Source of the DNA: Gordonia tangerina
GTDB lineage: Bacteria > Actinomycetota > Actinomycetes > Mycobacteriales > Mycobacteriaceae
Direction of reading: 5' to 3'
Assembly: GCF_021556435.1 (NCBI RefSeq)
Contig: NZ_JAKGCU010000004.1
Span: forward strand, 124,001 to 188,000
DNA: 64,000 bases
Positions 1 through 64,000 of this stretch are shown here, piece after piece (the stretch's first letter is position 1; every line of letters begins with the position of its first letter). A program made the translations under genes and the position numbers. The notes beneath the pieces were generated by a model. It was not told where the DNA came from and did no database searches. It saw only the letters and a list, made by a program, of their open reading frames with translations.

Positions 1-2
1 GC

Positions 3-1403
3 CGCAAACGTGACGCCGACAAAACCCCCGAACCGTTCGGCGACGAGGCCCATCGCGAACGGACACCGCCCGAAGACAACCGGAGCGACCCCATTTTCGT
101 CATCCAGGAACACCACGCCCGACGCCTGCACTACGACTTCCGGCTTGAACGCGACGGTGTGCTGGTGTCGTGGGCGGTGCCGAAGAACCTGCCCGACGAC
201 CCGGGTCAGAATCGGCTGGCCGTACACACCGAAGACCACCCGATGGACTACGCCGACTTCGAAGGTGACATCCCGGCCGGCGAATACGGTGGCGGCCACG
301 TGGAGATCTGGGATCGCGGCACCTACGAGACGGAGAAGTGGCGCGACAACGAGGTCATCGTGCGGTTGCATGGCAACCGAATCCAGGGCCGCTACGCATT
401 GATCAAGACCGGTGACAAGAACTGGCTCGCACATCTGATGAGCGACGAGCCGCGACCGATCCTGCCCGACAGCCTGCGTGATCCGCGGCCGATGCTGGCC
501 ACCGACGAATCGATCGAGAACCTGGACGGGCGAGACTGGGCGTTCGAGGGTAAATGGGATGGCTATCGAATCCTGTTGCGCTACATCGACGGGAACTTCC
601 GACTCACCTCCCGCTCGGGCATCGACATGACCGCCGACTTCGCCGAATTGCAGTCCATTGCCGACGATCTGGGCCTCATCGACGTGGTCCTCGATGGCGA
701 GGTGGTGGCCCTCGACGCCAGCGGCCGCACCAATTTCACCCTGCTGTCGGCGCGCAACAACACCGACGAGGAGCTGACGCTGAAGTTCTACATCTTCGAC
801 ATCCTCTACCTGAACGGAACTTCCCTGCTACGCAGGCCGTGGTCGCAGCGTCGTGAGCTGCTCACCGAACTTGCGCCGGCCTTCGCCCGTTCGGCCTACG
901 CGGAGGTTCCGGCGTTGCTACCAGGGCCAGGCCGCGCGGCAGTCGAGGAGAGCCGCGAACAGGGCTACGAGGGTGTCGTCGCCAAGCGCCGGACGTCGAC
1001 ATATCAGCAGGGTCGTCGCACCACCCAGTGGCTCAAACACAAGAACTGGAGCGACATCGAGGTGGTGGTCGGCGGCTACCGCCCGGGCCGGGGCAATCGG
1101 GCGCACACCATCGGCTCATTATTGCTCGGGCTCCCCGAGGACAACGGGCTGCGGTATGTGGGCCGCGTCGGCACCGGCTTCACCGACGCCCAATTGCGGT
1201 CCCTGGCCGAGGAACTCGAGCCCCTGCGGATCAACCGCTGCCCGTTCGTCGACAAGCTCGACCGACCGGTGGCCTCCAGCGCCGTCTGGGTGCTACCCAA
1301 GATCGTCGGCGAGGTCCGGTTCATGGACTGGACCACCACCGGCCACCTGCGCCATCCCAGTTGGCGCGGCATCCGCCGGGACAAACTGCCCGGCGACCTG
1401 TGA
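3..1403 (+). CDS. ligD: ATP-dependent DNA ligase LigD, PE and ligase domains (5' end outside window)
   Basis: The frame is open from the first base, so the N-terminus lies outside the window; 466 residues are visible. The first part is a LigD 3'-phosphoesterase domain (ARRLHYDFRLERDG, then VSWAVPKN and PAGEYGGG). It is followed by the adenylation domain with the lysine motif EGKWDGYR, a DGEVV motif and a later VVAKRR segment, then an OB-fold region ending GIRRDKLPGDL. LigD seals double-strand breaks in Ku-dependent end joining. Whether a polymerase domain precedes it cannot be seen. The next gene begins 16 bases downstream. Confidence 0.9.
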   Translation, partial: RKRDADKTPEPFGDEAHRERTPPEDNRSDPIFVIQEHHARRLHYDFRLERDGVLVSWAVPKNLPDDPGQNRLAVHTEDHPMDYADFEGDIPAGEYGGGHVEIWDRGTYETEKWRDNEVIVRLHGNRIQGRYALIKTGDKNWLAHLMSDEPRPILPDSLRDPRPMLATDESIENLDGRDWAFEGKWDGYRILLRYIDGNFRLTSRSGIDMTADFAELQSIADDLGLIDVVLDGEVVALDASGRTNFTLLSARNNTDEELTLKFYIFDILYLNGTSLLRRPWSQRRELLTELAPAFARSAYAEVPALLPGPGRAAVEESREQGYEGVVAKRRTSTYQQGRRTTQWLKHKNWSDIEVVVGGYRPGRGNRAHTIGSLLLGLPEDNGLRYVGRVGTGFTDAQLRSLAEELEPLRINRCPFVDKLDRPVASSAVWVLPKIVGEVRFMDWTTTGHLRHPSWRGIRRDKLPGDL

Positions 1404-1419
1404 GGAGAAGGGAGGACCC

Positions 1420-2175
1420 ACGTCCAACGAACTCATCGCCATCAGCACTCCCGACGGCGTGGCTGATGCCTATGTGACCACCCCCGACGACGTGCCCGGC
1501 CCCATGCCCGGTGTGCTGTTCATCGTCGACGCAATCGGCTTACGTCCGCAGACAAAGGCGATGGCCGATCGGATCGCGTCCTGGGGCTATGTCGTACTGG
1601 CACCCAACGTGTTCTACCGCGACGGGACCGCTCCCACTTTGGAACCCGTCGGCGACCTGACCGAGCCAGAGAACCGTGCGACGTTCATGTCCGAGGCAAT
1701 GTCGCGGGTGAAGGCACTCACCAACGACCTCGCCGAGCGTGACCTGTCGGTCTACATCGACACCCTCCGCGGGCGCGACGACGTCCGCCACAGCGACATC
1801 GGTGTCACCGGCTACTGCATGGGCGGCCGACTGGCGTTGCTGGCCGCGGCGACCCGCCCCGACGCGGTCGGTGCGATCGGTATGTTTCACACGGGCGGCC
1901 TCGTGACCGACAACCCGGACAGCCCACATCGCCTGCTGCCGAGAATCCGAGCCGATGTTCTGGCGATTCACGCAGACCAGGACCGTTCGCTGCCGCCGGA
2001 GGCCGTCGCCGAGTTCGAGCACGCGTTGACCTCATGTGGGGTCAGCCATTCGGCATGGGTCCACGAGGGTGCCCACCACGGGTTCACCATGGCCGACACG
2101 GCCGTGTACCACCCGGCGGCGGCCGAAGAACACTTCGAGCGACTCGACGAGCTGTTCACCCGAACACTTCGTTGA
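1420..2175 (+). CDS. dienelactone hydrolase family protein (possible ACG start)
   Basis: A 251-residue alpha/beta hydrolase with the dienelactone hydrolase triad: nucleophilic Cys in GYCMGG, Asp in HADQD and His in GAHHGF. Members hydrolyse cyclic esters or lactones in the cytoplasm; the substrate is unknown. The conserved N-terminus (SNELIAISTPDGVADAYV) has no ATG, GTG or TTG before it. The codon in the expected place is ACG at 1420, four bases after GGAGG. The next ordinary start, GTG at 1459, would remove the first beta-strand. Either ACG is used or the start codon has mutated. Identity as a DLH-family hydrolase is firm; the start is not. Confidence 0.82.
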   Translation, partial: TSNELIAISTPDGVADAYVTTPDDVPGPMPGVLFIVDAIGLRPQTKAMADRIASWGYVVLAPNVFYRDGTAPTLEPVGDLTEPENRATFMSEAMSRVKALTNDLAERDLSVYIDTLRGRDDVRHSDIGVTGYCMGGRLALLAAATRPDAVGAIGMFHTGGLVTDNPDSPHRLLPRIRADVLAIHADQDRSLPPEAVAEFEHALTSCGVSHSAWVHEGAHHGFTMADTAVYHPAAAEEHFERLDELFTRTLR

Positions 2176-2195
2176 CGCGCGGTGGGTGCGGGACA

Positions 2196-3221
2196 CTAAA
2201 CCTCGAGGATGACCTTCACGCAGTCGGCGGAACGCTCCGCGACGCGCGCGTAGGCTGCCGCGGCGTGCTCCAACGGCATACGGTGGGTGAAGATCCCGTC
2301 GGTGGACAGTTCGCCCGAGCGCACCAGCGGCAGGAGTTCCGGCCAGGCCTGCTGGATGGGTGCGGTGGTAGATCGCAGGGTGACGCTACGGATCAGGGCC
2401 ATGGTCGCGGGGAACGGGAACGGGTTGAGGTCGTGCACGCCGACGACCGACACCGTGCCGCCGGCCCGAACAAGCGACAACGCGCTGCTCATCGTGGTAT
2501 CGCTGCCAACCGCGTCGATCACCGCGTGCGGCCCCCGTCCACCGGTCTGCTCGGTCACCACCCCCAACTCCGAAGGGTCCAGCCCGACAGCACCACTCGC
2601 GGCGGCCGTCGCACGACGACCGGCCACCGGGTCGACGGCGTAGACGGTCTCGGCACCGAGCGCCAGGGCGCTGCGCACCGCACACAGACCCACCGCCCCC
2701 AACCCCATGACGACTGCGCTACCACCTGCCGGGATGTCGGCGCGCCGGGCGCCCACCCAGCCGGTCACCAGGTTGTCGGTCAGCAGCAGCGCCGCCTCGG
2801 CGCCGAGATCGTCGGGCATCGAGAGCAGCTGAAAGTCCGCGGACGGTACCGCGAGGAGTTCGGATTGGGCACCGCCGAGAACGCCGCAACCGAAGATGAC
2901 CGGCCCCTGCACACAGGTAACCGGGTCCAGCGTCGAACATCCATCGCATGCACCGCAACCGGCCACCGACGACACCACCACCCGGTCGCCGACGGCATGC
3001 TCGCGCACCTGCGACCCCACCTCGACGACGGTGCCGAAGGCTTCGTGCCTCAGGGAGATCGGCGCGATCAGCGGGTAGTCACCTTCATAGAAGTGGAGGT
3101 CGGACCCGCAGATCGCGGTCTGCTCCACCTGCACGATCGCACCGTCGGGGCCGGGCAGGACCGGGTCGTCGACGGTGTCGACCCTGACCTCACCGGGGTT
3201 CTCGATCAGTACGCTTCGCAT
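2196..3221 (-). CDS. zinc-dependent alcohol dehydrogenase, medium-chain family
   Basis: A 341-residue MDR-superfamily dehydrogenase. The catalytic-zinc region has ICGSDLHFYEGDYP and RHEAFG, the structural zinc is bound by the GCGACDGC cluster plus a later Cys, and the NAD(P)-binding fold has VVMGLGAVGL. It should oxidise an alcohol or polyol; the substrate cannot be assigned. I use the ATG at 3221, because MRSVLIENPGEV is the usual family N-terminus; longer in-frame starts upstream look spurious. It is divergent from the phosphodiesterase at 3436 and shares a palindrome-bearing intergenic region with it. Confidence 0.85.
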   Translation of the reverse strand: MRSVLIENPGEVRVDTVDDPVLPGPDGAIVQVEQTAICGSDLHFYEGDYPLIAPISLRHEAFGTVVEVGSQVREHAVGDRVVVSSVAGCGACDGCSTLDPVTCVQGPVIFGCGVLGGAQSELLAVPSADFQLLSMPDDLGAEAALLLTDNLVTGWVGARRADIPAGGSAVVMGLGAVGLCAVRSALALGAETVYAVDPVAGRRATAAASGAVGLDPSELGVVTEQTGGRGPHAVIDAVGSDTTMSSALSLVRAGGTVSVVGVHDLNPFPFPATMALIRSVTLRSTTAPIQQAWPELLPLVRSGELSTDGIFTHRMPLEHAAAAYARVAERSADCVKVILEV

Positions 3222-3397
3222 CAGCAGATCCGTCCAGCACCCGCGGTCGACAGCGGCCATCGAAGAGGTGGCCATCGATGAGGTGTGCGGTCCCCCGAAC
3301 CGGGCGTGTCCATCGGTACACAGTAGGCAGCCGACGCGGCCGCTCGTAGCTTTTTGCGCGGCGACGACAGCCCTCGTCGCGCCGAGGACGGGTTGCT

Positions 3398-3418
3398 TGA
3401 CTAGCCTCAGGTTAGTCA
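3398..3418. promoter_or_regulatory. inverted repeat in divergent promoter region
   Basis: TGACTA at 3398-3403 and TAGTCA at 3413-3418 form a dyad extended inward by GCC/GGT (one mismatch). It lies 18 bases before the GTG of the phosphodiesterase gene and between two divergent genes, as expected for a repressor operator. It does not match the DtxR/IdeR iron box, and I cannot name the regulator. Confidence 0.4.
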
Positions 3419-3435
3419 GTGAGCAAGGAGCGTGA

Positions 3436-4194
3436 GTGTTCGTCGTCGCCCACATCAGCGACCTTCATTTCAACGGCACGCGGTACAACCGCCGCCGGAT
3501 CGAAGCGACGCTCGACTACATCCACGCCCGCGCCGCGGGCATCGACGCTCTGCTGGTCACCGGCGACATCACCGACGAGGGCAGTGAGTCGGAGTACCGG
3601 GAGGCCTACGGCACGCTGTACAGCCCGCTGCCGATGCTGATCACCGCCGGCAACCATGATCATCGGGAACGCTTCAACGACGGTCTGCTCGGTCACCGCA
3701 GCAGCGCGCCGGTCAACCGTTGCGAACTGATCGACGGGGTGCTGTTCGTCGTCTGCGACAGTTCCATTCCCGGCCGCAACGATGGCCACCTCGACGACGA
3801 GACCCTCGGCTGGATGTCGGAGCAGATCAGTGCTGCCGGTCCACGGGTTCCGGTGATCGTGGCGTTCCACCACCCGCCGACCACCCTCGGCATGGATTTC
3901 ATGGATTCGATCCGGCAAACCGGTGAGGAACGACTGGCGGCACTGGTGACCGAGCATCCGAACATCGTGGGTTTCGTCTGCGGGCATGCGCACACCCCGG
4001 CGGTCACCATGTTTGCCGGCCGACCACTGGCGATCGCGCCGGGCGTCGCCTCCACCCTGAACCTCCCGTTCGAGGGCACCGAGATCATCAACCGCGGCCA
4101 ACCGCCCGGTATCGCCTTCCACATGGTGTCCGGTCTCGACGACGGACCCGACGCCTGGCGGCTGATCACTCACTATCGGTCGGTGATGTTCTAG
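3436..4194 (+). CDS. cyclic-nucleotide-phosphodiesterase-like metallophosphoesterase
   Basis: A 252-residue calcineurin-like phosphoesterase with the complete dinuclear-metal set: SDLHF (D9, H11), GDITDEG, GNHDH, FHHPP and GHAHTP. This is the class III phosphodiesterase layout of CpdA and mycobacterial Rv0805, which cleave cyclic nucleotides and other phosphoesters in the cytoplasm or at the membrane. The GTG start at 3436 follows AAGGAG by five bases. The true substrate is uncertain in this family. Confidence 0.85.
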   Translation: MFVVAHISDLHFNGTRYNRRRIEATLDYIHARAAGIDALLVTGDITDEGSESEYREAYGTLYSPLPMLITAGNHDHRERFNDGLLGHRSSAPVNRCELIDGVLFVVCDSSIPGRNDGHLDDETLGWMSEQISAAGPRVPVIVAFHHPPTTLGMDFMDSIRQTGEERLAALVTEHPNIVGFVCGHAHTPAVTMFAGRPLAIAPGVASTLNLPFEGTEIINRGQPPGIAFHMVSGLDDGPDAWRLITHYRSVMF

Positions 4195-4240
4195 AACTCG
4201 GGCGAGTGCGACGAACGTGCCGAAAACCGCTACGTTCGAC

Positions 4241-5290
4241 TCACTCGGCGGGCAGCGAATCGATCGCCGACGACCCTGCGTCGAGAAGACTTTCGAGCAG
4301 CTTCTCACCGAACTCGGGGATCAGGCCCGGCCCGGTGTCGGGCAGATTGTCGGGCAACGGCAGCCCGGCCGCGCGTGTCGCCGGGATCTCGGCCGCGCGG
4401 GTGGCCTCGAGCCGGATTCCCTTCTGCCGGTCGCGGGTCAGCGGTTCGCGATATTTGTCGAGTTCGGTCGCGGTGGTCACGGTGGCCACCGACCGCAGTC
4501 CCACCGCAGCGAAGTCGGCTGCCGCGCGCCGGATGTGGTTGGGTGAGGTGATCAGGATGATGTCATTGATGCCTTGCCCGCGGAGGATCTCGGCGGTGTT
4601 CTGCGCGTTGGCCACCGTTGATCCCGAGCGCCCCTCCTCGGTGATGCGTCCGGCGTCGACGCCGTTGGCCACCAACCATTTCTTCATCGCGGCCGCCTCG
4701 GTGATGCCCTTCTTGGGGGCGCCGCCTGCCACCACGATCGGCGCGGATGCCGCGGCCTCGGCCTGCGCCTTGCCAGCGGTGACGCGGCGGATCAGCTCCG
4801 GCGCCATCTTGCCATTGCCGTTGAGCCCGTAGCCGAGAATGACGATCGCCGTCCGGCCGGTCACGGTTTTCGGGGAGGTGTCCGGCACGATCTGCGCGGC
4901 GGCATCCACCCCGGCGATGATGTTGCGCGCGGTCGTGTGCAACGTCCGGTTGATCCCGTTCAGCTTCGCCAGCGCTGCATCACTTCCGGCGGCATCGTCG
5001 ACCTGCGCCGACCAGATGGCCTGCAGCGCAAGTGCATACGGGTCCACCGGGACCACGCTGAGCATCTGCTGCAACGACTCGAGCCCACCGGTCACGTCAC
5101 CGGCGGCGAACTTCTGCTGCGCCGAGTTGTAGAACGTGGACGGGTCCATCGCGGTGACCGCCGGGCGGACGCCCGGTTGCGCGGAATGGTCGACCGGCAG
5201 CGCGCCGATCACGAGACCACCGACGGCCGCGGTCGCCACCACGCCGACAGCGGCCAGGCGTGCACGTTTCACTCTCGTCACACGAGTCAC
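4241..5290 (-). CDS. YdcF-family (DUF218) secreted or membrane-anchored protein
   Basis: A 349-residue protein. The N-terminus is basic, then hydrophobic (ARLAAVGVVATAAVGGLVIG), so a signal peptide or anchor is likely. The middle to C-terminal half is a DUF218/YdcF domain: AIVILGYGL near residue 150, VVAGGAPKKGITEAAAMKKW, then RSGSTVANAQNT and ILITSPNHIRRA. YdcF/SanA-like proteins are linked to envelope functions but have no settled reaction. A helical segment with TPR-like composition precedes the domain (about residues 50-120). Start GTG 5290; further in-frame starts lie just downstream. Confidence 0.75.
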   Translation of the reverse strand: MTRVTRVKRARLAAVGVVATAAVGGLVIGALPVDHSAQPGVRPAVTAMDPSTFYNSAQQKFAAGDVTGGLESLQQMLSVVPVDPYALALQAIWSAQVDDAAGSDAALAKLNGINRTLHTTARNIIAGVDAAAQIVPDTSPKTVTGRTAIVILGYGLNGNGKMAPELIRRVTAGKAQAEAAASAPIVVAGGAPKKGITEAAAMKKWLVANGVDAGRITEEGRSGSTVANAQNTAEILRGQGINDIILITSPNHIRRAAADFAAVGLRSVATVTTATELDKYREPLTRDRQKGIRLEATRAAEIPATRAAGLPLPDNLPDTGPGLIPEFGEKLLESLLDAGSSAIDSLPAE

Positions 5291-5365
5291 TTGCGTAACA
5301 GTAGGCTGGGAACCTCACGCCGCAGCACCCGTCCGATCCCAACTCGATAACACCCACCGAATCCA

Positions 5366-5788
5366 TCAGCGCCGAATTCCGGCCACCTTCAGCAACTCCG
5401 GGCGACGCAGCACGAGTCCGACCCACAGCAAGACACCGAAGTAGACGGCGAACAGGGTGTGGTCCAGCAGCGGCGCCTCGATACGCATGTTGGCGGTGAC
5501 CGCGCCACCGAGGTAGGCGGTCAAGCCCACCGCGCCGAGCACCGCGGTCCGCGGGATTGCGAACACCACAAGGCAGACGAGCAACACGGTGCCCATGATG
5601 TAGGTCTGGTCGATGGGGAAGCCGAGCTCGGCGGTGCCTTCGACGACGGCTTCGGGCTGCGTCAGCTTGCCGACGATGTCGAAGACCAGGAAGGCGCCGA
5701 GCAGCACGCTGATGACGACTCCCGTTGTGTGCCGCCAATTTCGGCGGGTGGTCCGGTCGGTCTCGGTGGCGATGGTGTGGGTGGTCAT
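5366..5788 (-). CDS. DoxX-like small membrane protein
   Basis: A 140-residue protein with about four hydrophobic segments: VVISVLLGAFLVFDIVGKL, then TYIMGTVLLVCLVVFAI, VLGAVGLTAYLGGAV and LFAVYFGVLLWVGLVL. The layout and the segment VFDIVGKLTQPEAV followed by GFPIDQTY resemble DoxX-like membrane proteins, whose roles are mostly unknown. The ATG at 5788 is six bases after a strong GGAGGA, which decides the start over a longer frame. Confidence 0.72.
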   Translation of the reverse strand: MTTHTIATETDRTTRRNWRHTTGVVISVLLGAFLVFDIVGKLTQPEAVVEGTAELGFPIDQTYIMGTVLLVCLVVFAIPRTAVLGAVGLTAYLGGAVTANMRIEAPLLDHTLFAVYFGVLLWVGLVLRRPELLKVAGIRR

Positions 5789-5880
5789 GATGTCCTCCGG
5801 TGGCGATGGGTGGTTGTGCGTGAATAGACCACCACTCACCACGAAACTCATCGCCCGCCGCGCCAGACCCCGAAGACAAC

Positions 5881-5946
5881 TCTTCCCCCGGGTGTTGTTT
5901 CTTCGGTCGACTGCAGTCAGCCGAAGAAGCGATACCCGGGGGAAGA
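5881..5946 (-). terminator. large nested hairpin at the end of the pnt operon
   Basis: Three concentric inverted repeats share one centre (5913.5): TCTTCCCCCGGGT/ACCCGGGGGAAGA (13 bp, perfect), TTCTTCGG/CCGAAGAA (8 bp) and the palindrome GACTGCAGTC. It begins 12 bases after the pntB stop. There is no T-run, which is common for actinobacterial terminators. It should end transcription of the operon. Confidence 0.7.
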
Positions 5947-5957
5947 ACCGAGAAGTA

Positions 5958-7487
5958 CTACAGCGCCTTGAGCTCCTCGATCACGCTGTCGACGCTCTTC
6001 TTGGCGTCGCCGAACAACATCGATGTGCCGTCGGCGAAGAACAGCGGGTTCTCGATGCCGGCGTAGCCCGAACTCATCGACCGCTTGAGCACGATGGTCG
6101 ACCGCGCCTCGTCGACATTGAGGATCGGCATGCCGTGGATCGGGCTGCTCGGGTCGTTGCGCGCAGCCGGGTTGGTGACGTCGTTGGCACCGATGACGAT
6201 GGCGACGTCGGTGCGGTTGAACTCACCGTTGATGTCGTCCATCTCCTTCATGGCGTCGTACTCGACGTCGGCCTCGGCCAGCAGCACGTTCATGTGTCCG
6301 GGCATCCGGCCGGCCACCGGGTGGATGGCGTACTTGACCTCGACGCCCTTGCCCTCGAGCAGGCTGGCCATTTCCTTGACGGCGTGCTGGGCCTGGGCAA
6401 CGGCCAGACCGTAACCGGGGACGACGATCACCTGGTTGGCATACGCCATCTGGATCGCGGCGTCGGCAGCCGAGGTGGCCTTCACCGTGCCGCCGGCCGC
6501 GCCGCCCGGACCGGCTGCGGCGTCGCCACCACCACCGAAGGAACCGAACACGATCGCCGGGATCGAACGGTTCATCGCCTTGGCCATCAGGTTGGTCAGG
6601 ATCGAACCCGAGGCGCCGACGATCATGCCGGCCACGATCAGCGCAGTGTTGTCCAGCGCGATACCCGCGGCCGCCGCCGACAACCCGGTCATCGCGTTGA
6701 GCAGCGAGATGACCACCGGCATGTCGGCGCCGCCGATCGGGAACACCACGAACAGCCCCATCACGCCGGCCGCGACGAGCAGGCCGAGCATCCACCAGCC
6801 GCTGGCGCCCCCGCCATTGGCGGCATTGATACCGAGGTAGATCGCGATGGCCAGCGCCACCACCAGCAGCACGATGTTGGCGAGCTGGAACAGCCGCGCG
6901 TTGCCGACGAACAGCTTCTCCAGCCCCTTGGGCAGGATCTCCTGCAACTTGGAGAACGCGACGAGCGAACCCCAGAACGAGATCGAACCGATGATCGCGG
7001 CGATCAACGACCCGATCACCAGCGGCGAGGCAGGTTCGGTGTTGTGGAACTCGCCGAAGCCGGAGGTCTCCAGGAACTCCGCCCACGCGATCAGCGCGAC
7101 GGTACCGCCACCGACACCGTTGAACAGCGCCACCAGCTGCGGCATGGCTGTCATCTTGGTGCGCAGCGCCGGCGGGATGCCCAGCACCACACCGAGAACC
7201 AGACCGATGACGATCAGAATCCAGTTGATCGTGGGTACTCCGACGGTGGAATGTCCGTCGTCACCGACGGCACCCTCGTTGTAGACGTAGAGCAGGGTCG
7301 CGGCCACCGCCAGCGCCATACCGGTTGCCGCGATCCAGTTACCGCGCACCGCGGTTTTCGGCCCGGTCAGGCCCATCAGGCCGTAGATGAACAACGAGAA
7401 CGAAACGATGTAGAGGGCCATCACCAGATAGGAGATGCCCTGACTCGGGGTGTGGGCGTCTGCCGCCAGCACCAGGTCCGCGGTCAC
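5958..7487 (-). CDS. pntB: NAD(P) transhydrogenase subunit beta
   Basis: A 509-residue membrane protein with about nine N-terminal transmembrane segments and a C-terminal NADP-binding domain III (VIVVPGYGLAVAQAQH, then HPVAGRMPGHMNVLLAEA, GANDVTNPAA and the end FFGDAKKSVDS-like segment). It is the subunit that binds NADP(H) and carries most of the proton channel; the enzyme uses the proton gradient to reduce NADP+ with NADH. The GTG start overlaps the stop of the preceding gene by four bases, indicating translational coupling. Confidence 0.95.
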   Translation of the reverse strand: MTADLVLAADAHTPSQGISYLVMALYIVSFSLFIYGLMGLTGPKTAVRGNWIAATGMALAVAATLLYVYNEGAVGDDGHSTVGVPTINWILIVIGLVLGVVLGIPPALRTKMTAMPQLVALFNGVGGGTVALIAWAEFLETSGFGEFHNTEPASPLVIGSLIAAIIGSISFWGSLVAFSKLQEILPKGLEKLFVGNARLFQLANIVLLVVALAIAIYLGINAANGGGASGWWMLGLLVAAGVMGLFVVFPIGGADMPVVISLLNAMTGLSAAAAGIALDNTALIVAGMIVGASGSILTNLMAKAMNRSIPAIVFGSFGGGGDAAAGPGGAAGGTVKATSAADAAIQMAYANQVIVVPGYGLAVAQAQHAVKEMASLLEGKGVEVKYAIHPVAGRMPGHMNVLLAEADVEYDAMKEMDDINGEFNRTDVAIVIGANDVTNPAARNDPSSPIHGMPILNVDEARSTIVLKRSMSSGYAGIENPLFFADGTSMLFGDAKKSVDSVIEELKAL

Positions 7488-7789
7488 TTGGCCGCCTCCT
7501 TCTTACCCTTGAACATGCCCAGCATGCGGTCGGTGACCGCGAAGCCACCGATCACGTTGAGCGTGCCGAACACCAACGCGACGAACGCGATGATCCGAAT
7601 GCCCCAGTTGGCGTCGGCGGGCAGTTTGCCCAGCACCACCAGCGCGCCCAGCACGACGATGCCGTGGATGGCGTTGGTTCCCGACATCAGCGGGGTGTGC
7701 AAGGTGTTGGGCACCTTGGAGATCACGGCGAAGCCCACGAACCCGGCAAGAACCAGGATCGCGATGTTCGCCAGCAGTCCGGTGTACAT
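7484..7789 (-). CDS. pntAB: NAD(P) transhydrogenase subunit alpha part 2 (membrane segment)
   Basis: A 101-residue, highly hydrophobic protein matching the C-terminal membrane part of PntA that is encoded separately in many actinobacteria and Rhodospirillum. Typical segments are LANIAILVLAGFVGFAVISKVPNTLHTPLMSGTNAIHG and IIAFVALVFGTLNVIGGFAVT, shown here in parts: KVPNTLHTPLMSGTNAIHG is the family hallmark. Its ATG shares one base with the stop of the upstream gene, and its own stop overlaps pntB. Confidence 0.93.
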   Translation of the reverse strand: MYTGLLANIAILVLAGFVGFAVISKVPNTLHTPLMSGTNAIHGIVVLGALVVLGKLPADANWGIRIIAFVALVFGTLNVIGGFAVTDRMLGMFKGKKEAAK

Positions 7790-8871
7790 CAGGCCGACAC
7801 CTCTTCTCGGGTCACGCAGGCACCAGCCAGCACCTCGTCGTCGAAATCCGGTGTGAACGCACCGTTGTCGTCGAGCATCAACTCGAGCAGGGCGAGCAGG
7901 TTCTTCGAGTACAGCTCGCTGGCATGCTCGGGCATCGTCGCCGGCAGATTCAGCGGCGAGGCGATCGTCACGTCATGTTTGACGACGGTCTGCCCCGGCT
8001 CGGTCAGTTCGCAGTTGCCGCCGGTCTCCCCCGCCAGATCGATCACCACACTGCCGGCCTTCATCCCCTCGACCGCCGCCGCGGTCACCAACCGTGGCGC
8101 GGGACGCCCCGGCACCAACGCAGTGGTGATCACCACGTCGAAACCTTTGATCGCGTCCTCGAGCGCCTGCTGCTGCTTGGCGCGCTCGTCGTCGGTCAGT
8201 TCGCGCGCGTATCCGCCCTCACCGGCGGCGTCGATACCCAGATCGAGCCACTGCGCACCAACCGAACGCACCTGCTCGGCCACCTCGGGCCGCACGTCAT
8301 AGCCGGTGGTCCGGCCGCCGAGGCGTTTGGCGGTGGCCAACGCCTGCAGTCCGGCGACCCCCACCCCGAGCACCAGCACCGTGGCCGGTTTCACCGTGCC
8401 CGCGGCGGTGGTCATCATCGGGAAATACCGCGTCGACAGGTCCGCGGCCACCACGACCGCCTTATAACCGGAGACATTGGCCTGCGAACTCAGCGCATCC
8501 ATCACCTGGGCCCGCGATATACGCGGAATCGCCTCCACCGCATAGGCCTCGACGCCTGCGGACTTCAGCGCGCCGATCTGGTTGTCGGCGTTGCGCGGCG
8601 CCAGAAAACCGATCAGCTTCTGGCCGCTGCGCAACTTGCCGATCTCGGCGTCGGTCGGCGGGGCGACCCGGACCACCACATCCGCGGAGTACGGGTCGCC
8701 GATCGTCGCACCCGCGTCCACATACTGTTCGTCTGGAATCAACGCTCCCAGACCGGCGCCCGATTCGACGATCACCGGGACACCCTTCCCGACCAGCGAG
8801 CCCACCACCTTGGGGACCAGCGCCACTCGGCGCTCGCCCTCGGCGGACTCGCGCACGACACCCACACTCAT
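7789..8871 (-). CDS. pntAA: NAD(P) transhydrogenase subunit alpha part 1 (NAD-binding)
   Basis: A 360-residue soluble subunit (domain I) that binds NAD(H) and passes hydride to PntB. It starts MSVGVVRESAEGERRVALVPK, typical of the AlaDH/PNT family, and has the Rossmann motif VLVLGVGVAGLQA, then the DVRPE acidic end. RVALVPK and GYDVRPEVAEQV are conserved. The ATG at 8871 is preceded by AGGTGAG and gives the family N-terminus. It is the first gene of the three-gene operon. Confidence 0.94.
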   Translation of the reverse strand: MSVGVVRESAEGERRVALVPKVVGSLVGKGVPVIVESGAGLGALIPDEQYVDAGATIGDPYSADVVVRVAPPTDAEIGKLRSGQKLIGFLAPRNADNQIGALKSAGVEAYAVEAIPRISRAQVMDALSSQANVSGYKAVVVAADLSTRYFPMMTTAAGTVKPATVLVLGVGVAGLQALATAKRLGGRTTGYDVRPEVAEQVRSVGAQWLDLGIDAAGEGGYARELTDDERAKQQQALEDAIKGFDVVITTALVPGRPAPRLVTAAAVEGMKAGSVVIDLAGETGGNCELTEPGQTVVKHDVTIASPLNLPATMPEHASELYSKNLLALLELMLDDNGAFTPDFDDEVLAGACVTREEVSA

Positions 8872-9281
8872 AGTTCTCACCTTTGGTTTCGGACAGGTCG
8901 CACTTGGCTGACCGGACCCCTCGGTCGCCCCACATCGCATTCGGATCGCGGTTGCGATGTGCCGGGTGGCAGTGCATTGTCGCCCGGCTCACAAAAACGT
9001 GCGACGAACATAGCACGAGGTCACGCGCAAGGGTTCGGTCAGTCGGATTGGTCACTCAACCCTTGACGGAACATGTTCTATCAATTCTGGACAGTTGTCT
9101 ATTCAGCTGTCCGAGATGCCTGGCAGTGGCCGTGCTTGCAGGTCGAGTTTCGCCGCACCGGTCGGACCGGAGTCCGCGGCAGAAGTTCGCGGAGGAATGT
9201 CCGCCGGCATCACCACACGGAGCCGTGGGCCGGATAATCCATCCGAGAGTCCCCTGCGGTGATCCGCACGGACACTCCGGC
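8872..9281. other. 410-bp intergenic region upstream of the pnt operon
   Basis: I see no convincing gene here; the frames open across it lack ribosome sites and family-like sequence. It must hold the pnt promoter and the 3' region of the upstream molybdopterin oxidoreductase gene. The only clear signal is the palindrome at 9069-9078, listed separately. A short dyad, CGGAT/ATCCG, lies near 9230-9245. Confidence 0.5.
9067..9080. promoter_or_regulatory. KstR-like operator, one mismatch
   Basis: CGGAACATGTTCTA contains the perfect 10-bp palindrome GAACATGTTC and matches the KstR consensus TNNAACNNGTTNNA at all but the first base. It lies about 195 bases upstream of pntAA and about 200 bases after the molybdopterin oxidoreductase gene, so its target is unclear. 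Confidence 0.45.
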
Positions 9282-10835
9282 TCAGGACACCGAGAACCGA
9301 CGTGCATCCAGGCCGGTGGCCCCTTCCGGAATCGGCGACGCGTAGGCCTCGACCTGTTGGTTGCCGTCCTTGTCGATAGCGCGGCATTCCACGGTGTGCT
9401 CACCCGGGGTCGCATCCCACGCGAAGCGCCACTGCCGCCAGGTGTCGATGGAGTATTCGGTGGCCAGCTCGGCGCGCTGCCACCCTCCGTCGTCGACGCG
9501 CACGTCGACCGCAGCTATCCCGGTGTGCTGCGCCCAGGCTGTTCCGGCGATGATAACCTCGCCCGCCTCGATCCGTGAAGCGGTGGGGCGATCGATGCGC
9601 GAGGACAGCTTGATGGGTCCGAGTGCCGACCATCCGCGGGTGGTCCAGTACGCCTTGGCGTCGGCGAAGGTGGTGAGTTCCCAGTCGGTGACCCACTTGG
9701 TGGCCGACACATAGCCGTACAGGCCCGGCACCACCTGCCGCACCGGGTAGCCATGCTCGACCGGCAACGGCTCCCCGTTCATGCCGATCACCAGCAGCGC
9801 GTCGCGGCCGTCGGTCACCGCGGACACCGGGGTGCCGCAGGTCCACCCGTCGGCGCTGGTCGACAGCAGCATGTCGGCGCCCGGCCGCACACCCGCCCGA
9901 TCGAGCAACGTCGCCATCGGCACACCCAGCCAGCGCGCGTTGTCGATGAGGTCGCCGCCGACCTCGTTGGACACGCAGGTCAACGTCACGACGCGTTCGG
10001 TCATCGGCATCGCGACAAGCTCATCCCAGCCGATGCGGATCTCGTTGTCGACCATGCCGTGAATACGCAGCGACCATCCCTCGGTGGTCAGGTTGGGGAC
10101 CTGCAACGCGGTGTCGATCCGGTAGAAGTCGGCGTTGGCGGTGACGAACGGGGTGGCGCCGGGCAGATCCAGGTCGGCGCCCGGGGGGATCGGCGGTGCC
10201 GGCGTGCGTGGCGACGGCAGAATGAGCTTGGTGCGGTCGGCCACGGTGCGGGCGGTGTCGGCGAGCATGCGTCGTCCGACGGTGCCGACCACCACCGCCA
10301 CCGCCGCGATACCGCCGGCGGTCAGCACGAATCGCCGGTCCACGCGGCGCCCGGCCGGGGCCGGATCATCGTCGGGGTCCGTCTGCTCCTCGGGCAGCAT
10401 CGAGACCAGCAGGCGCAACACCAGCACCGCCACCGCTGCACCGAGAAGCGAAGGCAGCACGAACGTCCACCGCGAGTCGGGCCGATCCCACGCCGCCAGC
10501 ACACCCACCACGCCGAACACCGCGACGACGACCGCGCCGATCGGCGGCCGACGATGCTCGGCGATGCCGCACGCAGCCGCGATCAGGGCGATCAGCACTC
10601 CCATGCCGATGTAGAGAGCGGGTTTGTCGGCGGTGCCGAAGGTACCGATGGCGAACTCACGACCGAAGGTCGGCGCATGGTCGACGACGGCTGCGCCGAC
10701 GGCGAAGAAGGGTGACGACCCGGTGTCGATCCACGCGGCGACGATCTCACCGACCGCGAGTCCGGCGCCGACGGCCACCAGTCCTGCCGCGGCCTCGGCG
10801 AACAGATGACTACGGGTACCGACGCGGGAGGTCAC
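9282..10835 (-). CDS. membrane-anchored molybdopterin-dependent oxidoreductase, sulfite-oxidase type
   Basis: About 517 residues: four to five N-terminal hydrophobic segments (to about residue 160), a Ser/Pro linker, then a sulfite-oxidase-type molybdopterin domain. VVTLTCVSNEVGGDLI carries the conserved Cys that ligates molybdenum; NARWLGVPMATLL and HGYPVRQVVPGLYGY are family segments. The C-terminal dimerisation domain ends WRFAWDATPGEHTVECRA. The active domain probably faces outside. Substrate unknown; mycobacterial Rv0218-like proteins share this layout. I prefer GTG 10835, just after AAGGGG, to GTG 10856, which falls in the hairpin at 10856-10871. Confidence 0.85.
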   Translation of the reverse strand: MTSRVGTRSHLFAEAAAGLVAVGAGLAVGEIVAAWIDTGSSPFFAVGAAVVDHAPTFGREFAIGTFGTADKPALYIGMGVLIALIAAACGIAEHRRPPIGAVVVAVFGVVGVLAAWDRPDSRWTFVLPSLLGAAVAVLVLRLLVSMLPEEQTDPDDDPAPAGRRVDRRFVLTAGGIAAVAVVVGTVGRRMLADTARTVADRTKLILPSPRTPAPPIPPGADLDLPGATPFVTANADFYRIDTALQVPNLTTEGWSLRIHGMVDNEIRIGWDELVAMPMTERVVTLTCVSNEVGGDLIDNARWLGVPMATLLDRAGVRPGADMLLSTSADGWTCGTPVSAVTDGRDALLVIGMNGEPLPVEHGYPVRQVVPGLYGYVSATKWVTDWELTTFADAKAYWTTRGWSALGPIKLSSRIDRPTASRIEAGEVIIAGTAWAQHTGIAAVDVRVDDGGWQRAELATEYSIDTWRQWRFAWDATPGEHTVECRAIDKDGNQQVEAYASPIPEGATGLDARRFSVS

Positions 10836-10855
10836 ATCCCCTTGATACCCCACCA

Positions 10856-10871
10856 CCCCGCTGCGGCGGGG
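10856..10871 (-). terminator. short hairpin after the flavoprotein gene
   Basis: CCCCGC/GCGGGG arms with a four-base loop, 16 bases downstream of the stop at 10888. It could be a weak terminator between two co-oriented genes. Confidence 0.4.
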
Positions 10872-10887
10872 CGCCCGGCGTGCACCG

Positions 10888-12363
10888 TCACCCTTCGGTC
10901 ACAACTGACGAGCGCTGTGCCGCATGCCGACCCGCGCGACGCCCGAAATACGAGCCCTCGCCGAGTTGCGTTCCGCTCGCGTAGCCCTTTCCGTCCTGGG
11001 CGATGTTGGCGGCACACGCGCCGGCCGCATAAAGCCCGGCGATGGGTGTGCCGTCGTTGTGGAGCACCTCGGCGTCGAGTGAGGTGGCCATGCCTCCCAT
11101 GGTGAAACAGGAGTACATCGCCTTGCCGAGACTCAGGTCGAAGGCCCCCCAGGGGCCGTGGTCCTGCGGGGCCAGGAACTCCGCGGACTTGTGGAAATCG
11201 GGATCTTCTCCGCGAGCGGCGTTTGCGTTGTAGTCGGCGAGGGTCTTCTGCAGGCGCCCCTCCGGGATTCCGAGTGCCGACTCCATCTCCTCGACGGTTT
11301 CCCACCCGTCGATCAGGTTGATCAACGGAACCTCCGGACGCTCCATATGCGCCTCGTCGACGATGAGGAAGGCGGCCGAATCCGGTTGGTCCATCACGAA
11401 ACCCGCGGTTCGCGAGTGGTAGGAGTCCTCGGCGACGAAGCGATCACCGTCCTTGTTCACCACGATGCCGGTGAGCAAAATGCTCGGTGGGTAGATCGGG
11501 GCGGTCACGAACGCCTGGTCCATGTGCCGCAGCGCGGCGCCCACGGATTCGCCGAGGCGGATGCCCAACCCGTCGTCGTAGGTACTGCCGAGGGTGAACG
11601 GCTTCTCGGCGACATGCGGCACGTACCGCGCGACCATCTCCTCGTTCATCACGAAACCACCGGCCGCGATGATCACCGAAGCCGCGCGGATGACGCCGTG
11701 AGCCTCAGGAGTGCGCCAGGACGCCCCGACCACGCCACCCGCGTCGTCGACGACGAGCTGCCGGGCGCCGGTCTCGTAACGGATCTCCGCACCCAGTTCG
11801 GTGAGACGCTTGACCAGGAGATCGACCACCATCGACGCACCGCCGGTGTCGCCGGGCACCGGCACCTTGTGGCCGCGCGGCGCGGGGACGGCCATGTCCT
11901 TGAACGGCCACACCTTCTCGTTGCCGGTGAACATCAACCCCTGGGTCTGCGGCTGGATCACCGCCTTCTCCGGATAGAAACTGCGCTCGAAACTGAACCC
12001 CAGCGACTCGAGCCAGGTGAAGTGCTCGACGCTGTCGACGCAGTAGGCGTGGATCTTGTCCGGCTCCGGGTCCCGGGACACCGCGGTGATGTACTTCTCC
12101 ATCTCTTCGGCGGAGTCCGCGTGCCCGGTCGCCTCCTGCACCGCGGTACCGCCGCCGAGATAGAAGTGTCCGCCGGCCATGCAACTGGTGCCGCCTGCAG
12201 CGGCCGCGCGTTCCAATACCAGTACCTTCGCGCCCGCGGCTGCCGCTTCCACCGCCGCGCTGCCGCCGGCCACCCCGCACCCGATGACCAGCACGTCGAC
12301 CTCGTCGGAGAACGACTCGACGGAGTCCAGCGCGATGGTGTCGGGGACCTCAGTTCCTGCCAT
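10888..12363 (-). CDS. FAD-binding dehydrogenase, KSTD/fumarate-reductase-like flavoprotein
   Basis: A 491-residue flavoprotein: FAD-binding VDVLVIGCGVAGGSAAVEAA near residue 25, a KSTD/fumarate-reductase middle domain, and a C-terminal segment GLYAAGACAANIAQDGKGYA with the GT-rich FAD contact. This superfamily includes 3-ketosteroid 1-dehydrogenases, fumarate reductases and related enzymes. A perfect KstR-type operator 22 bases upstream suggests a role in steroid or related lipid catabolism; the substrate is not shown by the sequence. Start ATG 12363; a GTG two codons upstream is possible. Confidence 0.8.
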   Translation of the reverse strand: MAGTEVPDTIALDSVESFSDEVDVLVIGCGVAGGSAAVEAAAAGAKVLVLERAAAAGGTSCMAGGHFYLGGGTAVQEATGHADSAEEMEKYITAVSRDPEPDKIHAYCVDSVEHFTWLESLGFSFERSFYPEKAVIQPQTQGLMFTGNEKVWPFKDMAVPAPRGHKVPVPGDTGGASMVVDLLVKRLTELGAEIRYETGARQLVVDDAGGVVGASWRTPEAHGVIRAASVIIAAGGFVMNEEMVARYVPHVAEKPFTLGSTYDDGLGIRLGESVGAALRHMDQAFVTAPIYPPSILLTGIVVNKDGDRFVAEDSYHSRTAGFVMDQPDSAAFLIVDEAHMERPEVPLINLIDGWETVEEMESALGIPEGRLQKTLADYNANAARGEDPDFHKSAEFLAPQDHGPWGAFDLSLGKAMYSCFTMGGMATSLDAEVLHNDGTPIAGLYAAGACAANIAQDGKGYASGTQLGEGSYFGRRAGRHAAQRSSVVTEG

Positions 12364-12385
12364 GCCCACAGCGTAAACGATCGAC

Positions 12386-12399
12386 TAGAACATGTTCTA
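12386..12399. promoter_or_regulatory. KstR-type operator
   Basis: TAGAACATGTTCTA matches the KstR consensus TNNAACNNGTTNNA exactly and sits in a 16-bp perfect palindrome (12385-12400). KstR is the TetR-family repressor of the cholesterol regulon in mycobacteria and rhodococci. Its position, 22 bases before the flavoprotein ATG, would block the promoter. Confidence 0.75.
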
Positions 12400-12509
12400 G
12401 TTCTAGTGCGATGAGGGGTCAGCGAAATGCCAACCGCGCACGCGCCATGCATCCGCGCATGTCGCGACGTGCGCGCGAGCGTGACGAGTGCGCGCTTGCG
12501 CCGGTCACC

Positions 12510-14777
12510 TCACGCGCGCGAACGCGAATGCGCCCGGAACCGCCGCAACCGCAGGCTGTTGGCCACGACGAAGGCCGATGACAGCGCCATCGCCGCGCCG
12601 GCCAGCATCGGGTTGAGCAGCCCGGCGGCGGCGACCGGAATCGCCGCGACGTTGTAGGCGAATGCCCAGAACAGGTTGCCCTTGATGGTGGCCAGGGTGC
12701 GACGGGCCAGGCGGATGGCGTCGACCACCGCCCACAGGTCGCCGCTGACCACGGTCAGGTCACCAGCCTGGATCGCCACGTCGGTACCGGTACCCATCGC
12801 GATCCCGAGATCGGCCTGGGCCAGCGCCGCGGCGTCGTTGATCCCGTCGCCCGCCATCGCCACCGAGTGGCCCTGTGCCTGCAACTCCTCGATGGTCGCC
12901 AGCTTCTGGGCCGGCGTGACCTCGGCGACGACCTGCTCGATACCGACCGCCCGTGCCACGTGTTCGGCGGCGCCGGCGTTGTCGCCGGTGAGCAGGATCG
13001 GGGTCAGGCCCATCCGGCGCAGTTCGGTGATAGCCGCGTCCGAGGTGTCCTTCACCTGATCGCCCACCACGAGCACGGCAACCGGCCGGTCGTCCAAAGA
13101 CACGACCACCGCGGTGGCGCCGCCCGACTGCGCCTCGGCGACAGCTGCCGCCAGCGGCTCCGGGAGAGCGCCGGTGCCGCTGCTCGGCTTCTCGACGACG
13201 ACCCGGGCCCCGTCGACAATGCCCTCGACACCGATCCCCTCGACCGCCCGGAACTCGGTCACCTGCGGCGCCGGCCCGGCACACCGACGTTCGGCGGCCG
13301 CCACGACCGCACGCCCGATGGGATGCTCCGACCCCGACTCAACCGCAGCCGCCGAGCGCAATGCCCATTCCTCACCCGGCCCGTCGGCGACGACAACCAT
13401 CGACTGCAGGGTCATCTCGCCCGTGGTCACCGTGCCCGTCTTGTCGAGCACGATCGTGTCCACCCGCTTGGTGGATTCCAGCACCTCCGGCCCCTTGAGC
13501 AGCACCCCGAGTTGCGCGCCCCGACCGGTCCCGACCATCAGCGCGGTCGGGGTCGCCAACCCGAGAGCGCACGGGCACGCGATGATCAGCACTGCGACGG
13601 CCGCGGTGAAGGCGACCGAGATGCCACCGGAATCACCAGCGACACTTGCGCTTCCGAGCCAGAAGCCGAGCGTCGCGACAGCGATGGTGATCACTGCAGG
13701 CACGAAGTAGGCAGAGATCCGGTCGGCGAGGCGTTGCGCGTCGGCCTTACCGGCCTGCGCGTCGGCCACCATCTTCGCCATCTGTGCGAGTGAGGTGTCC
13801 GAACCCACCCGGGTGGCGCGGACCACCAGTCGCCCGGCGGCGTTGACGGTTGCACCGATGACCTCGTCACCGGCGGTGACCTCCACCGGCACGGATTCGC
13901 CGGTGATCATCGACGCGTCGACGGCCGAGACCCCGTCTACGACGATCCCGTCAGTGGCGACCTTCTCGCCGGGACGCACCACGAACACATCGTCGACGGC
14001 GAGCTCGGCCACCGGGATGCGGCGTTCGTTCCCGTCTACGAGGACCGCGACATCCTTGGCGCCGAGATCCAGCAGCGCACGGAGTGCATCACCGGCACGA
14101 CGCTTGGCACGCTTCTCGAAGTAGCGGCCGGCGAGCAAAAACGTGGTGACACCTGCCGCGGCCTCGAGATAGATGTTGGCGGCACCGTCGCCGCGAGACG
14201 CGATCAGGTCGAAGCCGTGGTGCATCCCGGGTTCTCCGGCGGTGCCGAAGAACAGCGCGTAAAGCGACCAGGCGAACGCGGCGAGCGTTCCCATCGAGAC
14301 CAGGGTGTCCATCGTGGTGGCTCCGTGGCGCAGGTTTATCCACGCGGCGCGGTGAAACGGGTAGGCGCCCCAGACGATGACGGGCGCCGCCAGCGTCAAC
14401 GACAGCCACTGCCAGTAGGTGAACTGCCAGGCGGGCACCATCGCCAGGGCGATCACCGGAACGCTGAGCACCGCGGAGACGACGAGCCGCTGCCGCAGGT
14501 CGTCGAGTTCGGTGTCACCGCGCTCGTCCGATGAATCGTGCTCGTCGTCGCCCGGTCCGCCGACTGGCGACGCGCCATATCCGGCGTCTCGCACCACGGT
14601 GATCAAGTCGGCGGAATCCAGCGTCGCGGGGTACTCGACATGGGCTTGCTCGGTCGCATAGTTTACCGACGCCCGGACACCGTCGAGCTTGTTCAGCTTG
14701 CGCTCGATCCGGTTGGCACACGACGCACAGGTCATGCCGTCGATGTCGAAGTCGACCTGCTCGAGGCCAATGGTCAT
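12510..14777 (-). CDS. copA: copper-translocating P1B-type ATPase
   Basis: A 755-residue metal ATPase. One N-terminal heavy-metal-associated domain carries GMTCASC (C17, C20). The membrane metal site is ACPCALG, the phosphorylation site is DKTGT, the nucleotide domain has SEHPIGRAV, and [14 protein letters not shown] closes the P-domain. CPC plus HMA is the copper(I) exporter class. It is the last gene of the csoR-copZ-peptide-ATPase operon, which fits copper efflux. Start ATG 14777 lies six bases after the small-peptide stop. Confidence 0.94.
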
Positions 14778-14783
14778 CTCAGC

Positions 14784-14948
14784 TCACTCCGAATACTGTT
14801 GATGGGGACCGGATTGATGAGTGCCGGAAGCGGGCAGCGGGGCATCCCCGGCCCACGGATCCACCGCTCGGCCGACACCGAAGGCGATGCCGAAGACGGC
14901 AGCCAGGGCGGCGACGAAGGCGGCGATCCGATAGGCGGGGGTGGTCAT
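14784..14948 (-). CDS. 54-residue single-pass membrane peptide in the copper operon
   Basis: The small gene starts at ATG 14948, which overlaps the copZ stop as ATGA, and ends six bases before the copper ATPase start, so it fills the gap between them. The peptide begins MTTPAYRIAAFVAALAAVFG and continues with more hydrophobic sequence (one transmembrane helix, residues 6-25), then a short tail with two His and a final QQYSE. It is too short for most automatic thresholds. The tight coupling on both sides argues that it is real. Function unknown; helping the ATPase or handling copper at the outer face is inference. Confidence 0.72.
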   Translation of the reverse strand: MTTPAYRIAAFVAALAAVFGIAFGVGRAVDPWAGDAPLPASGTHQSGPHQQYSE

Positions 14949-15148
14949 GCCAGTTGGTAGCCGGCTTCGGCGACCGCGGCGCCGACCTCGGCGGTGTCGA
15001 GTTCGCGGTCACTGGTGACCTCGACGGCGCCGGTGTCGAGGGTGACGTCGACGCTGTGGACGCCGGAGATCTCCTCGATCTCCTCGCGTACCGACGCCAC
15101 ACAGTGCTCGCAGGTCATGCCGGTCACGGTGTAGGTGGCGGTGGTCAT
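14945..15148 (-). CDS. copZ: copper chaperone CopZ-like heavy-metal-binding protein
   Basis: A 67-residue ferredoxin-fold HMA protein starting MTTATYTVTGMTCEHC (metal cysteines 13 and 16). It binds copper(I) in the cytoplasm and hands it to the ATPase or to the CsoR sensor. The ATG at 15148 follows AAGGAGG, which fixes the start. Its stop overlaps the start of the small membrane peptide. Confidence 0.92.
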   Translation of the reverse strand: MTTATYTVTGMTCEHCVASVREEIEEISGVHSVDVTLDTGAVEVTSDRELDTAEVGAAVAEAGYQLA

Positions 15149-15259
15149 GGTTCGTTCCTCCTTCGTTGGACGTCGAATCGACGTATGTGCGGTGGTGGTG
15201 CATGTCGAGCCGGCCGGATACACCGACGGCCGGTTCGCCGAGGGGCAGGATTGGCCGTG

Positions 15260-15553
15260 TCAGGACTTGACGAGCCGGGTGATCGCCGCCATGGCCTCGT
15301 CGATCTTTTCGTGGCCGGCGGCGTCGCTTTCCTGAGCGGCGTGCATCACGCAGTGGTTCATGTGCTCCTCGAGCAGACCCAGTCCGACGGCCTGTAGCGC
15401 CTTGGTCATCGCAGAGACCTGCGTGAGGATGTCGATGCAGTAGGCCTCGTCGTCGACCATGCGCTGCAATCCACGCGCCTGCCCCTCGATCCGCCGAAGC
15501 CGTTTGAGGTAGTCGTCTTTGCTGCTGATGTAGCCGTGCGATGCGGTGTCCAT
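15260..15553 (-). CDS. csoR: copper-sensing repressor CsoR
   Basis: A 97-residue all-helical repressor. C39, H64 and C68 have the exact spacing of the Mycobacterium tuberculosis CsoR copper ligands (C-x24-H-x3-C), in CIDILTQ and HMNHC. KRLRRIEGQARGLQRMV is the DNA-contact helix. Copper(I) binding releases it from DNA. The start could also be ATG 15562, three codons earlier. A CsoR-type palindrome lies directly upstream. Confidence 0.93.
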   Translation of the reverse strand: MDTASHGYISSKDDYLKRLRRIEGQARGLQRMVDDEAYCIDILTQVSAMTKALQAVGLGLLEEHMNHCVMHAAQESDAAGHEKIDEAMAAITRLVKS

Positions 15554-15580
15554 GTCTTCCATCCTGCCCTCAGATACCGG

Positions 15581-15595
15581 TACCCCCCTAGGGTA
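15581..15595. promoter_or_regulatory. CsoR-type operator upstream of csoR
   Basis: TACCCCCCTAGGGTA is a near-palindrome of the class ATACCCC-N3-GGGGTAT bound by CsoR/RicR repressors. It lies 28 bases before the csoR start, as in autoregulated cop operons. Confidence 0.75.
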
Positions 15596-15674
15596 CACAT
15601 CGCAGGACACGACCGAAACCCACACTGAACAGCAGTTTTGTCGAGTGGCTCACTCGACAGAATTCACAACGGCC

Positions 15675-16658
15675 CTACTTGCGGACTGCCGGACCCTCCG
15701 TGGGACGCATCGCGGCAGCGAGTTTCTCCAGAGCTGCGGCGACGTCGCGCAACGCCGCGGCGATCTCGGCACCGTGGCCGTCGGCTTCGTGGGCACTTCC
15801 GGTCCCCGACGTGCCGAGCGTTTGATTCGGCATGGACGCCTGCGGCGGGCGGGCCGGTGGCGCGGGAGCGACCGGCGCCGAAGCGGGCGCCTCGTCGTCG
15901 GGGTCGGGCAGGCGGTGGCGGCTCGACGCCTGCCGCGTCATGTCCGCGGGTGGTTCGGCGTCGGTGGACCGGCGACCGAGCCGGTAACCCTGGTGTCCGG
16001 CGTGTGCTCGGACCGGTTGGGCGGTGGTCTCACGTCGGCTGGTCGGATCTGCCGGGATCGGGGTGGGCGGGCGCGGTGCGGCTGAACGCATCGGGCCGGA
16101 TGGTTCGGGCGATGGCCGACCGGGCCGAAGGCGCTGCGCCTCCGCATCGTCGAGCGCCCGCTGAGGTACCGGTCCCGTTGCTGATCGTGGCGCGGGTTGG
16201 CGCGCAGCCGACGGGGGTGCGGGCTGCTGCGGGCCGGCCATCCGCGGGGGTGCCGGGGGTGCAGACGCAGGCGATGGGGGCGCGGGCCGCTGCGGAGCCG
16301 GGCCCGCCGGCGGCCCGGCGTGCGGCGTCGACACGGCCGTGGGGGCGTGGCCGTTCGACGGCGCGAAGAAGTGCCCCCCGCCGTGGCCCTCGTAGAACAG
16401 GCATCCGGTGCCCTGCGGCGAGCGAGCCGTGCACGGATTGCGCTCGATCAGGGACTGGGCGTGGTCATCGAAGTCGTTCCACTCCAACCACAGTCGACGG
16501 TCGACCCGTGGATGCGAGCTGGCATCGGTGGCATGGTTCCCGCGATGACCCGCGGCCAGCCGGCAATGCAGCAGCCACTCCGACTGACCGGTCAGTCCCA
16601 ACGCGGTGCGTTCCTGCGGTGTGCACACGACCGTCGACCAGCAGCCTTCGCCGTTCAT
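15675..16658 (-). CDS. hypothetical protein with twin Cys/His motifs and a proline-rich middle
   Basis: I do not recognise this 327-residue protein. The first 100 residues hold two copies of the pattern C-x4-GH-x-G-x-H: C32/H38/H42 and C86/H92/H96, a likely zinc site or pair of sites. Residues 100-290 are rich in Pro, Ala, Ser and Arg and probably disordered. A C-terminal helix (EIAAALRDVAAALEKLAAAM) could be a coiled coil. Start ATG 16658 (MNGEGCW). Function unknown. Confidence 0.68.
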   Translation of the reverse strand: MNGEGCWSTVVCTPQERTALGLTGQSEWLLHCRLAAGHRGNHATDASSHPRVDRRLWLEWNDFDDHAQSLIERNPCTARSPQGTGCLFYEGHGGGHFFAPSNGHAPTAVSTPHAGPPAGPAPQRPAPPSPASAPPAPPRMAGPQQPAPPSAARQPAPRSATGPVPQRALDDAEAQRLRPGRPSPEPSGPMRSAAPRPPTPIPADPTSRRETTAQPVRAHAGHQGYRLGRRSTDAEPPADMTRQASSRHRLPDPDDEAPASAPVAPAPPARPPQASMPNQTLGTSGTGSAHEADGHGAEIAAALRDVAAALEKLAAAMRPTEGPAVRK

Positions 16659-16871
16659 CCGGTCACTCCTTCGGGCATCACGCACATGCAGTGTCGATCA
16701 TTGCTGACTCGGGGCGCGCCTGATTGCGCAGCACCCGCCATACGACGCCCCCGACTGCGTCTGATGACCGATCGGTGCCCTCCCCGGCGGCAAGTGTACG
16801 AAGGATCCACCCGTCCCCGCCAGGGTCGCGGCCCGGGTGTCGGCCGAAACCCGACAACTCTTGCGTCGCGC

Positions 16872-17753
16872 TCAGCCTTCGAGGTACTCCAGCACGTGCT
16901 GTCCGACGACATCCGGGGCGTCGAGCTGAAGGAAATGTCCGGCGCCGCGGATCTGCGTCACGACACTTCCCGCGGGCAGTACCTCCGCCAATCCCTTGAC
17001 GAAACCGCTGTGCATGCATCCGTCGGCCGCACCGTGCAGGTACATCATCGGGCTGATGGGCAGCCGCAGCCATGCCGTGGAATCGTCGGCGTATCGCGGC
17101 GCGACCCGGGCGCGCAGCGGCGCGCGGTAATAGCCGAGAGCCGCCGTGCGATGTGCGGTCGACGGCAGGGCGGCCAACGCATTGTCGACGTCCGCCGCGT
17201 CGGGGGCCGGGCCCCATCGCCGCCACAGCATCGGGATCATCCGCCCCAGCACCCGCTCGGGCAGCACCGGGATCTGGTTGAACCCGATGTACCAGCTCTT
17301 GGCGAGTTGGCCGGGCAGCAGCCGGAGCCGTGCGCCGACGGAGCGTTCCCGAATCGCCGCGATCGGCGGCACCGCCAGCGCGATCAGTCGGCGGAACGGG
17401 TGGTCGGCGCGCGCGGCGATCGCATGCACCGTCATCGCACCCCAGTCATGCCCGATCAGCACCGCGCGGTCATCACCGTCGAGCGCTCGGTGCAGTTCGA
17501 GTGCATCGTAGGCCAGTGCGGCGACGTGGTAGTCGCCGTCGGCCGGGACCTCCGACGGCGAGTAGCCGCGAGTGAACGGGGCCACCACGCGGTAGCCGAC
17601 CTCGGCGAGTGCCGGCCCGAGATGTCGCCACGTCCAGGCCGAGTCGGGGAAGCCGTGCAGGCAGATCGCCAACGGGGCCGACGGGTCTCCCCAGGTGAGC
17701 GCGTGCAGACGGAGGTGGCCGAGATCCACGTCGAGCCGGTCGGGCGCGGTCAT
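16872..17753 (-). CDS. alpha/beta hydrolase, epoxide-hydrolase-like
   Basis: A 293-residue hydrolase with the oxyanion motif HGFPDSAW and the nucleophile elbow GHDWGAM. An Asp nucleophile in GHDWG is the signature of epoxide hydrolases and haloalkane dehalogenases. The acid is probably the Asp in LHGAADG and the base the His in AGHFLQ. A lid region follows residue 145. Start ATG 17753 (MTAPDRLDVDLGHLRLHAL) suits the family. It lies 76 bases after nadB on the same strand. Confidence 0.82.
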   Translation of the reverse strand: MTAPDRLDVDLGHLRLHALTWGDPSAPLAICLHGFPDSAWTWRHLGPALAEVGYRVVAPFTRGYSPSEVPADGDYHVAALAYDALELHRALDGDDRAVLIGHDWGAMTVHAIAARADHPFRRLIALAVPPIAAIRERSVGARLRLLPGQLAKSWYIGFNQIPVLPERVLGRMIPMLWRRWGPAPDAADVDNALAALPSTAHRTAALGYYRAPLRARVAPRYADDSTAWLRLPISPMMYLHGAADGCMHSGFVKGLAEVLPAGSVVTQIRGAGHFLQLDAPDVVGQHVLEYLEG

Positions 17754-17829
17754 GCTCGCCGACGTTACGCCCCCGACGTGGCGCGGCGGAGCGCAACGGT
17801 GCTCCCTGGCGCCGCCCCGGCGGGCGTCG

Positions 17830-19458
17830 TCAGGACACCAGTGTCGCGACGTCGCTGATCGCGTCGCCGGCCGCGCAGTCGCTGATCTCACCGTCGATGA
17901 GGCCGAAGCATCGGGTCCGGCCAACGGGATCGGTGTGCGGGTGGTCGGTGCGGGTGTGACATCCCCGCGACTCGGTGCGCGCAGTCGCCGCCGCGACCAC
18001 CACCCGCGCGGCCAGGGTCAACGCCGCCTCCTCGACATCGGCGACCGTGCGCACCGGCCGGGCTGTCGCGCCGGCTAGGTCGGCGGCGACCGCGGCCAGG
18101 CCGGCAGCGTCGCGGCGCAATGCCACCGACCGTGTCATCCGATCCTGGAGTTCACGCCGCGGCATCGTCGCAGCGACGGCAGTACGCGGAGTCGAGTCGA
18201 CCTCGACGACCGGTCGATCCCGGCGGGCGACGGCGACGGCAGCGGCGCGCCGCCCCAGCACGAGTCCTTCGAGAAGACTGTTGGAGGCGAGTCGGTTGGC
18301 GCCGTGCAGGCCGGTCCGGGCCACCTCACCGGCGGCCAGAAGTCCCGGGACCGCGGTGCGGCCGTCGACATCGGTCAGCACTCCCCCACACAGGTAGTGC
18401 GCACCGGGCACCACCGGGATCCGTCCGCTGGACAGGTCCAGTCCGGCGCCGACGACGCCGGCGGTCACGGTCGGGAACCGGCGTTCGAAGTCGGACACGC
18501 CACGGATGTCCAGGTACACGCAGGGCGCTCCGGTGGAGGCCAACCGGGTCTCGATGGCGTTGGCAACGACATCGCGGGGCGCCAGGTCGCCCCGCGGGTG
18601 CACGCCGTCGGTGACCGATCGTCCGTCGGCGTCGACGAGTCGTCCCCCCTCACCGCGCACCGCCTCGCTGATCAGCGTGCGCCGCCCGCGTGCGCCGTCG
18701 ACGTACAGCATCGTGGGGTGGAACTGGATGAACTCCATGTCCGCGACGACCGCCCCGGCCCGCAATGCGAGCGCGATGCCGTCGGCGGTGGCGCCGGCCG
18801 GGTTGGTGGTCGCCGCGTACAGGTGGCCGCTGCCGCCGGTTGCGAGCAGCACGGTCGGCGCCTGGACGATCCGATCGCGGTCGCGCGTGCGGAACGCCAC
18901 GCCGGATACCTGGCCCCCGGCGCGCAGGATGTCGGTGACGATCGCATCGTCGAGGCAGACGATGGGCGAGCTCGACGCGGCGGCGCGGAGCCGACGACTC
19001 AGCGTGGACTGCACCGCGGCACCGGTGGCGTCTCCGCCGGCGTGGATGATGCGACGCACCGAGTGCCCGCCTTCGCGGGTGCGGGCCAGCTCACCGTCAA
19101 CGGTCCGGTCGAACTCGGCGCCCCACCCGATCAGGCCCGACACCGCGCCTGGACCGTCGGTGAGGATCGGTCGTGACGTGACCGGGTCGGTGAGGCCGGC
19201 GCCGGCCGCGATGGTGTCGGCCAGGTGCAGATCCACCGAATCGTCGGTCGCCTCCGGGTTCACCACCGCGATGCCACCCTGTGCATAGAACGTCGCCGTC
19301 GATTGCTCGGTCGCGCCGGCTCGCCAGAGGGCACCCTTGGTGAGTACGACGACCCGCAGTCCCGCCTCCGCTGCAGTCAGCGCGGCCGTCAGACCGGCCA
19401 CCCCGGCGCCGACCACCACGAGGTCCGCGCGCAACTCGTCGCGTTCGGTTGTCTGCAT
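17830..19458 (-). CDS. nadB: L-aspartate oxidase
   Basis: A 542-residue flavoenzyme that oxidises L-aspartate to iminoaspartate for NAD synthesis. Family marks are VVVGAGVAGLTAAL, TEQSTATFYAQGGIA, REGGHSVRRIIHAGGDATG, EFIQFHPT and HGANRLASNSLLEGLV. nadB usually sits with nadA and nadC; neither is here. It is co-oriented with the complex I-like operon and starts 90 bases after nuoN, so it may be transcribed with it. The C-terminus is the usual helical domain. Confidence 0.88.
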   Translation of the reverse strand: MQTTERDELRADLVVVGAGVAGLTAALTAAEAGLRVVVLTKGALWRAGATEQSTATFYAQGGIAVVNPEATDDSVDLHLADTIAAGAGLTDPVTSRPILTDGPGAVSGLIGWGAEFDRTVDGELARTREGGHSVRRIIHAGGDATGAAVQSTLSRRLRAAASSSPIVCLDDAIVTDILRAGGQVSGVAFRTRDRDRIVQAPTVLLATGGSGHLYAATTNPAGATADGIALALRAGAVVADMEFIQFHPTMLYVDGARGRRTLISEAVRGEGGRLVDADGRSVTDGVHPRGDLAPRDVVANAIETRLASTGAPCVYLDIRGVSDFERRFPTVTAGVVGAGLDLSSGRIPVVPGAHYLCGGVLTDVDGRTAVPGLLAAGEVARTGLHGANRLASNSLLEGLVLGRRAAAVAVARRDRPVVEVDSTPRTAVAATMPRRELQDRMTRSVALRRDAAGLAAVAADLAGATARPVRTVADVEEAALTLAARVVVAAATARTESRGCHTRTDHPHTDPVGRTRCFGLIDGEISDCAAGDAISDVATLVS

Positions 19459-19548
19459 GTCGCACCTCTTCGGCCACGTTTTCGATCCCCAGTCGAAAAC
19501 TGTACGCCTGTCGACGCGGTGGCGGCACGGCTCACCGCCCGGTGCCCC

Positions 19549-20955
19549 TCAGCCCGCGAGCAGATCCCACACCGGCCCGGCCGCGACGCCGAGCAGTACC
19601 GATACGGCCGCCGCGACGACCGCCGTCGCCGCCGCCCAGGGTTCGGCCCGCGGCACATCGTCGGCGCGACCGGGCGCTGTGCGCCCGAAGACCGGCGCCA
19701 ACCAGCGCAGATAGAAGAACAGACTCAGCACGGTGGTGATCACGAGAGCGATTGCGAGCCACACCCATTCGCCCTCCCAGGCGGCGGTGGCGACGGTCAG
19801 TTTACCGACGAACACCGCGGTCGGCGGGGTGCCGACCAGACCGAGCAGGGCCACCACCAGACTGCCCGCAAGCATGGGTGAGGTCGCCGCGAGACCGCGG
19901 TATTCGCCCAGCGTCCGCAGATCGGGTCGCGCCGCCGACACCGCGAATGCGCCGACGTTGGTGACGGTGTAGCCGACGAGATAGAACAGCAACGCGGGTA
20001 GCGCCAACGCGCTGTCGCCGATCACCACGACCGGCAATAGCAGGAACCCGACCTGCGCGACCGTCGACCAGCCGAGCAGTCGTCGTGGGTCGTCCTGCCA
20101 GTAGGCGGCCAGCGTGGCCAGGACCATGCCGGCGACCGCAAACACGGCGAGCACCGCAGCCCACGCCACGGTGTCGGGCACGACCTGGGCCAGTCGGTAA
20201 AGGGCGACCAGCGCGCCCACCTTGGGCACCGTCGTGACGAAGGTGGCGACGGTGGCATGCGATCCCTGCGCGGCGTCGGGCACCCAGAAGTGAGCGGGCA
20301 GGCCGCCGGCCTTGAACAGCAGCCCCGCGGTGACCCCGAGCAGACCCGCGGCGACCACGGCTGGTGGCGCGTCGGGCAGGCGGCGGGTCAGTTCCGGGTA
20401 ATCGGTCACCGCGGTGACGCCGTACAGCAGGGTGATACCGGCGAGCAGCACGATCCCGAACAAGGCACCGAGCAGGTAGGTCTTCATCGCCGCCTCCGCG
20501 CTCGCACCATCGCGACGCAGACCGATCAGCCCGTACAGCGGGATACCGGCGAGCAGAAAACCGGGCGCGAGGACCAGCAGATCCTGTGCCCCGGCGACGA
20601 CGAGGGTGCCGGCCGTCGCGAGCAGGATCAGCGCGTAGGTCTCACTCTCCCGGTCCGATCCGGCGATCTCACCGCCCGCTATGGCGAGCACGGCGAGGGC
20701 CCCGACGCCGGCCGCGATGCGTACCACCCCGGTGGCGGTGTCGACCACGAAGGCACCCTCGAACGCCGTGGTCGTGCCGCCGGCCGACGCGACCGCGGCA
20801 GAGATCACGGCGCCCACCAGCACGACCGCCGCGAGGAGGCGTGTCCACCATTGACGGGCCCGCGGCACGAAGGAGCCGCAGATCAGCACCGCCAGACCGC
20901 CGGCGAAGATCAGGATCTCCGGCAGCATGACCACCGGGCGCATCATGTCGTCCAC
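19549..20955 (-). CDS. nuoN: complex I-like antiporter subunit NuoN
   Basis: A 468-residue, about 14-helix membrane protein, last of the complex I-like operon. It keeps the lysine of broken helix 7 (LLFKAGGLPAHFWVPDAAQGS), TVPKVGAL, and the C-terminal lysine in GTPPTAVFVGKLTVA. In the helix-5 region the usual glutamate is not visible (LLVLAPGFLLAGIPLYGLIG). Start GTG 20955, three bases after nuoM; ATG codons follow three codons later. It should form one of the proton channels of the membrane arm. Confidence 0.88.
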   Translation of the reverse strand: MDDMMRPVVMLPEILIFAGGLAVLICGSFVPRARQWWTRLLAAVVLVGAVISAAVASAGGTTTAFEGAFVVDTATGVVRIAAGVGALAVLAIAGGEIAGSDRESETYALILLATAGTLVVAGAQDLLVLAPGFLLAGIPLYGLIGLRRDGASAEAAMKTYLLGALFGIVLLAGITLLYGVTAVTDYPELTRRLPDAPPAVVAAGLLGVTAGLLFKAGGLPAHFWVPDAAQGSHATVATFVTTVPKVGALVALYRLAQVVPDTVAWAAVLAVFAVAGMVLATLAAYWQDDPRRLLGWSTVAQVGFLLLPVVVIGDSALALPALLFYLVGYTVTNVGAFAVSAARPDLRTLGEYRGLAATSPMLAGSLVVALLGLVGTPPTAVFVGKLTVATAAWEGEWVWLAIALVITTVLSLFFYLRWLAPVFGRTAPGRADDVPRAEPWAAATAVVAAAVSVLLGVAAGPVWDLLAG

Positions 20956-20958
20956 CGA

Positions 20959-22470
20959 CTACCGCCCGACCAGGTCGACGAGGGTGGTGGCGGCCGGTTC
21001 GATGACGTCGAGCAGCGGGCGTGGCATCACCCCGATGACGATCGACAGCGCGATCAGCGCCCCGACTGCTGCGGTTTCGGTGACGCGGAGGTCCGCGAAG
21101 CCCGGCGACCGGCCTGCGACCGGCCCGGTGAAGATGCGTTGCAATGCCCACAGGAACAGCCCCGCGACGAGCAGGATGCCGACCAGGGCGACGGCGGCCA
21201 CCGGAACCGCGGCGATGCTGCCGGTGAAGATCTGGAACTCGGCGATGAAACCGGAGAAGGCGGGCAGGCCCAGCGAGGCGAAAGCACCCAGTGCGAACAG
21301 CGTCGCCAATCTCGGCGCCGACGACGCCAGCCCACCGTAACCGTCGAGGTCATAACTGTCGGCGCGAGCGAAGAACACTCCGGCGAGCAGGAACAGCGCA
21401 CCGGTGATCAGGCCGTGGCTGACCATCTGGGTGACCGCGCCGGTCACCGCCACCGACCGGGCGTCGGCGGTGTCGGCCGCGACCACACCGGCGGCGCCGA
21501 CGGCCACCAACACGTAGCCCATGTGGTTGACCGACGTGTAGGCGATCATGCGTTTGAGGTCGGTTTGTGCCAGCGCGACGAGCGCGCCGTAGATCACCGA
21601 CACCACGCCGACCGCGATGACGACGGGTGCCCAATCCTGCCAGGAGCCCGGCAGCATCGGCATCGCCACCCGCACGAAACCGTAGGTACCCATCTTCAGC
21701 AGCACCGCGGCCAGCACCGCCGAACCGATGGCCGGTGCGTCGGTGTGGGCGGGTGGCAGCCAGGTGTGGAACGGGACGGCCGGTGTCTTGATGGCCAGCC
21801 CCAGCAGGATCGCCGCCAGGATGAAACCACCGGTGAGTGTCCCGTCGGCCGACGGCGACTGCGCCGCGAGTTCCACCATGTCGAAGGTGTGCGGGTCGGC
21901 GACCACATAGAGCCCGATGAATCCGAGCAGCAGGACCAGCGACCCGACGAAGGTGTACAGGAAGAACTTGAGCGCAGACCGTCGGGCATCGCCGTGCCCC
22001 CAACCGGCGATGACGAAATACATTGCGACGATCGACAGATCGAAGAAGACGAAGAAGAGAATGAGGTCGGCGGCGGCGAACAACCCCAGGCTGACGCTTT
22101 GCAACAACAAGAACAGCGCCACCTGTGCGCGCGGCCGGTCGTCGGTGTCGCGCAGCGCATAGATCGCGCAGGCCAGGAAGATCACCGCCGTCATCGCGAT
22201 CAGCGGCAGCGACAGGCCGTCGACGCCGACGTGATAGCTGCTGTCCACTCCGGGAATCCAGGGAACCTGCGCGTCGAGGGCCAGCTCACCGCCGACCGGG
22301 CTGTCGTAGATCCACCAGGCCCACCCGACCAGCGCGAGGTCGACGGTGGTGACCGCGACCCACAGCCATCGGATCGCTTGGCCCGACCAGCCGGGAACCA
22401 GCAGAACCGCCGCGGCCGCCAACGGCACGAAGACGATCAGACTGAGGACTATCTGGCTGGGCACGATCAC
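20959..22470 (-). CDS. nuoM: complex I-like antiporter subunit NuoM
   Basis: A 503-residue, about 14-helix antiporter-like subunit. LAIKTPAVPFHTWLPPAHTD and LLKMGTYGF hold the conserved lysines, and MVSHGLITGALFLLAGV the helix-12 region. The helix-5 acid reads FFDLSIVAMYF, with Asp where most NuoM proteins have Glu. The GTG start overlaps the nuoL stop (GTGA). Role: proton translocation in the membrane arm. Confidence 0.9.
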   Translation of the reverse strand: MIVPSQIVLSLIVFVPLAAAAVLLVPGWSGQAIRWLWVAVTTVDLALVGWAWWIYDSPVGGELALDAQVPWIPGVDSSYHVGVDGLSLPLIAMTAVIFLACAIYALRDTDDRPRAQVALFLLLQSVSLGLFAAADLILFFVFFDLSIVAMYFVIAGWGHGDARRSALKFFLYTFVGSLVLLLGFIGLYVVADPHTFDMVELAAQSPSADGTLTGGFILAAILLGLAIKTPAVPFHTWLPPAHTDAPAIGSAVLAAVLLKMGTYGFVRVAMPMLPGSWQDWAPVVIAVGVVSVIYGALVALAQTDLKRMIAYTSVNHMGYVLVAVGAAGVVAADTADARSVAVTGAVTQMVSHGLITGALFLLAGVFFARADSYDLDGYGGLASSAPRLATLFALGAFASLGLPAFSGFIAEFQIFTGSIAAVPVAAVALVGILLVAGLFLWALQRIFTGPVAGRSPGFADLRVTETAAVGALIALSIVIGVMPRPLLDVIEPAATTLVDLVGR

Positions 22471-24314
22471 CTCACGAACACGAGTACGACGACGGCAAGG
22501 AACAGGACGATCACGATCTGCAAGTAGTACTGGTGGAGTTGGCCGGTCTGGGGACGGCGGGCGAGCACGCCGAGCCGCCCCGCGAGTCTGGCAGCCCCCT
22601 CCACCGCACCGTCGACGCCGTCGGAGTCGATGCGGGCGGTGCGGCGGGCGAACCGGGTGGTGGCGGCCGCGGTGGATTCGACAGCGGCGTCGAGCCGTTT
22701 GTCGGCGCGGGCAAGAGCAGTCGCCAGCCGCAGCGCCGGCCTGACGACAACCGCACGAACCCCGCGTTCCAGGCCCAACCAGTCTGCAGCCCAGGGAAGT
22801 TCACGGGACCACAACGTTTCGGACACCCCACGCCACCACACCAGAGCGACGACGATGGCGGCGAGTACCGCCGACACGGCCAGCTCGATCGCCGTGGACG
22901 TGGCGACCGACCCGTCGTCGAGCGCGTCGGCCAGGGCGGCACCCGCCGGCGGCAGCGCGAGCACACCGGCGACGGCCGCTCCGATCGCGAGTACGAACAC
23001 CGGGGCCACCGCACCGCGGGGCGGTGACACCTCGAACGAGGCCGACACGCGCCGGATACCCGGTCGGGCCACCACCGCAACGATTTTCGCCGCGTAGACG
23101 GCCGACAGCACCGACGCCAGGAGGCCGACCCCGTAGAGCCACGGCGAGTGGTCGAGTGCCGCGGCGAGAACGGTGTCCTTGGTGGCCCACAACGACAGTG
23201 GCGCGACGCCCGCCAGTGCGAGTGCCGCGACGACGGCGGCGGCGCCGAGCACGCGCCACCGAAGCGCCACGCCGCCGAGCCTGCCGAGATCCTTCGTACC
23301 GAGCGTGGTCAGCCACGCACCAGCGGCGAGAAACAATGCGGCCTTGGTGAACGCGTGCGCGACGAGCTGCGCGGAGCCGCCCGCGACCGCGCCGAGACCA
23401 CCGGCCGCGACCACGAAACCCAACTGCGCGGAGGTGGACGCCGCCAGCAGCTGCTTGAGATCTCGCTGGGCCACCGCGACCACACCGAGGACCACCGCGG
23501 TCGCCATGCCGATCCATGCGGCGGTGGGCCCGGCCCAGCCGGTCACGTCGAGCAGCGGCGCGGTCCGCAGCAGCAGGTACCCACCCATCGCCACCATGGC
23601 CGCCGAATGCAGCAGCGCGCTGACCGGGCTGGGGCCTTCCATCGCCCGGGACAGCCAGAACGAGAACGGCAGTTGGGCCGCCTTGCCGAGCGCGGCCACC
23701 AGAACCCCGGCTGCGATCACGTGCCGCCATCCGTCGCTCGCCGCGGGCAGGTCTGCCAGCGCCATGCCCGCGCCCCCGGCGAGCGCCGCTCCGGCAGCGA
23801 GGTACAGCCCGAGGTCGGCGGTCCGCGTGGTGACGAACGCGACCGATCCGGCCGACATCGCGTCGGGGCGCTGCCAATGAAAGCCGATCAGCGCATACGA
23901 CATCGCCCCCATCAGTTCCCACGCGAGCAGCAAGGTGGGCACCGTCGCAGCACTCGCGGTGACCATCACCGACGCGACGAACAGCAGCATGAGCCCGTGA
24001 AATCGGGCCGGAGTTGTGGTGATGTCGGCGGCAGCGAAGATGACGACCAGCAACGCGACGATGGCGACCACCGGGATCACCAAGGCGGACAGGTCATCGA
24101 CCGTCAGCGCGAAGTCGGCGTCGGCGATGAACGGCACTGACACGGCGGGACGTTCGATTGCCACCACCACCGCCAGCGCCGACACCACTGCGGTGACGGA
24201 CATCCCGGTGGCGGCGGCGAAACGATCGGCACGCGGGGCCAGCGCGAGGATGCCGCCGGCCACGGTGGGCACCAGGAACAGCGACCACATCGCGGTCGCG
24301 ACAAGGGTGTTCAT
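22467..24314 (-). CDS. nuoL: complex I-like antiporter subunit NuoL
   Basis: A 615-residue protein with full NuoL length, including the C-terminal lateral helix and last transmembrane anchor (LQIVIVLFLAVVVLVFV). Key residues are present: LLLAWELMGAMSYALIGF (helix-5 Glu), ALGKAAQLPFSFWLSRAMEG (Lys) and VAHAFTKAALFL (helix-12 Lys). The proton-channel machinery therefore looks intact. Start ATG 24314, seven bases after nuoK. Confidence 0.92.
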   Translation of the reverse strand: MNTLVATAMWSLFLVPTVAGGILALAPRADRFAAATGMSVTAVVSALAVVVAIERPAVSVPFIADADFALTVDDLSALVIPVVAIVALLVVIFAAADITTTPARFHGLMLLFVASVMVTASAATVPTLLLAWELMGAMSYALIGFHWQRPDAMSAGSVAFVTTRTADLGLYLAAGAALAGGAGMALADLPAASDGWRHVIAAGVLVAALGKAAQLPFSFWLSRAMEGPSPVSALLHSAAMVAMGGYLLLRTAPLLDVTGWAGPTAAWIGMATAVVLGVVAVAQRDLKQLLAASTSAQLGFVVAAGGLGAVAGGSAQLVAHAFTKAALFLAAGAWLTTLGTKDLGRLGGVALRWRVLGAAAVVAALALAGVAPLSLWATKDTVLAAALDHSPWLYGVGLLASVLSAVYAAKIVAVVARPGIRRVSASFEVSPPRGAVAPVFVLAIGAAVAGVLALPPAGAALADALDDGSVATSTAIELAVSAVLAAIVVALVWWRGVSETLWSRELPWAADWLGLERGVRAVVVRPALRLATALARADKRLDAAVESTAAATTRFARRTARIDSDGVDGAVEGAARLAGRLGVLARRPQTGQLHQYYLQIVIVLFLAVVVLVFVR

Positions 24315-24321
24315 CGGCGGC

Positions 24322-24624
24322 TCACTCGGCGAGGTCGTCGGCCATGTCGGTCATGTCGGCTCGGCGCTGTCGGTGCAGGAGGGTGGCCACCGCGAATCCC
24401 ATGGCCATCTCCACGGTCATCGCGGCGATGATGACCAGTAGCAACACCTGCCCCGACGGGTCCGGGGCGAGGAACCACCACACCGCCCCGGCGGCCAAGA
24501 TGACGCCGTTGATCATGAGTTCGAGGCCCATCATCACCATCACCACCACCTGTTGGGACAGTGCGCCGTACAGGCCGACGCAGAACAGCGCGGCGGCCAC
24601 GAGGAGCACGGTCTGCAGGGTCAT
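24322..24624 (-). CDS. nuoK: complex I-like subunit NuoK
   Basis: A 100-residue, three-helix subunit. Both membrane glutamates needed for proton transfer are present: E35 in GLELMING and E72 in MTVEMAMGF. Start ATG 24624 overlaps the nuoJ stop (ATGA). Methionine is more common than usual (VVVMVMMGLELM). Confidence 0.92.
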   Translation of the reverse strand: MTLQTVLLVAAALFCVGLYGALSQQVVVMVMMGLELMINGVILAAGAVWWFLAPDPSGQVLLLVIIAAMTVEMAMGFAVATLLHRQRRADMTDMADDLAE

Positions 24625-25184
24625 CGGCCCACTCCTCCCGGCTGCGGATCGCGGCCCGGTCGGGCCTTCAGGTCGTCGCCGAATCGGTCGTAGCGAGTGC
24701 GCTGCACCGCGAGCACGATCCCGGCGACCATGGTCGCGACCATCACCGGGCTGATGACGATCATCGCGAGCATCTTCGGTCCCATGAGTTCCTCGCCGAG
24801 GGCGCGAGTGACATCGACCGACGGCGTACCGCGCCGGCTCGGCCAGTCGGCCATCAGGATTCCCGCGGCGAGCGACATGAAGGTCCCGATCGACGCCGCG
24901 AGCGCCCACCGTTTGTCGTGCACCATGCTCATGGGCATGAGTGCCGGGTTCATCCCCATGAACATCACCATGTAGACAGCCATTACCGCCATCTCCATGA
25001 CCATCATCAGGATGGTCACCACGCCGACGTAGTTCTGCTGCAACAACAGCAATGCCACTCCGACGGCGACGAACGAGATGGCCAGCGCGTAGGTGGCCCG
25101 CGCCATCGAGTCCACCCAGAACACCGCGGCCCCGGCGGCCACCGTGATGACCGCGCACACCCAGAAGATGATCTCTGTCAGCAT
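24621..25184 (-). CDS. nuoJ: complex I-like subunit NuoJ, methionine-rich
   Basis: A 187-residue, five-helix subunit placed by position between H and K and by YVGVVTILMM, which aligns with the YVGAI-x-VLF helix of NuoJ. Residues 60-87 hold 12 methionines in 28 positions, very unlike ordinary NuoJ. Start ATG 25184, two bases after nuoH, preceded by GGAAGGG. Confidence 0.85.
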   Translation of the reverse strand: MLTEIIFWVCAVITVAAGAAVFWVDSMARATYALAISFVAVGVALLLLQQNYVGVVTILMMVMEMAVMAVYMVMFMGMNPALMPMSMVHDKRWALAASIGTFMSLAAGILMADWPSRRGTPSVDVTRALGEELMGPKMLAMIVISPVMVATMVAGIVLAVQRTRYDRFGDDLKARPGRDPQPGGVGR

Positions 25185-25186
25185 GT

Positions 25187-26122
25187 TCAGCCCTTCCCGG
25201 CCGCGATGACGGCAACCACGAGGTCTTGGATCAGAACCAGCGGGAGCGCGATCACCCAGCCGATCTCCATGAACTTGTCCGGGCGCAGGATCGGCAGTCG
25301 GCGGCGCAGCCACACCAGTGCGGTGAGCACGATCGTCGTCTTCACCAGCACCCACAGCCAGTCGGGCAACAGTGGTCCGGCACCACCGCCGAGGAACATG
25401 GGGACGGCGAAAGCGGCGCCCGCCGCGAGCAGCGCCAAGCGCCCACCCTGGAAGAGCAGACGGTCCACCCCGGACAGTTCGGCGGTCACTCCGCCGGCGA
25501 GGTCGCGGCCGGCGGCCGCGGCGAACGGACCCCACACCGAGAACGCCGTCACGGTAAGGCAGTAGACCAAAAACGCCACCGGCATCCACACGACATACCA
25601 AAGTCCCTGTTGTGCCGCCACGACATCGGTGACGCGGAGGCTCTCTGCGGCGATCGCGGGAGCAACCAGCGCGAACATCAGTGGCAGTTCGTAGCCCAGA
25701 CCGTGTGCGAGGAAACGGTACCCGCCCACCAGTCCGTACGCCGAGTTGGCACCCCAGCCAGTGAGCCACACCAACGCCCAGATCATCACGTCCATTGCGT
25801 TGAACCACACGATGCCGACGTCGAGGTCGAACAAGGTCCACGAGCCGAGTGGTACGACGGTGATCATCAACAGAGCGGCGACGAGCATCCCGTATGCACC
25901 TGCACGCCAGAGCAATTCGTCAGCCTTCACGGGTACTCGGCGTCGTTGCCGAAGCAGCCGGGCGGTCTCGTGCACAGGACTGGCCGCCGCGCTCAGATGA
26001 GCGCCGCGCGGAGCCGCGAGCACTCTATCGACCCCGGCGGCGTACAGCGCGAACACCCCGAGGATCGCCGCGGCGGCCGGCGCCCAGATCGCGGGCACGG
26101 TGGCGATGGTCGACTCACCCAT
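25187..26122 (-). CDS. nuoH: complex I-like subunit NuoH, divergent
   Basis: A 311-residue protein with about eight helices. LGYELPLMFALVAPAIAAES keeps the helix glutamate of NuoH, and VPMFLGGGAGP matches the conserved FLGGWxGP. The loop that normally reads FDLPEAE, part of the quinone chamber, instead reads GRDLAGGV. The ATG at 26122 overlaps the stop of the preceding gene by eight bases. NuoH normally joins the membrane arm to the quinone site, so the changed loop suggests altered or lost quinone chemistry. Confidence 0.83.
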   Translation of the reverse strand: MGESTIATVPAIWAPAAAAILGVFALYAAGVDRVLAAPRGAHLSAAASPVHETARLLRQRRRVPVKADELLWRAGAYGMLVAALLMITVVPLGSWTLFDLDVGIVWFNAMDVMIWALVWLTGWGANSAYGLVGGYRFLAHGLGYELPLMFALVAPAIAAESLRVTDVVAAQQGLWYVVWMPVAFLVYCLTVTAFSVWGPFAAAAGRDLAGGVTAELSGVDRLLFQGGRLALLAAGAAFAVPMFLGGGAGPLLPDWLWVLVKTTIVLTALVWLRRRLPILRPDKFMEIGWVIALPLVLIQDLVVAVIAAGKG

Positions 26123-27326
26123 GCTGTTCTCCCGGCGCGGGAATGACCATCTGCGCGACATCGATACCCAGACTGGCGATGACCAGCCGCGTGGCCGCGA
26201 GATCGAGCCCGACGATCAGTTCCGGTATCAGTAACTCCCCGCAGCGCCAGTGCAGGGGCGTCACGAAGGGTCCCCCCTCCTCACCATCGGCTCCCCCAAT
26301 CACACTGAGCCGCGCCAGCATTCGGTCGTGCACGTCGCCGGTCAGTGCCGGAAGGTACTCGTCGACACCGAGTTCCTCAGCCCGATCATGATCCAGCACA
26401 CCGAGACCACGCAGCGACCACCGCAGGGGCGACGACCGCCGAATCCGCCGATACAGCGGCCCAAGTTCTGCCCGCGCCCGCTCCAGCTCATCGTCGACGA
26501 GCAGTGCGCGCACCGCACGCGCCTGCGCTGCAACGTTTTCCGCGCCGGCTAGAGCCAACACATCGACGACAACCGAACAGTGGTTCACCGCTTCGACAGT
26601 TGAGTCGGCCCCGGACGCAACGAGCGCTTCTGCGTCGAGCACATCCACCTGCGCATCGACCACGACGTCACCCTGCAGCGTGCATTGGACGACGAGCCCG
26701 GCCGGCCAGTGAGTCATTATCGGCCCCAGCGGCAGATGCAGGACGTCCATCTCGAGGCCGTCGCGATCGTCGGCACCCTCAGCGAGTGGAATCCCGGCCG
26801 GTGCCATCGACCCGTGGTCCATGCCGCCGTGGTCCATGCCGCCGTGGTCCATGCCGCCGTGGTCCATCTGACCGTGGTCCATCTGACCGTGGCCCATCTG
26901 ACCGTGGCCCATTCCGCCGTGGTGCATCCGGGCATGCTCTTCGGCGTCGTCGGAGTGGCGCGCGGAACCGTCGTCGCCCTTGTCGTGTCGATGGCGCGCA
27001 TCGTCGCGCTGCCGATCGATGTCGGACAGCTCCACGACCGCCTGGTCGAAGGCGGGATCCACCTGGCTGCGTTCGTCCACCTGGATGCGCACTCTTGGGC
27101 CCGGAAGCTGTTGCCAGACTTGCTCGATCGCCTCGGTGAGCCGTGGACCGGACGTTCCCACGACGGCGAGGACGTCGGCGTCGGCCGGCGACTCCGCAAC
27201 CACCCATCCACGCTCCCGCACCTTGGCGTCGACCACGACCTCGAGGATGCGATTCCCTGCAGCCGCCACAACGAGCACATGGACGCGGCGTACAGCCAGC
27301 CGAGCCAGCAGCGACTTCACGCCCAT
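26115..27326 (-). CDS. fused, degenerate NuoB/NuoD-like protein with Met/His-rich linker
   Basis: A 403-residue fusion. Residues 1-85 follow NuoB (ESPADADVLAVVGTSGPRLT aligns with the SPRQADLMIVAGTVT stretch), but the LACC position reads VVAA and the two later cysteines are absent, so cluster N2 cannot form. Residues 134-174 are eight Met/His pentapeptides. Residues 196-403 follow NuoD: LGPIMTHWPAG (for QHPSTHG), GDVHDRMLARL (for GDCYDRFLVRM) and a C-terminus LGIDVAQMVI (for GSIDIVLGDV). The tyrosine that holds quinone in NuoD is not recognisable. The ATG at 27326 overlaps the nuoA stop. It probably caps the membrane arm and may bind metal; it cannot work as canonical NuoB. Confidence 0.78.
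   Translation of the reverse strand: MGVKSLLARLAVRRVHVLVVAAAGNRILEVVVDAKVRERGWVVAESPADADVLAVVGTSGPRLTEAIEQVWQQLPGPRVRIQVDERSQVDPAFDQAVVELSDIDRQRDDARHRHDKGDDGSARHSDDAEEHARMHHGGMGHGQMGHGQMDHGQMDHGGMDHGGMDHGGMDHGSMAPAGIPLAEGADDRDGLEMDVLHLPLGPIMTHWPAGLVVQCTLQGDVVVDAQVDVLDAEALVASGADSTVEAVNHCSVVVDVLALAGAENVAAQARAVRALLVDDELERARAELGPLYRRIRRSSPLRWSLRGLGVLDHDRAEELGVDEYLPALTGDVHDRMLARLSVIGGADGEEGGPFVTPLHWRCGELLIPELIVGLDLAATRLVIASLGIDVAQMVIPAPGEQHG
26808..26927 (-). repeat. eight 15-bp tandem repeats encoding Met-x-His-Gly-x
   Basis: Coding tandem repeats give MHHGG, MGHGQ twice, MDHGQ, MDHGG three times and MDHGS. The MDHGxM style is known from copper-resistance proteins such as PcoA/CopA. The last copies are nearly identical at DNA level, indicating recent expansion. 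Confidence 0.85.
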
Positions 27327-27748
27327 CGCAGCACGCCTTCTCGCCACGCCCAGGCGACGACCACGAACAGTGCCGCGAGGAAGACAAACATCTCGATGAC
27401 CGCCGACATCCCGAGATCGGCGACAACCACTGCCCATGGGTACATGAACAACATCTCAACGTCGAAGGCCAAGAACAGCAGCGTCACCGGATACCAGCGT
27501 GCGTGATAGCGCGAGAGGGCGTGCTCGGCAGGCGCCCAACCCGACTGGAAGGGCATTACCGTCAGCGATGAGCGCGCCACCGCGGTGAGGCGGTGCAGCG
27601 CGAGAACCGCAACTATGACCCCGAGGGCCACCGTGAGCATCGCTCCCACCCCGGCGTAGATGACGCACCTCCTCCGGTCGCCGTACCGCACGATCACTGC
27701 CGTCACCGCGTTCCAGGCGAGTTGCCCGATGAGGTCCGCCTCAAACAC
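27317..27748 (-). CDS. nuoA: complex I-like subunit NuoA
   Basis: A 143-residue, three-helix subunit. PFQSGWAPAEHALSRYHARW is the loop region (usual PYESG with following RFSVKFY), and FLAFDVEMLFMYPWAVV carries the conserved Asp and Glu. The loop cysteine found in many NuoA proteins is absent. I use GTG 27748; GGAGGAGG lies inside the frame at codons 25-27, so a shorter form cannot be excluded. First gene of the operon, with a CsoR-type palindrome 15 bases upstream. Confidence 0.88.
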   Translation of the reverse strand: MFEADLIGQLAWNAVTAVIVRYGDRRRCVIYAGVGAMLTVALGVIVAVLALHRLTAVARSSLTVMPFQSGWAPAEHALSRYHARWYPVTLLFLAFDVEMLFMYPWAVVVADLGMSAVIEMFVFLAALFVVVAWAWREGVLRWA

Positions 27749-27762
27749 CGCCCACTCTGTCT

Positions 27763-27779
27763 ATACCCCTATGGGGTAT
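27763..27779. promoter_or_regulatory. CsoR-type operator upstream of the complex I-like operon
   Basis: ATACCCCTATGGGGTAT is a perfect 17-bp palindrome of the class ATACCCC-N3-GGGGTAT bound by copper-sensing CsoR/RicR repressors. It lies 15 bases before the nuoA GTG and shares the TACCCC core with the csoR operator at 15581. Confidence 0.78.
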
Positions 27780-27850
27780 TAGTCAACAGTCGCTGATGCC
27801 GCAATCGCTCCGGCAGCCATTCGGCTGTAGACAACTTGACGCCGAACTGG

Positions 27851-28644
27851 TCAGGTCGTGGCGAGGAAGTCTGCGACCACATCGGACCAGGAACGCAGAG
27901 CGCCCGGCGTCGACGCCACGCGCAGTTCGGCATTCGGAAGCGCCTCGGCGAGAGCTCGCCGCTACTGACCGGATGCGCCGGGTCTCCGGTCCAGGCCAGT
28001 ATGAGTGACGGCTGGGTGAGTGCACCGAACTCGTCGGCCGGCGGAAGGTCGGTGATGGCCGAACCGCGCAGCACCCAAGGGTAGATCGACGACCGCACCG
28101 CAACCCGACCGACGTAGCGCTTGGTTTCGGCCAGCGCGGGAGACGCGGGAACATTCGGGGCAGCACGCGTATACGCAGCCAGCCCGCGACGTTCGATCGC
28201 ATCGGCATCCGACACACGCAGGGGCGTCAAGGCGCGCCGGGAATCCCAGATCGTCGGCGGCGTCGTGAGGACGAGCCGGTCGAATCGTTCGGGCGCAACG
28301 AGTGCCGCACACAGAATCGTCGCAGTTCCCATGGAGGCGCCGATGGCGTGCACACGTTCGCCGGGCGCGGTGATGTCGAGCAGCGCGACGAGATCGGATG
28401 CGAGTTGTGGCCAGGTGTACTCGTCCGCGGTCCGCCCACCACTCGACCGACCGTGCCCCCGAGCGTCATACCGAATGAGTCGATGCTCCGAACTCACTGC
28501 ACGCCAATCGAATTGACCCGATGACTCCTGGCCGTAAGAGTTTGAGCTCATTCCATGCGCCCACACCGCCGCCGGTCCACGACCCGTCTGGTTCCAGGCG
28601 AGTCGGGCCCCGCGGATGTTGGCGAAGCGGAACGGCGGGGTCAC
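27851..28644 (-). pseudogene. alpha/beta hydrolase with a frameshift near the 3' end
   Basis: The frame from GTG 28644 encodes an alpha/beta hydrolase (AVWAHGMSSNSYGQES oxyanion region, GASMGTATIL nucleophile Ser, AWTGDPAHPVSSGEL). After GAGCTC at 27952-27957 the expected C-terminus (LAEALPNAELRVAS, then SWSDVVADFLATT) is found one base out of frame, ending at TGA 27851. Without the shift, translation runs on to 27769 with atypical sequence. One missing base explains this: real mutation or sequencing error. It starts 11 bases after the alcohol dehydrogenase gene and was probably in its operon. Confidence 0.7.
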
Positions 28645-28655
28645 CGCGGAGAAGG

Positions 28656-29699
28656 CTAGAGCGTCGACGTGTCGATGACGAACCGGTACCGCACATCGCT
28701 GGCGACGACTCGGTCGTATGCCTCGTTGATCTTTTCGGCGCCGATCACCTCGATCTCGGAGCCGATGCCATGCTCGGCACAGAAGTCCAGCATCTCCTGG
28801 GTTTCCGCGATGCCGCCGATCATCGAGCCGGCAAAGCTGCGGCGATTGGCCGCGACCGCGAATGCCGGCACCTCGATCGGATGCTCGGGCAGCCCGAGTT
28901 CGACGAGTGTTCCGTTGAGGGCGAGCATGCCGAGGTACTTCTGCATCGGCAGATTCGCCGACACGGTGTTGATGATCAGGTCGAACTCGTTGCGCAGGTT
29001 CGTGAACGTATCCGGGTCGCTGGTCGCATAGTAGTGATCGGCACCCAGCCGCAGTCCGTCTTCCATCTTCTTGAGCGACTGCGAGAGCACGGTCACCTCG
29101 GCGCCCATCGCGTGGGCGATCTTGACACCCATGTGCCCCAGTCCGCCGAGCCCGACGATCGCAACTTTCTTGCCAGGACCGGCGTTCCAATGCCGCAGCG
29201 GCGAGTAGAGGGTGATCCCGGCGCAGAGCAGCGGCGCGGCCTCATCGAGGCCGATGCCCTCCGGGATGCCGCACACGTAGTTCTCGTCCACCACGATGGC
29301 CTTGCTGTACCCGCCATGGGTGGGCTCGCCGTCACGGTCGACGGCGTTGTAGGTACCGGTCATGCCGCGCTCGCAGTACTGCTCGTCGCCCGCCTTGCAC
29401 GGCTCGCATTCGCGGCAGGAGTCGACGAAGCAGCCGACTCCCACCCGGTCACCGACCGAATACCGGGTGACCTCGGAGCCGACCGCCGAGACGATGCCGG
29501 CGATCTCGTGGCCGGGTACGACCGGGAATGCGGTGCGCCCCCACTCCCCGCGGGCGGTGTGGATGTCGGAGTGACAGATTCCCGCGTACGCGATGTCAAT
29601 GACCACGTCATGTGGCTTCGGATCGCGACGCTCGATGGTGGCCGGCTCCAGCGGAGCGTCGGCGGCGGTGGCGATGTAGGCGTTGACGGTGGTGGGCAT
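28656..29699 (-). CDS. adhC: NADP-dependent alcohol dehydrogenase, cinnamyl/AdhC type
   Basis: A 347-residue zinc MDR enzyme: [14 protein letters not shown] and GHEIAG for the catalytic zinc, [15 protein letters not shown] for the structural zinc, [15 protein letters not shown] for the cofactor. This is the NADPH-dependent aldehyde-reductase type (YahK, mycobacterial AdhC). The ATG at 29699 follows AGGGAG by five bases. It is transcribed away from the MFS gene. Confidence 0.9.
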
Positions 29700-29849
29700 G
29701 GATGCTCCCTGTTGTTCGACGTCAGGTTCGCGGGAGGCGAGTCGACCTCGTCGATCCCGCTGCGGACCTCCCCGCACTCGTTCCAGTGTTCCGCAGAACC
29801 AGCGCCGAGTGTGCCCATGAGCGAGTTCGTCACATCAAGGAATTTTTAT

Positions 29850-29865
29850 GTGCGCATATGCGCAC
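29850..29865. promoter_or_regulatory. ArsR/SmtB-type operator before the MFS gene
   Basis: GTGCGCATATGCGCAC is a perfect 16-bp palindrome with the central GCGCATATGCGC seen in SmtB/NmtR-class operators. It lies just upstream of a -10 element (29873) and 20 bases before the transporter start. The linked ArsR gene at 31201 is the obvious regulator. Confidence 0.65.
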
Positions 29866-29872
29866 TTATGCC

Positions 29873-29878
29873 TACTAT
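29873..29878 (+). promoter_or_regulatory. -10 element of the MFS-arsR unit
   Basis: TACTAT, six bases before GTG 29885. The spacing fits a leaderless transcript starting at or next to the GTG, and it places the palindrome between -10 and -35. Confidence 0.5.
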
Positions 29879-29884
29879 CGAAGC

Positions 29885-31156
29885 GTGGTCGCTCTGTTCC
29901 GCATCCCGGTGTTCCGGCGGTTGTTCGCCGCCCAGGTCATCTCGCTGCTCGGGACCGGATTGATGACCGTGGCTCTGGGGCTGTTGGCGTTCGACCTGGC
30001 GGGCGCCGACGCCGGAGCAGTACTCGGCACCGCGCTGGCGATCAAGATGATCGCCTACGTCGTGATGGCGCCGATCATGCGCACCGTGTGCAGTCGCTTC
30101 TCGGCGCGCTCGGTGCTGGTGGGCGCCGACGTCGTGCGAGTGGCGATGGCGGCGGCACTGCCCTTCCTCGGCGAGGTGTGGCAGGTGTATCTGCTGGTCT
30201 TCGCGCTGCAATCGGCGTCGGCGACCTTCACGCCCACATTCGCCTCCGTGATCCCGACGGTAGTGACCGATCGCGACACCTATACCCGCGCGATATCTGC
30301 ATCGCGGATCGCCTACGACCTCGAATCGGTGATCAGTCCGATGATCGCCGCCGCGCTACTCGGCCTCATGAGCTACTCGTATCTTTTCGTCGGCACCGCA
30401 CTCGGCTTTGCCGGTTCGGCCATGTTGGTGATGACGTCCGGGTTGCACGGATCGCACTGCCGACCCGGCACGGTGCGCTCGATGAGCAGCCTTTGGGGCA
30501 ACACCACCGCAGGACTACGGATCATGCTGCAGCGCCCGATCTTTCGCGGCGTCTTGTGGGCCAACGTAGCCACCGCCGCAGCCACCGCGGTGGTGGTCGT
30601 CGGTTCGGTGGTCTATGTCCGCGCAACGCTGGGTCTCGGCGATTCGATGCTCGCGGTCGCGCTCGCGGTCTTCGGTGCCGGGTCGATAGCGGCGGCCGTC
30701 GCGTTGCGGCGCCTGCTCCGGGTCCTCGGTGGCGTCCGACGAGTCGTCGGACACGCCGCGATGCTGTGTGCAGCCGCGCTCGCCGGCGTTGCCGCGATGG
30801 CCGCGACCCGCCCGACGCCGGCGGCGCTGCTGATTCTGTGGTTCGTCCTCGGCGCCGGGACTTCGCTGATCGCCATGGCCACCACCCAGTTGCTGCGCGA
30901 TCACACCCACGACGACGACCGCGACGTTGTCTTCACCGCGCAGTTCTCCGCCTCGCACGCCGCGTTCCTGGTCACTTATCCGCTCGCCGGCTGGGGTCCC
31001 GCCGTGGTCGGCCCATGGGTGATGCCCCTGGCAATGGCTGCGCTCGCGGCGACCGGCGGTCTCGTCGCCCGACGCACCTGGACGCGTCCGGCATCGACGC
31101 GACCGGTGCGCGCACACCGGTCGCCTACGATGACATCCGAGGCACTGACCGGCTGA
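29885..31156 (+). CDS. MFS transporter, likely metal efflux
   Basis: A 423-residue protein with about 12 transmembrane helices, beginning VVALFRIPVFRRLFAAQVIS, the usual MFS start. An in-frame ATG at 29858 lies inside the operator upstream of the -10 element, so I choose GTG 29885. Co-transcription with a KmtR-like sensor and the operator in front suggest export of nickel, cobalt or another divalent cation; the substrate is inference. Confidence 0.8.
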   Translation: MVALFRIPVFRRLFAAQVISLLGTGLMTVALGLLAFDLAGADAGAVLGTALAIKMIAYVVMAPIMRTVCSRFSARSVLVGADVVRVAMAAALPFLGEVWQVYLLVFALQSASATFTPTFASVIPTVVTDRDTYTRAISASRIAYDLESVISPMIAAALLGLMSYSYLFVGTALGFAGSAMLVMTSGLHGSHCRPGTVRSMSSLWGNTTAGLRIMLQRPIFRGVLWANVATAAATAVVVVGSVVYVRATLGLGDSMLAVALAVFGAGSIAAAVALRRLLRVLGGVRRVVGHAAMLCAAALAGVAAMAATRPTPAALLILWFVLGAGTSLIAMATTQLLRDHTHDDDRDVVFTAQFSASHAAFLVTYPLAGWGPAVVGPWVMPLAMAALAATGGLVARRTWTRPASTRPVRAHRSPTMTSEALTG

Positions 31157-31200
31157 GTTCGTCGAGCCGGCCACGCCGATCCCGCGAGGAGGTCCGGCCG

Positions 31201-31566
31201 ATGACCGACGAGACCGCGTTGCCGCGCGACTCCCGCAGCCTGCATCACTCCGTCGATCCCGACCCCGCGCTGCTCGCCGCCGCGACCTCGGTGTTCGCGA
31301 TGCTCGCCGAACCGACACGACTGCACATCGTGTCCCTGCTCGCCGACGGCGAAACCGACGTCAGCTCACTGACCGAGGCCACCGGCGCATCCCGGACCGC
31401 GGTGAGCCAGCACCTCGCAAAACTGCGCTTCACCGGTTTGGTGGACACCCGCAAAGACGGCCGCCGCGTCATCTATCGCATCCGCGACGGCCATCTCCGC
31501 CGGTTGGTCGCCGAAGCGCTCAACTTCGCCGATCATCAGGTGACCGGCGAACCCACCCATTCGTGA
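31201..31566 (+). CDS. ArsR/SmtB-family metal-sensing repressor, KmtR-like
   Basis: A 121-residue winged-helix regulator (MLAEPTRLHIVSLLADGE; SRTAVSQHLAKLRFTGLV). It has no cysteine, so it is not an arsenite sensor. Helix alpha5 holds D96, H98, D111 and H112; H98 with D111-H112 matches the H-E-H pattern of the Ni/Co sensor KmtR, and further His lie at both ends (H15, H16, H120). The ATG at 31201 follows GAGGAGG. It probably represses the MFS gene upstream and itself. Confidence 0.85.
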   Translation: MTDETALPRDSRSLHHSVDPDPALLAAATSVFAMLAEPTRLHIVSLLADGETDVSSLTEATGASRTAVSQHLAKLRFTGLVDTRKDGRRVIYRIRDGHLRRLVAEALNFADHQVTGEPTHS

Positions 31567-31642
31567 GCTCGCCGGGCGCCGCGAACCACCGCCCGTCCTG
31601 GCCCCGGTAGGAACGCGCCAACTCTCCGAGTCAGGCATAGCT

Positions 31643-31654
31643 AACTTGCAAGTT
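31643..31654. promoter_or_regulatory. palindromic operator before the metal ABC importer
   Basis: AACTTGCAAGTT is a perfect 12-bp palindrome, flanked by TAGC (31638) and GCTA (31657), ending 20 bases before the first gene. A metal-responsive repressor such as an MntR- or Zur-class protein would be expected; I cannot assign it. Confidence 0.5.
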
Positions 31655-31674
31655 CGGCTACCCGAAACTACGGT

Positions 31675-32625
31675 ATGCGCATGTCACAGGTCCGGCGCGG
31701 TGCGTTCGTCGCGGCTGCCGTGCTGCTCGTCACAGTGCTCGGCGGATGCGCCTCCGTCGGCGTGCACAGCGATCGGCCCAAGGTGCTCACCACCTTCACC
31801 GTGCTCGCCGACATCGCGCGTAACGTCGGCGGATCGCATGCCGAGGCGGTGTCGCTGACCAAATTCGGCGCGGAGATCCACGGGTACGAGCCCACTCCCG
31901 GCGATCTACACAAGGCGATGGACGCATCGCTGGTGGTGGTCAACGGGCTGCATCTGGATGACTGGTTCGAGCGGTTCCTGGCCGACATGGATGTTCCGCG
32001 CATCGTCGCCAGCGACGGGATCGAGCCGATGCACATCAGTGAGATTCCGGGTGCGGCCGCCGACGAGGCGGACCGACCCAACCCGCACGCCTGGATGTCA
32101 CCGACCGCGGCCAAGGTGTACGCCGCCAACATCGCGGCCGGCCTCGCGCGGGTGGACCCCGACCACGCCGAGGACTATCGCCGCAACGCCGCACAGTACG
32201 GGCGTCAGTTGGACGCCGAGCAGCAGCGCTTGATCGATGCGGTCGCCACGCTCCCGGATAACGAGCGGGCGTTGGTGTCGTGCGAAGGTGCATTCAGCTA
32301 CCTGGCCCGCGACACCGGACTCACCGAGCACTACATCTGGCCGGTGAACTCCGAACAAGAGGCCACTCCCCAACAGATGCGCCGGACCGTGGAATTCGTC
32401 CGCGCTCGCGACGTGCCGGCGGTGTTCTGCGAATCCACCGTCAACGACGCACCGATGCGGCAGGTGCAGGCCGACACCGGCGCGCGCTACGGCGGAACCC
32501 TTTACGTCGATTCGCTGTCCGAGGCCGACGGACCGGTTCCCACCTACCTCGACCTGCTGCGCCACGACATCTCCACCATCGTCGCCGGACTCACCGGAAA
32601 GGACCTCGACCGTGCCGAACCCTGA
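31675..32625 (+). CDS. metal ABC transporter substrate-binding lipoprotein (Mn/Fe type)
   Basis: A 316-residue cluster A-I binding protein. Lipobox LGGC (C25) anchors it. The metal ligands are H69 (EIHGYEPT), H138 (NPHAWMSP), E204 (CEGAFSYLARD) and D279 (VDSLSEADG). A His-His-Glu-Asp set fits manganese or iron binders (MntC, SitA, PsaA) rather than zinc ZnuA. The ATG at 31681 is an alternative start. The next gene overlaps by 14 bases. Confidence 0.9.
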   Translation: MRMSQVRRGAFVAAAVLLVTVLGGCASVGVHSDRPKVLTTFTVLADIARNVGGSHAEAVSLTKFGAEIHGYEPTPGDLHKAMDASLVVVNGLHLDDWFERFLADMDVPRIVASDGIEPMHISEIPGAAADEADRPNPHAWMSPTAAKVYAANIAAGLARVDPDHAEDYRRNAAQYGRQLDAEQQRLIDAVATLPDNERALVSCEGAFSYLARDTGLTEHYIWPVNSEQEATPQQMRRTVEFVRARDVPAVFCESTVNDAPMRQVQADTGARYGGTLYVDSLSEADGPVPTYLDLLRHDISTIVAGLTGKDLDRAEP

Positions 32626-33394
32626 TACCGCACAACAGGTTCCAGCTCTCGACATTTCCGGACTCACCGTGCGATACGGCCCGGTGACCGCGCTCGACGA
32701 TGTGTCCATGACGGTCCGCCCCGGCCGCATCTGCGGCATGATCGGCATGAACGGATCCGGCAAATCAACGCTGTTCAAGTCGATCATGGGGTTGGTGCGG
32801 CCCACCTCGGGGCGGGTGACGATCGCCGGGCACAGCACCTCGCGCGCCCGCGCTCGCGGGTTGGTCTCCTACGTCCCCCAGGCCGAGGACGTGGACTGGC
32901 AGTTCCCCATCTCCGTCCGCGAAGTGGCGATGACCGGTCGCTACGGACGACAAAACCTCTTCCGGCGCATCACCGCTCGCGACAACGAGGCCGTCGACGC
33001 CGCGCTCGCCCAGGTCGGACTCACCGACCTGGCCGACCGACAGATCGGGCGACTGTCCGGTGGTCAACGCAAACGCGCCTTCGTCGCACGCGGTATCGCG
33101 CAGGGAGCCGAGATCCTGCTGCTCGACGAACCGTTCGCCGGCGTCGACAAACGTTCGGAGGCAACGATCATCGACTTGCTCACCGACCTCGCATCGCATG
33201 GCCGCACCGTGCTGATCTCGACGCATGACCTGTCCACGCTGCCCTCCTTCGCCGACGAGGCGGTTTTGCTGATGCAACGAGTCCTGGTACACGACACCCC
33301 GCAGGAGGCACTGCGGCCGGAGAACCTGGCGCTGGCCTTCGGCGTCGACGTCACCGAACGCCGTGCGCCGCGCACCGACGCGGAGGTCGGCTGA
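32612..33394 (+). CDS. metal ABC transporter ATP-binding protein
   Basis: A 260-residue ATPase with Walker A GMNGSGKST, signature LSGGQRKR, Walker B ILLLDEPF and the H-loop STHD. VSYVPQAEDVDWQFPISV is typical of the manganese/zinc importer subclass. GTG 32612 lies within the binding-protein gene; the stop shares a base with the permease ATG. Energises the importer. Confidence 0.92.
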   Translation: MPNPDTAQQVPALDISGLTVRYGPVTALDDVSMTVRPGRICGMIGMNGSGKSTLFKSIMGLVRPTSGRVTIAGHSTSRARARGLVSYVPQAEDVDWQFPISVREVAMTGRYGRQNLFRRITARDNEAVDAALAQVGLTDLADRQIGRLSGGQRKRAFVARGIAQGAEILLLDEPFAGVDKRSEATIIDLLTDLASHGRTVLISTHDLSTLPSFADEAVLLMQRVLVHDTPQEALRPENLALAFGVDVTERRAPRTDAEVG

Positions 33395-34254
33395 TGATCG
33401 AGTTCCTCATCGAGCCCTGGACGTTGTCGTTCATGCGGGACGCGTTCTTCGCCAGCGCCGTCGCGGCGGCCGTGTGCGCCCTGATCAGTTGTTGGATCGT
33501 GCTGATCGGCTGGTCTCTGATGGGCGATGCGGTGTCGCATGCGGTGCTACCCGGGGTCGTGTTGTCCTACATCGTCGGGGTGCCGTTCGCGATCGGTGCG
33601 GTGATCTTCGGGTTCCTGGCCGTCGCACTGATCGGCACCATCCGCGACACCAGTCGGGTCAAGGAGGACGCGGCGATCGGCATCGTGTTCACCACCTTGT
33701 TCGCCCTCGGCCTCGTGCTGGTCTCGGCCACCCCCAGCCAGACCGACCTCGGACACATCCTGTTCGGCAACGTGCTGGGCGTCAGCGGGTCCGCGCTGTG
33801 GCAGCTGGTGATCCTCGGCGCCGTGGTCACCGCGGTGCTGGTGGCCAAACGCCGCGACCTGACCCTGTTCGCCTTCGACCCGGTGCACGCGCATGCCATC
33901 GGGTTGTCGCGCCGGTGGCTGGGCGCCCTGCTCCTGGGGCTGCTGGCGTTGACCTGCGTCGTCGCCCTACAGATCGTCGGCGTCATCCTGGTCGTGGCGA
34001 TGTTGATCATCCCCGGCGCCGCCGCGCATCTGTTGACCGACAAGTTCGGACACATGCTGCTGCTGGCCCCCGCGCTGGCCGTCGGGGCCACCGTGATGGG
34101 CGTCTACGTCAGCTACGGCGCCGACGTCTCGCCCGGCGGCATGGTGGTGGTCACCCAGGGTGTGATGTTCACCGCGATCTACCTCTTCGCACCCCGCAAC
34201 GGCCTCGTGACCAGCTGGTACGGCCGACGCCGAACGGCAATCGCGACGGTCTGA
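33394..34254 (+). CDS. metal ABC transporter permease
   Basis: A 286-residue ABC-3 family permease with about eight helices (LIGWSLMGDAVSHAVLPGVV; LVVAMLIIPGAAAHLL). These are the hallmarks of the ZnuB/MntB group. The ATG overlaps the ATPase stop (TGATG). Last gene of the three-gene importer operon. Confidence 0.93.
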   Translation: MIEFLIEPWTLSFMRDAFFASAVAAAVCALISCWIVLIGWSLMGDAVSHAVLPGVVLSYIVGVPFAIGAVIFGFLAVALIGTIRDTSRVKEDAAIGIVFTTLFALGLVLVSATPSQTDLGHILFGNVLGVSGSALWQLVILGAVVTAVLVAKRRDLTLFAFDPVHAHAIGLSRRWLGALLLGLLALTCVVALQIVGVILVVAMLIIPGAAAHLLTDKFGHMLLLAPALAVGATVMGVYVSYGADVSPGGMVVVTQGVMFTAIYLFAPRNGLVTSWYGRRRTAIATV

Positions 34255-34290
34255 TCGGCTCGTTACCTGGGATCCACCGGTCGTGATCGT

Positions 34291-34296
34291 TACACT
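34291..34296 (+). promoter_or_regulatory. -10 element of the ABC1 kinase gene
   Basis: TACACT, five bases before ATG 34302. The spacing indicates a leaderless mRNA and supports that start. Confidence 0.5.
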
Positions 34297-34301
34297 TGCC
34301 G

Positions 34302-35702
34302 ATGGTGACAACGCAGAACTCCGCTGACGACGGCCGCAATGCCCCCGGTCCCGAGCTCCGCGCGCAGCTGCCCACGGTGTCGCCGCTGACCGAGATCACC
34401 CGGTTCGGCGCGGCGACGGCACATGCCGCGGCGGGAGTCGGGCGTTTCGTGTTCCACAGTGCACAGGGCCTGCTGCACGGCAAAACACCGACTGCCGCCC
34501 TCGTCGCTCATGAGATCCGAACCATCTTCGAACATCTCGGCCCCACCTACGTGAAGCTCGGCCAGCTCATCGCGTCCAGCCCGGGTGTGTTCACCGAGAC
34601 CCTCGCTACCGAGTTCGAGTCACTGCTCGATCGGGTGCCGCCGGCCGACCCGGCTGCCATCCGCGAGCTGTTCATCGCCGAACTCGGCCGACCTCCCGAA
34701 GAGGTGTTCGCCGCTTTCGACGTTCACCCGATCGCGTCGGCGTCGATCGCCCAGGTCCACACCGCCACCCTGCACTCCGGTGAGGAAGTGGTGGTCAAGA
34801 TCCAGCGACCGGGGATCACCGAACGCCTCGCCCCCGACATTGCACTGCTCGAACGGTTCGCGGGGCTCGCCGAGATCTCCGAATACGGCCGCATGCTCAG
34901 CGCCCGGCACGTCGTCGAGGACTTCGCCGACGGCCTCGACGACGAACTCGACTTCCGCAACGAGGCGACCACGATGCGCGAATGGTACGAGTGCCTGCGC
35001 GAGGGGCCGTTCGGCGCTCGGGTACGGGTGCCGCAGGTGTACGACGAATTCACCACCTCCCGGGTGCTCACGATGGAACGCATCTACGCCATCCGGATCG
35101 ACGACGCCGACGCCGTGCGCGCCGCCGGCCACGACGGGGTGGCGTTGTGCCGCAACCTGCTGCTCTCGTTGCTGGAGTCGGCCTTTCACGGCGGCCTGTT
35201 CCACGGCGATCTGCACGCCGGCAATGTGCTCGTCGACGCCGAAGGCACGTTGGTGTTGTTGGACTTCGGCATCGTCGGGCGCTTCTCCAAGCGCACCCGG
35301 CGCATCCTGCGGCAGCTCGTCGTCGACCTGATCGTGCGGGGTGACTACGAGGCCGCAGGTCGCGCCATCTTCCTGCTCGGCGCCGTCCACAAGCCAGGCT
35401 CGACTGCGCAGGGGGCCGAAGACATCAAGAAAGTCGCCATGCCGCTGGGCGCCACCGACCTGGCGTCGATGTCCTACACCGACCTGGGTCGGCAGCTGGC
35501 CGCGGTCGCCAAGGCCCACGACGCCCGGCTGCCCCGGGAGCTGGTCTTGGTGGGCAAGCAGCTGCTCTACGTCGAGAAGTACATGAAGCTCCTGGCCCCG
35601 CGGTGGAAGGCAATGGCCGACAAAGAAATCTACGGATACATGGCGGGGATCATGAAGGAGGCCGAGCGGGACCGGCGCGACGATCGGGCCGCATCCGGCT
35701 GA
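34302..35702 (+). CDS. ABC1/AarF (UbiB)-family atypical kinase
   Basis: A 466-residue protein with the UbiB-family marks: KLGQLIASSPGVF (KxGQ), PIASASIAQVH (Ala-rich loop), VVKIQRPG (Lys), HGDLHAGNVLV and LLDFGIVGR. UbiB proteins are ATPase/kinase-like and support quinone or other lipid metabolism. There is no transmembrane segment at the C-terminus. The specific role here is unknown. Confidence 0.87.
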   Translation: MVTTQNSADDGRNAPGPELRAQLPTVSPLTEITRFGAATAHAAAGVGRFVFHSAQGLLHGKTPTAALVAHEIRTIFEHLGPTYVKLGQLIASSPGVFTETLATEFESLLDRVPPADPAAIRELFIAELGRPPEEVFAAFDVHPIASASIAQVHTATLHSGEEVVVKIQRPGITERLAPDIALLERFAGLAEISEYGRMLSARHVVEDFADGLDDELDFRNEATTMREWYECLREGPFGARVRVPQVYDEFTTSRVLTMERIYAIRIDDADAVRAAGHDGVALCRNLLLSLLESAFHGGLFHGDLHAGNVLVDAEGTLVLLDFGIVGRFSKRTRRILRQLVVDLIVRGDYEAAGRAIFLLGAVHKPGSTAQGAEDIKKVAMPLGATDLASMSYTDLGRQLAAVAKAHDARLPRELVLVGKQLLYVEKYMKLLAPRWKAMADKEIYGYMAGIMKEAERDRRDDRAASG

Positions 35703-35731
35703 CCTCCGACAGTTGTCGACCACGCGCCGAT

Positions 35732-35737
35732 AGGGTG
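35732..35737 (+). promoter_or_regulatory. possible -10 element for the DUF3068 gene
   Basis: TAGGGT in GATAGGGTGGG has the TANNNT form; it lies about 75 bases before ATG 35811. No clear -35 is visible. Confidence 0.3.
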
Positions 35738-35810
35738 GGACGTTGAGTCCTGCCGTGTGGCGGGCCGTGTGGTTTCTGGGCGTGGAGCCTGTGAGTTCTG
35801 GGAGTGGAGA

Positions 35811-37319
35811 ATGAGACGACTTTGGCTGGCGCTGCCGGCGTTCCTCGGCGCCGCCTGTATTGCCGCCGCCATCGCCATACCGTTGTTCCTGGTGCCCCAG
35901 CTGCGGGTGGTGCCCCTCGACCTCGACATCACCTCGGAGGCGACCACCGTGTCCGAGGACGGCTCGACGGGTGATCGTTTTCCGGCGCGGGTCTTCGACC
36001 GCTGCTCGGTGAACGAACGCCGCGCGCAGGTCGACGACGCTCATCTCAGTCAGCAGCGCCGGTCGGTGATCGTCGACCCGTCCGACCGCCGCCAGGCGAC
36101 CCTGCAGTCCGCACAGACCGTGCAGATCGACCGCCTTCGCGATGCCGACGGCGAGGAGACCGAACCCACGATGGCGGCGGCGGACGCAGCCCGCGAGTGC
36201 AACGACGGGCTGCTCACCGCGAACATCGACCGGGTGTCGGTGAACCGCAAGAGCTCGGTGCCCAACGGGACGGTCAGCTCGCTGCAGCTCGAGGCCGCAC
36301 CCGAGGGCGTCAACCCGCAGGACGTGTCCGTGGAGCTGCCCGACCGGCAGGGCTTCCAGTACAAGTTCGGGTTCGATGTGCAGAAGCGTTCCTACCTCTA
36401 CTACGACACCAACACCCGCCAGGACATCCCGGTCGAGTTCGTCGGGGAGAAGACCATCGACGGCGTCACCGTCTACGAGTTCAGCGGCGAGGTCCCCGAA
36501 ACCGACGTGTCGAGCCTGCCGAACGCCCAGGGACAGGCCGCGTTGGGCACCATCCTGACCATGCCGGCCAGCTGGTGGGGGATCTCCGGCCGGGGCGTCG
36601 AACCCCGCGACCAGGTCACCATGCACCGGTATGCGACGGCCACCCGCACCGTGTGGGTGGAGCCCGAGACCGGCACCATCGTCGACGGGATGGAAGACCA
36701 GCACCAGTACTTCCGCTCACCCGATCAGAGCGACGACACCCCGGCACCGATCCGCGACTTCCAGATGGATGTGTTGAAAGCCCGGTTCAAGTGGACCGAT
36801 GAGACCGTCTCCAACCAGGCCGCCCGCGCCGACGACTACATGGGCCAGCTGCGGCTCGGCAACTTCTGGCTGCCGCTGATCCTCGCCGTCGTCGGTGTGG
36901 TGCTGCTGGGCGTGTGGGCGCTGATGTGGTGGCGGGGACGCCGCCGCGGCGACGACGACACCACCCCGCCCGCCGACGATCCGGCGACGACCTCGTGGCT
37001 GGGTGAGACACGCGGTGAGCATTCGCCGATCGCGCCCACCGATGACGCGGCCGGTGGTGGTGGTGTCGCGGGAGCCGCTGGTGTCGCCGGTGCTGCGGGT
37101 GCCGGAGCTGCCGATACGCGCGCCGGCGGGGCACACGCTGCCGACCCGTGGGATCAGCCGACGGAGCAGATCCCGCGCGTGGAGAGCGCGCCCGAGTCGG
37201 AGGCGACCGCCGAGCCGTCGACCACCGAACCCCCGGCCGGCGATGACTCGGCCACCGGGTGGCTCACACCGCCGTCTGCCGACGAGACCCAGCGGTACCG
37301 GCGCCCACCGGCGGAGTAG
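35811..37319 (+). CDS. DUF3068 (PorA-family) membrane protein
   Basis: A 502-residue protein: an N-terminal transmembrane helix (LWLALPAFLGAACIAAAIAI), a long external domain rich in short beta-like segments (NTRQDIPVEFVGEKTIDG; MPASWWGISGRG), a second helix near residue 355 (NFWLPLILAVVGVVLLGVWA) and a low-complexity acidic/Gly-Ala tail. DUF3068 proteins are widespread in mycolic-acid bacteria and lack a firm function. The ATG at 35811 follows GGAGTGGAGA. Confidence 0.8.
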   Translation: MRRLWLALPAFLGAACIAAAIAIPLFLVPQLRVVPLDLDITSEATTVSEDGSTGDRFPARVFDRCSVNERRAQVDDAHLSQQRRSVIVDPSDRRQATLQSAQTVQIDRLRDADGEETEPTMAAADAARECNDGLLTANIDRVSVNRKSSVPNGTVSSLQLEAAPEGVNPQDVSVELPDRQGFQYKFGFDVQKRSYLYYDTNTRQDIPVEFVGEKTIDGVTVYEFSGEVPETDVSSLPNAQGQAALGTILTMPASWWGISGRGVEPRDQVTMHRYATATRTVWVEPETGTIVDGMEDQHQYFRSPDQSDDTPAPIRDFQMDVLKARFKWTDETVSNQAARADDYMGQLRLGNFWLPLILAVVGVVLLGVWALMWWRGRRRGDDDTTPPADDPATTSWLGETRGEHSPIAPTDDAAGGGGVAGAAGVAGAAGAGAADTRAGGAHAADPWDQPTEQIPRVESAPESEATAEPSTTEPPAGDDSATGWLTPPSADETQRYRRPPAE

Positions 37320-37331
37320 GCCGCCGGCAAC

Positions 37332-37392
37332 CACCCCGATTCGCCGACATCACCTTGCATCGGATGCAAGGTGATGTTGGCGAATCGGGGTG
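37332..37392. terminator. long hairpin after the DUF3068 gene
   Basis: Near-perfect 61-base inverted repeat: CACCCCGATTCGCC and ACATCACCTTGCAT pair with ATGCAAGGTGATGT and GGCGAATCGGGGTG. The stop at 37319 is 12 bases upstream. No T-run. Probable terminator. Confidence 0.7.
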
Positions 37393-37443
37393 TCTACGTC
37401 GAGCTCGATGTGGGTGGAGCCGATCGGGCCTTCGGTGCGTCCA

Positions 37444-38368
37444 ATGGGTATGGCTGAATTGTTCTGCATCGACCACGCGATGAGCCGCCACGAGCTGCAC
37501 GCGCGCGGCCACACCGACCACGAGATTCACCTGGCGCAACGAGCGGGCCACCTCGAATCTCTCGCTCGCGGCCTGCTGATCTCGCCGCAATTCCTCGACG
37601 GGACCCGCGAGCAACGTCATCGCGAGATCGCGGTGGCCCGCCTGCGGACATCGCGCACTTCTGGCCGCGCGCTGGCCTCGGTGTCGGCCGCTGCTGTGCT
37701 CGGCCTCCCGATCTGGGGCCTGCCCACCCAGCGGGTGGTGATGGTCGACCCGTCGCGATCACCCGGTTCACGTTCGACCGGTGTTGTCCGCCTGATGACC
37801 GACACCCGGCCGGCAGCGACCACCACGGTCGACGGGGTTCTCGTGACCTCTGCGGCTCGCACCGTGATCGATGCTGCGCGGGGTTCGAGTCGCATCCCTG
37901 CGATCGCCGTCGGCGATGCCGCGCTGCACGTCGGCCTCTGCACCATGACCGAACTCGAGAACGAACTGGACCTCATCGCGAAGATGACCGGAGCGACGCG
38001 GGCGCGCCTGGTGGTATCACAGTTGAATGCGTTGTCGGAATCGGTGCTGGAGTCTCGACAGCCGCATCGAGTTGACCGACCGCGGGCTCCCAATGCCCGA
38101 ACTGCAGGTCGACCTGTACGACTCCTGTGGACGATGGATCGCCCGGGTCGATTTCTACTGGCGCGAGCAGCGGGCCGTCGGGGAAGCAGATGGCGAGTCG
38201 AAGTACGCCGGCGAGAGTGGTGTCGCGGTCCTCCGCAAGGAGAAGGGGCGTTCGGACGCCATCGTCGAAGCCGACAACCGCGCGATCCACTGGGGGTGGT
38301 CCGACGTCGACGACGCCGATGGCCTCGCCGAGCGCGTCCGCCGACTGCTTGCGCGACCGGCCGCGTAA
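37444..38368 (+). pseudogene. AbiEi/DUF559-like protein with a frameshift
   Basis: The first frame from ATG 37444 encodes HAMSRHELHARGHTDHEIHL and about 200 residues typical of actinobacterial AbiEi-antitoxin-like/DUF559 proteins. Near 38045-38060 the reading frame is lost; the expected nuclease-like C-terminus (RIELTDRGLPMPELQVDLYD; ARVDFYWREQRAVGEADG) is in another frame and ends at 38368. A single-base change would restore it. Upstream and downstream hairpins bracket the gene. Whether it is decayed in nature or a sequence error is open. Confidence 0.7.
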
Positions 38369-38413
38369 CCCCCTCGACACGGACACCCCTCGACACAGAC
38401 ACCCCGAAACGAC

Positions 38414-38446
38414 GAAACCACCTTGGTATCGAACCAAGGTGGTTTC
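38414..38446. terminator. bidirectional hairpin between convergent genes
   Basis: GAAACCACCTTGGT and ACCAAGGTGGTTTC form a perfect 14-bp stem with a five-base loop. It lies between the broken gene ending at 38368 and the mycolyltransferase gene ending at 38495 on the other strand, so it can serve both. Confidence 0.75.
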
Positions 38447-38494
38447 GGCGAACAGAGGTGGCTGCGCTAGCCGTTCAGATCAGCGCCCTGCCGA

Positions 38495-39457
38495 TCAGAA
38501 GAACGCCGGCGCGAAGGTCGTGTTCCACGACTGCTTGAAGTCGTTCTGCCAGTAGTCCCACCAGTGCACACCGTCCGGGGTGATGTGGGTGGTGAGCTTG
38601 ACGCCGGGCACCACGGCGAGGCGACCGATGTAGAGCTGGCTGCTCGTGGAGGCGGCGACCTCGAGCGGGACCATCTGCGCGAACTTGACCGGGTCGAAGT
38701 CGGCGCTGGACGGGTTCACCGAGGTGTCGTACTTGCTGCCGACACCGGTGCCCGACGACACGTAGACGTGGTGACCGGCAAGGTTGTTGGCCGACAGGAA
38801 CGGGTCGTTGGCCGCCCACTGACCGGCGGGCCACACGCCCCACATGTTGACCGGATTGCCGCCCATCTCAATGACCGACGCCTGAATGCCCTGGTTGAAG
38901 CCCGGCATGGTGACCGTCGGGTAGCCGCTGTAGGAGGCGACCGCCTGGTAGAAGCCCGGGTGACGCGACGCGAGGTTCAGCGCCGAGGTACCCGACATCG
39001 ACAGCCCTGCCACACCGTTACGACGGTTGTCGCTGTTGTGCTTGCGCGCCATGTAGGCCGGCAGCTCGCGGGTCAGGAAGGTCTCCCACTTGTTGACGCC
39101 CAGCTTGGGATCGGCGCGCTCCCAGTCGGTGTAGAAGCTGCCCCCGCCACCGAACGGGATGGCCACGTTGGCGCCCTTGCCGTTCATGTAGCGCGCGACG
39201 TCAGTCTCGATGAGCCAGCCGCTGTTGTTGTTCGGGGCACGCAGGCCGTCGAGCAAATACAGCGTGGGCTTCGGTCCGCCGCCGCCGGCCGAGACGATGC
39301 ACACCGGCACGCTGCGATGCATCGCTTTCGAGTAGACGGATTCCACGGTGCATCCGTTGGCCGCGTGGGCTGCGGGCGCGGCGACCGCTGCGGCGCCCGT
39401 GGCGGCAACAAGTGCCACGAGTCCGGCGACCAGGCGCTTACGGGCGCGAGTCAGCAT
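38495..39457 (-). CDS. mycolyltransferase, antigen 85 family
   Basis: A 320-residue secreted esterase: signal peptide (to about AHA-A at residue 33), NKWETFLTRELPAYM, and the nucleophile in GLSMSG (S153). HWWDYWQNDF gives the catalytic His. It moves mycolic acids onto trehalose or arabinogalactan in the cell wall. The catalytic acid is not picked out with confidence. It is the best evidence that this organism makes mycolic acids. Start ATG 39457. Confidence 0.92.
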   Translation of the reverse strand: MLTRARKRLVAGLVALVAATGAAAVAAPAAHAANGCTVESVYSKAMHRSVPVCIVSAGGGGPKPTLYLLDGLRAPNNNSGWLIETDVARYMNGKGANVAIPFGGGGSFYTDWERADPKLGVNKWETFLTRELPAYMARKHNSDNRRNGVAGLSMSGTSALNLASRHPGFYQAVASYSGYPTVTMPGFNQGIQASVIEMGGNPVNMWGVWPAGQWAANDPFLSANNLAGHHVYVSSGTGVGSKYDTSVNPSSADFDPVKFAQMVPLEVAASTSSQLYIGRLAVVPGVKLTTHITPDGVHWWDYWQNDFKQSWNTTFAPAFF

Positions 39458-39772
39458 TCACAAGTCCTTATCGATCTTGACCTCGAGTCGGGCCAGGTCA
39501 TTCTCAGGGCGTTCTCACGGGATTCTATGGCGCAAGGGGCCGACGCATACCCGTCGGGAGCGAGTGTAACGGCTCGATAACACTCCGGCAAAGCCAGGAA
39601 CGCGACGCCTCGGACCTGCGGGGATGCCCCGGCACGCGGCCTCACGCGGACGACCTGGGCAAACATCGCAGCGCGCTCGAGACCCGCTCCGCCTGTTCAC
39701 GAAACCGTCGTTCCGCGTCACCGGGCCGTTATCGGTTTGCTCGATGAACGGTGACACTCAGGTATCGATACG

Positions 39773-39778
39773 TACGCT
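39773..39778 (+). promoter_or_regulatory. -10 element of the amidase gene
   Basis: TACGCT, seven bases before ATG 39786, supporting a leaderless start. The palindrome GTATCGATAC (39762-39771) lies just upstream and may be an operator. Confidence 0.45.
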
Positions 39779-39785
39779 GAGCACG

Positions 39786-41273
39786 ATGGAGCTCCGCGAG
39801 TACCTGCGCCACGACGCCACCTCTCTGGCCGGCTTCGTCGCCGCGGGCGAGGTCACCGCCGCCGAACTGCTGTCGCTGGCGCGACGTCGCGCCGACGACG
39901 TCAACCCTGCGCTCAACGCGATCGTGGCGCGCATGGACGACGCCGCCGACGCCCGGGCCGCCGACCCCACGCTGTCCGGGCCGTTCGCCGGGGTGCCGTT
40001 CCTCATCAAGGATCTCGCGCAGGAGTATCGCGGCTACCCGACGTCGTTCGGGTCAAGATCGCTGTTACGCCACATCGCCACCGAGCACTCCGCGGTCGTG
40101 CGCCGGTTCCTCGACGCCGGGCTGGTGATCTTCGGCAAGACCAACACCCCCGAATTCGGCGCCAAGGGCGTCACCGAACCCGAGTTGTGGGGACCGGCAC
40201 GCAACCCGTGGCACACCGACCACACGCCCGGCGGGTCGTCGGGCGGATCGGGCGCCGCGGTGGCCGCCGGGATCGTGCCGGCCGCCGGCGCCAACGACGG
40301 GGGCGGCTCGATCCGGATACCAGCCGCCTGCAACGGCCTCGTCGGGCTCAAACCGACCCGAGGGCTCGCGCCCTTCGGCCCGGTCACCGGCGAACCCAAG
40401 TTCGGGATGGCGGTGCAGGGCGTGGTGTCGCGCACCGTACGCGATGCCGCCGCACTCTATGACGCGATCGTCGGCGCCACCGACGGTTCGGTGTACCCCA
40501 CCCCGGTCCCGCCGACCCCGTTCGCCACCGTCATCGGCTCCCCGCCGGCACCGCTGCGCATCGGCTACTCGACGGTGTCGGCGATCAACCCACACCCGCA
40601 CCCCGAGGCGATCGCCGCGGTCGAGCACGCCGCGACGGTCCTCACCGAACTCGGCCACCACGTGGAGGAGGTGACGCCACCGCAGGACGATGCTGCGCTG
40701 GCCCGCGACTTCCTGACCATCTGGTTCGCATCCCTGGCCACCGATGTCGAGGCCACGCGCACCCTCACCGGCGCCACCGACCGCGACTTCGAGGCCGACA
40801 CCCTCGCGCTCGCCGAACTCGGACGGTCGGCCGGGGTGGTGGCCGCGATGGCGGCCCTCGACGAAGTCAACAAGCACGTGCTGGCACTGGCGCAGTTCCA
40901 CCGGACACACGATCTGTTCCTCACCCCGACGCTGGCCACCCCGCCGTTGCGGGTGGGCGCCACCACCACGCCTCCGCTGCTGCAGGCCGCGTCCCGGGTG
41001 ATCGCGAAGGTGCATGCCGGAAAATTGCTGGCCCGCACCGGCATTCTCGACGAACTCATCGAGCAGAGCCTCGGCTGGGTGCCCTACACCCAACTCGCCA
41101 ACCTCACCGGACGCCCGGCCATCAGCGTGCCGCTGCACTGGACCGCCGACGGGCTGCCGCTGGGGGTGCAGTTCGTCGGGCGGCTGGGCGCCGACGACAC
41201 GCTGCTCGCGTTGGCAGCTCAACTCGAACAGGCGTCCCCCTGGGCGCATCGGTACGCCGACATCTCGGTCTGA
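39786..41273 (+). CDS. amidase, amidase-signature family
   Basis: A 495-residue enzyme with the Ser-cisSer-Lys triad: Lys in PFLIKDL, cis-Ser in [15 protein letters not shown], and nucleophile Ser in [11 protein letters not shown]. It hydrolyses an amide; the substrate is unknown. The ATG at 39786 is favoured by the -10 element at 39773; an ATG at 39744 is an alternative. It is followed at 69 bases by the flavoprotein gene. Confidence 0.9.
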
Positions 41274-41341
41274 GCGAGGCGACCCCGGCGGTCGGAGCGC
41301 GAGGGCTAAGGTCGATCGAGACGAGGGGAAGAGGAGGGCGT

Positions 41342-43003
41342 GTGAGCGAGCAGCAGGCCGACGCGGTGGTGGTCGGATCAGGGTTGGCCGGGCTGGTCGC
41401 CACCTATGAACTCACCCGCGCCGGACGCAAGGTCGTCGTCGTCGATCAGGAGAATCGCAACAATCTCGGCGGTCAGGCGTTCTGGTCGTTGGGCGGTTTG
41501 TTCCTGGTCGACACCCCGGAGCAGCGACGCCTCGGCATCAAGGACTCCGCCGAACTGGCACTGCACGATTGGATGGGGTCGGCCGGGTTCGACCGCGACG
41601 ACGAGGACTTCTGGCCTCGCCAGTGGGCCCGCGCCTACGTCGACTTCGCATCCACCGAGAAGCGCCAGTATCTGCACGATCTCGGTCTGCGCATCACCCC
41701 GATCGTCGGCTGGGCCGAACGTGGCGGCGGATTCGCCGACGGGCACGGCAACTCGGTCCCCCGCTTCCATCTCACCTGGGGCACCGGCCCCGAGGTGGTA
41801 CGCGTCTTTGCCGAGCCTGTGTTGGAGGCGGAGAAACGCGGATTGGTGGAGTTCCGTTTCCGCCACCGCGTCGACGAGCTCACCGTCGACGACGGGGCCG
41901 CCGTCGGCGTGCGCGGTTCGGTCCTGGCGCCCACCGACCTCGATCGCGGGGTGGCATCGCCGCGCCACGTGACCGGCGACTTCGAGATCCGCGCGGGCGC
42001 GGTCATCGTCACGACCGGCGGCATCGGCCACAACCACGAACTGATCCGCCAGAACTGGCCGACCGAACGGCTGGGGACCGCACCGGAGACGATGATCTCC
42101 GGCGTGCCGGCCTACGTGGACGGCCGCATGCTCGGCATCGCCGAGGATGCCGGTGCCAGCCTGGTCAACCGGGATCGTATGTGGCACTACACCGAAGGCA
42201 TCCACAACTGGGATCCGATCTGGCCCGATCACGCGATCCGCATCATCCCGGGCCCGTCGTCGCTGTGGCTCGACGCCAACGGAAATCGACTGGCACCGCC
42301 AAATTTCCCCGGCTTCGACACCAATTCGACGATGAAGGCAATCCTCGCCACCGGCCACGACTACTCGTGGTTCATCCTCACCCAGAGCATCATCGAGAAA
42401 GAGTTCGCGCTGTCGGGCTCGGAGCAGAACCCCGACATCACCAGCAAGGACCTCAAGTTCGCCGCCAAGAGCCGGCTCGCGAAGGGTGCGCCGGGCCCGG
42501 TGGCCGCCTTCACCGAGCACGGGGTCGACTTCGTGGTGCGCGACAATCTCCCCGACCTGGTGGCCGGGATGAACGCGATCACCCGGGGACCCGAACTCGA
42601 CCTGCAGCATCTCGAGCGGGTCATCTCCGCCCGCGACGCGCAGATCGACAACAAGTTCGGCAAGGACGCCCAGTTGATGGCGATCACCAACGCCCGACAG
42701 TACTTGGGCGACAAGCTGGTCCGCGTGGCCAAACCCCACCGACTTCTCGATCCCGCACACGGCCCGCTGATCGCCGTCCGGCTCAACATCCTGACCCGAA
42801 AAACGTTGGGCGGATTGGAGACCAACCTGGATTCGCAGGTCATGCGGCCCGATGGCACCGCTTTCGACGGGCTGTTCGCCGCCGGTGAGGTCGCCGGATT
42901 CGGCGGTGGCGGCGTGCACGGCTACAACGCCCTGGAGGGCACCTTCCTGGGCGGCTGCATCTTCTCCGGACGTGCCGCCGGGCGGGCGGTCGCGCGCGGC
43001 TGA
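41342..43003 (+). CDS. FAD-binding dehydrogenase, KSTD-like (Rv0785 group)
   Basis: A 553-residue flavoprotein: ADAVVVGSGLAGLVATYEL at the N-terminus, NLGGQAFWSLGGLFLVD, and a C-terminal GEVAGFGGGGVHGYNALEGT. It resembles mycobacterial Rv0785 and the KSTD2 family, which oxidise ketosteroids or similar lipids. No KstR-type site is visible upstream. The GTG at 41342 follows GAGGAGG. A candidate -10 (TAAGGT) lies near 41307. Confidence 0.83.
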   Translation: MSEQQADAVVVGSGLAGLVATYELTRAGRKVVVVDQENRNNLGGQAFWSLGGLFLVDTPEQRRLGIKDSAELALHDWMGSAGFDRDDEDFWPRQWARAYVDFASTEKRQYLHDLGLRITPIVGWAERGGGFADGHGNSVPRFHLTWGTGPEVVRVFAEPVLEAEKRGLVEFRFRHRVDELTVDDGAAVGVRGSVLAPTDLDRGVASPRHVTGDFEIRAGAVIVTTGGIGHNHELIRQNWPTERLGTAPETMISGVPAYVDGRMLGIAEDAGASLVNRDRMWHYTEGIHNWDPIWPDHAIRIIPGPSSLWLDANGNRLAPPNFPGFDTNSTMKAILATGHDYSWFILTQSIIEKEFALSGSEQNPDITSKDLKFAAKSRLAKGAPGPVAAFTEHGVDFVVRDNLPDLVAGMNAITRGPELDLQHLERVISARDAQIDNKFGKDAQLMAITNARQYLGDKLVRVAKPHRLLDPAHGPLIAVRLNILTRKTLGGLETNLDSQVMRPDGTAFDGLFAAGEVAGFGGGGVHGYNALEGTFLGGCIFSGRAAGRAVARG

Positions 43004-43031
43004 CCCTCCGATGCGCCCGGTCGCGGTGGGC

Positions 43032-43037
43032 TACAGT
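43032..43037 (+). promoter_or_regulatory. -10 element of the DyP-encapsulin unit
   Basis: TACAGT, seven bases before GTG 43045, consistent with a leaderless transcript. Confidence 0.5.
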
Positions 43038-43044
43038 GTGTCCC

Positions 43045-44100
43045 GTGCCGATCCCCCAGACGATCCTGACGCGGAAGACCACCTCGGCGCTGTTTCTGGT
43101 CCTCACCATCGACGACGGCGGCGAAGACGCGGTCCGGGAGGTGCTGGGTGACCTACCCACGCTGACGCGGGCGGTCTCCTCGCGCGCGCCCGAGGCGGCG
43201 CTGGCCGCGATCGCGTCGATCGGTTCGGCCGCCTGGGACCGGCTGTTCGACGGGCCGCGCCCGCGCTCGCTGCGGCCGTTCGTCGTCTACCAGGGCGAGG
43301 TACACACGGCCCCGGCCACGCCGGCCGATCTGCTCGTGCACATCAAGGCCGACCGGATGGACCTGTGTTTCGAGGTCGGCCGCCTGGTGACCGACGCGCT
43401 CGGCGACGCCGTCACCGTGGTCGACGAGGTACACGGCTTCCGCTACTTCGACCTGCGCGACATCATCGGCTTCGTCGACGGCACCGAGAACCCGGTCGGA
43501 CAGGCCGCGATCGACGCGATCACCGTCGGCGACGAGGACCCGGCGTTCGCCGGTGGCAGCTACGTGGCCATCCAGCGCTACGTCACCGACCTCGAGGCGT
43601 GGAACGCGCTGAGTGTTCCCGAGCAGGAAGACGCGATCGGCCGCACCAAGTTCGACAACGTCGAGATGGACGACGACGTGAAACCGACGAACTCGCACAT
43701 CGCGCTGAACGTGGTCACCGGCGCCGACGGCGAGGAAATCGACGTCGTTCGCGACAACATGCCCTACGGCGACGCCTCCGGCTCCGGGGAACGCGGCACC
43801 TTCTACATCGCCTACTCCGCGGGTCCCGACGTGACCGAAGAGATGCTGCGCAAGATGTTCGTCGGTGATCCGCCCGGCAACTACGACCGGCTCCTCGACT
43901 TCACCACCGCGGTGACCGGTGCGCAGTTCTTCACCCCGACCATCGATTTTCTCGAGGACCTGCCGGACCCGCCGACTGCGCCCGCCGACGAGGTCGACGG
44001 CGACACCGCTACCTCCCCTGATGATCGAGTATCCACGAGCGAGCGCAGCGAGCCCGATCCACCCACCGACGGCTCCCTCGGCATCGGCTCTCTGCACTGA
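43045..44100 (+). CDS. dye-decolourising peroxidase, encapsulin cargo
   Basis: A 351-residue haem peroxidase of DyP class B: distal Asp in GFVDGTENP (D145), proximal His in TNSHIALNV (H218) and Arg in GERGTFYIAYS (R250). A flexible acidic tail ends DGSLGIGSLH (342-351), the encapsulin targeting peptide. It is thus packed inside the shell made by the next gene and detoxifies peroxide there. Start GTG 43045, not 43036, because MPIPQTILTRKT fits the family and the -10 element fits the spacing. Confidence 0.93.
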   Translation: MPIPQTILTRKTTSALFLVLTIDDGGEDAVREVLGDLPTLTRAVSSRAPEAALAAIASIGSAAWDRLFDGPRPRSLRPFVVYQGEVHTAPATPADLLVHIKADRMDLCFEVGRLVTDALGDAVTVVDEVHGFRYFDLRDIIGFVDGTENPVGQAAIDAITVGDEDPAFAGGSYVAIQRYVTDLEAWNALSVPEQEDAIGRTKFDNVEMDDDVKPTNSHIALNVVTGADGEEIDVVRDNMPYGDASGSGERGTFYIAYSAGPDVTEEMLRKMFVGDPPGNYDRLLDFTTAVTGAQFFTPTIDFLEDLPDPPTAPADEVDGDTATSPDDRVSTSERSEPDPPTDGSLGIGSLH

Positions 44101-44144
44101 TTCATCCGATCACAATCCGGCCACCCACTCTCCTAGGAGGCAGC

Positions 44145-44954
44145 ATGAACAACCTGCATCGCGAACTCGCACCCATCTCCGAGGCCGCGTGGGCCGAGAT
44201 CGAGGAGGAGGCCACCCGCTCGTTCAAACGCAACAGCGCCGCGCGGCGCCTCGTCGACGTCAACGGCCCGCTTGGCCTGGACATCGCCTCGGTCACCCTG
44301 GGGCATCGCAGCAAGATCGATCCGCCGGCCGATGGCATCGTCGCCCATCAGCGGCAGGCTCAGCCGCTGGTGGAGTTGAAGGTGCCATTCACCGTCAGCC
44401 GCGAGGCCATCGACGACGTCGACCGGGGAGCTCAGGATTCCGATTGGGACCCGGTGCGCGATGCCGCGGCCGAGTTGGCCAGGGCCGAGGACCGGGCGAT
44501 CTTCGAGGGGTACCCGGCCGGCGGAATCACTGGCATCCGGCCGGCTGCGTCGGCAACCCCGATTCCCCTGCCGGCCGACGTGCGCGACTACGCCGAGGCG
44601 CTGTCGCAGGCCACGACCGCATTGCGGCTCGCCTCGGTAGAGGGCCCGTACTCGCTGGCGCTGTCCAAGGACGTGTACACGCTGGTCAACGAGACCTCCA
44701 ACCACGGTGTCCCCATCCGCGACCATCTACAGCGACTGCTCGTCGGTGGCGGCGACATCGTGTGGGCGCCCGCCATTTCCGGCGCGTTCCTGCTCAGCAC
44801 CCGGGGCGGTGACTTCGAGATGAGCATCGGTCAGGACGTGTCCATCGGCTACGACCACCACGACGCCGACACCGTGACCCTGTACTTCCAGGAGTCCTTC
44901 ACCTATCTCACCTACACCCCGGAAGCGGTCGTCCCGTTCACCTACGCGGAGTGA
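44145..44954 (+). CDS. encapsulin shell protein (CFP29/linocin M18 family)
   Basis: A 269-residue HK97-fold protein. It starts MNNLHRELAPISEAAWAEIE and has GPLGLDIASV, RAIFEGYPAGGITGI and ESFTYLTYTPEAVVPFTY, all typical. It self-assembles into a nanocompartment whose inner wall binds the DGSLGIGSL peptide of the DyP peroxidase encoded 44 bases upstream. The ATG follows CTAGGAGGC. Confidence 0.96.
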   Translation: MNNLHRELAPISEAAWAEIEEEATRSFKRNSAARRLVDVNGPLGLDIASVTLGHRSKIDPPADGIVAHQRQAQPLVELKVPFTVSREAIDDVDRGAQDSDWDPVRDAAAELARAEDRAIFEGYPAGGITGIRPAASATPIPLPADVRDYAEALSQATTALRLASVEGPYSLALSKDVYTLVNETSNHGVPIRDHLQRLLVGGGDIVWAPAISGAFLLSTRGGDFEMSIGQDVSIGYDHHDADTVTLYFQESFTYLTYTPEAVVPFTYAE

Positions 44955-44971
44955 CCGGTGGTCCGCACTTG

Positions 44972-45000
44972 ATCACATCGCGCCCTTAATCACATCGCGC
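44972..45000. repeat. direct repeat before the ABC exporter operon
   Basis: ATCACATCGCGC occurs at 44972-44983 and 44989-45000 (17-bp period). A partial inverted copy, GTGAT-T-GCGCGATG, overlaps the exporter start at 45032-45045. This may be an operator or an encapsulin-exporter boundary element. Confidence 0.4.
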
Positions 45001-45042
45001 ACCGTCGGAGTGAATTGCTAGCGTCTACCAAGTGATTGCGCG

Positions 45043-46776
45043 ATGCTGAGCCGCCTCATCCGGACATATCTCACAAACTACCGCGGGTACCTGACAGCTG
45101 TGGTCGCCCTTCAGTTCGTCGCCACCGCGGCGATGCTGTATCTGCCCACGCTCAACGCCGACATCATCGACAAGGGCGTGGCCGAGGGCGACACCGACTA
45201 CATCCTGCGTATCGGCGGGTGGATGCTGGTGGTCAGTGTGGTGCAGGTGATCTGCACGATCGCCGCCCAGTACTTCGGCGCGCGCACCGCGCTCGGCGTC
45301 GGCCGCGACATTCGCCACGACCTCCTTCATCGGGTCAACACCTTCTCCGCGCGGGAGGTGGGCCGGTTCGGTGCACCGTCGCTGATCACCCGCACCACAA
45401 ACGACGTGCAACAGGTGCAGCTGCTGGTGGTGATGAGCACCGCGATCCTGGTGATGGCACCCATCATGTGCATCGGCGGCATCGCGATGGGCATCCGCGT
45501 GGCGCCGGGACTCTCGTGGCTGCTCGCGATCGCCGTCCCCATCCTCGGCCTCACCATGGCCTTGATCATCGCGCGGATGATCCCCGGCTTCCGGGCCATG
45601 CAGGAACGGATCGACGCCGTCAACCGGGTGCTGCGCGAGCAGATCACCGGTATCCGGGTGGTGCGGGCATTCGTCCGGGAACGCCACGAGATCGATCGTT
45701 TCGGGCGCGCCAACGATCATCTGGCCGACGCCACTTTGCGGGTCGGTCGGCTGATGGCGCTGATGTTCCCGCTGGTCATGCTGATCACCAACGTCACCAT
45801 CGTCGCGGTCATCTGGTTCGGTGGGCATGCGGTGTCCGACGGGTCGGTGGAGATCGGCGCACTGACGGCGATGATGAGCTACGCCATGCAGATCATGATG
45901 TCGGTGATGATGGCGTCGTTCCTGGCGATGATGGCGCCGCGCGCCACCGTCTGCGCCGAGCGGATCTGGGAGGTGCTCGACACCGACACCTCGGTGGTCT
46001 CCCCCACCGACCCGGTCGGATTCGCCACCGAGCCGTCCACCGTCGAGTTCCGCGGCGCAGAGTTCCGTTACCCCGGCGCCGACGACCCGGTGCTGCGCGA
46101 CATCGGCTTCCGAGTCGAGAAGGGCACCACCACCGCGATCGTCGGTTCCACCGGGTCGGGCAAGACCACGGTGCTCGGCCTGATCCCACGACTCATCGAC
46201 GTCACCGCGGGCGCGGTCCTCGTCGGCGGCACCGACGTGCGACGCCTCGACCCCGATCAGCTGCGCTCGGCCATCGGCCTGGTCCCCCAACGCCCGTACC
46301 TGTTCTCCGGCACCATCGCCTCCAACATCCGGCACGGCAAACCCGACGCCACCGATGAGGAGATCTGGGAGGCACTGCGGATCGCGCAGGCCGACGATTT
46401 CGTGGCGCGCATGCCCGACGGCCTCGACACCACCGTCGCCCAGGGCGGCACGACCGTCTCCGGCGGCCAGCGCCAACGGCTGGCCATCGCGCGGGCATTG
46501 ATTCGACGCCCTTCGGTGTTCCTGTTCGACGACTCGTTCTCCGCACTCGATCTGTCCACCGATGCCCGGTTGCGTGCCGCACTGCGCCCGGCCACCCGGG
46601 ACGCCGCGGTGATCGTGGTGGCCCAACGCATCTCGACCATCGTCGACGCCGATCAGATCGTGGTGCTCAACCGCGGTCGGATCGTCGGGCTCGGACGCCA
46701 CGACGATCTCGTGGAGAATTGCGAGACCTACGCCGAGATCGTCGAATCCCAGCTCGCCATCCAGGACGCGTCATGA
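45043..46776 (+). CDS. ABC exporter half-transporter 1 (degenerate Walker B)
   Basis: A 577-residue half-transporter: six helices, then an ATPase domain with Walker A GSTGSGKTT, signature VSGGQRQR and FLFDDSFSALD. The Walker B catalytic Glu is Asp here, so its own site is weak. The next gene supplies the partner; they overlap as ATGA. The pair resembles mycobacterial Rv1273c/Rv1272c exporters. Substrate unknown. Confidence 0.9.
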   Translation: MLSRLIRTYLTNYRGYLTAVVALQFVATAAMLYLPTLNADIIDKGVAEGDTDYILRIGGWMLVVSVVQVICTIAAQYFGARTALGVGRDIRHDLLHRVNTFSAREVGRFGAPSLITRTTNDVQQVQLLVVMSTAILVMAPIMCIGGIAMGIRVAPGLSWLLAIAVPILGLTMALIIARMIPGFRAMQERIDAVNRVLREQITGIRVVRAFVRERHEIDRFGRANDHLADATLRVGRLMALMFPLVMLITNVTIVAVIWFGGHAVSDGSVEIGALTAMMSYAMQIMMSVMMASFLAMMAPRATVCAERIWEVLDTDTSVVSPTDPVGFATEPSTVEFRGAEFRYPGADDPVLRDIGFRVEKGTTTAIVGSTGSGKTTVLGLIPRLIDVTAGAVLVGGTDVRRLDPDQLRSAIGLVPQRPYLFSGTIASNIRHGKPDATDEEIWEALRIAQADDFVARMPDGLDTTVAQGGTTVSGGQRQRLAIARALIRRPSVFLFDDSFSALDLSTDARLRAALRPATRDAAVIVVAQRISTIVDADQIVVLNRGRIVGLGRHDDLVENCETYAEIVESQLAIQDAS

Positions 46777-48749
46777 CCCGGCCCGGCGGTGCGGGGCGAC
46801 CGGGCGGCGGCGCGGTCGGTCCTCCGATGATGGCCGGCCCGGCCGAAAAGGCACGCTCGTTCGGTCCCTCCATCAAACGACTCATCCGCCTGCTGCTCGC
46901 CTACCGGGCGTTCACGGTGACCGTGTTGGCCTCCATCGTCATCTCGGTGATCCTGTCTGCGGTCGCGCCACGCGTCCTCGGCCACGCCACCGACCTGGTG
47001 TTCGACGGTGTCATCGGCACGACCCTGCCCGACGGACTCACCAAAGAGCAGGCCGTCGCCGGTCTGCGCGAACAAGGCCAGAACACCTTCGCCGACATGG
47101 TGTCGTCGATGGACGTCACGCCCGGTGTGGGCGTCGACTTCACCGCGGTGGGTCAGGTCCTGCTGATCGTGCTGGTGCTCTACGTGTTGTCGTCGGCGCT
47201 GGCGTGGCTGGCGGCCTACCTGCTGAACATCGTCGTGGTGGGCACCATCCGACGCCTGCGCGCCGATGTGGAGCAGAAGGTCCACCGGTTGCCCTTGAGC
47301 TACTACGACAAGGCCGCGCGCGGTGACCTGCTCAGCCGTGTCACCAACGACCTCGACAACCTGTCGCAGAGCCTGCAGCAGACCATCGCGCAGTTCCTGA
47401 ACTCGGTGCTGATGGTGATCGCGCTGTTGGCGATGATGATCTGGATCTCGCCGCTGCTGGCGCTTATCGCGGTGCTCACCGTTCCATTGGCCTTCATCGC
47501 GACCGCGCAGATCGCGAAACGATCCAAACCGCATTTCATGGCCCAGTGGTCGTCGACCGGCAAGCTCAACGCCCAGGTCGAGGAGGCGTTCACCGGCCAC
47601 GAACTGGTCAAGGCCTTTGGACGCCAATCCGAGATCGAGTCGACCTTCGACGAGCGCAACCAGAAGCTCTTCGAGTCGAGTTGGCGCGCCCAGTTCATCT
47701 CCGGGATCATCATGCCGACCATCATGTTCCTGGGGAACCTGAACTATGTGGCGGTCGCCGTGGTGGGCGGACTGCGGGTGGCGTCGGGTTCGCTGAGCCT
47801 CGGCGAGGTGCAGGCCTTCATCCAGTACTCGCGCCAGTTCACCCAGCCACTCACCCAGATCGGGTCGATGTTCAACCTGATGCAGAGCGGGGTGGCGTCG
47901 GCCGAGCGCATCTTCGACGTCCTCGACGCCGACGAGGAGACCCCGGACCCCGTCGATGCCCAGACGCCAGTCGACGGGCACGGCCTGATCGAGTTCGACG
48001 ACGTCTCGTTCCGGTATGTCGCCGACCGGCCACTCATCGAGAACCTCTCGCTGGTGGCGCAGCCCGGACACATGGTGGCCATCGTGGGGCCCACCGGCGC
48101 GGGGAAGACGACGCTGGTGAACCTCATCATGCGCTTCTACGACGTCGACTCCGGAGCCATCGAGGTCGACGGCGTCGACTCTCGCCGGATGACCCGCGAC
48201 GACCTACGGGAACGCACCGGCATGGTGTTGCAGGACTCGTGGCTGTTCGGCGGCACCATCTACGAGAACATCGCCTACGGCGATCCCACCGCGAGCCGTG
48301 CGGAGGTCATCGAGGCAGCCGAACTCAGCCACGTCGATCACTTCGTCCGCACCCTGCCCGACGGCTACGAGACCGTCCTCGACGAAGAGGGCGGTGGCGT
48401 CAGCGCAGGTGAGCGACAGTTGATCACCATCGCCCGCGCCTTCCTGGCCAAGCCGACGATCCTCATCCTCGACGAGGCGACCAGTTCGGTGGACACCCGC
48501 ACCGAATTGCTGATCCAGCAGGCGATGGCCAACCTTCGCACCGATCGCACGAGTTTCGTCATCGCGCACCGACTCTCCACCGTGCGCGACGCCGACGTGA
48601 TCGTGGTGATGGAAGACGGCCACATCGTGGAGCAGGGCAGCCACGACGAACTGCTCGCCGCTCGCGGCGCCTACTGCCGGCTCTACAACAGTCAGTTCGC
48701 CGGTCCGCTCGAGGACGAGGTCCTCGAGGATGACTCCGTTGTCCGATAG
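46773..48749 (+). CDS. ABC exporter half-transporter 2 (degenerate signature)
   Basis: A 658-residue half-transporter with a Pro/Gly-rich N-terminal tail, six helices and an extra loop after helix 1 (residues about 70-120). Its ATPase has Walker A GPTGAGKTT and a full Walker B ILILDEATSSVD, but the signature reads VSAGERQL instead of SGGQ. Together with the partner's signature it makes one competent and one degenerate ATP site. Confidence 0.9.
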   Translation: MTRPGGAGRPGGGAVGPPMMAGPAEKARSFGPSIKRLIRLLLAYRAFTVTVLASIVISVILSAVAPRVLGHATDLVFDGVIGTTLPDGLTKEQAVAGLREQGQNTFADMVSSMDVTPGVGVDFTAVGQVLLIVLVLYVLSSALAWLAAYLLNIVVVGTIRRLRADVEQKVHRLPLSYYDKAARGDLLSRVTNDLDNLSQSLQQTIAQFLNSVLMVIALLAMMIWISPLLALIAVLTVPLAFIATAQIAKRSKPHFMAQWSSTGKLNAQVEEAFTGHELVKAFGRQSEIESTFDERNQKLFESSWRAQFISGIIMPTIMFLGNLNYVAVAVVGGLRVASGSLSLGEVQAFIQYSRQFTQPLTQIGSMFNLMQSGVASAERIFDVLDADEETPDPVDAQTPVDGHGLIEFDDVSFRYVADRPLIENLSLVAQPGHMVAIVGPTGAGKTTLVNLIMRFYDVDSGAIEVDGVDSRRMTRDDLRERTGMVLQDSWLFGGTIYENIAYGDPTASRAEVIEAAELSHVDHFVRTLPDGYETVLDEEGGGVSAGERQLITIARAFLAKPTILILDEATSSVDTRTELLIQQAMANLRTDRTSFVIAHRLSTVRDADVIVVMEDGHIVEQGSHDELLAARGAYCRLYNSQFAGPLEDEVLEDDSVVR

Positions 48750-48788
48750 GCGGTCGAGCCGCGGGGCCCGCCGACGCAGGGGTCGACG

Positions 48789-50147
48789 ATGCGCCTGCTG
48801 ACACCGCAGCATCCGGCGCGCCTGGTCGCCATCGGATTCGCCCTCGCGGTGGCGGTGGGCACCGTGTTGCTGATGTTGCCGATCGCCACCGAGAGCGGCG
48901 ACTCGGCCCCACCGGTCACCGCGCTGTTCACCGCGACCTCGGCCGTGTGCGTGACCGGGCTCGTCGTGGTCGACACCGGCTCGTACTGGTCGACCTTCGG
49001 CGAACTGGTCATCCTCGCGCTCATCCAGATCGGCGGTCTGGGCATCATGACCCTCGCGTCGCTGCTCGGATTGCTCGTGGCCCGCCGGATGGGCTTGCGT
49101 ATGCAGCTCGTGGCGCAGGCGGAGACCAAATCCCTGCGCCTCGGCGAGAGCAAACGGGTCGTCGTCGGCGTCATCGTGCTGAGCCTGATCGTGGAGGCGA
49201 TCATCGCCGCGGTGCTCACCGGCCGGTTCTACACCGGATACGACGAGAGTTTCGGACGCGCCCTGTATCTCGGGATCTTCCACTCGATCTCGGCGTACAA
49301 CAACGCCGGGTTCTCGTTGTACCCCGACAGTCTGGTCCCCTTCGCCACCGATCTGTGGATCATCGCGCCCATCGTCGTCGGGTTCGTCCTCGGCGGGCTC
49401 GGGTTTCCTGTCATGTTCGAGGCCGGCCGACACCTACTGCACTGGCTGCGCCGTGCCGAAGAGCGCATCACCGGATGGTCGCTGCACACCAAGATCACAG
49501 TGTGGACCTACGCCGGCCTCGCGCTGCTGGGGGCGGTGTCCATCACGGCCATCGAATGGTCCAATGCCGCCACGCTCGGGCCGCTGGACGGTGTGGGCAA
49601 GCTGGTGACCGGCGTGTTCGCCGGGCTGTCGCCGCGTACCGCAGGTTTCAACTCGATCGACGTGAGCGCGATGCATCCGTCGTCCCTGTTGATCACCGAC
49701 ATGCTGATGTTCATCGGCGGCGGCAGCGCCGGCACCGCCGGCGGCATCAAGGTCACCACCTTCGCACTGCTGGCCTTCGTGGTGATCGCCGAAGTGCGCG
49801 GTGAACCGAGCGTGCACGTGGTGGGTCGCAAACTCGCACCGGCGGTGCAGCGCCAGGCCATCACGGTGGTGCTACTCGGCGCCGGCGCGGTGATCGTCGG
49901 CACTCTGGCGATCATGCTGATGACCGAATATCGGTTGGAAGTCGTGATGTTCGAGGTGGTCTCCGCGTTCGCGACGGTCGGCCTGTCCACCGGCATCACC
50001 GCCGACCTGCCCGCCGGCGCACAGGTGCTGCTCGTAGTGTTGATGTTCATCGGCCGGCTCGGACCGATCACACTCGCCACCGCACTCGCCCTGCGTGAAC
50101 GCACCCGCCGGTACGAGTACCCAGAGGAAAGGCCGATCGTTGGCTAA
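48789..50147 (+). CDS. ktrB: TrkH/KtrB-family potassium uptake membrane protein
   Basis: A 452-residue Trk/Ktr channel-like transporter: four pore repeats, including TSAVCVTGLVVVDTGSYWS, SAYNNAGFSLYPDSL, SPRTAGFNSIDVSA and ATVGLSTGITADLP. The Gly residues of the selectivity filter are in VCVTGL, NNAGF, RTAGF and TVGLSTG. It imports K+ with the regulatory protein encoded by the overlapping next gene. Confidence 0.9.
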   Translation: MRLLTPQHPARLVAIGFALAVAVGTVLLMLPIATESGDSAPPVTALFTATSAVCVTGLVVVDTGSYWSTFGELVILALIQIGGLGIMTLASLLGLLVARRMGLRMQLVAQAETKSLRLGESKRVVVGVIVLSLIVEAIIAAVLTGRFYTGYDESFGRALYLGIFHSISAYNNAGFSLYPDSLVPFATDLWIIAPIVVGFVLGGLGFPVMFEAGRHLLHWLRRAEERITGWSLHTKITVWTYAGLALLGAVSITAIEWSNAATLGPLDGVGKLVTGVFAGLSPRTAGFNSIDVSAMHPSSLLITDMLMFIGGGSAGTAGGIKVTTFALLAFVVIAEVRGEPSVHVVGRKLAPAVQRQAITVVLLGAGAVIVGTLAIMLMTEYRLEVVMFEVVSAFATVGLSTGITADLPAGAQVLLVVLMFIGRLGPITLATALALRERTRRYEYPEERPIVG

Positions 50148-50811
50148 CAGCAAGACTCGACACGGAACCCGCGTGGCCGTCATCGGCCTCGGACGGTTCG
50201 GCACATCGCTGGCGCGCGAACTGGTCAAGCAGGGTTCCGAAGTACTCGGCATCGACGCAGACCCGCGCAATGTCCAACGGTGCGCCGACGATCTGACGCA
50301 CACGGCGGTCGCCGACACCACCGACCGCGAGGCCCTCGATCAGCTCGGTGTACCCGAGTTCCGACTCGCTGTGGTCGGCATCGGCTCCGACCTGGAGTCC
50401 AGCATCCTGACCACATCGCTGTTGGCCGACTTCCGAATTCCGCGGATCTGGGCGAAGGCCACCAGCCGCCAGCACGGGCGCATCCTCGAACGGGTCGGCG
50501 CCCACCATGTGGTGCTGCCCGAACACGACATGGGCGAGCGCGTCGCACATCTGGTGACCGGCCGGATGCTGGACTTCATCCAGTTCGACGAGGATTTCGC
50601 GATGGTCAAGACACTCGCGCCGTCGGCGATCACCGGAAAGACGTTGTCGGCGAGCCGATTGCGCACCAAATTCGACATCACCGTGGTCGCCATCAAACGT
50701 CCCGGCGCCGAATTCACCTATGCGACCGAGGACAGTGCGGTTTCGGCGGGTGACATGCTGGTGGTGGCCGGGCGCACCGCCGAAGTGGAGAGGTTCGCCG
50801 ATCTGGCGTGA
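50140..50811 (+). CDS. ktrA: KtrA/TrkA-family potassium regulatory protein
   Basis: A 223-residue RCK protein: VAVIGLGRFGTSLARELVKQ (nucleotide-binding GxGxxG), the GIDADP acidic end and a C-terminal TrkA-C domain. It gates KtrB in response to nucleotides. TTG 50140 overlaps the ktrB stop by eight bases and follows AGAGGAAAGG; an upstream GTG at 50095 is less likely. Confidence 0.9.
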   Translation: MANSKTRHGTRVAVIGLGRFGTSLARELVKQGSEVLGIDADPRNVQRCADDLTHTAVADTTDREALDQLGVPEFRLAVVGIGSDLESSILTTSLLADFRIPRIWAKATSRQHGRILERVGAHHVVLPEHDMGERVAHLVTGRMLDFIQFDEDFAMVKTLAPSAITGKTLSASRLRTKFDITVVAIKRPGAEFTYATEDSAVSAGDMLVVAGRTAEVERFADLA

Positions 50812-50820
50812 CCCGACGAT

Positions 50821-51507
50821 TCAGTCCGAGTGGCCGTGCCCCGGTTCCAACGCGCCGGCGATCCGCCGTTCGAGTTGCTGCGCTGCGGCCGGCGGCACCA
50901 CGATCAGACCCTCGAGTTCGTCGCGCGCCTTGCGATAGGCGGCCTGACGCTCGGCCGCGGTCGCCCCGTTGTCGGCGGCCACCGCCACCAGCCGCCGGGC
51001 CCGTTCCAGCCGCTCTCGTTCGAACGGGGTGAAGTCGGACTGTCGGCGGCGGTGCGCCTCCCGCTCGGCGGCGTCGAAGGCGGTCGCGTAGTCGCTCACG
51101 GCATCGCGGTACTCCGCGAAGGCGGCGGGTTCGAGCAGTTCATCGGGATCGGCCGGCCGCAGATCATCGGCACGCACCTTGGCGCGGTGAAACGCCAGGG
51201 TCAACGGTTCGCGCAGATCGGTCATCATCGGGTACTCGATGAGTGTGGCGAGGTCGAGTTCGTAACCGAACCAGCGCTCGTTCACGTCGTCGTGCCGGGC
51301 GAGGACCTTGGCCATGGCGGCTGCGCTCGTCTGCGTGATCCGCAGTTCCTCGGCCCGCGACGACGCCTTGATTCGCTCGAGCTCGATCTTGTCGCGGCGG
51401 CGCTTCTCGTTATATGCGGCAATTCGGGCGGCCCAGCCCCCGACGACACCGCCGATCGGGAAGATCAGCCACCAGAAATCGCCGATGGAGCCCATGAAGC
51501 CACCCAC
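50821..51507 (-). CDS. hypothetical membrane-anchored coiled-coil protein
   Basis: A 228-residue protein that I do not recognise. Residues 8-30 (FWWLIFPIGGVVGGWAARIA) are a transmembrane anchor, followed by a charged helix (YNEKRRRDKIELERIKASSR) and a mostly helical, Ala/Arg/Glu-rich cytoplasmic domain. Start GTG 51507; an ATG lies five codons in. It converges on ktrA. Confidence 0.65.
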   Translation of the reverse strand: MGGFMGSIGDFWWLIFPIGGVVGGWAARIAAYNEKRRRDKIELERIKASSRAEELRITQTSAAAMAKVLARHDDVNERWFGYELDLATLIEYPMMTDLREPLTLAFHRAKVRADDLRPADPDELLEPAAFAEYRDAVSDYATAFDAAEREAHRRRQSDFTPFERERLERARRLVAVAADNGATAAERQAAYRKARDELEGLIVVPPAAAQQLERRIAGALEPGHGHSD

Positions 51508-51543
51508 GGTTCAATGCTACCGACCGCCCGTGACCCGCGATCC

Positions 51544-51581
51544 GTAGTACGAACCGGCGAAATCCGCCCGGTTCGTACTAC
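51544..51581 (-). terminator. hairpin overlapping the SDR stop codon
   Basis: GTAGTACGAACCGG and CCGGTTCGTACTAC form a perfect 14-bp stem with a 10-base loop. The stem includes the last bases and stop codon of the SDR gene (TAG at 51580-51578). Probable terminator of that gene. Confidence 0.7.
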
Positions 51582-52369
51582 AGATCCGGGATCGGCAGAT
51601 CCAGGTTCGGGGTGACGATGCCACCGTCGACCTCGATGATTTTGCCGGTCAGATACGACCCGGCCGGCGAGGCGAGGAACAGCGCGGCGGCTGCCACGTC
51701 CTCCGGCTCGCCGAGCCGGTGCAGCGGCGTGGCCGACTCTATCTGGGTGCGCATGTTCTCGTCGTCGGCGACCACATCGAGGGCCGACGTCAGGATCGCA
51801 CCCGGCGCTATACCGTTGACCCGGATCTTCGGGTTGAGATCCATCGCGATGAGTCGGGTGTATTGGGCCAGTGCACCTTTGGCCGTCCCGTAGGCCGCGT
51901 AGGCACGGCCGGGGGCCCGCCCCACTGTCGAGGTGATGTTGATGACCGCGCCGCCGTCGGCGTTGTCGAGCATATGTGGGACCGCCGCCAGGATCAGCGC
52001 GTGTGCGTTGGTGACGTTGAAGTCGAAGGCCTGCGTCAGATGTCGGGGCTTGGTGTCCAGCAGCGGCCGCGGCATGGCGCCGCCGACGTTGTTGACCACG
52101 ATGTCGAGCCGGCCGAACTCGTCGACCGCGGTGTTCGCGAGGCCCGCGGCGGTGTCCGTGTCGGACAGGTCGGCCGCGACCACCAGGGCGCGCCGGCCGA
52201 CCTCGCGGATGCGGGCGGCCACCTTGTCGAGTTCGACTTCGCTGCGTGCCGAGATCACCACGTCGGCACCTGCCTCGGCGAAGGCGACCGCGATCGCGGC
52301 CCCCAGGCCACGCCCGGCGCCCGTCACGACCGCCACCTTGTCTTCGATACGGAATCTGTCGAGGATCAC
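51578..52369 (-). CDS. short-chain dehydrogenase/reductase
   Basis: A 263-residue classical [15 protein letters not shown] cofactor motif, NNVG, INITST (Ser) and [11 protein letters not shown] (Tyr-xxx-Lys). The C-terminus ends [15 protein letters not shown]. The GTG at 52369 ([17 protein letters not shown]) fits the family; longer frames reach into the operator. The KstR-type site 32 bases upstream points to steroid or lipid breakdown; the exact substrate is not shown. Confidence 0.86.
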
Positions 52370-52400
52370 GCCCTCGAGGATGCCATCGCAGACGTAGAAT

Positions 52401-52414
52401 TGGAACACGTTCTA
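52401..52414. promoter_or_regulatory. KstR-type operator before the SDR gene
   Basis: TGGAACACGTTCTA matches TNNAACNNGTTNNA at every fixed base. It lies 32-45 bases upstream of GTG 52369. Confidence 0.65.
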
Positions 52415-52590
52415 CCTATGATCTCGAATCGCGCCCAGCGTGATCATCTCGTGACACGCATTCTCTGGCACACTGGGCAACGCCGACGTGATGCATTGCT
52501 GCCAGCTGGTTGCGACTCTCGTAGGGCGCTCTTCTTCGGACGTGAAGTCCGTGGCGCCGGCTTACACAGAAAGCACCGAGGCACACACCC

Positions 52591-53655
52591 ATGCCGGACA
52601 CCAACGGCTCTACTCTTCCCCGCAACAGCATCGTCAGTTCCTACACAGAGCTGGTTGCCGAAGTGCGGCAATCCGGCCTCCTCGACCGGCAACGCGGGTT
52701 CTACGTGCGGACGATCGTACTATTGGTCGCGGCGTTCGCCGGTACCTGGGGAGCCGTGATCGCGATTGGCGACTCGTGGTGGCAGCTGGCGCCGGCGGCC
52801 CTTCTGGCTGTTGTCAGTACTCAATTCGGATTCCTGGGCCATGACGGCGCGCACAGACAGATATTCTCCTCGGCGAGCGCCAACGAATGGACTGCCCGAA
52901 TAGTCGCCGGGGCCTTTGCCGGCTTGTCATTGCACTGGTGGCGCGCCAAACACAATCGTCATCACAAGGCCCCCAACAAGATCGGGGTCGATCCGGATAT
53001 CGAACCGGGCCCGCTGGCATTCGTTCCCGCGGACGCGACGGGCCGATCCGGGTTCTACCAATGGTTTACCCACCGACAAGGATGGTTGTTCTTCCCATTG
53101 GTGACGCTCGAGGGCGTCGCCCTGCACGTTCACAGCATCCGCGGGCTGCTCGGCGGAGCTCCGGTCGCGCACCGGTCGGTGGAACTCGGTTTGATCACGA
53201 CCCGATTGGCAATCGGTACCGTGGCGCCGTTTCTCGTGATGTCGCCGATTATCGCCATCGTCTTCACCATCACTCATCTCGCCGCGTTCGGAGTCCTCCT
53301 CGGCTGCTCCTTCGCTCCCAATCACAAGGGGATGCCGCTGGTTCCGCGGGACGTGCAGGTGGATTTCCTCCGTCGGCAGGTCCTGATGTCGCGCAACATC
53401 CGCGGAGGGCGATTGACCGACTTCATGATGGGCGGCCTCAACTACCAAATCGAGCACCACTTGTTCCCCAGCATGCCCAGGCCGCACCTGGCGAAAGTCC
53501 AGCCTCTCGTGCGTGCGCACTGCGCTCGTCACGGCGTCACCTACACTGAGACGACACTGATCGAGTCATATGGGATCGTCATCCGCTACCTCAACCAGGC
53601 AGGACTCGGCGAACGGGATCCGTTCACGTGCCCGCTTGTCAACATGTACCGATGA
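52591..53655 (+). CDS. membrane fatty acid desaturase
   Basis: A 354-residue di-iron desaturase with all three histidine boxes: GHDGAH, KHNRHH and QIEHHLFP, placed between about four membrane helices. QxxHH as the third box is the acyl-lipid/front-end-like type (DesA3, linoleoyl-CoA desaturase group). It inserts a double bond in an acyl chain. Bases seem slightly less GC-rich here than in the flanking genes. It is followed by two small co-oriented genes. Confidence 0.88.
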   Translation: MPDTNGSTLPRNSIVSSYTELVAEVRQSGLLDRQRGFYVRTIVLLVAAFAGTWGAVIAIGDSWWQLAPAALLAVVSTQFGFLGHDGAHRQIFSSASANEWTARIVAGAFAGLSLHWWRAKHNRHHKAPNKIGVDPDIEPGPLAFVPADATGRSGFYQWFTHRQGWLFFPLVTLEGVALHVHSIRGLLGGAPVAHRSVELGLITTRLAIGTVAPFLVMSPIIAIVFTITHLAAFGVLLGCSFAPNHKGMPLVPRDVQVDFLRRQVLMSRNIRGGRLTDFMMGGLNYQIEHHLFPSMPRPHLAKVQPLVRAHCARHGVTYTETTLIESYGIVIRYLNQAGLGERDPFTCPLVNMYR

Positions 53656-53752
53656 TCGCACGGCCGACGTCGTCACAAACGACAACCATCCCATCCGCAG
53701 GTCTGCCACTCGAGATCACACCTGACCGCACCCACCTTCTGAACGGATTGAC

Positions 53753-53890
53753 ATGAGCGACAACGCCAACCTCTTCTCGCACGCTGCTGAGACCACCGAC
53801 GCCCCCGACGCCACGTCGACAGCGACCACCGACCTCGTGTTCTCCGCAACAGATCACCCTCACACAACCGGCGAGTGCGTCGGTGAGTAG
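53753..53890 (+). CDS. 45-residue peptide downstream of the desaturase
   Basis: ATG 53753 to TAG 53890 encodes a Thr/Asp/Ala-rich peptide beginning MSDNANLFSHAAETTD and ending HTTGECVGE. The stop overlaps the GTG of the next gene by eight bases, a sign of coupling. It has no membrane segment and a single Cys near the end. The ribosome site is weak. It could be a peptide product or a leader; function unknown. Confidence 0.45.
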   Translation: MSDNANLFSHAAETTDAPDATSTATTDLVFSATDHPHTTGECVGE

Positions 53891-54332
53891 TCGGGCGACA
53901 CCTCCTACTCTCGGTCCGACGCGCCTGCACCTCGGGTGGGACCTCAGCGCTCCCGTCGGCGGAGCGTGGCTGCCCTATACCGCGCAGATCTCCGATGAGC
54001 TTGCCGGTCTGCAAACATCGGGGTACGAGCGACTCGGCAAGATCTCGTCGATCCGCGTCAATTGGCGAAGCCTGGCACACTACCCGGGTCTCGATGCGGA
54101 AAGCGCTCCCGATGAGTTGCCGCTGATGTCTGTCTGCGGCGAACGCGCATCGGTGACTCTGCTGGTCATCCCGGCGCGGACCTCGTCGACCCTCGCCGCG
54201 GCATTGCTACGGCAGGCCGGGGCCGCACGGGATGAGCTCATCTCGGAGCACACCGCCAAGTATCGGGAAGCGCGCCAGATCCTGTCCCGTGCCGCGGCGC
54301 AGTGTCGAGATGGCGCCGCGACACCTCGCTGA
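53883..54332 (+). CDS. hypothetical protein of 149 residues
   Basis: I do not recognise this protein. It has no obvious membrane segment. LHLGWDLSAPVGGAWLPYTA is followed by a mixed alpha/beta region (ASVTLLVIPARTSS) and a C-terminal helix (KYREARQILSRAAAQ). GTG 53883 overlaps the small peptide gene. The hairpin at 54373 ends the unit. Its coupling to the peptide suggests that the two act together. Confidence 0.6.
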   Translation: MSSRATPPTLGPTRLHLGWDLSAPVGGAWLPYTAQISDELAGLQTSGYERLGKISSIRVNWRSLAHYPGLDAESAPDELPLMSVCGERASVTLLVIPARTSSTLAAALLRQAGAARDELISEHTAKYREARQILSRAAAQCRDGAATPR

Positions 54333-54372
54333 GGTGAACCGCGCATCAGCCGGTGCTCGCCGGACACAACAA

Positions 54373-54399
54373 ACGCCGCCCGAATTTATCGGGCGGCGT
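54373..54399. terminator. intrinsic terminator between convergent genes
   Basis: ACGCCGCCCGA and TCGGGCGGCGT form an 11-bp perfect stem with a five-base loop. On the minus strand it is followed by TTTGTTGTG, so it suits the cold-shock gene; it also ends the plus-strand unit. Confidence 0.85.
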
Positions 54400-54420
54400 C
54401 GGTGTGGCGTGTGCTACTCG

Positions 54421-54627
54421 TCAGAGTGCGGTCACCGAAGTGGCCTGCGGGCCCTTGGGGCCCTGCTCGACCTCGAACTCGACACGCTGCTGCTCCTCGA
54501 GGCTGCGGAATCCGCCGCTCTGGATGGCCGAGTAGTGAACGAAGACGTCACCATCGGTGCTGTTGTCGGGAGCGATGAAGCCGAAGCCCTTTTCGCTGTT
54601 GAACCACTTGACGGTTCCTTGTGCCAT
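54421..54627 (-). CDS. cspA: cold-shock protein CspA family
   Basis: A 68-residue single cold-shock domain: [18 protein letters not shown] (RNP1 KGFGFI) and DVFVHYSAI (RNP2-like VFVHY). It binds single-stranded RNA and DNA. The ATG at 54627 is the family start; a frame-extended start has no support. Confidence 0.95.
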
Positions 54628-54749
54628 GATGCGGGTACTTCTCTCTTTATGCAGTCGGGCGCCAGTCGGCACCCGAAGTACAATTGTCGCACATCAACCA
54701 CCGACTCCCAGAATCGGTGGACGCAGCTTCTCGTAGCGCGCCGAGTGGC

Positions 54750-55682
54750 TCAGTAAGCCTGCCCCGGGTGCACCACTGCAAGCAGATCCTCCCCGGACCG
54801 ATACCGCCGGAGGTTCTCGGCCATCCACGGCGCCATTGCGCGTGTCAGCCCTGAAGCCGGATTTGCGACATGCGGAGTGATGATGACGTTGGGCAGCGAC
54901 CACAGTGCGTCGTCGGCCGCCGGGGGTTCGGGATCGGTGACGTCGAGCGCCGCACCGGCGATCTCGCCGGTGCGTAACGCTTCGATCAGGGCTACCTGAT
55001 CCACCAGCGGTCCGCGCGCCACGTTGACGATCCACGCATGGGAGGGCAATGCGGCCAACGACTGCGCATCGATCAGGTGATGGGTCGCAGCGGTGGCGGG
55101 CGCGGCGAGGACGACGTGATCGGTCTGCGCCCACACCTCGTCGGTGCGATCGGACGCCACGGTCAGCGCGGCGCCCTCGACCGGCCGGCCGGAGCGGTTG
55201 ACGGCGATGGAGCGAGCCCCGCACGCCGACAGTCGCGGGATCAGCGACGCGGCGATCCCGCCCGCCCCAATGATCGCCACCGTGGACCCGTGCAGGGACC
55301 GGACCGAGGTGTCGATGCGTTCTTTGTCCCAGTGCCGGAGTACCGCCGTATTGATCTGGCGCAGCCCGGCCAACAGCAGGCCCAGCGCATGCTCGGCAAC
55401 GTTGTCGGCGTAGAAGCCCGAGGCGTTGGTCCACACCCGCCGATCGTCGATGACGCCGGCAGCGACGTACTCCTCGATCCCCGCGGTCTTGAGCGCGACC
55501 CACTCGATGTCGTCGTCGAGCTCGGGAAAGTCGGCGACCGCGCCGATCCACACCAGCACCCGGGCATCGCCGAGATCCACGACGCGGCCGCCGGCCGATT
55601 CCACGGCGGCCACCAAATGTTCGTCACGGACCGGTTCGACGGCGACCGGAATCGCGGCGGCGTCGGTCTTTGCGGGGCTCAC
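54750..55682 (-). CDS. D-isomer-specific 2-hydroxyacid dehydrogenase family
   Basis: A 310-residue NAD-dependent dehydrogenase: [17 protein letters not shown] (Rossmann), [10 protein letters not shown] (Arg), DVTDPEPP (Glu region) and ITPHVAN (His). It interconverts a 2-keto acid and a D-hydroxy acid; the substrate is unknown. GTG 55682 overlaps the RNase H stop (GTGA), so the two genes are co-translated. Confidence 0.87.
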
Positions 55683-56200
55683 TTGCGCGCCTCGACGATC
55701 CCGCGGGCGGCGGAGGTGGCCAGTTCGTCGGCGATCTCGTTGTAGTGGTCCCCCGAGTGTCCCTTCACCCATTTCCACGTCACCTCGTGACGCTTCTCCT
55801 CCTCGATGAGGCGGCGCCACAGCTCGGCGTTCTTCACCGGCTTCTTGTCGGAGGTCTTCCACCCGTTGCGCTGCCAGCCGGCCACCCATTTGGTGATGCC
55901 GTTACGCACATAATTCGAGTCCGTGTAGATGATGACCGTGGAGGGCCGGGTCAGCGCCGCGAGCCCCTCGATGGCGCCGGTCAGCTCCATCTTGTTGTTG
56001 GTGGTGGCCGGATCGGCCCCGGACAGTCGCTTCTCGCGTCCGCGGTGACGCAGGATCGCCCCCCATCCACCAGGGCCAGGATTACCCAGGCATGCACCGT
56101 CGGTGGAGATCTCGACCACGTCGTGTGGCTCGGTCGTCTCCGAGGGGAGAAGATCGGTGGACGGTTCGTCGGGGGTGGGTTCGAACAGGGCGTCGGTCAC
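55679..56200 (-). CDS. rnhA: ribonuclease HI
   Basis: A 173-residue RNase HI with the acidic active site: Asp in [15 protein letters not shown], Glu in [12 protein letters not shown], Asp in YTDSNYV and Asp in [21 protein letters not shown] is the His loop. It removes RNA from RNA-DNA hybrids. An N-terminal tail of about 28 residues precedes the fold. Start GTG 56200. Confidence 0.93.
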
Positions 56201-56286
56201 TCACCGAAGGGTACTGCACGGGTGCCATCGGCCGTGCCGAGGAGTTTGACGGGGATCGAGGCCTGCCGCCGACGCGCGCCGACGCC

Positions 56287-56292
56287 TAGTCT
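56287..56292 (+). promoter_or_regulatory. -10 element of tam
   Basis: TAGTCT, six bases before ATG 56299, consistent with a leaderless mRNA. Confidence 0.5.
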
Positions 56293-56298
56293 TGAACC

Positions 56299-57066
56299 AT
56301 GCAGACCTGGGATCCGGACCGTTACCTGCAATTCGCCGACGCTCGTGCCCGCCCCTTCCTCGATCTCATCGCCCAGGTACCGACCGCACCGACCACCATC
56401 GTCGACCTCGGCTGCGGACCCGGCCACCTGACCCGCCACCTGCGAGCTCTGTGGCCCGAATCCCAGATCCTGGGGATCGACTCGTCGCCGCGCATGATCG
56501 AGAAGGCCTTCCGCGAGAACACCGATCCACACGCCAACTACGACATCGCCGACGCCGCCGACTGGTCGCCCAATCAGCCGGTCGATCTGATCGTGTCCAA
56601 CGCGATGTTCCAGTGGCTTCCCGACCCGATGGCGATCATCGACCGCCTGCTCGGTCACCTCAACGACGGCGGCGTCTTCGCGGTCCAGGTCCCGGACAAC
56701 ACCGGGTCGCCGATGCACCGCGAGCTACGCGACCTCGCCGACGATCCCCGCTTCGCCGAACAACTGCGCGACGTGCGGCGGATGCCCGGTTTCGACCCGG
56801 CCGACCTCCTCGCCTTCTTCACCGAACGTGGCTTCACGACCAACACCTGGTCGACTACGTATCTGCACGTGCTGCACGGCGACGACCCCGTCTACGACTG
56901 GAGCGCGGGGACCACCGCGCGGCCTTACCTGACGGCACTGGACGACGACGACTGCGAGACCTTCATGGCCGAGTACAAGCAGCGCCTGCGTGACGCCTAC
57001 CCGCCGCAATCGGTGGGCACTGTGCTGCCGTTCCGGAGGACCTTCGCGGTCGCCACGCCGTTCTGA
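56299..57066 (+). CDS. tam: trans-aconitate 2-methyltransferase
   Basis: A 255-residue SAM-dependent methyltransferase: MQTWDPDRYLQFADARARPF is the family start, VDLGCGPGHLTRHL the SAM motif, SNAMFQWLPD the post-motif. It methylates trans-aconitate, a damaged form of the TCA intermediate cis-aconitate. Citrate synthase genes lie 1.5 kb further on. Confidence 0.9.
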   Translation: MQTWDPDRYLQFADARARPFLDLIAQVPTAPTTIVDLGCGPGHLTRHLRALWPESQILGIDSSPRMIEKAFRENTDPHANYDIADAADWSPNQPVDLIVSNAMFQWLPDPMAIIDRLLGHLNDGGVFAVQVPDNTGSPMHRELRDLADDPRFAEQLRDVRRMPGFDPADLLAFFTERGFTTNTWSTTYLHVLHGDDPVYDWSAGTTARPYLTALDDDDCETFMAEYKQRLRDAYPPQSVGTVLPFRRTFAVATPF

Positions 57067-57173
57067 CCCGCGCTGGTGCCGACGATGGACACGGCGTCGT
57101 CGAAATCGTGACAACTGTGCGGCGGTGACGGGACACGTCACCCCACGGCAACCGTCCGTACACGCCACAGCCA

Positions 57174-57179
57174 TACGTT
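57174..57179 (+). promoter_or_regulatory. -10 element of mgtE
   Basis: TACGTT (TANNNT form), seven bases before GTG 57187; leaderless start likely. Confidence 0.4.
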
Positions 57180-57186
57180 GCGGTGC

Positions 57187-58524
57187 GTGATCACCACAGC
57201 TGCCGATCGGATCGGCCACCTCGTCCGAGCCGGCGACCTCCCGGCCGTCGCGGCGGATCTACAGGCCATGCCATCCGACGACGTGGCCGCCCTCATCGAA
57301 CAACTCCCGCGGCGGCACCGCGGCGTGACTTTTCGACTGCTCGGTAAAGAGGCCGCCAACGCCGTTTTCGACGCACTTCCCCCGCCATTCCAGCGTGGCC
57401 TGGTGGAGGAACTCGGGACCGCCGAGGTCGCCTCGGCCTTCCGCGAACTCGATCCCGACGACCGCGCAGAACTCCTCGACGAACTCCCTGCATCGGTCGC
57501 CAAGGCGCTCGTGCGCGGGCTGTCGCCCGGCGAGCGGGAGATCACCGGAATCGTCCTCGGGTACCCGCGCGGGTCGGTCGGCCGCCGCATGAGCCCGGAG
57601 TTCGTCCACGCATACCCGGACGAGACCGTGGCACAGGCGCTCGATCGGATACGCACGAACGGCCGCGACGCCGAGACGATCTACGCCGTGCCGGTCGTCG
57701 ACCGCGGGCGCCGACTCTGCGGCATGCTCTCCCTGCGTGATCTTCTGCTCGCCGACCCGGAATCGCAGCCGGGCGAACACATGTCGGAACCGATCTACGC
57801 GCACGCGCTCGACGACGCCGAACCCGCCTCGTTCCGATGTGTGGAGCGGGGCATCCTGGCCATGCCGGTGGTGGATTCGGAGAACCGCCTGGTGGGAGTC
57901 CTCACCATCGACGATGCCGTCGACGTCGTCGAACAGGCGCGCGATGTCGACGAGGCGCGCAGCGGTGCCCGCGAACGCCTCGAGGAACCCTACCTCGTCT
58001 CATCGATCCTCAGCATCACGCGGGCACGCATCGTCTGGCTGTTCGTGCTCGCGGTATCGGCGATTCTGACCGTCAATGTGCTGGAGTTCTTCGAGGGCAC
58101 CCTCGAACAGGAAGTCGCGCTGGCACTGTTCATCCCGCTGCTCACCGGAATCGGCGGCAATACCGGGTCGCAGGCCGCCACCACCATCACCCGTGCGCTG
58201 GCGGTCCACGAGCTCGCACCGCGGGATGTCCTGCGCGTCGCAGGTAAGGAGATCCGGGTCGGCGTCACGTTGGGGACATTCCTGGGCACAGTCGGTTTCG
58301 CGGTCGCCGCGGCCGTCTACGGTCTCGACATCGGCATCGTGATCGGCACGACCATCCTCGCCATCTGCGCGCTGGCGGCCACGGTCGGCGGGATCATGCC
58401 GTTGATCGCCCGCATCTGTCGGGTCGATCCCGCGGTGTTCTCCACACCGTTCATCTCCACGTTCTGCGACGCCACCGGACTCATCATCTATTTCACCATC
58501 GCCAAGTCGGTGCTGGGCATCTGA
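57187..58524 (+). CDS. mgtE: magnesium transporter MgtE
   Basis: A 445-residue Mg2+ channel: N-terminal helical domain (residues 1-115), two CBS domains (115-245, MPVVDSENRLVGVLTIDDAV) that sense Mg2+, a connecting helix and five transmembrane helices. GIGGNTGSQAATTITRAL and STPFISTFCDATGLI (conserved Asp) form the pore region. The GTG at 57187 agrees with the -10 spacing. Confidence 0.93.
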   Translation: MITTAADRIGHLVRAGDLPAVAADLQAMPSDDVAALIEQLPRRHRGVTFRLLGKEAANAVFDALPPPFQRGLVEELGTAEVASAFRELDPDDRAELLDELPASVAKALVRGLSPGEREITGIVLGYPRGSVGRRMSPEFVHAYPDETVAQALDRIRTNGRDAETIYAVPVVDRGRRLCGMLSLRDLLLADPESQPGEHMSEPIYAHALDDAEPASFRCVERGILAMPVVDSENRLVGVLTIDDAVDVVEQARDVDEARSGARERLEEPYLVSSILSITRARIVWLFVLAVSAILTVNVLEFFEGTLEQEVALALFIPLLTGIGGNTGSQAATTITRALAVHELAPRDVLRVAGKEIRVGVTLGTFLGTVGFAVAAAVYGLDIGIVIGTTILAICALAATVGGIMPLIARICRVDPAVFSTPFISTFCDATGLIIYFTIAKSVLGI

Positions 58525-58545
58525 GGGCGCCGAGTCCGGCGACGC

Positions 58546-59778
58546 TCAGTACTTCGTCGGGCGAACACCGGTGTAGACCCCTTCGGGCCGGAACCGCAGC
58601 CGGGTTTCGTGAAACTCCTCGAGTGCGTGTGCCGTCCAGCCGACCATCCGCGCCACCGCGAAGATGGTCTCGGCGGCGTCGGGCCGCATCCGGTGGGCCA
58701 GCGCGAGTGCTGCGAGCGCCAGATCCGAGTTCACGAATGTATCCGACGGCAGGCGACGCTCGATCTCCTCGAGCGCATCGACAACCCTCGGATCGGCGGT
58801 CGACGAGGTGCGCAGCATCTCGATGAGCACCTCGGCGCGCGGATCACGATGGCGGTACACGATGTGTCCGGTTCCGGGGATCGGGCCGCCGAGATACATC
58901 TGGTCGGCCATCGCCGCACGCGGATCAGCGACGGCGCCGGCCAGCATCCGGTAGGCGAATGTCGTTGCGCCACCGTGTATCGGCCCATCGAACGCCCCGA
59001 GCCCCGCGCTCAGGACCGCGTACACGTTGCCGCGCGCACTGGCCGCCACGCGGGCCGCGACCGCGCCCGCCGACAGGTCGTGGTCGGCGAGCAACACCAG
59101 TGCGGCGTCGAGCACGCGGATCGTCTCGGCGGCGGCCGGCTCGGCGGTGAGACACGGCCACAGTCGTTGGGCCAGAGCGCCCTTCGACGACGCACCGCCG
59201 GGCGACAGCACGTCGACCGCGGCGGCGATGGTGGTGGCTGCGGCGGTGGTCACCGCGGACCGGGCCCGGTCGTGACGTTGCGCGTCGCGCGCACCCAAGA
59301 CGTCGGTGGTGAGCCGGATCAGGTCGAGCCCGCGGGCGTGCGGACCGGCGAGGGAAACGATCGAATCCCTTGCCGACGAGTCGATTCGGGACAACGAATC
59401 CCAGTCGACCTCGTTGTCCCACAACATGTTCGCCACCTTCTCGAATGACACGGTCCGCGCAAGGTCGGCCGCGTCACACCCGCGGTAGTACAGGTGATCG
59501 TCCTGCAGCAGGGTCAGTTGTGTGCGAATACGTTCGACGACCCCCGCCGGCGCCCTACGCACCCGCGCCGACATCAACGCTTCCACCTCGTCGACGCCGA
59601 ACACGCTCCCGTCGACTCCGTCGATGCGCACACTGGTCATCCGACCGCGACTGACGTAGGCGTACACAGTGGCCGTCTTGACCCCGAGCAGCTTCGCGAC
59701 CTGCTCGGTGGTCAGGTAGTCGCGGCCATCGTGCCGGATCGGCTTCGGGAATCGGCGGGTGTGGGTCCGAGGCGCCAT
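58546..59778 (-). CDS. citrate synthase fused to an N-terminal helix-turn-helix
   Basis: 410 residues. Residues 20-70 are a helix-turn-helix of MerR/excisionase type (YLTTEQVAKLLGVKTATVYA; then SRGRM). The rest is citrate synthase: GLGAFDGPIHGGATTFA (His), GTGHIVYRHRDPRAE (His) and a C-terminal ARMVGWTAHALEE. The usual NVDFY Asp region reads VNSDLALAALALAH. Such fusions may be enzymes, regulators or both. Divergent from a second citrate synthase gene, with palindromes between them. It could bind that DNA and sense a metabolite (inference). Confidence 0.82.
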   Translation of the reverse strand: MAPRTHTRRFPKPIRHDGRDYLTTEQVAKLLGVKTATVYAYVSRGRMTSVRIDGVDGSVFGVDEVEALMSARVRRAPAGVVERIRTQLTLLQDDHLYYRGCDAADLARTVSFEKVANMLWDNEVDWDSLSRIDSSARDSIVSLAGPHARGLDLIRLTTDVLGARDAQRHDRARSAVTTAAATTIAAAVDVLSPGGASSKGALAQRLWPCLTAEPAAAETIRVLDAALVLLADHDLSAGAVAARVAASARGNVYAVLSAGLGAFDGPIHGGATTFAYRMLAGAVADPRAAMADQMYLGGPIPGTGHIVYRHRDPRAEVLIEMLRTSSTADPRVVDALEEIERRLPSDTFVNSDLALAALALAHRMRPDAAETIFAVARMVGWTAHALEEFHETRLRFRPEGVYTGVRPTKY

Positions 59779-59781
59779 ACA

Positions 59782-59814
59782 TTGATGAAATCAACATTGA
59801 CCCTATCGATCAAT
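59782..59814. promoter_or_regulatory. double inverted repeat between divergent citrate synthase genes
   Basis: TTGAT (59782) with ATCAA (59790), and ATTGA (59796) with TCAAT (59810), make two dyads with a common ATTGAT core. They start four bases from the minus-strand ATG and lie 58 bases before the plus-strand ATG. This is an operator candidate for the linked helix-turn-helix fusion. Confidence 0.5.
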
Positions 59815-59872
59815 ACTCGCATCGTGGCAGGTGAGGCGACCTCGACTCGCCGAACACGAACGGAGACCTACG

Positions 59873-60997
59873 ATGAACCAACTGATCGCCCCCGAAGGCC
59901 TGGCGAATGTGGTCGTCGCCGACACCGAGATCGGCGACGTCCGCGGCGACGAGGGCTTCTACCACTACCGTGAGCATTCGGCGATCGACCTCGCGCGGAC
60001 GCGGTCATTCGAGGAGGTCTGGTACCTGTTCGTCCACGGCGCACTTCCCGATGCACATCAGCTCACGCAGTTCCGCACCACGACAGCGCAATTGCGTCCA
60101 CTCCCGGACGAGTTGGCCGGCCTGCTGCGCGCATCGGCCCTGCTCGGCGACGGCCGCGACACCCTCGCGGGCCTGCGGACGGTGTTGTCGGCGGCCGGTC
60201 CCGCACTCGAGGTCGCGCCCTTGTGGGAGAGCGATGCCGATTCCATCCGCCACGACTCGATGCGGGCGGCAGCGATGACACCGACGATCCTGGCTGCGCT
60301 GCACCGGATTCGCAGCGGCGAGGACCCGGTCGAACCCGACCCGGAGTTGCCGGTCGCCGCCAACTGGCTCTACCAGTTGACCGGACGCCGCGCCCCGGAC
60401 GAGCACGTGCGGGCCGTCGAGCAGTATCTGATCGCCACGATCGAACACGGGTTCAACGCCTCCACGTTCACCGCCCGGGTCATCGCGTCCACCGGTGCCG
60501 ACATCCACGCGGCGGTCTGTGGTGCGCTGGGCGCGTTCTCGGGTCCGCTGCACGGTGGGGCACCCGACCGGGCGTTGGATTCGCTCGACGAGATCGCCCG
60601 CCACGGTGACGCCACCGCCTGGGCGCGGGAACAGATCGCCGACCGCCGCCGCATCATGGGCTTCGGCCACGCGGTGTACCGCACGGTCGATCCGCGGTCG
60701 GAGTTGCTGCGCGAGATCGCCCTCGGCCTCGGCGGCCCCACCGTCGAACGAGCCGTCGAGGTGGAGCGTCAGGTGGTCGACGTCCTGCGTGAAGCGCACC
60801 CCGACCAACCCCGGTACGCCAACGTCGAGTTCTATGCGGGCGTCGTGATGGATGCCTGCGGGGTCCCCAGGTCCATGTTCACGCCCACCTTCGCCGTCAG
60901 CCGGGTGGTGGGTTGGTGCGCCAACATCGCCGAGCAGGCCCGCTCGCGCAAGATCATCCGGCCTCGCGCGCGGTATGTGGGTCCCGCGCCCCGCTGA
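59873..60997 (+). CDS. citA: citrate synthase (second gene)
   Basis: A 374-residue citrate synthase family protein. EGFYHYREHSAIDLA is the substrate-binding start, GALGAFSGPLHGGAPDRAL (His) and MGFGHAVYRTVDPRSELL (His) are active-site segments. The catalytic Asp of the usual NVDFYSG motif appears as Glu in ANVEFYAGVVMDACGVP. VSRVVGWCANIAEQ is the C-terminal motif, with Asn where His is common. The ATG at 59873 follows CGGAGACC. It could be a citrate, 2-methylcitrate or related synthase. Confidence 0.85.
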   Translation: MNQLIAPEGLANVVVADTEIGDVRGDEGFYHYREHSAIDLARTRSFEEVWYLFVHGALPDAHQLTQFRTTTAQLRPLPDELAGLLRASALLGDGRDTLAGLRTVLSAAGPALEVAPLWESDADSIRHDSMRAAAMTPTILAALHRIRSGEDPVEPDPELPVAANWLYQLTGRRAPDEHVRAVEQYLIATIEHGFNASTFTARVIASTGADIHAAVCGALGAFSGPLHGGAPDRALDSLDEIARHGDATAWAREQIADRRRIMGFGHAVYRTVDPRSELLREIALGLGGPTVERAVEVERQVVDVLREAHPDQPRYANVEFYAGVVMDACGVPRSMFTPTFAVSRVVGWCANIAEQARSRKIIRPRARYVGPAPR

Positions 60998-61107
60998 CCT
61001 GCGACAGCTTTCGGTCACGCCTACATCTCGGTTCGGCTCGGGATCTGTGGACCTCGATCAACATCTGTAACACTGGCACCACAGTCGCCGGGTGTGCAGG
61101 GGGTCTC

Positions 61108-62373
61108 ATGGTCAGCCGACATGTACTTGTCACCGGGCCGGTGGTCATGGCGCTCGCAGTGAGCGCCATCGCCGTCGGTCCGGCTGCGCCCGCGCACGCA
61201 TCGATCTGCAGTGCCGTCGGATTCCACGGCGGCGACGTCGGCAGCACCGGCAGCAGTGGCTCCAGTGAGATCGGCCTCGGCAGTGCCGACTTCGGCAGTT
61301 ACCGCGCGAACGGCAAGAAACCACAAGGACCGCTGGCCAGATTGCGGGGTGCCAGCACCGCCGTCGCGTGGGTCACCGGACCGCGCAGCCGCAACCGTAC
61401 CGATCAGCGGTTCTCCATCACCGCCACCGACGTCGGGGTGCCGTGGGACAACGGGTCCGGTCAGGTGTTGATGGCCTTCGGCGACACGTGGGGTCGGTGC
61501 GCGGGCCAGATGGTGTGGCGCCACAACACTCTGTTGCGCAGCGACGGAAACGCGAACCTGGACAAGGGCATCACTTTCCCGGATGCCATCCCCGGGTCGG
61601 TGCGTTCGGGAGCGTCGGTGACACCCCAGCATCCGACATTCGCCCAACCCATGCTCAACGCGATCGGTGTGCGCAACATCGAGGTCGGCAAGATCCCGAC
61701 AGGCGGCATCGCGATCAACGGCGTCCAGTACATGAGCTACATGTCCATCCGTCGGTGGCTGTCGCCCGGCCGGTGGGCGACCGGGTACTCGGCGATCGCG
61801 GTGTCGCGTGACAACGGCCAGACCTGGGTCACCGACAATCGAACCATTCGGATGAACGCCGATGTGACCGTTCCCGGGGTTCGTCAGATCGCTGCGGGGC
61901 ACGGGCGTTTCCAGATGGGCGCATTCCTGCGGTCGGGTGATTACGTCTATCAGTACGGCACTCCGAGCGGACGATTCGGCGCCGCCTTCGTCGCCCGGGT
62001 CCGTCCCGCCGACATCCTCGATCTGAGCCGCTATCAGTACTACCGCGGTGGCGGGACGTGGTCGGCGGAGCCGGCCGCCGCGGCGCCCATCGTCCGCCAG
62101 CCGGTCAGCGAGATGTCGGTGGCGTACAACACCTTTCTGAAGCGATTCGTGATGCTCACCGAACAGACCGGCAGCATCATGATGCGGACCTCGCCGACAC
62201 CGGTGGGTCCGTGGAGCGGCCCGAAGGTGATCGTGCCGGCCGCCCAGACCAAGGGCCTGTACGCGCCCTACATCCATCCTCGTGCGACCGGACAGCAGCT
62301 GTATTTCGTGGCGTCCCGATGGGACGACTACAACGTGATGCTGATCCGCACCGATCTCGCGAAGGTCCGTTGA
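61108..62373 (+). CDS. secreted DUF4185 protein
   Basis: A 421-residue exported protein: signal peptide (VMALAVSAIAVGPAAPAHA, cleaved near residue 32), then repeated beta-propeller-like segments (LMAFGDTWGRC; AIAVSRDNGQTWVTD; YVYQYGTPSGRFGAAFVARV). DUF4185 proteins of actinobacteria resemble glycosidase/sialidase-fold propellers, but their function is mostly unproven. Start ATG 61108. Confidence 0.78.
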   Translation: MVSRHVLVTGPVVMALAVSAIAVGPAAPAHASICSAVGFHGGDVGSTGSSGSSEIGLGSADFGSYRANGKKPQGPLARLRGASTAVAWVTGPRSRNRTDQRFSITATDVGVPWDNGSGQVLMAFGDTWGRCAGQMVWRHNTLLRSDGNANLDKGITFPDAIPGSVRSGASVTPQHPTFAQPMLNAIGVRNIEVGKIPTGGIAINGVQYMSYMSIRRWLSPGRWATGYSAIAVSRDNGQTWVTDNRTIRMNADVTVPGVRQIAAGHGRFQMGAFLRSGDYVYQYGTPSGRFGAAFVARVRPADILDLSRYQYYRGGGTWSAEPAAAAPIVRQPVSEMSVAYNTFLKRFVMLTEQTGSIMMRTSPTPVGPWSGPKVIVPAAQTKGLYAPYIHPRATGQQLYFVASRWDDYNVMLIRTDLAKVR

Positions 62374-62501
62374 CAACCGACGGCGACTCGACCGATCGCA
62401 TGGCCGGGGTGGGGGCATCGGCGTAACGTCGAGCGTGTGGCACGTCCAGCACGCGGCACGTCACCAGTCAGTTCGGCATCCGCTCACGCTGAGGAGTGAC
62501 C

Positions 62502-62669
62502 ATGAATCAACCGGTTCCACCCCCGCCACCGCCCCCGGAACCCGTTCCGGCACCGGAACCCATCCCCGAGCCGCCACCCGAACCACCGATCCCGGTGCCC
62601 GAGCCGGAACCCATTCCCCAGCCCGGGCCGCCGGAACCGGAACCACCACCGCGACCGACGGTCATCTGA
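62502..62669 (+). CDS. 55-residue proline-rich peptide
   Basis: ATG 62502 follows GAGGAGTGACC. The peptide (MNQPVPPPPPPPEPVPAPEP and so on, ending PRPTVI) is over half proline with Glu spaced through it. There is no signal or membrane segment. The strong ribosome site and the short, clean frame suggest that it is expressed. It would form a stiff polyproline rod. Function unknown. Confidence 0.5.
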   Translation: MNQPVPPPPPPPEPVPAPEPIPEPPPEPPIPVPEPEPIPQPGPPEPEPPPRPTVI

Positions 62670-62715
62670 CACCGAGCGTCTCACGCGGGACGCCGGTTCT
62701 GCGAACAGGAGTGTG

Positions 62716-63243
62716 ATGTCGACTCGGGTGGTGCTGATCCGCGCGATCAACGTGGGAGGCGCGAAACTGCCGATGGCGGATCTGCGGACGATGGCCACCG
62801 AACTCGGCGCCACCGAGGTGAGCACCTACATCGCATCCGGCAATCTGATCTGTTGTCCACCCGGTGAACCCGGCGATTTCGACCGGGCGCTGGAGCAAGC
62901 GATCACCAAGCGTTTCGGCTATTTCCGCGAGGTCATCAGCAGGTCCCGGGACGAATTGGTGCGCGCCCTCGACGCCCATCCATTCGAGATCATCGACGCC
63001 AAGTACTCCTACGTCTACTGCTTGACCGGAAAGCCCGAACCCGACAAGGTGGATGCCTTCGCCGAACGTTCCTTCGGCTCCGACGAATTCCGCGTCATCG
63101 GCGACGACCTGCACATCCGTTATGCCGACGGTGCGGGCGTCTCCAAGCTCACCGCGCCGGTCATCGCCAAGGGGCTCGGGGTGCAGGGCACCGGCCGCAA
63201 CCTGAAGACCATCCGGCAACTGATCGAACTCGCCGACGACTGA
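62716..63243 (+). CDS. DUF1697 family protein
   Basis: A 175-residue protein starting MSTRVVLIRAINVGGAKLPM and having VSTYIASGNLI and an ISRSRDELVRAL segment, all typical of DUF1697. No function is established for this family. ATG 62716 is preceded by AGGAG; GTG 62713 is the neighbouring alternative. Confidence 0.85.
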   Translation: MSTRVVLIRAINVGGAKLPMADLRTMATELGATEVSTYIASGNLICCPPGEPGDFDRALEQAITKRFGYFREVISRSRDELVRALDAHPFEIIDAKYSYVYCLTGKPEPDKVDAFAERSFGSDEFRVIGDDLHIRYADGAGVSKLTAPVIAKGLGVQGTGRNLKTIRQLIELADD

Positions 63244-63254
63244 CCGGCGAGGCG

Positions 63255-64000
63255 CTATCCCGGTGCGCGCTCGGCTTGTTCGTGTTTGCGCAGCATCCGC
63301 ACCCGCAACGCGTCGTAGATCGGCGGCGACCGCAACGCGGAGGCGACGACCACCGCCATCGCCCCCGACACCAGCATCGGGATGGTGACCGAGGTGACGG
63401 CCGTCATCTCGATGACCAGCACGAGCCCGGTGAACGGGGCGCGCACGATTGCCGCGAACAGGGTGGCCATCCCCACCAATGCGAAAGCGATGGTCAGATC
63501 CTCGTCGAGACCCGGCACGATCACCTGGGTGACCCGGCCGGCGACCAGCCCGACGAGCGCACCGAGTGCCAGGATCGGTGCGAAGATGCCGCCGGGGGTG
63601 CCAACCGAGTACGAGATCGGGCCGGCGATGAATCGCACCGCGACGTAGAGGATCACCACTGGTAGCGCGAACTGTTGTCCGGTGAGGATCAGTCCGGCCA
63701 GCGCCTCACCACCACCGCCGACGGTCGGGTCCGCGATGAGCAGCGACCCGACGACGGCGCCGACCACGCCCGCCTTCACCACTGCGGGTACGCGACTGAT
63801 GATGTCGAAGAGGTCGAGGCAGGCGAGGATGAGGCGGTTGTAGAGCACCCCCATCAGACCCACCACCAGGCCGAAGACCACAAAGATCGGCACGGTGGTC
63901 AGCGGCGGCGACGACACCGACGCGACGTGCCGGAAGTCCGGTTCATCGCCGAGCACCAGCCGGCTGACACCGACACCGATGGCGACCGCGACCATGGTGA
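63255..64000 (-). CDS. CLC-family chloride channel/antiporter (5' end outside window)
   Basis: 248 residues of the C-terminal half of a CLC protein. SVGTPGGIFAPILALGALVG is the conserved helix-N anion-site segment (GxFxP). GMATLFAAIVRAPFTGLVLVIEMT is the family's second signature. The frame is open to the window edge, so the start is missing. No CBS domains follow; the tail ends after ALRVRMLRKHEQAE. Confidence 0.9.
   Translation of the reverse strand, partial: TMVAVAIGVGVSRLVLGDEPDFRHVASVSSPPLTTVPIFVVFGLVVGLMGVLYNRLILACLDLFDIISRVPAVVKAGVVGAVVGSLLIADPTVGGGGEALAGLILTGQQFALPVVILYVAVRFIAGPISYSVGTPGGIFAPILALGALVGLVAGRVTQVIVPGLDEDLTIAFALVGMATLFAAIVRAPFTGLVLVIEMTAVTSVTIPMLVSGAMAVVVASALRSPPIYDALRVRMLRKHEQAERAPG

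Follow-up and report, generated by a model that had tools for sequence, protein, structure and literature searches.

The eight nuo-like genes described here very probably encode a membrane complex that handles copper, with complex I's proton-translocating arm as its foundation. The link of the operon to copper is strong. Redox input, judging from sequence, is gone, as subunits C, E, F, G and I are missing and the N2 cysteines, the NuoD histidines and the NuoJ tyrosine have been lost. We put the chances that this dead complex I carries out proton-coupled, Mrp-like transport of Cu(I) at about even. The fuller proposal is more tentative, at slightly worse than even: a mobile eight-subunit Cu(I)/H+ antiporter and a new class of heavy-metal transporter within the complex I superfamily, in which the E-channel would have become a Met/Glu copper path and the dead NuoB/D protein a metal antenna.

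Gene content and the fusion protein

The operon occupies 19549-27748 on the minus strand of the window, the 64,000-nucleotide stretch of Gordonia tangerina DNA analysed here, and runs nuoA, X (a NuoB-linker-NuoD fusion), nuoH, J, K, L, M and N (Table 1). Seven of the eight proteins score above the curated Pfam cut-off for their own families, and X has no match of its own in that search. The genes are tightly packed: A and X overlap by 4 or 10 bases, depending on the start codon, X and H by 8, J and K by 4 and L and M by 4, with gaps of 2 bases between H and J, 7 between K and L and 3 between M and N. Homologues of nuoA begin at about residue 25, and translation may in truth start downstream of the GTG at 27748, which leaves the spacing between operator and nuoA uncertain.

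NuoC, E, F, G and I are absent from the eight genes, leaving no NADH module, and Pfam finds no MrpE, MrpF or MrpG among them. The single NuoF match in the genome falls on contig C63, within a nuo locus that is complete and distinct from this one. A sequence-only reading had described the eight-gene order with its small overlaps and gaps and the lack of E, F, G and I, and these points are confirmed by coordinates, Pfam and the location of NuoF. It had also held that a second E, F, G and I set would count against it; such a set exists, but as it sits inside its own complete operon it does so only formally. We considered and rejected an NADH-linked second complex I, since the operon has no N-module, N2 or quinone residues.

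Table 1. Features of the operon and of the copper genes in the window.
Feature	Position	Strand	Evidence or remark
copA, copper P-type ATPase	12510..14777	-	TIGR01511 E 1.5e-153, above cut-off
copZ-like chaperone	14945..15223	-	GMTCEHC in sequence
csoR/ricR, copper-type repressor, start uncertain	15260..15625	-	PF02583; NF052430 RicR E 3.2e-37, under model cut-off
GTACCCCCCTAGGGTAC	15580-15596		at csoR/ricR
nuoN-like	19549..20955	-	468 aa; PF00361 E 8.4e-49
nuoM-like	20959..22470	-	503 aa; PF00361 E 3.6e-67; TIGR01972 above cut-off
nuoL-like	22467..24314	-	615 aa; PF00361 E 2.4e-42
nuoK-like	24322..24624	-	100 aa; PF00420 E 3.6e-13
nuoJ-like	24621..25184	-	PF00499 E 2.6e-12
NuoJ TM3 methionine stripe and following loop (M67 to H96)	24918..25007	-	NuoJ alignment
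nuoH-like	25187..26122	-	311 aa; PF00146 E 4.5e-46
X, NuoB-like + Met/His-rich linker + NuoD-like	26115..27326	-	403 aa from ATG; GTG at 27320 possible
X Met/His/Asp/Gly repeats (about residues 134-171)	26814..26927	-	sequence
nuoA-like	27317..27748	-	143 aa from GTG; PF00507 E 2.4e-24
CsoR-type operator ATACCCC-ATA-GGGGTAT	27763..27779	.	upstream of nuoA; only perfect copy in genome

The N-terminal part of X is related to NuoB: searched against PDB, the family profile matches Thermus Nqo6 at E 1.2e-7. Its C-terminal part is tied to NuoD through relatives, as the window family matches the relatives' C-terminal parts at E 8.5e-30, these match NuoD at E 7.3e-20, and PF00346 is above cut-off in four relatives' X; the direct match of the window family to NuoD is weak (E 0.014). 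None of the N2 cluster cysteines is present in the NuoB-like part, and the NuoD motif GPxHPxxHG reads GPIMTHWPAG in the window X, its histidines gone. The cysteine loss and the Met/His repeats of the fusion had been claimed beforehand and are borne out. The insert between the two parts is mostly Met/His-rich and in some relatives consists of tandem HMBD metal-binding domains. The repeat linkers range from absent to long: the X of L042 has no metal linker, and that of L036 has a Met/Asp linker free of His. X is the fast-evolving member of the set; between the window and L031, synonymous changes exceed non-synonymous changes in every subunit except X, and AlphaFold models of X are poor (mean pLDDT 48.1 and 42.6). 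X was not detectable in L138, so that alignment rows for X number 39.

Residues of the membrane arm

Residue counts come from an aligned set of 40 operons that leaves out near-duplicates (L033, L039, L081, L086, L142), broken copies (L041/L087, L083, L085, L114), a short contig (L131) and L045, where the operon is absent. The close pairs L110/L111, L079/L082 and L034/L076 are retained, so operon counts are not counts of independent events. The contig of L141 ends within its L gene, and the NuoL, NuoM and NuoN counts omit it (n = 39); the main clades are unchanged when the analysis is repeated on those 39.

Across this set, the NuoJ helix that in complex I bears the essential tyrosine has turned into a stripe of methionines and has gained a glutamate. 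Methionine fills all 11 positions in 39 of the 40 operons and 10 in the remaining one, whereas among 31 canonical NuoJ sequences the same positions hold no methionine in 29 and one in 2. In TM3, Met stands in place of Tyr, and Glu in place of Ala, in 40/40 operons and in 0/31 canonical sequences. M68, M72, M75, M79 and M83 (numbered from 25205) fall within an 80-degree arc on an ideal helix, and invariant methionines lie next to conserved acids in NuoJ TM3, NuoK and NuoA. When 19 operons are compared with their hosts' own complex I, methionine content is higher in J (9.8% vs 2.1%), K (9.8 vs 6.1) and A (5.3 vs 3.5) and lower in H, L, M and N. The stripe could alternatively be structural. Proteobacterial operons also have His-rich NuoJ tails. 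The stripe does not feature in the sequence-only reading, which also left NuoN out of its remarks on proton-channel residues.

The proton-channel residues of K, L and M are intact, as that reading had supposed. NuoK keeps E35 in 40/40 and E72 in 38/40, with Asp in the other two; NuoL keeps five such residues in 39/39 and NuoM four in 39/39, the TM5 Glu position of NuoM being occupied by Asp in 32 operons and by Glu in 7. None of the 39 NuoN sequences retains the TM5 Glu, a residue of the Mrp coupling site. The NuoH acidic loop, previously called unrecognisable, is indeed largely replaced, but E215 is retained and one Glu is conserved as Asp (19 operons).

Copper control and distribution

The palindrome upstream of nuoA, TACCCCNNNGGGGTA, occurs once in the 5.29 Mb genome, the next-best sites having 2 mismatches of 14, and a chance origin was rejected given this uniqueness. 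A csoR/ricR, copZ and copA cluster lies about 4 kb past nuoN. The repressor carries C and H-x3-C, which we take to be the CsoR copper ligands; the other PF02583 protein of the genome is without the ligand His. Two features expected of a CsoR/RicR regulon, a copper-type CsoR in the genome and a predicted operator upstream of the operon, are present. The perfect CsoR-class operator claimed earlier thus stands, and the predicted copper control gains support from the unique operator, from the copper-type CsoR/RicR with copZ and copA in the window and from palindromes upstream of relatives.

Copies of the operon are found in Actinomycetota, Alphaproteobacteria and Gammaproteobacteria, in some cases chromosomal and in many plasmid-borne (Mycobacterium avium, Arthrobacter, Halomonas and others). 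An upstream CsoR palindrome is present at 10/38 operons, compared with 5/2129 random stretches, and was not found at 28/38. Copper genes often adjoin the operon, multicopper oxidases frequently among them, while the copper regulators differ, with CueR on proteobacterial plasmids. Of the 22 annotated plasmid regions, 13 contain copper genes, and L083 has only weak ones; none was found in the other eight (L076, L081, L084, L085, L087, L114, L125, L127), three of which are broken operon copies. Among genome loci, 15/23 have copper genes, 7 with a CopA-type match of at least 400 bits, a label that here also covers the multicopper oxidase query, and 8/23 have none. At the background density of 137 Cu-ATPase matches in 60 genomes (~182 Mb), 23 stretches of 20 kb would be expected to hold ~0.35.

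Relation to known systems

Like complex I, the operon has A, H, J, K, L, M and N in canonical order, a NuoB/NuoD-derived protein between A and H and conserved proton-channel residues in K, L and M. It differs in lacking C, E, F, G, I, the N2 cysteines and the quinone residues, in replacing the NuoJ tyrosine within a Met stripe and in joining the NuoB and NuoD parts by a metal-binding insert. Fpo-type complexes, unlike the operon, retain redox-active subunits and have other electron donors. Complex I-like complexes without EF or EFG, such as Fpo (PMC12361115), likewise have no NADH module.

The Mrp antiporter is similarly redox-free, with homologous L/M/N-type proton subunits and a J/K-type cation region; in its reported structure, E706 takes the place of the NuoJ tyrosine and cations sit between E706, the NuoK homologue and the MrpD Glu-TM5 (PMC7419157). 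By that equivalence the operons have Met in 40/40 where Mrp has E706. The operon further differs from Mrp in having NuoA, NuoH and a NuoB/D protein, no MrpE/F/G, and a copper setting.

A partial NDH-1 operon (NDH-1 partial 2) has been reported from Salinispora, sponge Streptomyces, S. griseus and Kocuria flava and interpreted as a proton or sodium pump and as marine adaptation genes (PMC3314556, PMC4018334, PMC6002675). Its distribution in Actinobacteria is patchy and reflects horizontal spread, and its sister clades are proteobacterial (PMC3314556). Going by gene lists, which name the same seven genes, nuoA, H, J, K, L, M and N (PMC4018334, PMC6002675), it is probably the same operon. The available text of these accounts mentions neither an eighth gene nor a Met stripe nor a metal domain (PMC3314556, PMC4018334, PMC6002675); the word copper does not occur in that of PMC3314556 and PMC4018334, and the copper resistance of PMC6002675 concerns copD. 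The novelty claimed by the sequence-only reading has to be cut back, since an operon of the seven named genes had been reported before; a copper link does not appear in the available literature text on the partial operon.

Proposed mechanism and alternatives

In the mechanism we favour, X would gather Cu(I) on the cytoplasmic side, perhaps from CopZ, and pass it into the NuoH/A/J/K region by way of the NuoJ Met stripe and NuoK's Met/Glu sites, at the position of the cation site in the Mrp antiporter. Copper would be pushed outward by protons entering through NuoL and NuoM, NuoN being altered, and the complex would therefore serve as a Cu(I)/H+ antiporter alongside CopA, which runs on ATP. Export as the direction of movement is itself a suggestion that we hold at a little under even chances. 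If true, complex I architecture would be independent of both redox chemistry and hard cations, its proton-coupling arm re-tuned for a toxic soft metal, and a proton-driven, plasmid-carried route would join the known copper defences. The operon would also offer a natural test of the disputed coupling between the E-channel/NuoJ helix and the proton channels, because the essential Tyr and quinone chemistry are replaced by a methionine path. Partial NDH-1 operons would no longer be seen as parts of marine NADH dehydrogenases; in databases these genes go under the name of NADH-quinone oxidoreductase subunits, which conceals them.

The intact NuoL and NuoM channels would also suit a pump or antiporter of H+ (or Na+/H+) that is induced by copper and guards pH or the proton-motive force when cells face metal stress or seawater, copper only regulating or gating it. 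Several of the hosts come from marine or vent settings, and the published partial operons, in the available text, are taken as ion pumps of marine Actinobacteria. We consider this unlikely, as it leaves the invariant NuoJ stripe, the HMBD domains and the copper neighbours in soil and clinical isolates unexplained, and hard cations are disfavoured by the loss of Tyr/Glu at the site where Mrp holds its cation. This pump lies close to the published marine-adaptation reading. The sequence-only reading had instead pictured a copper-controlled machine driven or gated by metal, in which Cu(I) binding in X, or Cu(I) flowing down its gradient, would drive or open the proton channels, as a sensor, brake or energy harvester. 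Its copper control, proton channels and loss of NADH and N2 sites are supported, and a metal-binding X docked at complex I's place of energy input fits the idea; however, the free-copper gradient should be small in cells with CopA and multicopper oxidases, and the Met stripe extends to the cytoplasmic loop, which suggests a path rather than a switch. By homology with Mrp, proton influx driving copper appears likelier, and we regard metal drive as improbable.

A copper redox enzyme, in which quinone at the former site would trade electrons with X-bound Cu(I)/Cu(II) in a proton-coupled reaction, would account for a copper-binding sequence where complex I hands electrons to quinone and for the multicopper oxidases often found adjacent. 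It is very improbable given the loss of the N2 ligands, NuoD quinone residues and NuoH acidic loop, and linkers that vary from absent to long are unlike a redox site. That the operon is a complex I copy in decay, which mobile elements happen to carry, is scarcely credible. Broken copies (L083, L085, L087, L114) and the rapid change of X are in keeping with decay, but gene order, invariant residues and mostly synonymous change are kept over 40 operons in two phyla, and simple decay was rejected on this conservation.

Gene content and protein X

The eight genes of this redox-free complex I relative meet at junctions of at most 10 bases, either overlap or gap, and seven of the eight proteins score above their Pfam cut-offs. 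The host genome (5.29 Mb in 66 contigs) holds a second nuo locus on contig C63, which encodes an NADH module together with membrane subunits of its own. The window operon shares just 20-37% identity per subunit with that locus, and 34-49% with the corresponding operons of Halomonas and Rubrobacter over six of seven subunits, with NuoK at 55 and 44%. The exception is nuoH, at 31% to the host's own complex I and 35 and 32% to the operons of Halomonas and Rubrobacter, respectively.

Protein X, the 403-aa product of the gene between nuoA and nuoH, is by sequence comparison a dead NuoB-NuoD fusion. An 18-homologue profile retrieves NuoB chains from the PDB (best E 1.2e-7), and the NCBIfam nuoB model matches X at E 2.8e-4, under its cut-off. 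The C-part of X matches the C-parts of its relatives (E 8.5e-30), which match NuoD (E 7.3e-20 across 258 columns), and PF00346 is above cut-off in the Thioclava, Rubrobacter, Nitratireductor and Halomonas relatives. Neither the N2 cysteines nor the NuoD histidine motif is present in X. The segment between the two parts consists of Met/His/Asp/Gly repeats in most Actinomycetota, and tandem HMBD metal-binding domains (PF19335) occupy this position in the Thioclava, Nitratireductor and Rubrobacter proteins. Roseivivax and Acuticoccus have little between the two parts, and a long His-rich tail ends NuoJ instead. The linker is of Met/Asp type in stretch L036 and absent from X of stretch L042.

Positions of the operon, its candidate operator and other features
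Stretch	Position	Strand	Feature	Basis
Window	27748-19549	minus	nuoA, X, nuoH, nuoJ, nuoK, nuoL, nuoM, nuoN	Pfam matches for all but X
Window	27763-27779		ATACCCC-ATA-GGGGTAT	
Window	9282-12369		putative molybdopterin-type oxidoreductase ORF and FAD-dependent dehydrogenase ORF, just past copA on the same strand	
L044	9187-9456		second CsoR-family protein	
L044	9493, 11692, 11728		palindromes	
L075	12486, 12806		copper-type palindromes	
L078	25742-28716		genes and palindromes downstream of the Curtobacterium operon	

Residue changes and the putative cation site

The TM3 tyrosine of NuoJ, kept in all 31 actinobacterial canonical sequences compared, is Met in 40/40 operons, and the neighbouring Ala is Glu, likewise in 40/40. 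NuoJ carries a methionine stripe whose 11 positions are filled in 39 of the 40 operons and 10 in the remaining one; 29 of the 31 canonical NuoJ sequences have no stripe Met and two have one, and the aligned parts of the nearest solved NuoJ sequences reveal no such stripe. NuoK gains M29 and M69 (40/40) and M31 and M73 (36/40) while retaining M32 and E35 (40/40), and NuoA gains M99, M102 and H82 beside E98 (all 40/40). Five proton residues in NuoL and four in NuoM, where the TM5 residue is Asp/Glu, are retained in 39/39 operons. NuoN has lost its TM5 Glu and kept Lys in TM8 and TM12 (each 39/39), and its TM7 residue is Lys (32/39) or Glu (7/39).

Passages of the Mrp structure paper (PMC7419157) place E706, the key Na+ residue, at the NuoJ Tyr position and two His of MrpC at the Glu positions of NuoK, with cations located between E706, the MrpC sites and Glu-TM5 of MrpD, and protons passing via the NuoL/M/N-like part. 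The cation site so described is the spot at which the operon family has changed (NuoJ Tyr to Met, Met around the NuoK acids, loss of NuoN Glu-TM5), and we read it as adapted to Cu(I) in place of hard ions. X would feed Cu(I) to this site, and protons would power its movement. Independent lines of evidence give good support to a role of copper; we infer transport, proton coupling and direction.

Probable copper regulation

The palindrome before nuoA is the sole perfect copy genome-wide. The host encodes two CsoR-family proteins: that of the window adjoins copZ and copA, has the copper ligands and resembles RicR, and that of contig C1 lacks the copper His and has palindromes with a 2-base spacer nearby. 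Upstream of nuoA, a site with at least 12/14 matches occurs in 10 of 38 operons, against 5 of 2129 random stretches from the same loci; the other 28/38 have no such site there. Among the proteobacterial copies, CueR is adjacent to those of Roseivivax and Acuticoccus, and the Halomonas copy adjoins a two-component pair, a multicopper oxidase and CopB.

In stretch L044, the second CsoR-family protein, the one without the copper His, adjoins an MMPL-type transporter; its palindromes have a 2-base spacer as opposed to the 3 bases of copper operators, and it is possibly a sulfur or persulfide regulator. On the Mycobacterium avium plasmid (L075), palindromes of the copper type occur close to copZ and to an adjacent gene but not to nuoA, upstream of which is an IS110-type element. 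Downstream of its operon, the Curtobacterium stretch (L078) has palindromes with a 2-base spacer together with genes for a metal-sensitive regulator, rhodanese, DsrE and TauE.

Distribution and possible transfer

Three papers (PMC3314556, PMC4018334, PMC6002675) list among marine adaptation genes a partial NDH-1 operon made up of nuoA, H, J, K, L, M and N, in Salinispora, sponge Streptomyces (and S. griseus) and Kocuria flava; by their gene lists, these operons are probably members of this family. A 2025 survey tallies C-I-like and incomplete complexes and uses the word copper 0 times (PMC12361115), and the literature searched yielded no copper link.

X matched 12/59 genomes of a genus sample at E 1e-3, nine in the repeat stretch only and three extending past the repeats; in a family sample it matched 12/301 genomes. 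The window NuoJ matched 35/396 Actinomycetota at E 1e-12, from which 15 stretches of 14 genomes were retrieved for study. In the plasmid collection, X matched 16 records, the window NuoJ 19 and the Halomonas NuoJ 31; the 22 regions inspected comprise 13 of the 16 matched by X, the five that the window NuoJ added and four of those that the Halomonas NuoJ added. Copper genes are present in 13 of these 22, doubtful in one (L083) and absent from eight, and tblastn finds one at 15/23 genome loci.

In a tree of 39 operons, with own complex I alone as outgroup, Halomonas-Roseivivax plasmids nest among actinobacterial contigs (support 0.998-1.0) and Thioclava-Paracoccus-Nitratireductor plasmids cluster with Rubrobacter (1.0), groupings consistent with cross-phylum transfer of the operon. 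Broken copies sit on plasmids (L041/L087, L083, L085, L114) of Rhodococcus oxybenzonivorans, Ornithinimicrobium, Streptomyces NBC_00080 and Vreelandella sulfidaeris. Rubrobacter tropicus (L126/L142, L143) seems to have two copies, one chromosomal and one on a 205,328-bp plasmid.
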